Below are positions 1 to 6,318 of a DNA stretch of 6,318 nt, in pieces. The stretch comes from Clostridia bacterium (lineage in GTDB: Bacteria; UBA6262; WVXT01; JAUXBS01): contig JAUXDE010000095.1 in assembly GCA_030618495.1 (NCBI GenBank), forward strand, positions 1 through 6,318. Reading direction: 5' to 3'. Both the position numbers and the translations under genes were made by a program. A model generated the notes under the pieces. It made no database searches, had not been told where the DNA came from, and worked only from the letters and a program-made list of their open reading frames with translations. Within the stretch, counting starts at the first letter, position 1; each line of letters starts with the position of its first letter.

Positions 1-13
1 GAAGGAAACAGAC

Positions 14-604
14 ATGACTTTGTCAAACAGGCTTACATTAAGCAGGATTGCTGTTGTACCGTTTTTTATACTGTTCATGTCCCTGAATGGTCTTTCTGCC
101 AGGATAATCGCCCTGGTGATTTTTGTTTATGCGTCACTCACGGATCTTTATGACGGATATCTTGCCCGAAAGTTCGGGCAGGTTACAAGGATGGGTCAGT
201 TCCTTGATCCCCTTGCGGATAAAATGATTGTATCAGCCGCCTTGATATCGTTCATCAGGTTTGAGGAGTTATCAATTCAGGCATGGATTGTAATATTGAT
301 TATTGCAAGGGAGTTCATTATAAACGACCTGCGGGACTTTGCGGTTACAAATAATGTAATAATTGCCGTGACAAAGGCAGGAAAACTGAAAACCATTGTA
401 CAAATGGTCGTAATAATTGTTATTCTTTTGCTGACCATAATAAGGCTTATTATAAACGATACCGGCTGGTTTGACGTACTGTTGAGGGGAACGGTTTTCT
501 GGATGATGCTTCTGGTTATGTTAGTTACCGTTATTACGGGGCTTGATTACCTGGTAAGAGGGGTACGGGAATTATTGAAGAAGGAGTCCTTAAATGATCG
601 TTAA
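14..604 (+). CDS. pgsA: CDP-diacylglycerol--glycerol-3-phosphate 3-phosphatidyltransferase (phosphatidylglycerophosphate synthase)
   Basis: Integral membrane enzyme that transfers the phosphatidyl group of CDP-diacylglycerol to sn-glycerol 3-phosphate, giving phosphatidylglycerophosphate, the precursor of phosphatidylglycerol and cardiolipin. The 196-residue length is normal for the family. The CDP-alcohol phosphatidyltransferase motif is complete: Asp44, Asp47-Gly48, Ala51-Arg52, Gly61, Asp65 and Asp69, in the order D-x2-DG-x2-AR-x8-G-x3-D-x3-D, with the four metal and substrate Asp residues present. The later segment IIAREFIINDLRDF (about 97-110) and GKLKTIVQM (about 122-130) match the PgsA branch rather than phosphatidylserine or cholinephosphate enzymes. 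About five hydrophobic stretches are visible (roughly 9-23, 30-43, 71-105, 127-147 and 157-177). The start is supported by GAAGGA at bases 1-6, seven bases before the ATG. The 3' end overlaps cdsA by 11 bases. Nothing in the gene looks damaged. PgsA assignment is confident; another CDP-alcohol transferase is the only realistic alternative. Confidence 0.94.
   Translation: MTLSNRLTLSRIAVVPFFILFMSLNGLSARIIALVIFVYASLTDLYDGYLARKFGQVTRMGQFLDPLADKMIVSAALISFIRFEELSIQAWIVILIIAREFIINDLRDFAVTNNVIIAVTKAGKLKTIVQMVVIIVILLLTIIRLIINDTGWFDVLLRGTVFWMMLLVMLVTVITGLDYLVRGVRELLKKESLNDR
581..586 (+). promoter_or_regulatory. Ribosome-binding site of cdsA inside the 3' end of pgsA
   Basis: AAGGAG lies seven bases before the ATG at 594 and is embedded in the last codons of pgsA. 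It fixes the cdsA start at 594 rather than at the in-frame ATG at 612, and points to coupled translation of the two overlapping genes. Confidence 0.8.
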
Positions 605-1433
605 ACGGATAATGACGATGCTTGTGGCTATTCCGCTGCTAATCCTGATTGTCCATCTTGGAACGGTTCCGTTACTTGTACTGCTTATGGTTGTTGTGGC
701 GCTGGCTACCATGGAATATTTTAAAATGCTTGGCGCCTGTAAGTACCATTACCAGAAATATCCCGGGCTGCTGGCTGTTGTTTTCCTCCTGGTTGGTTTT
801 TACCTGCAGGTGAATACCGGTATCCGTTTCCCTGCTGCTATTATTACTTTATTTTTAATGGTGTTCCTGTCGGTAGCGGTTTTGTCAGAGGATTTATCAA
901 ATGTAATATCATCTGTTTCAATTACATTATTCGGCATGCTGTATATCGGCTGGTTGTCAGGGCACCTGATATTGCTGCGCGGAATTAATTCCCATGGAGA
1001 AAGCCTGGTATATCTTTTATTATTTGTAACCTGGTTTTCGGATATTTTTGCCTACCTGGTGGGGAGGAAATACGGCAGGCATAAAATGGCCCAACGGATA
1101 AGTCCGGCCAAATCATGGGAAGGGGCAGTTGCGGGATTGGCGGCGGCGGTCATTGCTGCCGTTTGTTGGCGGGAGGTTTCCGGGATGGAATTCTTAAGCA
1201 GGTGGAATTTGAGCCTCAAGTTCTTAAAACCCCTTCATTGCGTGTTCATAGGCTTGCTGCTTGGGATAGGCGGCCAGGTGGGAGACCTTGCAGAATCAAT
1301 GTTAAAGCGAAATGCGGGTATTAAGGATTCCGGGAGTATACTGCCGGGGCATGGTGGAATGCTTGACCGTTGCGACAGCCTTCTTTTCAATATACCGTTA
1401 TTGTATTACTGCATGAAATTCATAATGAAGTAA
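594..1433 (+). CDS. cdsA: Phosphatidate cytidylyltransferase (CDP-diacylglycerol synthase)
   Basis: Polytopic membrane enzyme that condenses CTP and phosphatidic acid to CDP-diacylglycerol and pyrophosphate, the branch-point donor for bacterial phospholipids. The 279-residue length is typical. The family signature runs from Ser235 to Asp261: S-x-L-K-R, then Lys244-Asp245, then P-G-H-G-G (251-255) and D-R-C-D (258-261). Only Cys260 departs from the usual aliphatic residue or Thr at that place. Other conserved parts are the membrane-face segment SPAKSWEG (170-177), Asp150 in the WFSD segment, and GDLAES (230-235). The N-terminal two thirds is a series of hydrophobic segments (about 8-40, 58-72, 80-96, 105-128 and 138-155). 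The gene overlaps pgsA by 11 bases, and the two products catalyse successive reactions, so co-expression makes sense. It ends 33 bases from a convergent lipoprotein gene. Identification is firm. Confidence 0.95.
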   Translation: MIVKRIMTMLVAIPLLILIVHLGTVPLLVLLMVVVALATMEYFKMLGACKYHYQKYPGLLAVVFLLVGFYLQVNTGIRFPAAIITLFLMVFLSVAVLSEDLSNVISSVSITLFGMLYIGWLSGHLILLRGINSHGESLVYLLLFVTWFSDIFAYLVGRKYGRHKMAQRISPAKSWEGAVAGLAAAVIAAVCWREVSGMEFLSRWNLSLKFLKPLHCVFIGLLLGIGGQVGDLAESMLKRNAGIKDSGSILPGHGGMLDRCDSLLFNIPLLYYCMKFIMK

Positions 1434-1461
1434 GCAGCCCGGAAGGGTTCTCGTTCCTGCT
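1433..1461. terminator. Weak imperfect hairpin in the convergent junction
   Basis: Between the cdsA stop and the convergent lipoprotein stop, AGCA (1433-1436) can pair with TGCT (1458-1461) and GGAA (1441-1444) with TTCC (1454-1457). This leaves a four-base bulge (GCCC) and a nine-base loop. Neither strand has a proper T-run after it, so it is at best a poor bidirectional terminator. It is listed because it is the only inverted repeat in the 33-base junction where both operons must end. Confidence 0.22.
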
Positions 1462-1466
1462 CAAGG

Positions 1467-1823
1467 TCAATCCAAATCACTCATATTCATCCTGGTGGTA
1501 ATCTTGTGTTCCAGGTTCCGTACCTTTATGGAGAGTTTGTCAACCTTGTCCCTGCCCCTGACCGCGGTTTCATTTACTTTTTCCTGCAGTTCTGCGATTC
1601 TTGCGTTGTTCTTCGCGTCTTCGGACAGGCTGTTTGAAGAGTCAATTACGGCTATGAGTTGATCCATTTCAGCTTCAATTGCCGCAATTTCGTCTTTGGT
1701 TGCTTTTTCCTGCCGGGTTATTGCCGCCTCAAGACTGGTTTTCTTCTTCTGGAGCGCTTCCATGCTTGCGCAGCCGGCGGCAGTAATGCAGGCAACCAAA
1801 AGTATTCCAATGATTTTTTTCAT
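1467..1823 (-). CDS. Small coiled-coil lipoprotein, function unknown
   Basis: A 118-residue protein with a lipoprotein signal: basic start (Met-Lys-Lys), hydrophobic core IIGILLVACI (4-13) and a lipobox-like Ala15-Ala16-Gly17-Cys18. Ala at -3 is less common than Leu but tolerated. Signal peptidase II cleavage would leave a lipidated Cys18 followed by Ala-Ser, with no Asp at +2 that would suggest inner-membrane retention. The mature part is almost entirely charged helix rich in Glu, Lys, Ala, Leu and Ile. It has two likely coiled-coil stretches (about 21-60 and 75-111) split by a polar break at SSNSLSED (62-69). GGAG at 1831-1834 stands seven bases before the ATG, and only 17 bases separate it from the carB stop, so it is probably the last gene of the carAB transcript. 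I recognise no named family. A Braun-lipoprotein-like or periplasmic spacer role is possible but unproven. Confidence 0.72.
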   Translation of the reverse strand: MKKIIGILLVACITAAGCASMEALQKKKTSLEAAITRQEKATKDEIAAIEAEMDQLIAVIDSSNSLSEDAKNNARIAELQEKVNETAVRGRDKVDKLSIKVRNLEHKITTRMNMSDLD

Positions 1824-1841
1824 GTTTTTTCTCCAGGGACC

Positions 1842-4800
1842 TTATTTTATTCCTTTATGGTATTGCTGTAATGATTTCACGCTCATCCGGGGTTTTAGTA
1901 TCATATTTTCAATCCCGCTGACAGAGGCCTGCGCTCCGGCTATAGTTGTTATCAACGGAACGCCGTAGAGTATTGCGTTTGATCTTATCTTTGTTTCATC
2001 TTCCTTGGTTGCTTTGCCGGCGGGGGTGTTGATTACAAGGTGAACCTTGTTGTCTTTTATATAATCTATGATGTTTGGCCTTCCTTCGTTGAGTTTGGGC
2101 AGCGTATCCGCCTTAATGTCATTTCGCGTTAATGTATCAGCGGTTCCGGAAGTCGCAAGGATTTTAAAGCCAATGTCTGCGAGTCTTTTTGCGATAAGAA
2201 CTATACTTCTCTTGTCCTGGTTCTTCACGCTTATAAACACTTTTCCCTTACAGGGCAGTTTTTGGCCTGCGGCAAGCTGGCTCTTAAGGTAGGCGGAGCC
2301 AAAAGAGGAATCTATTCCCATAACCTCACCCGTGGATTTCATCTCAGGTCCCAGTATGGCGTCCACTCCGGGAAATTTTATGAAGGGAAACACGGATTCC
2401 TTGACTGCAACGTGTTTTACTTCCTTTTCACTGGTGAATCCGAGTTCCGAGAGTTTTTTGCCGAGCATTATCTTGGTCGCCAGGTTTGCGAGGGGCACGC
2501 CTATAACCTTGCTTATGAAGGGAATAGTCCTGCTTGCCCTGGGATTTACCTCAAGAACGTAAACTACATTGTTCTTGACGGCGTACTGTATGTTTATAAG
2601 GCCCTTTGCGTTCAATTCCTTTGCCATGGCGTAAGTGTTCTTCTTCAAGCGTTCGATTGTATCCCGGTTAAGCGTGTGCGGCGGCAGGACCATGGCGCTG
2701 TCGCCGGAATGTATCCCGGCTTCCTCGATGTGCTCCATTATTCCGCCTATCACGCAGGTATCCCCGTCTGAGATAGCGTCAACGTCCACTTCTATGGCGT
2801 CTTCAAGGAATTTGTCTATAAGTATCGGGTGTTCGCTTGACGCGGCAACGGCTTTTTCCATATAATCTTTCAGGTCACTCTCATCGTAGACGGTTTCCAT
2901 TGCCCTTCCTCCGAGCACATAGGAGGGACGCACCACCACCGGGTAGCCTATTCTATTTGCAACCTTTATTGCTTCTTTGACCGACCTGGCGGTACCGTTT
3001 TCGGGTTGAAGGATGTTCAGTTTTTTAAGCATCTGCTGGAATCTTTTCCTGTCTTCCGCCATGTCAATGGAGTCGGGGCTGGTCCCCAGGATTTTAAGGC
3101 CCGCCTTCGCCAGCGGCACGGATATGTTAAGAGGTGTCTGCCCGCCGAACTGGACTATTATTCCCATGGGTTTTTCAAGGTCCGCGATGTTGAGGACGTC
3201 TTCAACCGTCAACGGTTCAAAGTACAGTTTGTCCGAGGTATCGTAATCGGTGGACACGGTCTCAGGGTTGCAGTTTATCATGATACTTTCGATACCCTCT
3301 TCCTTGAGGGCGAAGGACGCGTGGCAGCAGCAGTAATCAAATTCTATGCCCTGCCCTATCCTGTTTGGCCCGCCGCCGAGTATCAGGACTTTCTTCTTGG
3401 AGGACGGCTTGCTTTCGTTACTGCTTTCGTACGTGGAATAGTAATACGGCTGTTCCGCTTTAAATTCCCCGCCGCAGGTATCCACTAATTTATAAACCGC
3501 TTTCACGTTAAGTTTTTTACGGTACGAACGGACTTTTTTATCCGTTGAATTGAGCAGAAAAGCAAGCTGGACGTCGGAAAAACCGGATTGCTTTGCCTTC
3601 CTGAGCAGGTCAGCGGGTATCTTCAATTTATCTTTGGGGCTCCTGTTCTTATGTTTCACTATGCTTTCCTCCATCCTTACCAGTTGGTCAAGATTTTCTA
3701 TAAACCACCTATCGATTCCTGAAAGTTCGTGTATTTCATCAATGGAAATACCTGCCTTGAGTCCGTATCTTACGTAAAATATTCTTTCATCATTGGGTGT
3801 TGTTATCTTCTGTTTTATTTCTTTTATCAGGTCCGCCGAAGGTTTTATCAGGTCCGCATCCGTGATCCTGTCCTTTCCGTCCGAGCCCAGGCCGAACCTG
3901 CTGGTTTCAGTGGAACGTATTCCCTTCTGCAGAGCTTCCTTAAAGTTTCTGCCTATCGACATGGCTTCCCCTACAGCCTTCATGGAAGTGTTGAGAATCG
4001 CTTTTGCCCGGGGGAATTTTTCAAAGGTAAACCTGCATATTTTAAAGACGCAGTAATCAATGGTGGGTTCAAAGAACGACGTAGTCTTCCCCGTTATCTC
4101 GTTCACTACTTCGGGTAGTGTCAGCCCGATTGCCAGTTTCGTTGCGACCCTCGCTATGGGGAACCCCGTTGCCTTGGAGGCCAGCGCCGAGCTCCTCGAA
4201 AGCCTCGGGTTCACCTCTATGATTACGATGCGGCCGTTTTCAGGGTTCTGGGCGAACTGGATGTTTGCGCCGCCGCCGGTAATATCGATTTTCCTTATAA
4301 TCCTCTTTGAAAGGTTCACGAAGTTCCTGTACTCTTCTGCGGTAAGGCTCTGGGAAGGCGCGACAACTATGCTGTCGCCTGTATGCACGCCCATCGGGTC
4401 AATGTTCTCCATGGAGGTAATCATGATAACGTTGTCGGCGCAGTCGCGCATTACTTCAAACTCTATTTCTTTCCAGCCGAGAACGGATTGTTCAACTAAT
4501 ACCTGGCTTACCGGGCTTATCTCGAGTCCGCTTTTAAGGGATTCGCTGAGTTCCTCCCTGTTATATACGATTGAACCTCCGCTCCCGCCCATGGTGTATG
4601 CGGGCCTGAGAATAAGGGGAAAACCTATCCTCATGCCTATTTTTATCCCTTCGCTGAGGTTTCTTGCTATGCCGCTTTTGGGGGTGTCAACACCGATTTC
4701 CTGCATGGATTTCTTGAAAATCTCCCTGTCCTCAGCCCTTGAAATGGCGGCAATGCTTGCGCCCAAAGGCTCAACTCCGTATTTCTTGAGTATCCCTTCC

Positions 4801-5111
4801 TTCATCAGGAAGAAAGCGAGGTTCAATCCTGTCTGGCCTCCCAGCGTGGGCAGAATGGCATCGGGCCTTTCCTTTTTTATTATTTCAGTAACCACTTCAA
4901 TAGTGAGGGGTTCAATGTAGGTAACATCAGCCATCCTGGTGTCCGTCATGATTGTAGCGGGGTTGCTGTTTACCAGGATTGTATAGTAACCTTCTTCTCT
5001 TAATGCTTTGCAGGCCTGGGACCCGGAATAGTCAAACTCACACGCCTGCCCGATGACTATGGGGCCCGAACCTATCAGCAGTATCTTGTTTATATCACTA
5101 CGCTTTGGCAT
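1842..5111 (-). CDS. carB: Carbamoyl-phosphate synthase large subunit
   Basis: Makes carbamoyl phosphate from bicarbonate, ammonia and two ATP, for pyrimidine and arginine synthesis. At 1089 residues it is full length (E. coli about 1073). Domains in order: carboxyphosphate ATP-grasp half (about 1-400), oligomerisation region (about 401-550), carbamoyl-phosphate ATP-grasp half (about 571-940) and MGS-like allosteric domain (about 950-1089). The first half keeps Arg129, Arg169, GGSGG (175-179) and Glu299-x-Asn301-x-Arg303 with Arg306. The second repeats this with Glu854, Asn856 and Arg858. By alignment from memory with E. coli, shifted by 13, the ornithine-site residues Glu796, Asp804, Glu905 and Thr1055 are present. 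So are UMP-site Lys967, Thr987, Thr990, Lys1006 and Asn1028; one UMP-site Thr is Pro1030. AAGGA at 5119-5123, seven bases before ATG, supports the start. It overlaps carA by 14 bases. The synthetase looks fully functional, unlike its partner's glutaminase. Confidence 0.97.
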
Positions 5112-6201
5112 GTTTACGTCCTTTCTTTTCCCCGGTCATAGCTAAAAACCGTTTAAAGGCATCGTTTACTTCATCAAAACCCGGACAGGCAGGGTAGTAC
5201 TGCGTGGAAATTATTTTAAGTTTTCTGCTTTCAATCTCTTCAATGGTATTATCGTTTAAATTTCTCAGTGTTATTTTGATGTCCCTGTTATTTTTGATTG
5301 AATTTTCATCCACGGTATAAGAATGGTTCTGGACGGTTATTTCCCCCTTGAGAGAGGAGTCGGATTTTATAGGGTAATTAACGCCGTGATGGCCCGTTTT
5401 CAGTTTCTTCAGCCTGCCTCCGAGCGCCAGGCATATAATCTCATGACCCGCGGAGATGCCCATGATGGGGATTTTGCCGACGAGGTTCCTGACGGTCCTG
5501 ACAATCCCGGGAATGGCCCTGTCCTCTTCCGGCCCGTTTGAAACAATAAGGCCGTCGGGTTTCATTTCAAGGATTTTTCCGGCAGGCGTACCGTAGGGCA
5601 GAAGGGTAATGTTGCATTTCAGGGTTTTCAACTGCCCCATGAAACTGTTCAGCATTCCCAGGTCCAGTACGGCTATGTCGGCCCCCGATGGACTTGTTTT
5701 GATTTTTACGGGTTTGGCTACGGATATTCCGCTTATGTGATTGTTTGTGATGTTTTTTCGGCCGTTTTTTAGTTTTTTCAGCAGTTCGCTCTTACTTGAT
5801 TTTCCGGTTGATATTATACCAAGCATTTCCCCGCGGTCCCTTATCCTGATGGCAAGCGTTCTGGTGTCTACCCCGCTGGCAACCAGGACTTTTTCCTTCT
5901 TTATGAAATTGCCGAAACTGTCCGTTGCCTGCCAGTTTGAGTGAATTGCGCTGTCTTCTTTTATTACCAGCGCGCTGAGACTGCATTTTGAAGATTCATT
6001 AAATTTTTCAGCCACGCCGTAGTTACCGATAAGGGGGTATGTGAGAACGATTATTTTTCCGGCATTTGAAGGGTCGGTCATGATTTCCTGGTAGCCGACA
6101 ACAGCGGTGTTGAGAATAACCCTGCCGGTCTTTTCTCCGGGGGTTCCGATTGAAATGCCTTCGAAGGAACTACCGTCTTCCAACACTAAGATTCCTTTCA
6201 T
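5098..6201 (-). CDS. carA: Carbamoyl-phosphate synthase small subunit with a degenerate, probably inactive glutaminase site
   Basis: Normally the glutaminase subunit that hydrolyses glutamine and channels ammonia to CarB. It has 367 residues (E. coli about 382). The N-terminal CarA domain (about 1-150) is well conserved, with LEDGSSFEG (7-15), [10 protein letters not shown] (36-45), TYPLIGNYG (54-62) and GVDTR (110-114). A shortened linker leads to a class I glutamine amidotransferase domain (about 174-355). That domain lacks its catalytic triad: the GICLGHQ elbow reads GISAGHE with Ser250 for Cys, and the HPE motif reads YPA with Tyr336 and Ala338. The pocket is altered as well: SNGPGDP is SNGPEEDR (221-228), and QNHGF is QNHSY (291-295). 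The frame is intact, the structural GHHGVNYP loop (270-277) survives, and the gene overlaps carB, so this is not a simple pseudogene. The start at 6201 is chosen over an in-frame ATG at 6240, which lies inside the promoter. The likely role is structural or regulatory support of an ammonia-using synthase. Confidence 0.93.
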
Positions 6202-6206
6202 GATTG

Positions 6207-6212
6207 CTCCTT
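6207..6212 (-). promoter_or_regulatory. Ribosome-binding site that fixes the carA start at 6201
   Basis: AAGGAG (within GGAAGGAG, 6207-6214) lies five bases before the ATG at 6199-6201. The residues that would precede this Met if translation began at 6240 are encoded by the ribosome-binding site and promoter and do not resemble CarA N-termini. The protein from 6201 begins directly with the conserved [10 protein letters not shown]. Confidence 0.85.
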
Positions 6213-6230
6213 CCTTTTTATATCGTGGCA

Positions 6231-6259
6231 AGTATAACAAAAAATATTTTTCAAGTCAA
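6231..6259 (-). promoter_or_regulatory. Sigma70-type promoter of the carAB-lipoprotein operon
   Basis: Read on the minus strand, TTGACT (6254-6259, five of six consensus bases) and TATACT (6231-6236, five of six) are separated by exactly 17 bases, with an A/T-rich spacer. A transcript would begin near 6224-6226, giving a leader of only about 25 bases before the carA ATG at 6201. That leaves no room for an attenuator or riboswitch, so any control would act on initiation or on the enzyme. No operator is recognisable. Confidence 0.8.
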
Positions 6260-6269
6260 CAGGAATTTA

Positions 6270-6297
6270 TTGCTTAACATAAGAGTAAAAATATGAT
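6270..6297 (+). promoter_or_regulatory. Weak candidate divergent promoter
   Basis: On the plus strand, TTGCTT (6270-6275) and TATGAT (6292-6297) are 16 bases apart and would fire away from carA, out of the window. The -35 box matches consensus poorly and the region is A/T-rich, so chance is a real possibility. The gene it would serve is not in view. Confidence 0.25.
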
Positions 6298-6318
6298 AGA
6301 ATTATGGGGACACGTACC

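Follow-up and report, generated by a model that had tools for sequence, protein, structure and literature searches.

The carA and carB genes described here probably encode an ammonia-dependent carbamoyl-phosphate synthase (CPS) whose small subunit is a pseudo-glutaminase, an arrangement that would be convergent with vertebrate CPS I. They lie in the window, a stretch of 6318 bases that is the complete contig G000:C133 in a 1.69 Mb metagenome bin (98% complete). That the enzyme would be a two-subunit CPS dependent on ammonia was predicted in an initial annotation made from the window alone, and wider sampling of sequences supports it: this reading fits best because the large subunit is intact, related gene pairs sit among pyrimidine (pyr) genes and in some genomes no other CarA or CarB was found. 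The triad-less small subunit is termed CarA* below and its gene carA*.

Both genes are on the minus strand, with carA (6201-5098) overlapping carB (5111-1842) by 14 bases, and they are separate, unfused genes; pgsA and cdsA occupy the plus strand of the same window. The frame of carA is intact, from an ATG at 6201 (minus strand) with AGGAAGG upstream, through 367 amino acids, to a stop that ends at 5098. Between carB and cdsA there is also an ORF of 118 amino acids (1467-1823, minus strand) with a lipoprotein-like signal (AAGC) and no Pfam match.

By its domains and predicted fold the product of carA* belongs with CarA. The Pfam domains PF00988 (CPSase_sm_chain, 144.7 bits) and PF00117 (class I GATase, 107.9 bits) are both above cut-off, and the NCBIfam model TIGR01368, ‘glutamine-hydrolyzing’, accepts it at 339.3 bits against a cut-off of 307.35. 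Foldseek, given a structure model, returned E. coli CarA as its top matches with the C269S mutant (1c30) second-best; only this fold match is used here, since the model (mean pLDDT 71, residues 271-290 under 50) is not reliable enough around the pocket to support statements on geometry. The name that comes with TIGR01368 is nevertheless, to judge from the residues, an annotation error for the window protein, since the Cys-His-Glu triad is missing.

E. coli CPS cannot hydrolyse glutamine without Cys269 and His353 (PMC6245113). When the window protein is aligned to E. coli CarA with HMMER, Ser250 (TCC, 5452-5454, minus strand) stands in the column of the nucleophile Cys269, and Tyr336 (TAC, 5194-5196, minus strand) in that of His353; both had been noted in the initial annotation and both are borne out codon by codon in the intact frame. 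For the third member, said to be replaced by Ala338, the loss of the Glu stands and the manner of it does not: Ala338 aligns with E. coli Ala356, and the catalytic Glu355 is without a partner, having been deleted at the Pro337-Ala338 junction (5188-5193, minus strand) in a loop shorter by one residue, as in 43/43 members of the clade considered below. Nor are the changes confined to the triad. With E. coli numbering first, and all on the minus strand where positions are given, they include Gly243>Glu225 (5527-5529), Leu270>Ala251, Gln273>Glu254, Gly293>Val274 (5380-5382) at a tunnel position, His295>Tyr276 (5374-5376), Gly313>Ser294 and Pro360>Phe342. Within the set of glutamine-contact positions, which we take to be S47, G241, G243, Q273, N311 and G313, the window protein keeps S47, G241 and N311 and has Glu, Glu and Ser at G243, Q273 and G313, respectively.

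Neither chance nor sequencing error, the latter doubted from the outset, explains these changes, since the same kind recurs in independently assembled genomes. In a search of 98 whole genomes, close relatives (66-68% identity) came from a sister family within the window's order, where four genomes carry them, and a more remote one (57%) from a distant genome; all have Ser at the nucleophile and QYYP instead of QFHPE. A scan of 84,980 species genomes for Q[YF]YPxxPGFDE gave 13 loci, one with Ala at the nucleophile column, and these include several Candidatus Omnitrophota, Deltaproteobacteria bacterium RBG_13_61_14 and Pseudomonadota bacterium CSMAG_150. Among 384 sampled genomes of Omnitrophota, the phylum of one of the relatives (G108), 38 had profile scores of at least 445 bits and the next match scored 389, a clear gap; the best 30 loci of that search were taken for the reading of new sequences. 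Triad-less CarA then comprises 43 sequences from the window's order, RBG_13_61_14, CSMAG_150 and Omnitrophota. In a tree of 80 CarA proteins, built by a quick method with the motif columns left out and no eukaryotes, a single branch separates all 43 from the rest (SH-aLRT 100), which answers affirmatively the question, raised in the initial annotation, of whether the altered residues mark a clade. The CarB partners of CarA* are also one clade (N-halves, 21 rows, support 100) and therefore the two travel together.

Across the clade His and Glu are absent in 43/43, with 11 different residues in the His column, and Cys is absent in 42/43, its place being taken by Ser in 31/43 and by Ala, Gly or Val in 11/43. 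The one member with Cys (L161, from G357) reads GICTGHQ and has neither His nor Glu; either this Cys disappeared after His and Glu had gone, or it was regained. Set against 37 canonical CarA proteins, two replacements are fixed (Gly243>Glu and His295>Tyr, each in 43/43 clade members and 0/37 canonical CarA), and Gly293>Val, Ser47>Ala, Gly313>Ser and Pro360>Phe are found in most of the clade. Between close clade pairs dN/dS is 0.06-0.23 for the whole gene, and the GATase part is overall no looser, being under comparable constraint. On this comparison of sequences, the catalytic columns drift and the remaining site is rebuilt and held. Outside the clade, an otherwise canonical CarA (L040, from G020) reads QYNPE, with Asn for the catalytic His, an isolated case.

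The partner CarB (1842-5111, minus strand, 1089 amino acids) is a full-length large subunit. It matches the large-subunit model NF003671 at 1632 bits, has both ATP-grasp domains together with the oligomerisation and MGS (allosteric) domains, and aligns to E. coli CarB over nearly its full length with the catalytic motifs of both halves kept. Its similarity score is 1256 bits with E. coli versus 837 bits with human CPS1, and the motifs of its MGS domain, ATxGTA and EGRPNI, look E. coli-like, an observation relevant to N-acetylglutamate activation, a trait of vertebrate CPS I. The N-half has clade-specific changes, for instance RPSF>RPAY and IEMNPRVSR>IEVNPRLSR. N-half motifs also resemble those of eukaryotic CPS, a likeness left unused as evidence; the glutamine-dependent CAD shares these eukaryotic-type N-half motifs.

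CarA* and its CarB are adjacent at every locus read. The order is pyrR-pyrB-pyrC-(TIGR00375)-(TIGR00725)-carA*-carB-fpg-...-pyrK-...-pyrD-pyrF in G103 and pyrR-pyrB-pyrC-carA*-carB in G106, and carA*-carB is followed by pyrK-pyrD-pyrF in G108 and G156. How often is this pair the only CPS? Within 42 sampled CarA* genomes examined for CarB, 26 have in addition a CarB of 470-580 amino acids, one has a fragment and 15 have no second CarB, while none has a second full-length one; RBG_13_61_14 and CSMAG_150, which are outside this set, do. Four genomes of the sister family (G002-G005; 96, 92, 83 and 86% complete) have one CarA and one CarB each, both of CarA*B type, with a 41-position CarA fragment besides in G003, and one to three transcarbamylase matches each, some partial. 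Going by their titles the genomes are metagenome bins, and these absences of other CarA or CarB are provisional, resting as they do on incomplete assemblies.

The window organism itself need not depend on ammonia, since it also has a triad-bearing CarA. A search for a second carA with Cys-His-Glu, proposed at the start, found it at G000:C89:10647-11729 (motifs GICLGHQ and QFHPE), paired in G000:C89 (8958-11729, locus L017) with a carB of 551 amino acids that ends just past the oligomerisation domain; the neighbours run gdhA, canonical carA, half-length carB, then glmS, purF and pyrG. No free CarB C-half was found in the window bin, and none follows half-length carB wherever downstream sequence was read. 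The congener and many Omnitrophota also have canonical CarA with a half-length CarB (~550 amino acids, N-half only; loci L102-L108, L111, L177-L191, L199-L200 and L214-L224). In CarA* genomes every half-length CarB whose locus was read goes with canonical CarA, and half-length CarB seems to form a single clade (36 rows, support 84). A strict coupling of CarA* with half-length CarB is weakened by Omnitrophota that have the latter without the former: in 37 genomes of that phylum lacking CarA*, 12 have half-length CarB only and two more have one plus a full-length CarB. Because CPS enzymes of half size that function as dimers are on record (PMC6022934), the pairing of canonical CarA and half-length CarB is plausibly a smaller, glutamine-dependent CPS. 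The split CPS of Aquifex aeolicus and the small CPS of Methanobrevibacter smithii, in which half-size subunits work, are precedents for it (PMC6022934); the window pair differs from them in its full-length CarB, and the window genome in that no separate C-half gene was found there.

With a triad-bearing CarA in the window genome, it might be that glutaminase is provided in trans, by docking of the cell's canonical CarA or some other amidotransferase on full-length CarB, which would so receive ammonia derived from glutamine, with CarA* a regulatory competitor. The presence of half-length CarB, with canonical CarA where the locus was read, in 26/42 sampled CarA* genomes is in its favor, but we consider it improbable: no second CarB was detected in 15/42 genomes or in G002-G005, nor was canonical CarA in the latter, a CarB of its own lies next to canonical CarA, and CarA* and CarB form matching clades and are neighbors at all loci read. 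It is doubtful, too, that both CPSs in the window genome belong to one system, joined via the shared oligomerisation domain and splitting glutamine-derived from ammonia-derived nitrogen, with the CarA* pocket (Glu225, Tyr276) sensing another ligand; this would pair a glutaminase-active CarA and half-length CarB with a glutaminase-dead CarA* and full-length CarB.

Has CarA*B ceased to be a CPS, to use another nitrogen nucleophile or to act as a regulator? The fixed new residues Glu225 and Tyr276 do suggest a remodelled pocket, and the clade-specific changes in the CarB N-half point the same way, but the active-site motifs are intact in both CarB halves, the surrounding pyr genes need carbamoyl phosphate, and several genomes with carbamoyltransferases offer no CPS candidate besides CarA*B, all of which leaves such a departure quite unlikely. 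The chance that the altered pocket still hydrolyses glutamine, via Ser250 or another nucleophile, is slight: Ser is the commonest residue in its column, but Ser250 as an alternative nucleophile was rejected because relatives carry Ala, Gly or Val there, and His and Glu are always absent. A pseudogene, assembly error or contaminant contig, conceivable when the window amounts to an entire contig of 6.3 kb from a metagenome bin, is hardly credible given intact frames, low dN/dS, the same features in dozens of genomes and, in congener G001, a matching CarB C-half at 80% identity, broken off at a contig end.

For the ammonia-dependent synthase that we favor, the following scheme is envisaged. CarA* keeps the small-subunit fold and the partnership with CarB but would be unable to hydrolyse glutamine: the triad is gone, several glutamine contacts are altered and Val occupies tunnel position Gly293. 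Free NH3 from solution would enter the carboxyphosphate site of the CarB N-half, carbamate would pass to the C-half, and the carbamoyl phosphate would feed pyrimidine synthesis and, where CarA*B is the only CPS, arginine synthesis also. CarA* may persist as a structural or allosteric subunit, like the dead glutaminase domain of CPS I. E. coli CPS does take ammonia at high concentration (PMC6245113). Several points count against this explanation: the concentrations needed by the E. coli enzyme are very high and probably unphysiological (PMC6245113), no change expected to lower the ammonia Km was identified, another glutaminase could supply ammonia in trans, and in the window genome the triad-bearing CarA could in principle dock on full-length CarB.

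Human CPS1, the ammonia-dependent enzyme of the urea cycle, functions with an inactive glutaminase domain in which Ser294 replaces the Cys of the triad, and Gln at the Gly293 position blocks the ammonia tunnel (PMC4655335). The likeness to vertebrate CPS I extends to a retained small-subunit domain, a dead glutaminase with its nucleophile Cys turned to Ser, replacement of tunnel Gly293 (mostly by Val in the CarA* clade) and a full two-half synthetase. Vertebrate CPS I is, however, a single fused polypeptide rather than separate CarA and CarB, and CarA*B differs further in having lost His and Glu as well, in its pyrimidine-gene setting in several genomes and in its E. coli-like MGS motifs; the early description of the window protein, which is without all three triad residues, as like CPS I but more degenerate was apt. 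From CarB similarity scores and gene structure, the tree being without eukaryotes, the origin of CarA*B appears independent of CPS I. With the glutamine-dependent CarAB of E. coli the likeness is in gene order, subunit architecture, domains, including the allosteric one, and CarB motifs, whereas CarA* is without Cys-His-Glu, the Glu being deleted, and has altered glutamine contacts. In having Ser at the nucleophile CarA* is the counterpart in nature of the engineered dead glutaminase E. coli CarA C269S (PDB 1c30), but it is conserved and far more altered.

The nitrogen donor of E. coli CPS under physiological conditions is described as glutamine, a view extended to bacterial CPSs in general (PMC6245113), and CPS I is described as the only type not using it (PMC4655335). 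Neither a bacterial CPS that depends on ammonia and has a dead CarA nor an Omnitrophota CPS turned up in a search of open-access papers. If ammonia-fed, the CarA* clade would mean that an ammonia-type CPS had arisen a second time, apparently independently, with a role in pyrimidine metabolism and not in the urea cycle, and it could be used to ask what purpose a dead amidotransferase subunit serves.

CarA* may not be alone in its loss. In several genomes a divergent PurF-like gene adjoins carA*B (L112:13665-15071, L125:5167-6642, L114:4571-6046, L192:5977-7443 and L228:27-1427). The four copies read (L112, L114, L125 and L192) start with MSGIFG, so that the class II nucleophile Cys1 has become Ser, and the HVRYST motif is gone; going by these motifs the gene is apparently a second dead glutaminase beside CarA*. 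G110 carries a normal purF besides.
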